DNA from: Tannerella sp.
GTDB taxonomy: Bacteria > Bacteroidota > Bacteroidia > Bacteroidales > Tannerellaceae
Assembly: GCA_031289445.1 (NCBI GenBank)
Contig: JAITPL010000136.1
Span: 1 to 15,542, forward strand
Direction: 5' to 3'
Length of the DNA: 15,542 bases
The position numbers were made by a program, and so were the translations under genes. The notes beneath the pieces are model-generated. The model had not been told where the DNA came from and made no database searches. It saw only the letters and a program-made list of their open reading frames with translations. Below, piece after piece: positions 1 through 15,542 of the stretch (the stretch's first letter is position 1; each line of letters starts with the position of its first letter).

Positions 1-1276
1 GTTCGGTAATCATCACCTTGACCGAGTGTTCGCTGTGGTCGAGGTGCGAGACCATAGGCACGAAAGCGCTTATCTTGCCGTTTTTGGCCGTCGAGGGAGT
101 AGTGAAGATAGAGAGATAATCCGCGCGGGTAAAATCGCCCGAGCCGCCGATACCGTTCATCATCTTGGTACCGAGCACGTGAGTAGAGTTGATATTGCCG
201 AAGATATCCGCTTCGAGAGCGGTGTTGATTGTTATCAGACCCAGACGCCTTGCTACCTCCGGGTTATTTGAAATCTCCTGCGGGCGCAGCAGCAGCTTGT
301 CCTTGAAGAACGTCAGGTTTGAATAAATCTCCTTCAGTACTTCGGTGCTGACGCTCAGCGAGCAGCCGCTCGCAAAACTGACGCGCCCCTCGTTCATCAG
401 CTTGATAACCGCATCCTGAATAACCTCGGTATAGACCTTGAAGGCCGGAATAGCCGCATTCTCGCCCATAGCGCCCAGAACTGCGTTGGCAACGTTGCCC
501 ACACCGCTCTGCACAGGCAGAAACGACGCCGGAATACGTCCGCTTTTCATCTCGCTGACCAGAAAGTCCGAAACATTCTTGCCAATAGCCAGCGTAACAT
601 CGTCCAGAGGAGTGAAATTGCCGCCGTCGTTGGGGTTATTTGTCTCGACCACGCCTACAATCTTCTTCGGGTCCACCTTCAGATAAGGCGTACCGATGCG
701 GTCTTCCGGCTGATAGACCGGTATCTCGCGGCGCAGGGGCGGGTCGGCCGGCTCATAAATATCGTGCATCCCGCGTATCTCCTTGGGATGAAACGAGTTC
801 AGCTCGATAATAATCCTGTCTGCCAGACGGCATACCGTCGGTATGATGCCAACGCCCTCGGTAAGGATGATTTCGCCCTCGTCGGTAATGTCGGCAGCTT
901 CTACTATTGCTACATCGACCTTGCCCAGAAATCCGTAACGCAAGTCCTGCGCCAACTCCGAGAGGTGCATGTCGAAATAATGCGTACCGCCGCTGTTGAT
1001 AAGGTTTCGCAGGTCCTTGTTCGACTGGTAGGGAGTGCGAAACTTGACTGCTCCGGCCCTTGCCAGAGCGCCGTCGAGCCGGTCGCCGGTAGATGCTCCG
1101 GTAAACATGCCGATACTGAACGGTCTGCCGTTCTTATGCTCTTCTTCCGCCAATTTGGCTATCGCCTGGGGAACAACCTTGGGGCAGCCGGCAGGAGTAA
1201 ATCCACTGAAACCGACATTGTCGCCATCCTTCACAAATGATGCGGCTTCTTCAGCCGTAATTCTCTTTAATGCCAT
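1..1276 (-). CDS. Acetyl-CoA hydrolase/transferase family protein, likely succinyl-CoA:acetate CoA transferase (3' end outside window)
   Basis: The minus strand from the ATG at 1276-1274 reads without a stop to the window edge, giving 425 residues of a family usually near 500. It begins MALKRITAEEAASFVKDGDN and carries the family signatures: GFSGFTPAGCPK near residue 22, SGVGNVANAVLGAMG, and FKVYTEV, whose Glu284 matches the catalytic glutamate that forms the glutamyl-CoA thioester in class I enzymes such as AarC. The family moves CoA between succinate and acetate or propionate in the cytoplasm, so in a Bacteroidales fermenter a role in succinate, propionate or acetate metabolism is likely. 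The exact acyl pair cannot be told from sequence. It is transcribed away from ftsY, with a -7 box (1320-1313) about 37 bases upstream of the ATG. The missing part is the C-terminal end. Confidence 0.92.
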   Translation of the reverse strand, partial: MALKRITAEEAASFVKDGDNVGFSGFTPAGCPKVVPQAIAKLAEEEHKNGRPFSIGMFTGASTGDRLDGALARAGAVKFRTPYQSNKDLRNLINSGGTHYFDMHLSELAQDLRYGFLGKVDVAIVEAADITDEGEIILTEGVGIIPTVCRLADRIIIELNSFHPKEIRGMHDIYEPADPPLRREIPVYQPEDRIGTPYLKVDPKKIVGVVETNNPNDGGNFTPLDDVTLAIGKNVSDFLVSEMKSGRIPASFLPVQSGVGNVANAVLGAMGENAAIPAFKVYTEVIQDAVIKLMNEGRVSFASGCSLSVSTEVLKEIYSNLTFFKDKLLLRPQEISNNPEVARRLGLITINTALEADIFGNINSTHVLGTKMMNGIGGSGDFTRADYLSIFTTPSTAKNGKISAFVPMVSHLDHSEHSVKVMITE

Positions 1277-1312
1277 AATATTTATTGTTATAAAAGTTTA
1301 CAAAAACGGGCG

Positions 1313-1320
1313 CAAAGGTA
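1313..1320 (-). promoter_or_regulatory. Bacteroides-type -7 box for the CoA transferase gene
   Basis: Read on the minus strand this is TACCTTTG, an exact match to the Bacteroidota -7 consensus TAnnTTTG. It lies 36 bases upstream of the ATG at 1276, giving a predicted leader of about 30 bases. No TTTG is present at the expected -33 distance, so the call rests on the -7 box and its position. Confidence 0.55.
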
Positions 1321-1341
1321 GTGAAAAATAATTATTATGAT

Positions 1342-1349
1342 TACCTTTG
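1342..1349 (+). promoter_or_regulatory. Bacteroides-type -7 box for ftsY
   Basis: TACCTTTG matches the TAnnTTTG consensus exactly and has the same eight bases as the divergent box at 1320-1313. Transcription should start near 1355, about 28 bases before the ATG at 1383. No convincing -33 TTTG is seen; its expected place is occupied by the opposing -7 box. Confidence 0.55.
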
Positions 1350-1382
1350 TGCGTGATTTACGACTAATTATTGATAATAGAA

Positions 1383-2336
1383 ATGGGAATATTCGGTTTT
1401 TTCAACAGAGAGAAAAAGGAAACTCTGGACAAGGGTTTGTCGAAGACCAAGGCAAGCGTTTTCTCAAAGATTACTCATGCCCTTGTTGGCAAGAGCAAGG
1501 TTGATGACGACGTGCTCGACGAGCTGGAAAATGTGCTTATCTCGTCGGACGTAGGCGTTGAAACGACGCTAAAGATAATCAAACGCATAGAGAAACGCGC
1601 TACTGCCGACAAGTACGTTGGCGCCGACGAACTGACCCGGCTGCTTCGCGAAGAGATTGCCGCGCTGCTGATGGAAAACAACTCGCAGGACGCCGAGAGT
1701 TTTTCCATCTCCGATAGCGTCAGGCCTTATGTGATCATGGTTGTCGGCGTGAACGGCGTTGGCAAGACCACCACTATAGGCAAGATGGCGCATCAGTTTC
1801 AGAAGAACGGCTTCAAGGTCTATCTGGGCGCTGCCGACACGTTCAGGGCTGCGGCTGTCGAGCAGCTGGTTATCTGGGGAGAGCGGGTAGGAGCGCCGGT
1901 CATCAAGCAGAAGATGGGCGCCGACCCTGCATCGGTGGCATTCGACACCCTCAGCTCGGCCAAAGTCAACGGCGCGGACATCGTTATTATCGATACCGCG
2001 GGGCGTTTGCACAACAAGATAAACCTGATGAACGAGCTGACGAAAATAAAAAATGTGATGCGGAAAGTCATACCCGAAGCTCCGCACGAAGTCCTCCTGG
2101 TGCTCGACGGCTCGACAGGTCAGAACGCCTTCGAGCAAGCCAAGCAGTTTACCGCCGCCACAGAGGTTAACGCGCTTGCAATAACCAAGCTGGACGGCAC
2201 GGCAAAGGGCGGCGTGGTGATAGGCATATCCGACCAGTTCCATATTCCGGTGAAATATATCGGTCTGGGCGAGGGTTTGGATGATATTCAGGTATTCAGA
2301 CGCATGGAGTTCGTCAACTCTCTTTTCGGCGAGTAA
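1383..2336 (+). CDS. ftsY: Signal recognition particle receptor FtsY
   Basis: 317-residue SRP GTPase that receives ribosome-nascent chain-SRP complexes at the inner membrane and passes them to SecYEG. Visible GTPase motifs are the P-loop GVNGVGKTTT at 122-131 (Lys128), the QQL-type region ADTFRAAAVEQL, DTAGR at 204-208 and the guanine-specificity motif TKLD at 268-271 followed by GTAKGG. The N domain is short (about residues 1-100) and the long acidic A domain of E. coli FtsY is absent; the N-terminal GIFGFFNREKK stretch could serve as the membrane-contact helix. A TTG start at 1371 is also open, but the ATG at 1383 gives the usual N-terminus. The stop codon abuts the rimO ATG with no spacer, so the two are very likely co-transcribed and translationally coupled. 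Confidence 0.97.
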   Translation: MGIFGFFNREKKETLDKGLSKTKASVFSKITHALVGKSKVDDDVLDELENVLISSDVGVETTLKIIKRIEKRATADKYVGADELTRLLREEIAALLMENNSQDAESFSISDSVRPYVIMVVGVNGVGKTTTIGKMAHQFQKNGFKVYLGAADTFRAAAVEQLVIWGERVGAPVIKQKMGADPASVAFDTLSSAKVNGADIVIIDTAGRLHNKINLMNELTKIKNVMRKVIPEAPHEVLLVLDGSTGQNAFEQAKQFTAATEVNALAITKLDGTAKGGVVIGISDQFHIPVKYIGLGEGLDDIQVFRRMEFVNSLFGE

Positions 2337-3647
2337 ATGAGGAAGAATAAAGTTGACATCATCACTCTGGGCTGCTCCAAGAATCTGGTTGACTCGGAGC
2401 GTCTCATACGCCAGTTCAAGGCCAACGGCTACACGGTCGCACACGACCCCGATAAGGTCAACGGCGAGATAGTCATCGTCAATACCTGCGGATTCATCGA
2501 GGCAGCGCAGGACGAATCGCTGAAGATGATAATCGAACTCGAAGAAGCGAAGCAGCATGGCCGTATAGGGCAGTTATTTGTTATGGGCTGCCTCTCGGAG
2601 CGTTTTATGGAAGAGATGAAGGCCGAGTTGCCGGGTGTGGACAGGTTTTATGGCAAGTTCAACTGGCAGAATATCCTTCGCGACCTCGGCAAGTCGTACT
2701 ATCTGGATTTACCTGACGGCAGAACGCTAACCACACCCGCTCATTATGCGTACATTAAAGTATCGGAAGGGTGCGACCGTCGCTGTTCCTACTGCGCCAT
2801 ACCTGTGATGACGGGCAGACACAAGTCGCGTCCGATGGATGAAATCGTCGCTGAAGCTCGTAGTCTGGCTGTCGGCGGCGTCAAGGAGTTGCAAGTAATA
2901 GCGCAGGATTTGACATATTACGGTAAAGACCTGTACAGTCGCTACGCCTTGCCGGAACTGGTCGAGCGTCTTGCCGACGTGGAGGGTATCGAGTGGATAC
3001 GGCTTCATTACGGCTATCCGGCGCATTTTCCCTACGATTTATTGCGGGTGATACGCGAGCGCAGCAATGTGTGCAACTATCTCGATATAGCTCTGCAACA
3101 TATCAGCGACCCTGTTCTCCGCAAGATGCGCCGGGACATCACTCGCGATGAAACTTACCGCCTGATAGAGCGTATCCGCAACGAAGCGCCGGGGATTCAT
3201 CTGCGCACCACTTTTATTGTCGGTCATCCGGGCGAGACCGACGATGATTTTGCTGCCTTGACGGCTTTTGTCCGCGAGATGCGTTTTGAGCGCATGGGCG
3301 CTTTCATCTACAGCCACGAGTCCGGCACCTACGCCGCAGAGCATTATACTGACGATATCCCTCTTGAAATCAAGCAGCAGCGGCTTGACGAGCTGATGGA
3401 TATACAACAGTCGATAGCCGCCGAAATCAACGCTGCAAGCGTCGGAAAGGTGATGAAAACGATCATCGACCGCCGCGAAGGCGACTACTACGTTGGGCGC
3501 ACCGAGTACGATTCGCCCGAAATAGATCCCGAAGTATTGTTAAAAGCCGATACACAATTGCGTGTAGGGCAGTTTTATGACGTTCTTATCGAGCGTGCGG
3601 ACACCTACGAATTGTACGGAAAAACAAGCCAAAGCAAAAAAAATTGA
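2337..3647 (+). CDS. rimO: Ribosomal protein S12 methylthiotransferase RimO
   Basis: 436-residue radical SAM methylthiotransferase that adds a methylthio group to the conserved aspartate of ribosomal protein S12 (Asp89 in E. coli numbering). The N-terminal UPF0004 domain holds the three cysteines of the auxiliary 4Fe-4S cluster: Cys13 in TLGCSKN, Cys51 in VNTCGFI and Cys85 in MGCLSERF. The radical SAM cluster motif is CDRRCSYC at 146-153 (Cys146, Cys150, Cys153), and the C-terminal 60 or so residues form the TRAM RNA-binding domain. TLGCSKNLVDSE at the N-terminus and the length favour RimO over the tRNA enzyme MiaB. The ATG follows the ftsY TAA directly. About 108 bases separate it from the next start codon, with a promoter inside that gap. 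Confidence 0.96.
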   Translation: MRKNKVDIITLGCSKNLVDSERLIRQFKANGYTVAHDPDKVNGEIVIVNTCGFIEAAQDESLKMIIELEEAKQHGRIGQLFVMGCLSERFMEEMKAELPGVDRFYGKFNWQNILRDLGKSYYLDLPDGRTLTTPAHYAYIKVSEGCDRRCSYCAIPVMTGRHKSRPMDEIVAEARSLAVGGVKELQVIAQDLTYYGKDLYSRYALPELVERLADVEGIEWIRLHYGYPAHFPYDLLRVIRERSNVCNYLDIALQHISDPVLRKMRRDITRDETYRLIERIRNEAPGIHLRTTFIVGHPGETDDDFAALTAFVREMRFERMGAFIYSHESGTYAAEHYTDDIPLEIKQQRLDELMDIQQSIAAEINAASVGKVMKTIIDRREGDYYVGRTEYDSPEIDPEVLLKADTQLRVGQFYDVLIERADTYELYGKTSQSKKN

Positions 3648-3675
3648 ACGTTTTATAAAAAAAAGCGGCGAAAAA

Positions 3676-3707
3676 TTTGGTTAATTGAAAAAGTTGTATT
3701 ACTTTTG
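3676..3707 (+). promoter_or_regulatory. Promoter of the HU / HU-LysM / murTKQ run
   Basis: TTTG at 3676-3679, a 20-base spacer and TACTTTTG at 3700-3707 reproduce the full Bacteroidota housekeeping promoter (TTTG, 19-21 bases, TAnnTTTG). Transcription should start near 3714. This places the TTG at 3705 inside the -7 box, so it cannot start translation; the ATG at 3756 is the start of the first gene, after a leader of about 42 bases. Confidence 0.75.
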
Positions 3708-3755
3708 CAGCGAAATAACGGAGCAGATGTTCTAACTTTTTTAATTGTATCTAGA

Positions 3756-4043
3756 ATGAAAGATATCGAATTAGTAACCGCTTTATCCGAGCAGATGGAT
3801 ATGTCGCCTCACGACGTTTTGAAGATCCTGTCAGCGCTTTATTCGCTGATAGGAGATTTTGTGTCCTCTAACGGCATGGTTACACTCAACGGGGTAGGGC
3901 AGTTCGAGGCAAAGAAGAATGCCGAGAGAATTACCGCCAACCCGATCAACGGCAAGCGCTACTTGATACCGCCCAAGCTTACACCGGTCTTCAAGCCGGC
4001 TGCTTCATGGAAAACGTACTTGAAAAATTTTGATGAGCAATGA
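3756..4043 (+). CDS. HU/IHF-family DNA-binding protein, single domain
   Basis: 95-residue protein beginning MKDIELVTALSEQMDMSPHD. The N-terminal helical half, in which a two-helix module sets up dimerisation, is followed by the beta region with NGVGQFEAKK, the counterpart of the G-x-G-x-F signature of HU and IHF, then NPINGKRYLIPP in the place of the DNA-contacting arm, and a short C-terminal helix. HU proteins bind and bend DNA as dimers. This copy is close in length to ordinary HU (about 90), but its arm is less basic, so binding may be weaker or specialised. Its stop overlaps the start of the next gene (ATGA at 4040-4043), which itself begins with an HU domain, so the two products may form a heterodimer. 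The start was chosen because the only upstream alternative (TTG 3705) lies within the promoter. Confidence 0.85.
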   Translation: MKDIELVTALSEQMDMSPHDVLKILSALYSLIGDFVSSNGMVTLNGVGQFEAKKNAERITANPINGKRYLIPPKLTPVFKPAASWKTYLKNFDEQ

Positions 4044-6160
4044 TGACTAAACGTATATCAACAAAGCAGTTAGCCGAACTCCTGTCCGACAATACGACCT
4101 TGGACAGGAAGGGCGCGGAGAAGTTTATAGACACCCTTTCTTCGTTTATTATCAAAGGGATAGAGAAGAAGCAGCCTGTGAAGATTCTCGGCTTTGGTAC
4201 GTTCAAAGTTGTCGTCGTCAAGGAGCGTGAGAGCGTTCATATACAGACCGGCGAACGCTTCACCATACCGTCTCACCATAAGCTCTCATTCATCCCCGAT
4301 TCGGTTTTCAAAAATCACATCAACCGTCCCTTCTCCTACTTCGAGCCTATCGAGACAATTGACGAAAACCGCCAAACGGTCAAGGTAATAGATCGGGGCG
4401 AGGTGATAGAAGCCCTGGAAATCACCGACGAAATGTTAGCGAGCGGGCAAGTCGCGATTAGCGAAGATGTGGTTGGTATTGAGGTAATTACCAACGAAGT
4501 CATTACGGAAGAACATGTCGAGACGGTAGCCGTTGGAGGAGAAGCCGAGGTCGAAGCCGAAGAAGTCATCACTGGAGAGCATATCGAAACGCAGGTCGAG
4601 ACAGCAGTCGTTGGGGAGGAAGAAGTCGAAACCGAGGTAGAGGTAGAAGCTGAAGAAGTCATCACTGAAGAGCATATCGAAACGCAGGTCGAGACAGTAG
4701 TCGGTGAGGAAAAGGAAGTCGAAGCCGAGACTGAGGTCGAAGCCGAAGAAGTCATCACTGAAGAAAATATCGAAACGCAGGTCAAAACAGTAGTCGTTGA
4801 AGAGGAAGAAGCCGAAGTTGAAATCGAAGCCGATCCCGATCCCGATTCCGATCCCGATTCCGATGATGCTATTGAAGATGAAGATGAAGAGATTGATGTA
4901 GATGTAGATATAGATGTTGATGAAGAAGAAAGAGATGATGAAGTTGAGAACGATGAAATAGAGGATGAGGTCGAAGAGATCGAAGAGGTCGAAGATGAGG
5001 TTGTTGAAGCCGAAGCCCCAATCGAAGTCGAAGACAAGGTTGTTGAAGCCAAGGCCAAAGCCGGAACCGAAATCAAAGAGTTGATACAGTTGATACGGTT
5101 GAAACAAAAGCCGAAAGCCAAAGCCGGATCCGAAGATGAGGTCAAAATCGAGACCCCAATCGAAGCCAAAGATGAAGTCCATATCCCAATCGAAGCTGAA
5201 TCCAAAGCCAAAATCGAATCCGAAGATGAAGTCCCAATCGAAATCGAATCTGAATCCGAAACCGCAGATGAATCCGCAGCCGCAGATGAATCTGAATCCG
5301 AAGACATTGACAAATTCATAGATAGCTCTGAATCGACCTCTGTTAATCTGCCTGTCGAAAAGCAGATCAAGAAGCCAATACCGACGTGGGTGCAGTTCGT
5401 ACTGTACCCATTACTGTTTGTATTGGCAGTAGGGGTAGGTACTTTTGCTTTCCTGCGCTTCAACGCTGCAAACCAGCAAAGCCAGCAAGGGAAAGATCAA
5501 AGCTACGTTAATACCGACGGACAGAATTACACCGAGCCATTGCCTATAGGCGCTGTGCAGCCTGTTAACGTCAGCCAGAGCGATGAAGGCAGCCCGATAA
5601 ACGGCATCGACGGAAATCAAGCCGCAGGCGCTACCGTCGAGCATGAAGAAACAAGCAGCGACATACAAGCTCCAACGCCTGACGGAAGCACCAATACCGG
5701 AGAAGTCGCTACCAATACGGAAGCATTGGACGAAAAGAAAGAAATCAACTGGTTAGCCGAGCCGTCGCAGTCGTCGCAGAGCAGCCAAACGCGACGTGCC
5801 GACAAGCCAAAAAGTGATACCGAGAGCAAAAATTCATCCCGGACAGACTCCCGCTCATCAACGCCAACCGACCAAAAGCCCGCCGAGTCGCAGCAACAGC
5901 TGAAGTCCCTGCCTGCACGTGTCTCTATGACGCAAGGCTTGACCCTCACTCAGCTCGCACAGGAATATTATGGCGACAAGATTTTCTGGGTCTATATCTA
6001 CGAACACAACAGGAGTCGTATCAAAGACTTTGAAAGAATACAGGTCGGCACTGAGATAATCCTGCCTGAGGCAAAGACTTACGGCATCGACGCCAAGAGC
6101 AAAGCATCCACCGACAAAGCTTTGCTAAGGCAACGCTCGCTGATGCAACAAAAAAACTAA
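4040..6160 (+). CDS. HU-domain / acidic repeat / transmembrane / LysM protein, candidate nucleoid-to-peptidoglycan tether
   Basis: 706 residues in four parts. (1) Residues 1-95 are an HU/IHF domain: KQLAELLSDNTTLDRKGAEK in the helical half, then ILGFGTFKVVVVKERE and a GERFTIPSHHKLSF arm. (2) Residues about 100-440 are strongly acidic, mostly Glu, Val, Asp and Ala, with 31-residue repeats at 153-264, a DPDPDSDPDSDD tract from 265, a DVDVDID tract, then mixed stretches with KAKAG and short basic patches. (3) Residues 450-474 form one hydrophobic span preceded by KQIKKP, which by the positive-inside rule places the N-terminus in the cytoplasm. (4) A Ser/Gln/Asn-rich periplasmic stretch leads to a LysM domain at 628-677 (LAQEYYGDKIFWVYIYEHNR, IQVGTEIILPE). 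LysM binds N-acetylglucosamine chains such as peptidoglycan. The start is coupled to the preceding HU gene by a 4-base overlap (ATG at 4040 or 4043), and murT follows 9 bases after the stop. Domain identity is clear; the tether role is inference. Confidence 0.88.
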   Translation: MMTKRISTKQLAELLSDNTTLDRKGAEKFIDTLSSFIIKGIEKKQPVKILGFGTFKVVVVKERESVHIQTGERFTIPSHHKLSFIPDSVFKNHINRPFSYFEPIETIDENRQTVKVIDRGEVIEALEITDEMLASGQVAISEDVVGIEVITNEVITEEHVETVAVGGEAEVEAEEVITGEHIETQVETAVVGEEEVETEVEVEAEEVITEEHIETQVETVVGEEKEVEAETEVEAEEVITEENIETQVKTVVVEEEEAEVEIEADPDPDSDPDSDDAIEDEDEEIDVDVDIDVDEEERDDEVENDEIEDEVEEIEEVEDEVVEAEAPIEVEDKVVEAKAKAGTEIKELIQLIRLKQKPKAKAGSEDEVKIETPIEAKDEVHIPIEAESKAKIESEDEVPIEIESESETADESAAADESESEDIDKFIDSSESTSVNLPVEKQIKKPIPTWVQFVLYPLLFVLAVGVGTFAFLRFNAANQQSQQGKDQSYVNTDGQNYTEPLPIGAVQPVNVSQSDEGSPINGIDGNQAAGATVEHEETSSDIQAPTPDGSTNTGEVATNTEALDEKKEINWLAEPSQSSQSSQTRRADKPKSDTESKNSSRTDSRSSTPTDQKPAESQQQLKSLPARVSMTQGLTLTQLAQEYYGDKIFWVYIYEHNRSRIKDFERIQVGTEIILPEAKTYGIDAKSKASTDKALLRQRSLMQQKN
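4496..4831 (+). repeat. 93-base in-frame tandem repeats inside the HU-LysM gene
   Basis: Four successive copies begin with Glu-Val-Ile-Thr at 4496, 4562, 4655 and 4748. Copies two and three are each exactly 93 bases (31 residues, EVITxEHIETQVET followed by a Glu/Val tail); the first is shortened to 66 bases and the fourth to 84. Near identity at DNA level, including the run atcgaaacgcaggtc, points to recent tandem duplication and probable length variation between strains. Every length change is a multiple of three, so the reading frame is kept. Confidence 0.9.
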
Positions 6161-6169
6161 AAGACAACT

Positions 6170-7615
6170 ATGAGTCCATACTTCGTTATAACTATTATTT
6201 TAGCCTATTTTGCCGTTTTATACACCGTGTCGTTTTTAGCGGGACGCAACAGCGACAATCAGGGTTTCTTCGTAGGCAACCGCAAATCATCATGGTACGT
6301 AGTCGCTTTTGCAACTATCGGAGCAATGATTTCGGGCGTTACTTTCGTTTCTGTACCCGGAATGGTGGCCGCGAGCGGTCTCTCTTACCTGCAAATGGTC
6401 TTGGGCTTTGCCGTCGGACAGGCCTTGATAGCTTTCGTGCTTATTCCGCTGTTCTACAAAATGAATCTCACCTCTATCTACGAGTACCTCGATAACCGCT
6501 TCGGCATTCTGGCACACAAAACAGGCGCGTGGCTTTTCTTCGTTTCCAAGATGCTGGGCGCTGCAATACGCCTGTTTATTGTCTGTGTAGTTCTTCAACT
6601 GCTTGTCTTCGAGCCGCTGCATCTGCATTTTGTCTTCAACCTGATTTTTACGATGGCTATCTGCTGGCTTTATACCTTCAAGGGGGGCGTCAAATCGCTT
6701 ATTTGGACGGATTCGTTCAAGACTTTTTGCCTTATCGTGTCGGTTGTCCTGTGCATCTATTATATAGCGGTCGATTTGGGTGGCAACATCCTTGCTACCA
6801 TAAGGGAATCGGAGATGACTAAAGTTTTCTTTTTCGAAGATGTGAACGATAAACGCTACTTCTTCAAGCAGTTCCTTGCCGGCGTCTTTACTATGATTGC
6901 CATGAGCGGCTTGGACCAGGATTTGATGCAACGCTCCCTGAGCTGCAAAAATTCCAAAGATTCACAGAAAAACCTGATTACAGGAAGCGTCCTGATGGTC
7001 ATTGTCAACTTGCTTTTCCTGCTGATGGGAGTGCTGCTATATACTTATGCGGCGAAAAACAATATCACCTTGCCGTCAAAACCGGACGAGGTCTTTCCTT
7101 ACCTCGCTACTCAGCGCTTTTTCCCTGTTATCGTCAGCATCCTGTTTATCATAGGACTGATTTCGGCCGCTTACGCAGCAGCAGGCTCGGCGCTTACCGC
7201 TCTCACTACATCGTTTACGGTTGATATCCTCGAGACGCCGAAAAAGAAAAGCGAGGCCGAAACGACTTCAATACGCAAAAAGGTGCACTTAGGCATGGCG
7301 ACGCTTATGGGGGTAGTGATATTTTTTATCAATATCTTCAACAATGCGTCGGTCATAGATACCGTTTACAAACTTGCGAGTTACACCTACGGCCCTCTGT
7401 TGGGCATGTTTGTGTTCGGCATCTTTGTCAAGCGAAAGGTGAAAGACCGCTTCATTCCGTTTGTCGTAATCCTCTCGCCTATCCTCTGTTTTATATTTGA
7501 CGTCAACTCGAAGGCATGGTTTAACGGATACGAGTTCAGCCACGAAAGATTGATTTTGAACGCTCTTTTCACGTTCCTGGGATTCTATATTTTTTCAAAC
7601 AAGACAAACAAATGA
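6170..7615 (+). CDS. murT: Sodium:solute symporter, probable N-acetylmuramic acid transporter MurT
   Basis: 481-residue integral inner-membrane protein of the sodium:solute symporter (SSS) family, with about 12-13 hydrophobic spans starting at residues 4-24. Family features include GRNSDNQGFFVGNRKSSWYV after the first span, GVTFVSVPGM in the second, LDQDLMQRSLSCKN in the middle loop, and GSALTALTTSFTVDIL, whose Ser/Thr residues correspond to the sodium-site helix of PutP and vSGLT. The family alone does not fix the substrate. The MurNAc assignment comes from context: its last four bases overlap the kinase start (ATGA 7612-7615) and murQ follows, the same order as the murTKQ cluster I recall from Tannerella forsythia, where MurT imports MurNAc without phosphorylating it. 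It lies 9 bases downstream of the HU-LysM gene. No promoter is seen in that short gap. Confidence 0.85.
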   Translation: MSPYFVITIILAYFAVLYTVSFLAGRNSDNQGFFVGNRKSSWYVVAFATIGAMISGVTFVSVPGMVAASGLSYLQMVLGFAVGQALIAFVLIPLFYKMNLTSIYEYLDNRFGILAHKTGAWLFFVSKMLGAAIRLFIVCVVLQLLVFEPLHLHFVFNLIFTMAICWLYTFKGGVKSLIWTDSFKTFCLIVSVVLCIYYIAVDLGGNILATIRESEMTKVFFFEDVNDKRYFFKQFLAGVFTMIAMSGLDQDLMQRSLSCKNSKDSQKNLITGSVLMVIVNLLFLLMGVLLYTYAAKNNITLPSKPDEVFPYLATQRFFPVIVSILFIIGLISAAYAAAGSALTALTTSFTVDILETPKKKSEAETTSIRKKVHLGMATLMGVVIFFINIFNNASVIDTVYKLASYTYGPLLGMFVFGIFVKRKVKDRFIPFVVILSPILCFIFDVNSKAWFNGYEFSHERLILNALFTFLGFYIFSNKTNK

Positions 7616-8451
7616 TACTGATAGCTGACAGCGGAACGACCAAGACCGATTGGCGTATGGTAAGCCCCGACCGGCCGCCGACGTCTATTCTTACTAAAGG
7701 GATGAATCCGTATTTCCAGACTGAAGATGAACTTGGTCAGGCGCTTACCGATGAGTTGTTGCCTGTTTTGCCGGATAGCGATATCGAGGCCGTTTATTTT
7801 TATGGGGCCGGATGCGCTTTCGATAAAATAGAGGTGATGCAGCGTGTCATTCGCCGTCATATATCCGCGCCTACCGTCGAAGTCAATACGGACTTGCTGG
7901 CTGCTGCACGCGCTTTGTGCGGACACGGCGCCGGTATAGCCTGCATACTCGGAACAGGCTCAAATTCATGTTTTTACGATGGCGTAAGTATTGTTAAGAA
8001 TGTGTCTCCATTGGGTTATATTCTTGGCGATGAAGGAGGAGGAGCTACTCTCGGACGCCAATTAGTGAGCGACTTGCTGAAAGACATGCTGCCGGCGAGC
8101 CTGAAAGAATCGTTTCTCACGCGCTACGACCTGACAGTGCCGCAAATCATTGACCGCGTCTATCGCCAACCCTTCCCCAACCGTTTTCTGGCGAGCTTCA
8201 CTCCTTTTATTGCCGAACATATTCAGGAGCCGGAGGTCTATACATTGGTATTCAACGGTTTTACGGCCTTTCTTTGTCGCAATGTGATGAAATATGATTG
8301 CCAACGCTATCCGGTCTCGTTTGTCGGCTCGATAGCCTTCTACTTTCGCGAAGTCCTGACGGCCGCAGCCGAAGCGACCGGTATCCGTATCGGTACCATC
8401 CTCCAAAGCCCCGGCGATGGACTTGTAGAATATTATAGTAAAGAATTATGA
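7612..8451 (+). CDS. murK: BadF/BadG-type ATPase, probable N-acetylmuramic acid kinase MurK
   Basis: 279-residue sugar kinase of the ASKHA fold, N-acetylglucosamine-kinase-like. The N-terminal phosphate loop is IADSGTTKTDWR (residues 3-14); the central GTGSNSCFYDG and the adjacent LGYILGDEGGGATLGRQL are the adenosine and sugar-site motifs of GlcNAc and MurNAc kinases of Bacteroidota. The likely reaction is MurNAc + ATP to MurNAc-6-phosphate in the cytoplasm, supplying MurQ; activity on GlcNAc as well is plausible. The start overlaps the murT stop by four bases, so translation is coupled. The C-terminus ends KEL with the stop TGA falling inside the first units of the 7-base repeat array that fills the gap to murQ, so the last codons themselves belong to the repeat. 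Confidence 0.85.
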   Translation: MILIADSGTTKTDWRMVSPDRPPTSILTKGMNPYFQTEDELGQALTDELLPVLPDSDIEAVYFYGAGCAFDKIEVMQRVIRRHISAPTVEVNTDLLAAARALCGHGAGIACILGTGSNSCFYDGVSIVKNVSPLGYILGDEGGGATLGRQLVSDLLKDMLPASLKESFLTRYDLTVPQIIDRVYRQPFPNRFLASFTPFIAEHIQEPEVYTLVFNGFTAFLCRNVMKYDCQRYPVSFVGSIAFYFREVLTAAAEATGIRIGTILQSPGDGLVEYYSKEL

Positions 8452-8540
8452 ATGGTGAATTATGAATTATGAATGGCGAACAGTTAATAGTGAACAGTTA
8501 ATAGTGAACAGTTAATAGTGAACAGTGAACAGTGAATAGC
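8443..8540 (+). repeat. Heptamer tandem array A, 14 units
   Basis: Fourteen uninterrupted 7-base units: gaattat, gaatggt, gaattat twice, gaatggc, then gaacagt alternating with taatagt three times, gaacagt twice and gaatagc. The first two units contain the murK stop codon (TGA 8449-8451). Alternation of two unit types gives an overlying 14-base period. The next 42 bases (8541-8582) keep the same phase in degenerate form, including ttaattgact at 8545 and again 28 bases (four units) later. Confidence 0.92.
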
Positions 8541-8582
8541 TCTTTTAATTGACTGCGTTGAACGTTGTTTTCTTAATTGACT

Positions 8583-8701
8583 TTCTATCTTCTACTTTCT
8601 AACTTCTAACTTCTAACTTCTACTTTCTACTTTCTAACTTCTAACTTCTAACTTCTAACTTCTAACTTCTACTTTTTAACTTCTACTTTCTAACTTCTCT
8701 C
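8583..8701 (+). repeat. Heptamer tandem array B, 17 units
   Basis: Seventeen 7-base units built on ttctaac and ttctact (single variants ttctatc, ttttaac and ttctctc at the edges or middle). It is in the same 7-base phase as array A: 8443 to 8701 is 37 whole units. Downstream the phase persists weakly in AT-rich sequence, with tttaatt, cttaatt, tttaatt at 8779-8799, up to the murQ start. I see no hairpin terminator in this gap; a poor -7-like match (ttcttttg, 8768-8775) is not convincing. Confidence 0.92.
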
Positions 8702-8809
8702 TCTTGTTTATGTGAATTTTGAAAATTTTGTTAATTCTGTAAAAATTTATAACTTCTAATTTTTCATTTCTTTTGCCTTTTAATTCTTAATTTTTAATTG
8801 ATTGAATTT

Positions 8810-9670
8810 ATGTTTTTTGAAAAAATATCGGAAAAAGCGTCGTTGTACAACGATTTGGAAACGAAATCGGTACGCGAGTTGCTCGAAGAAATAAATGCCG
8901 AAGACCATAAACCGGCTTTGGCTGTACAAGCGGCTATCCCGCAGATCGAACGGTTAGTGCTTGCCATCGTGCCACGAATGCGGAACGGTGGACGCATCTT
9001 TTATCTGGGCGCAGGTACAAGCGGACGCCTCGGAGTGCTTGATGCTTCTGAGGTGCCACCTACGTTTGGCGCTCCACCAACATGGGTTATCGGACTGATT
9101 GCCGGTGGAGACAAAGCGCTACGCTCACCTGTCGAAAACGCTGAAGATAACCTTCAAAGCGCCTGGCAGGAATTGGTAGAATATCATATCAACCGGAACG
9201 TTACGGTTATCGGCATTGCTGCTTCCGGCACAACTCCTTACGTCATCGGCGCACTGCGTGACGCCCGGCAGCACGGCATACTGACAGCCTGCATAACGAG
9301 CAATCCCGATTCGCCACTATCCGCCGAAGCCGATATCCCTATTGAAGTCATCGTAGGGCCTGAGTACCTGACCGGCAGCTCGCGAATGAAATCGGGAACA
9401 GCGCAAAAGATGGCGCTTAACATGATTTCAACTTCTGTGATGATACAACTCGGACGTGTCAAAGGCAACAAGATGGTGAACATGCAACTTAGCAACGCTA
9501 AACTTATCGACCGTGGCACACGTATGATAGTCGATGAGCTTGGCGTGGACTATGAGCGTGCTAAAGACTTGCTGTTGTTGCACGGCTCTGTGAAAGCAGC
9601 GTTGGATGCCGACAAAGATGCAAGTAAAGATTCAAGCAAGGATGCCAACACAAGCGCGTCCTCACAGTAA
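8810..9670 (+). CDS. murQ: N-acetylmuramic acid 6-phosphate etherase MurQ
   Basis: 286-residue SIS-domain lyase that removes the D-lactyl ether from MurNAc-6-phosphate to give GlcNAc-6-phosphate and D-lactate, joining wall salvage to amino-sugar metabolism. Motifs are LGAGTSGRLGVLDASEVPPT (catalytic Glu81, Glu83 in E. coli), VENAEDN (Glu112, matching E. coli Glu114), GIAASGTTPYVIGAL and TGSSRMKSGTAQK. The ATG at 8810 gives the usual N-terminus; a TTG at 8798 lies within repeat-derived sequence and is unlikely. After LLLLHGSVKAAL the protein ends in a low-complexity tail with Lys-Asp-Ala-Ser repeats, unlike the E. coli end. It is separated from murK by about 360 bases of heptamer repeats. Its stop lies only 6 bases from the stop of the convergent trxA. 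Confidence 0.95.
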   Translation: MFFEKISEKASLYNDLETKSVRELLEEINAEDHKPALAVQAAIPQIERLVLAIVPRMRNGGRIFYLGAGTSGRLGVLDASEVPPTFGAPPTWVIGLIAGGDKALRSPVENAEDNLQSAWQELVEYHINRNVTVIGIAASGTTPYVIGALRDARQHGILTACITSNPDSPLSAEADIPIEVIVGPEYLTGSSRMKSGTAQKMALNMISTSVMIQLGRVKGNKMVNMQLSNAKLIDRGTRMIVDELGVDYERAKDLLLLHGSVKAALDADKDASKDSSKDANTSASSQ

Positions 9671-9676
9671 GCATCT

Positions 9677-9991
9677 TTACAACAAACCTTTGATTTTGTC
9701 AACGAAGACGCTTTTTGGAGCAGCGCCTACTTGCTTGTCAACCAATTGTCCGTCCTTAAAGAAGAGAATAGTCGGTATATTGCGAATGCTGAAATCGGAC
9801 ACAATAGCGTTGTTTTCGTCAACGTCAACCTTGCCGATAGCAACTGTGCCGTCGTACTCGGTCGCCAACTCTTCGATTATGGGCGTAATCATTCTACAGG
9901 GGCCGCACCATTCCGCCCAAAAGTCCAATACTACAGGCTGTCCGCCTTCCAATATGTACTTATAATTTTCGTCTGTTACTCTTAATGCCAT
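9677..9991 (-). CDS. trxA: Thioredoxin TrxA
   Basis: 104-residue cytoplasmic thioredoxin with the redox motif WAEWCGPC (Cys29 and Cys32), the buried Asp23 in VVLDFWA, and the cis-proline loop IRNIPTILFF facing the active site. Length and motifs match a classical thioredoxin that reduces protein disulfides and supplies electrons to ribonucleotide reductase and peroxiredoxins. It starts 22 bases after the dnaE stop on the same strand and is probably read from the dnaE transcript. No Shine-Dalgarno sequence is seen; the upstream bases are AT-rich, usual for this phylum. No terminator fits between it and murQ, so the two 3' ends probably overlap as antisense RNA. Confidence 0.97.
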   Translation of the reverse strand: MALRVTDENYKYILEGGQPVVLDFWAEWCGPCRMITPIIEELATEYDGTVAIGKVDVDENNAIVSDFSIRNIPTILFFKDGQLVDKQVGAAPKSVFVDKIKGLL

Positions 9992-10013
9992 GATTATAAT
10001 ATTATTAAGTTAG

Positions 10014-13000
10014 TTAAATGTCAATATATTCGTTTATTGTGTTAGCCGTTTCGTCTTCGAGGAACTCCTCCTGTTTTACGACGGTTTCTATCTTTTTATC
10101 ATTCAGATACAAGTCCAAATGATGAATGTGTCCGAGCGTTTCCAAAAGAGTTTTCGTAACATCGACGCCTGCCTTTATCGACGCCATCTTGACCGAGACG
10201 TTGCGCTCTTCGTCGGTCAGGGTGAAATACAACCTTGCGCTGCCGCCGCTCTTGCCGCTCTTCTTGCTTTTCTCATTCTTTAATACAGCCTCCAAATCGG
10301 CAATCGTGGTGTCATCCAAATCATTGATTGACAGCGATATGCCGAAACTTTTAATAAGTTTGTCTTTCTCGTCCTGCAACTGCGTGATTGAATGAATGCG
10401 AAAATAATCGTCCTTGCCCCACTGTCCGGCGTCGATTCTCCCTCTTATCAAGAGATACAAACCGATACGTCCGAAGGTGGCGTATGTTTCAAAATCCTTT
10501 CCGAAGAGGGCTATTTCTCCGCTACCGGTGAAATCTTCAAGCGTAATGATACTATAAGGCTTGCCCTGCTTGGTCCTTCCGTCGCGAAAGGCAGTAACGA
10601 TGCCGCCCATCATCAGGTCGCGCCCCCGAAGTGCAGACTTGTCCTTGACGTCGGCCATCCCTGTGTTGCAGACGTAAGTGAGCGCTATGCGATAATCGTC
10701 CAAGGGATGCGCCGACAGATAGATTCCTATCAGGTCTTTCTCCTTGTTGAGGCGGTCGAGGTCGTTCCACTGCTCGCATTTATGCGGGGCAGGCCTGGAA
10801 ATAATAACCGCCTGGTCGCCGCCGAAAAGCGAGTTGGTCGCCGTCTGTTTATCCAACTGATATTTAGCGCCATAGCGCATAAGTACCTCAATAAAAGTCT
10901 CTCCTTTTTCGTTGAGAGTACCGTAAGGCTCGCGACCAAAGCCGAGATTGTCGAAACCGCCTGACAGTGCAAGGCTTTCAAATACCCGCTTGTTGCATTT
11001 CGCCATATCCACACGCTCTACGAAATCGTAAATATCCTTATAAGGTCCGTTCTTCTCGCGTTCGTCGATGATGTTCTGTACGGCGCCCTCGCCAACGCCC
11101 TTGACGGCAACAAGCCCGAAGCGTATATCGCCTTTTTTGTTGACGCCGAACTTGACGAACGATTCGTTGACGTCGGGGCCAAGTACCTGCAATCCTATAG
11201 AACGGCATTCATCCATCAGTTTGGTTATCTCCTTGATATTGGACAAGTTACGGCTCAATACGGCCGCCATGTATTCCGAAGGGTAATGCGCCTTGAGATA
11301 GGCCGTTTGGAATGCTATCCACGAATAGCAGGTGGCATGACTTTTGTTGAATGCGTAGGAAGCGAATTTCTCCCAGTCGGCCCAGATTTTTTCCAGTACC
11401 TTGCGGTTGTGGCCTTTAAGCTCGACGCCCTGCGTAAGAAATTTATCCTTCAACTCGTTCATCTTGTCAATCTGCTTCTTACCCATCGCCTTGCGCAGCG
11501 TATCACTCTCGCCGCGTGTGAAGTCGGCCAGCAGACGCGACAAAAGCATCACCTGCTCCTGATAGACCGTGATGCCGTAGGTATCTTCCAGATACCGCTT
11601 CATTACAGGGATGTCGTACTCTATTCTGGCACGTCCGTGCTTGCGCTCGATAAACGACGGGATATAATCCATAGGGCCGGGACGATAGAGCGCATTCATC
11701 GCTATAAGGTCTTCAAACTTAGATGGTTGCAACTCTTTCAGATACTTTTGCATGCCGGGCGATTCAAACTGGAAAGTAGCCGTCGTGCGGCCTTCGCAAA
11801 ACAGTTTGTAGGTATCCTTGTCCTCAATATCTATATGGTCAATATCTATCTCTTTGCCGGTTGTCTGCTTGATGTTTGCGAGCGCTTCCTTGATTATCGA
11901 AAGGGTACGCAAACCGAGAAAGTCCATCTTTATCAGCCCTGTCTCTTCGATAACCGTGCCTTCGTATTGAGTAACAAGCAGTTTCTTGTCCTTTTCGCCG
12001 GAACTCTTGTCTTCGGCAGTAGCCACAGGTACAATGTCGGAAATGGGTTGCCGACCGATAATGATACCGCAGGCATGAACGCCGGTGTTGCGGACAGTGC
12101 CTTCCAACTGACCTGCAAATTTCAGCGTTTCGCGTATCAGCGGATTAACCTTGCTCTCGGCCTCCGCCTTGAGTGCGCTAACATGCTTAATGCAGTTGGC
12201 GACGGTCTGCTTGACCTGCTTGCCGTCAATTTCGGGCATACGGTCGGGCACAAGTTTCTTCAGACGGTTGGATTCCGACAGCCCCAAATTCAGCACCCGC
12301 GCTACATCGGCAATAGCCGACTTGGTAGCCATAGTGCCGTAAGTAATGATGTGCGCCACGCGGTCGGCGCCGTACTTGTCGGTTACCCATTTCAAGACCT
12401 CGCCGCGTCCGTCATCATCGAAATCTATGTCTATATCGGGCATTGAGATACGGTCGGGATTAAGAAAACGCTCAAACAGCAGGTCATATTTGATAGGGTC
12501 GATGTCGGTAATACCCAGACAGTAAGCCACTACCGAGCCTGCCGCCGAGCCGCGACCCGGCCCGACGGATACGCCCATACCGCGAGCAGCCTGTATAAAG
12601 TCCTGAACGATAAGGAAATAGCCCGGAAAACCCATACTCTTCATCGTTTGTAACTCGAAGTCGATACGTTCCCTTATTTCGTCCGTAAACTCGCTTCCAT
12701 AGCGGGCAGGCGCTCTTTCGTATGTGAGATGCGTCAGATAATCGGCTTCGAGCTTGATGCGCAACACCTTGTCGTAGCCGCCCAGACGTATGTAGTTTTT
12801 ATCTCCCTTAAATTCTTCGATAAGGGCTTTTTCGTCATATATTTTGCGATATGCTTCTTCCGTTCCGAAAGCGGCGTCAATCTCGAAAAACGGCATCAAT
12901 GCAGGCGAATCAATATCATAGAACTCCACTTTGCCGGCTATATCCATTGTATTGTCGAGCGCTTCCGGCAGGTCGTGGAAGATAGCGTTCATCTCGGCGG

Positions 13001-13901
13001 CGGTCTTGAACCATTCCTGTCGAGTATAGCGCATGCGGTCAGTATCACTCAGGGTTTTGCCGGTGCTGAGGCAGAGCAGTATCTCATGCGCATCGGCGTC
13101 CTCTTCATTAAGAAAATGTACGTCGTTGGTGGCTATCAACTTGATGTTGTGCTTGCGGCCTATCTCGATTAAGGCCTTGTTGACCTCAACCTGACGCGGA
13201 TAAACGTCCTGCGCCGCTTTCATGTCGTGGGTCTCGTGGCGCATCAGCTCAAGATAGAAATCGTCTCCGAAAAGGTTCTTGAACCACAGTGCCGACGCTT
13301 CGGCTTTCTGCATGTCGCCGGCCTGAATATGACGCGGTATCTCGCCTGCCAGACAAGCCGAACTTGCAATCACTCCCTCGTGATATTTTTCCAGCAACTC
13401 CTTGTCGATTCGGGGACGCGAATAAAAACCTTCAGTCCACGAGATAGAGACCATCTTTATCAAGTTCTTGTATCCCTGCAAGTTCTTGGCTAACAGGATA
13501 ATATGCCAACCGCTCTGGTTCTCTTTTCCTTCCTTGACATGCCGTCCGTTGCGTGCACAGTAGCACTCGCAACCTATTATCGGCTTGAATAGCTGCTGCT
13601 CTTCTTCCCTGATTTTATGCGACAGCTTGGCTATTCTCCCGTCATCGTCATCGTTAGGGTTGGCCTTATTCTGCAACTGCTGAAGTTCCTTCTCGCAATC
13701 CTTGATAATGCCTGTGTGCTTGCTGTTTTTCTTCTTTATCTTGTTGAAAAATTCCTTGACGCCGAACATGTTTCCATGGTCGGTCATGGCAAGCGCTTTC
13801 ATCCCATCTTTTTGAGCCTTTTCTATAAGGCTGTCGATGGACGCTTGACCGTCTAGAAGCGAGTACTGCGTATGTACGTGTAAGTGTGTAAATGCCTTCA
13901 T
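10014..13901 (-). CDS. dnaE: DNA polymerase III alpha subunit DnaE
   Basis: 1295-residue replicative polymerase, longer than the E. coli protein (1160). The N-terminal PHP domain opens with FTHLHVHTQYSLLDG (His8, His10) and AMTDHGNMFG. The polymerase core has the nucleotide-binding VSVGPGRGSAAGS, then MPDIDIDFDD with catalytic Asp489 and Asp491, and the third catalytic aspartate, Asp660, in KMDFLGLRTL (equivalent to E. coli Asp401, Asp403 and Asp555). NALYRPGPMDYIPSFIERK marks the fingers region, followed by helix-hairpin-helix sequence around VKGVGEGAVQNII and an OB fold near residues 1090-1130 (MMGGIVTAFRDGRTKQGK). A charged insertion lies between the first PHP motifs and KPIIGCECYCA. A -7 box lies just upstream of the ATG; trxA follows 22 bases downstream. 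Confidence 0.98.
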   Translation of the reverse strand: MKAFTHLHVHTQYSLLDGQASIDSLIEKAQKDGMKALAMTDHGNMFGVKEFFNKIKKKNSKHTGIIKDCEKELQQLQNKANPNDDDDGRIAKLSHKIREEEQQLFKPIIGCECYCARNGRHVKEGKENQSGWHIILLAKNLQGYKNLIKMVSISWTEGFYSRPRIDKELLEKYHEGVIASSACLAGEIPRHIQAGDMQKAEASALWFKNLFGDDFYLELMRHETHDMKAAQDVYPRQVEVNKALIEIGRKHNIKLIATNDVHFLNEEDADAHEILLCLSTGKTLSDTDRMRYTRQEWFKTAAEMNAIFHDLPEALDNTMDIAGKVEFYDIDSPALMPFFEIDAAFGTEEAYRKIYDEKALIEEFKGDKNYIRLGGYDKVLRIKLEADYLTHLTYERAPARYGSEFTDEIRERIDFELQTMKSMGFPGYFLIVQDFIQAARGMGVSVGPGRGSAAGSVVAYCLGITDIDPIKYDLLFERFLNPDRISMPDIDIDFDDDGRGEVLKWVTDKYGADRVAHIITYGTMATKSAIADVARVLNLGLSESNRLKKLVPDRMPEIDGKQVKQTVANCIKHVSALKAEAESKVNPLIRETLKFAGQLEGTVRNTGVHACGIIIGRQPISDIVPVATAEDKSSGEKDKKLLVTQYEGTVIEETGLIKMDFLGLRTLSIIKEALANIKQTTGKEIDIDHIDIEDKDTYKLFCEGRTTATFQFESPGMQKYLKELQPSKFEDLIAMNALYRPGPMDYIPSFIERKHGRARIEYDIPVMKRYLEDTYGITVYQEQVMLLSRLLADFTRGESDTLRKAMGKKQIDKMNELKDKFLTQGVELKGHNRKVLEKIWADWEKFASYAFNKSHATCYSWIAFQTAYLKAHYPSEYMAAVLSRNLSNIKEITKLMDECRSIGLQVLGPDVNESFVKFGVNKKGDIRFGLVAVKGVGEGAVQNIIDEREKNGPYKDIYDFVERVDMAKCNKRVFESLALSGGFDNLGFGREPYGTLNEKGETFIEVLMRYGAKYQLDKQTATNSLFGGDQAVIISRPAPHKCEQWNDLDRLNKEKDLIGIYLSAHPLDDYRIALTYVCNTGMADVKDKSALRGRDLMMGGIVTAFRDGRTKQGKPYSIITLEDFTGSGEIALFGKDFETYATFGRIGLYLLIRGRIDAGQWGKDDYFRIHSITQLQDEKDKLIKSFGISLSINDLDDTTIADLEAVLKNEKSKKSGKSGGSARLYFTLTDEERNVSVKMASIKAGVDVTKTLLETLGHIHHLDLYLNDKKIETVVKQEEFLEDETANTINEYIDI

Positions 13902-13908
13902 ATCGGTG

Positions 13909-13916
13909 CAAATTTA
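13909..13916 (-). promoter_or_regulatory. Bacteroides-type -7 box for dnaE
   Basis: Minus-strand TAAATTTG matches TAnnTTTG and ends 7 bases before the dnaE ATG (13901). No clear -33 TTTG is present. If used, transcription would begin at or within a few bases of the start codon. Confidence 0.4.
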
Positions 13917-13982
13917 TACAAATAAATCCACATACCATAAAAAAGTTTTCAACAGCTATCTGAATTAGTTGATTTTTTTTCT

Positions 13983-13990
13983 TATTTTTG
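13983..13990 (+). promoter_or_regulatory. Bacteroides-type -7 box for the secreted-protein gene
   Basis: TATTTTTG fits TAnnTTTG and lies 23 bases upstream of the ATG at 14014, predicting a leader of under 20 bases. It excludes the TTG at 13969 as a start because that codon is upstream of the box. The -33 element is not evident. Confidence 0.45.
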
Positions 13991-14013
13991 TGCTTTCATA
14001 TAATGTAATTATT

Positions 14014-14703
14014 ATGGCAACAAAACTGAAATTATTGTACGTAATGGCTGTTGTAGCCTGCTTGACGGCAACGACGGCAAAGGCTCAGGAATGGAGTAAG
14101 GAAGATTCGATCTGGTTGCTCAACGTCATCGAAGGGCGTCGGGAACTGCGTATCAACGAGGAGACGAAGAAGGCTATCGAAGATGGTCGTCTGATCTTGC
14201 CGTCGTGGATAAAGGAGGGCGACAAGATCGAACTGCTGAAGGGTTTCAGCAACGCGGGCGCTATCGATTCGGCGAACATCAGCAGCATTGACCCCTACAC
14301 CATGCCGCCCGCCGTCTTCGCGATGTACGTTCTGTACATGGACAAGATGGACTCGATAAGCGAGAGTCGGACCATCATGCTTTCCAAGTCGGAAAAGGAA
14401 AAGCTCATGGAGCAGTTGCCGCCCGGCAGTCGCGGCTTCGATGTGAACGGTGCAACAGGGGGCGGGGTGAGAGGAGGCCTTGACTTCAATCATCTACTGA
14501 GCATGGTGTTCAGCCCTTCCTATCGCAACAAGTATCATAACAGCAAGCACGCGACAAGTTACAAGAACTATTACGACGAAGGCAATGTTTCCTCAATCAC
14601 AATGACCGAAGGCGAACGCCGACAATTGCGTCAGGCTCTACAACAAGCCGCCAAAAAGACCGACAAAGAACCCGGCCGGAAACTACACGGCATAGACGAC
14701 TGA
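14014..14703 (+). CDS. Secreted protein of unknown function
   Basis: 229 residues with a clear N-terminal signal peptide: basic MATKLKLL, hydrophobic YVMAVVACLTATT, and a likely signal peptidase I site after AKA before QEWSKED. No cysteine sits at the cleavage site, so it is a periplasmic or secreted soluble protein rather than a lipoprotein. The mature part is charged, with a region around RRELRINEETKKAIEDGRLILP, a Pro/Ala segment (DPYTMPPAVFAMYVLYMDKM), a Gly-rich patch (NGATGGGVRGG), a basic/Asn stretch and a C-terminal acidic-basic helix (TEGERRQLRQALQQAAKK). I do not recognise a catalytic motif; it may belong to one of the uncharacterised Bacteroidales DUF families of this size. It diverges from dnaE. 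Its stop codon is immediately followed by a heptamer array. Confidence 0.8.
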   Translation: MATKLKLLYVMAVVACLTATTAKAQEWSKEDSIWLLNVIEGRRELRINEETKKAIEDGRLILPSWIKEGDKIELLKGFSNAGAIDSANISSIDPYTMPPAVFAMYVLYMDKMDSISESRTIMLSKSEKEKLMEQLPPGSRGFDVNGATGGGVRGGLDFNHLLSMVFSPSYRNKYHNSKHATSYKNYYDEGNVSSITMTEGERRQLRQALQQAAKKTDKEPGRKLHGIDD

Positions 14704-14780
14704 ATAATTGATAATTGAGAATTGGCCTACGGATTATTGCTTATGGCTTATGGCTTACTGCTTATGGCCTACGGCTTACG
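14704..14780 (+). repeat. Heptamer tandem array C, 11 units
   Basis: Eleven 7-base units start on the base after the TGA of the secreted-protein gene: ataattg twice, agaattg, gcctacg, gattatt, gcttatg twice, gcttact, gcttatg, gcctacg, gcttacg. The last units also contain the stop codon (minus-strand TAG at 14771-14769) that ends the HsdS remnant, so the array marks the boundary where the restriction gene is broken. Confidence 0.85.
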
Positions 14781-14984
14781 ATGTTGCAATATGTCGGCTG
14801 ATACCGCGGTCTTTTTTGCTGAACGTGAGGCCTCTTCACCCACATTGCAATCCATTCGTACTTTTTCCGCCCTGATTTTTTCGAGTAGCGCCGACGCCGA
14901 TTCATCGCTTGGGTCTTGCGGAACAAGTTTGCCGCGAATGGCAAGGTCTAATATCCTTTGCCTTAACTTCTTTGTATCAACGTA
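14769..14984 (-). pseudogene. Truncated type I restriction specificity subunit (HsdS), N-terminal conserved region
   Basis: The minus-strand frame from 14984 encodes about 71 residues: VDTKKLRQRILDLAIRGKLV, then PQDPSDESASALLEKIRAEK, then a divergent basic/Ser tail ending in a TAG within heptamer array C. This is the conserved helical segment that precedes the first target-recognition domain in Bacteroidales HsdS proteins, which normally continue for 200-400 residues. No recognition domain is present. No ATG, GTG or TTG begins the frame; the expected start position (KITNYVDTKK in the family) has TTA at 14999-14997, although the frame stays open upstream, out of phase over the end of fic. It is probably a decayed fragment of a type I restriction-modification locus of which the adjacent fic gene is another part. 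Confidence 0.8.
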
Positions 14985-15010
14985 GTTCGTGATTTTTAAT
15001 TCGTGATTTT
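14983..15010 (-). repeat. 14-base tandem duplication at the fic/hsdS junction
   Basis: On the minus strand aaaatcacgaatta (15010-14997) is followed directly by aaaatcacgaacta (14996-14983), 13 of 14 bases identical. The first copy encodes the Fic C-terminus Lys-Ile-Thr-Asn and part of its stop; the second encodes Lys-Ile-Thr-Asn of the HsdS frame. Because 14 is not a multiple of three, the two genes are in different frames. Confidence 0.9.
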
Positions 15011-15542
15011 CCAGTAGCCGCGTGTCCCATCTATTCGCTCAATGATGCCTTCATCTTGCATTTGCTTGAAATCGCGTTTAATGGTTGACAAACTGGTTTT
15101 TAACAATTTTGCAATTTCATCTCGCGAAACTTTATTGTTCATTTTGATGAACTTTAGAATCAGTTTTTGCCTTTTATCAGCAAAATTTTCTACGACATTA
15201 TTAGGGTCATCATTGGGTTCATCGCTTCCTGTATCGTTTTTATTATTTTGATTATCAGCAATTTTATTAGGGTCATTGACTGCGGTATCATTTTCCGAAA
15301 ACTCTCGGATTTCTTCTTTTGCAAAAGGAATAACCAAATTTAGTTTTTTCTCTACAAACACCGAAATATAATCAACGAACGGTTTCACTTGCTCTATGAT
15401 GGCAGTAGCGCCATTGTATGGTACAGAGCCTATCGTTTTATCGCATTTACCCAAGATATTGAGATAATTGTTTCTGTCAACAGTAGGAATGACTATCATC
15501 GGATAACCGTGTCGTAGCAGAATGTAATTTACCAGCAAGCGG
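14996..15542 (-). CDS. Fic-family protein, C-terminal part (5' end outside window)
   Basis: The visible 181 residues begin with RLLVNYILLRHGYPMIVIP at the edge, which is what follows the HPFxxGNGR catalytic loop of Fic proteins; the loop itself, with the catalytic histidine, lies beyond the window. The end of the Fic fold (residues to about LNLVIPFAKEE) is followed by an Asn/Asp-rich linker containing NDPNK and NDDPNN repeats, then a winged helix-turn-helix (ILKFIKMNNKVSRDEIAKLL, TSLSTIKRDFKQMQDEGIIE) and the typical end RGYWKIT. Fic enzymes usually transfer AMP to protein hydroxyls; this HTH-tailed form is common beside type I restriction genes in Bacteroidales, which fits the HsdS remnant downstream. 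The sequence is clearly more AT-rich than the rest of the window, suggesting acquisition. The ORF runs to the edge, so the internal TTG at 15538 is not the true start. Confidence 0.88.
   Translation of the reverse strand, partial: RLLVNYILLRHGYPMIVIPTVDRNNYLNILGKCDKTIGSVPYNGATAIIEQVKPFVDYISVFVEKKLNLVIPFAKEEIREFSENDTAVNDPNKIADNQNNKNDTGSDEPNDDPNNVVENFADKRQKLILKFIKMNNKVSRDEIAKLLKTSLSTIKRDFKQMQDEGIIERIDGTRGYWKITN

Follow-up and report, generated by a model that had tools for sequence, protein, structure and literature searches.

An overlapping HU gene pair with a membrane span and a LysM-type end in Bacteroidales: a candidate chromosome-to-wall tether

Proteins of Bacteroidota in which HU-type domains are joined through a membrane span to a SPOR domain (HU-TM-SPOR; Pfam HU-CCDC81_bac_1 and HU-CCDC81_bac_2) were reportedly described by Burroughs et al. 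in 2017, in work that may already mention a LysM form. SPOR binds denuded septal glycan. In the polar landmark proteins HubP/FimV, LysM lies on the N-terminal side. The two diverged subunits of IHF alpha/beta and of E. coli HU alpha/beta are soluble, and we know of no case in nature in which their genes overlap or are fused. A literature search, with subscription journals mostly outside its reach, returned no HU-LysM protein or family. According to the accessible part of one report, FimV of P. putida binds peptidoglycan nonspecifically through LysM (PMC12918733).

We analyzed a window of 15,542 nucleotides from Tannerella sp. (GenBank assembly GCA_031289445.1, contig JAITPL010000136.1), in which all features given here lie on the + strand. 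An open reading frame of 706 aa (4040..6160) was assigned as an HU-TM-LysM protein from profile searches, hydropathy and structure models. Its HU domain (residues 8-95, 4061..4324; arm KVVVVKERESVHIQTGERFTIPSHHKLS) matches PF00216 at E 2e-18 and 66.9 bits, above the cut-off of 22.4. The AlphaFold model of residues 1-110 is of moderate quality (pLDDT 71, pTM 0.44), with helices and strands in HU order, and its top Foldseek matches in the PDB are IHF and HU chains (best E 1.3e-7, TM about 0.47). IHF and HU chains are also matched at the profile level, among them scIHF2, an engineered fusion.

The HU domain is followed by an acidic linker of 348 residues (106-453, 4355..5398) that is 37% D/E and 7% K/R and contains tandem repeats, including a 93-bp repeat at 4547..4817. 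Reverse-strand ORFs at 4336-5463 and 4436-5182 were dismissed as by-products of this repetitive acidic coding sequence. The only hydrophobic stretch of the protein, found by hydropathy scan, spans residues 454-472 (5399..5455) and is preceded by KQIKK, with three K/R in the 15 residues before it and two after. A simple hydropathy scan gave exactly one span in each of 38 proteins (the window, 11 Tannerella-like and 26 order-wide), and K/R before the span outnumber those after it in 31 of the 38, with two ties and five reversals. Each of 60 homologues recovered with the HU region also has one span; one of them (P0030) stops before LysM.

The predicted topology puts a linker (5456..5923) and the LysM domain (residues 629-678, 5924..6073) in the periplasm, followed by a C-terminal tail (6074..6157) in which a helix is predicted beyond LysM (model residues 74-91). 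Pfam PF01476 (LysM) gave no match at E≤1 in the window protein, short of its cut-off, and E≤0.05 was reached by 8 of 35 aligned family members. The family profile matches the solved LysM domains of Kbp (3.6e-9) and Ecp6 (8.1e-9). The model (pLDDT 82) has the beta-alpha-alpha-beta order of LysM, and Foldseek placed LysM-bearing chains on top, with a best E of 2.5e-3 and none at E≤0.001; these leading matches are to Kbp and to LysM domains of phage or injection-system baseplates. LysM-like ends were found in all 38 proteins, 35 by motif and three by eye. One member (L099) had been taken from its tail to be LysM-free, a reading dropped when its full sequence gave a LysM-like stretch with a profile match of 3.6e-12.

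An earlier note on this DNA had named the N-terminal HU domain, the single span with positive residues on its N-terminal side, the C-terminal LysM domain and their order, and all of these stand; the layout recurs across the order Bacteroidales. The same note spoke of about 350 acidic residues, which is right for the length of the acidic stretch and wrong for its composition, since only 37% of it is D/E. The layout resembles HubP/FimV, as the accessible part of the source describes it, in its periplasmic LysM, one membrane region and long acidic cytoplasmic part. However, HubP/FimV lacks HU and ends in a TPR/FimV domain, and the HU-TM-LysM protein runs in the opposite order; a Pfam search of the window protein found no TPR/FimV domain at E≤1.

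Directly upstream lies a second HU gene. HU1 is a single-domain HU protein of 95 aa (3756..4043, frame given from 3753; PF00216 E 1.5e-17, 64.1 bits), and its stop codon TGA (4041-4043) shares the letters ATGA with the start of the HU-TM-LysM gene, an overlap of 4 nt. HU1 adjoins the HU-TM-LysM gene in each of the 11 loci whose records are titled Tannerella sp. (L007-L017; for L015 and L017 no start codon could be assigned) and lies directly upstream of it in all 26 strong order-wide loci outside the window. With starts chosen by script, the two genes overlap by 4, 8 or 11 nt in 24 of these 26 loci and are separated by 11 or 14 nt in the other two. The pair is also present in one weaker genome, G157. 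A further locus (L018), found through LysM alone, encodes an OmpA-type protein and was excluded from the pair counts.

We then examined how the two families are distributed among 198 Bacteroidales genomes. A profile was built from eight HU domains of the window and a protein search, with no rows picked from the 198 genomes; it matched 29 of these genomes at E≤1e-14, 28 with frames of 313-726 aa. The 28 loci retrieved comprise 26 strong ones besides the window, G157 and G178; the last (L100) passed this first threshold, yet is an ordinary short HU. The HU1 family profile matched 27 genomes at E≤6.6e-27 (next match 1.1e-19) and the anchored-HU family profile matched the identical 27 at E≤9.4e-36 (next G157 at 1.1e-22, then 1.1e-16), a score gap that is partly built in because both profiles include rows from these genomes, the eight-domain search being more independent. 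The 27 genomes span 14 family labels, with one strong match per genome.

Wider and narrower draws were also searched. Among 296 genomes drawn class-wide, nine gave strong matches (E≤1.5e-37), all in the window's own order or family; the other listed matches come mostly from other orders and have short frames of 91-200 aa, at a threshold that misses diverged and fused forms. When 41 relatives were searched with the C-terminal part, 24 gave a match: 21 of 25 genomes of the genus (the window's own included) and three of the 16 others from the order. The four genus genomes missed by that search are incomplete. In a tree of 102 HU domains, the 39 HU1 rows form one group (99/99) and the 39 anchored rows another (98/96), both apart from 24 ordinary HUs, in a short alignment with many open forks, some long branches and bootstraps that had not settled. 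Ordinary Bacteroidota HUs share PF00216 with the pair and differ in being short, lacking LysM and standing separate in the tree.

Restriction of the system to 27 genomes was overturned by a long HU frame in G053 and by the LysM profile, which brought out fusions and diverged pairs that the HU threshold had missed. The G053 frame (754 aa) opens with two HU domains and lies between rimO and moxR, as read by eye. Its first HU fits the HU1 profile better (40.7 bits, against 14.7 for the anchored profile), its second the anchored profile (44.4 bits, against 8.1 for HU1), and the matching scores exceed those of all 1000 shuffles. The LysM profile matched 45 of 198 genomes at E≤1e-8, including a long frame in all 27 strong genomes, of most of which it holds rows; short-frame matches have 115-303 aa and E 2e-13 to 9e-9.

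Ten further places to which this LysM profile pointed were retrieved. Three are fusions with an HU1-type domain first and an anchored type second, clear in G156, modest in G106 and weak in G192. Four are diverged HU1 and HU-TM-LysM pairs (G098, G187, G152 and G048); the HU1 matches in G098, G187 and G048 (1e-17 to 1e-18), once taken as background, were revised to real partners. Two are OmpA-type outer membrane proteins with the same LysM subtype at their end. The tenth is a second copy in G196, ambiguous in type. The single-gene layout HU1-HU-TM-LysM thus occurs in four genomes (G053, G156, G106 and G192), which carry two family labels with two genomes each. Taken together, at least 36 of 198 genomes have the system in some form: the 27, G157, four diverged and four fused.

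Because the genes overlap, the families co-occur and natural fusions exist, we are confident that HU1 and the anchored HU would act as a pair. The earlier note had proposed one self-sufficient polypeptide, missing the partner. We set a single self-sufficient tether aside: HU1 lies next to the anchored gene at all 26 strong loci and all 11 Tannerella-like ones, four genomes have the two fused, and the conserved unit is the gene pair. From sequence, it is very probable that the two HU domains function together as a heterodimer like IHF. The likeness to IHF and E. coli HU lies in two diverged HU subunits and in the profile match, the difference in membrane anchoring.

The two subunits differ in their DNA-contacting arms. 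Arm positions were numbered on the sequence of E. coli HU-alpha in 39 main pairs, 12 of them from the window's genus. The proline at E. coli HU position 63 inserts into DNA. HU1 keeps P63 in 38 of 39, R58 in 38 of 39 and K86 in 39 of 39, and the window HU1 has the proline. Position 63 of the anchored HU is occupied by V or I in 32 of 39 domains, by A in three, by E in one and by P in three; the window protein has I there in place of the arm proline. R58 is kept in 36 of 39 anchored domains. HU1 is the likelier DNA-contacting half, because the arm of the anchored HU is non-canonical, with V or I for the inserting proline. The pair probably binds DNA in the bacterium that carries the window.

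The eight diverged or fused members show an uneven arm loss. The HU1-type arm has 27-28 residues in all eight, and the anchored arm has shrunk to 11-17 residues in six. Such one-sided loss is consistent with a heterodimer that depends on one of its two arms. The HU1 tip proline, read by eye, is left in only four of the eight (L162, L196, L199 and L200), and the net charge of the HU1 arm is 0 and -3 in the G152 and G048 pairs (L197 and L198). Both features of HU1 in these members count against a general DNA role.

Upstream of the pair in the window are ftsY (1383..2336; SRP54 PF00448, 1.5e-74) and a rimO-like radical SAM/TRAM gene (2337..3647, Pfam profile). Downstream are a sodium:solute symporter, MurT-like by position (6170..7615; PF00474, 2e-29), a putative sugar kinase, MurK-like by position (7612..8451; a weak NagK match of 1.6e-5, under the cut-off), and murQ, for N-acetylmuramic acid 6-phosphate etherase (8798..9670, given from 8801; NF003915, 5.8e-109). 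This succession of SSS symporter, weak NagK-like kinase and strong MurQ matches the T. forsythia murTKQ operon order of transporter, kinase and etherase, as given in the accessible part of the source (PMC5790795).

Elsewhere the neighbors are different. Of the 26 order-wide loci, 18 have genes like moxR and DUF58 downstream of the pair, and 8 have ftsY and rimO upstream. At L008, Pfam confirms a MoxR-type AAA gene, DUF58, a DUF4381-like gene and two BatA/VWA genes. The moxR cluster follows the pair in five of 11 Tannerella-like loci, some of the remaining loci being short contigs, and moxR follows it in four of seven diverged or fused loci (by tblastn, L162 by eye). The window genome has its moxR on another contig, at 91% identity to that of L008. 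Among the Tannerella-like and order-wide loci searched, mur genes adjoin the pair in the window and at L007 (symporter and kinase) and nowhere else. One locus (L080) has mscL and the gene for an MscS-type channel downstream of the pair. The common slot of the pair is before moxR–DUF58–batA, often after ftsY–rimO; this bat link is the common one, and the murTKQ link seen here is a local one. A functional link to murTKQ was therefore set aside as the main reading, with mur genes only at the window and L007 and the moxR cluster at five other Tannerella-like loci.

The HU-TM-SPOR relative named in the earlier note proved to be real. In the window genome (1.68 Mb, 61% complete), one ORF (L158) carries HU-CCDC81_bac_1 (9e-25), HU-CCDC81_bac_2 (8.1e-11) and SPOR (1.5e-6), with a hydrophobic stretch, read by eye, between the HU domains and SPOR. 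PF18174, PF18175 and SPOR gave no match at E≤1 in the window protein. The two systems share HU-type domains, one span, a wall-binding-type C-terminus and two HU domains per anchored unit; they differ in that HU-TM-SPOR has its HU domains in tandem in one chain, matches other Pfam models and carries SPOR where the LysM unit has LysM. Among 34 hand-picked genomes, 33 have a PF18175 match at E≤0.001 (28 of them above the curated cut-off; SPOR was checked in two proteins), whereas the LysM unit was found in 36 of 198 drawn genomes.

The best single reading of the whole, held with about even confidence, is an HU heterodimer held at the wall by a membrane-crossing strap, which would tether chromosome to wall. 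HU1 and the HU-TM-LysM protein would be made together and join as an HU/IHF-type heterodimer, in which HU1 would supply the more canonical DNA-contacting arm. The acidic linker of the anchored subunit would reach the inner membrane, the chain would cross once, and the LysM end would sit on peptidoglycan. LysM is likely to bind the wall, given the analogy with FimV (PMC12918733, accessible part) and the same LysM subtype on OmpA-type proteins. Such a link, running flexibly from nucleoid to wall, would hold chromosomal DNA in position or limit its movement close to the growing envelope. Several observations weigh against the strap: the anchored HU is without the proline in 36 of 39 members and its arm is cut in six of the eight diverged or fused ones, LysM folds are not always wall binders, and the charge rule for the span fails or ties in 7 of 38.

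A somewhat unlikely reading is that the HU dimer binds proteins rather than DNA, and that the wall-anchored pair organizes an envelope machine such as the neighboring MoxR-Bat system. The recurrence of moxR and DUF58-like genes after the pair would fit, as would the erosion of DNA-contact features in several lineages, HU1 included, while pair, span and LysM persist; a protein-binding role of HU-type domains has reportedly been proposed for CCDC81. Pure protein binding, however, would not need the proline, R58 and K86 that are almost invariant in HU1 of the 39 main pairs, and the window genome's own moxR lies elsewhere.

It is less probable still that LysM reads wall state or fragments and the HU pair alters local DNA architecture or transcription, as a ToxR-like membrane-bound regulator. 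HU/IHF proteins bend DNA at promoters, and the next genes in the window are murTKQ-like genes of muramic acid recycling, but this neighborhood is confined to the window and L007 among the loci searched, and linkers before the span of 52 to 363 residues across members are unlike a signal-passing stalk. HU genes are many in these genomes (four HU matches in the 61% complete window genome), so an extra HU could have gained a membrane anchor by chance, with no dedicated role. We consider this very improbable, as it is contradicted by one strong match per genome and by a conserved partner and layout across 14 family labels.

Returning to the HU heterodimer strapped to the wall, we tentatively suggest, at less than even confidence, that many Bacteroidales build two parallel chromosome-wall straps, each with two HU domains per anchor. 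One would be the SPOR protein with tandem HU domains, directed to septal glycan; the other would be the HU1/HU-TM-LysM heterodimer, encoded by overlapping genes or one fused gene and directed to the wall at large. If so, nucleoids would be held relative to both sidewall and septum, and nucleoid proteins would aid segregation. Known chromosome-envelope links are mostly site-specific, as with ParB/HubP, RacA and Noc, and a dedicated physical link of the bulk chromosome to the envelope in bacteria is a long-standing question. Because the unit is small and conserved, with two genes that nature has also fused into one, the tether question could be tested in culturable Bacteroidales.

The acidic linker of the HU-TM-LysM protein contains an in-frame tandem repeat at window positions 4547-4817, with a 93-bp unit present in 2.9 copies. 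Across 38 HU-TM-LysM proteins (that of the window, 11 Tannerella-like and 26 order-wide), the linker N-terminal of the span ranges from 52 to 363 residues. Long ORFs lie opposite the acidic repeats on the minus strand (window 4336-5463 and 4436-5182); these are probably by-products of codon composition.

Directly after the pair formed by the HU1 and HU-TM-LysM genes, the window carries murTKQ-like recycling genes (6170-9670). murT and murK also follow the pair in the Tannerella-like locus L007 (5558-7635), where the contig end is reached, whereas a moxR-Bat cluster occupies the murTKQ slot in five other loci of the genus. In L080, a locus from the order-wide Bacteroidales set, the genes right after the pair are mscL and one for a mechanosensitive channel of the MscS type (5635-7071). 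Elsewhere in the window, a 234-aa ORF with a secreted-protein-like start (13999-14703) gave zero Pfam matches at E<=1.

One Bacteroidales genome, G196, encodes a 633-aa protein (L203 1139-3037) in addition to a normal pair. Its sequence shows stretches that weakly resemble HU and an E/K-rich charged repeat, together with a span and a LysM of the pair's subtype. The same subtype appears to occur on inner-membrane and outer-membrane anchors alike, because it also forms the C-terminus of outer membrane proteins that were assigned to the OmpA type by eye. These proteins lie in locus L018 (4504-6223) and in two loci reached by LysM profile search, L201 (2031-3746) and L202 (2250-3923); the coordinates in L201 and L202 count along the reverse strand.
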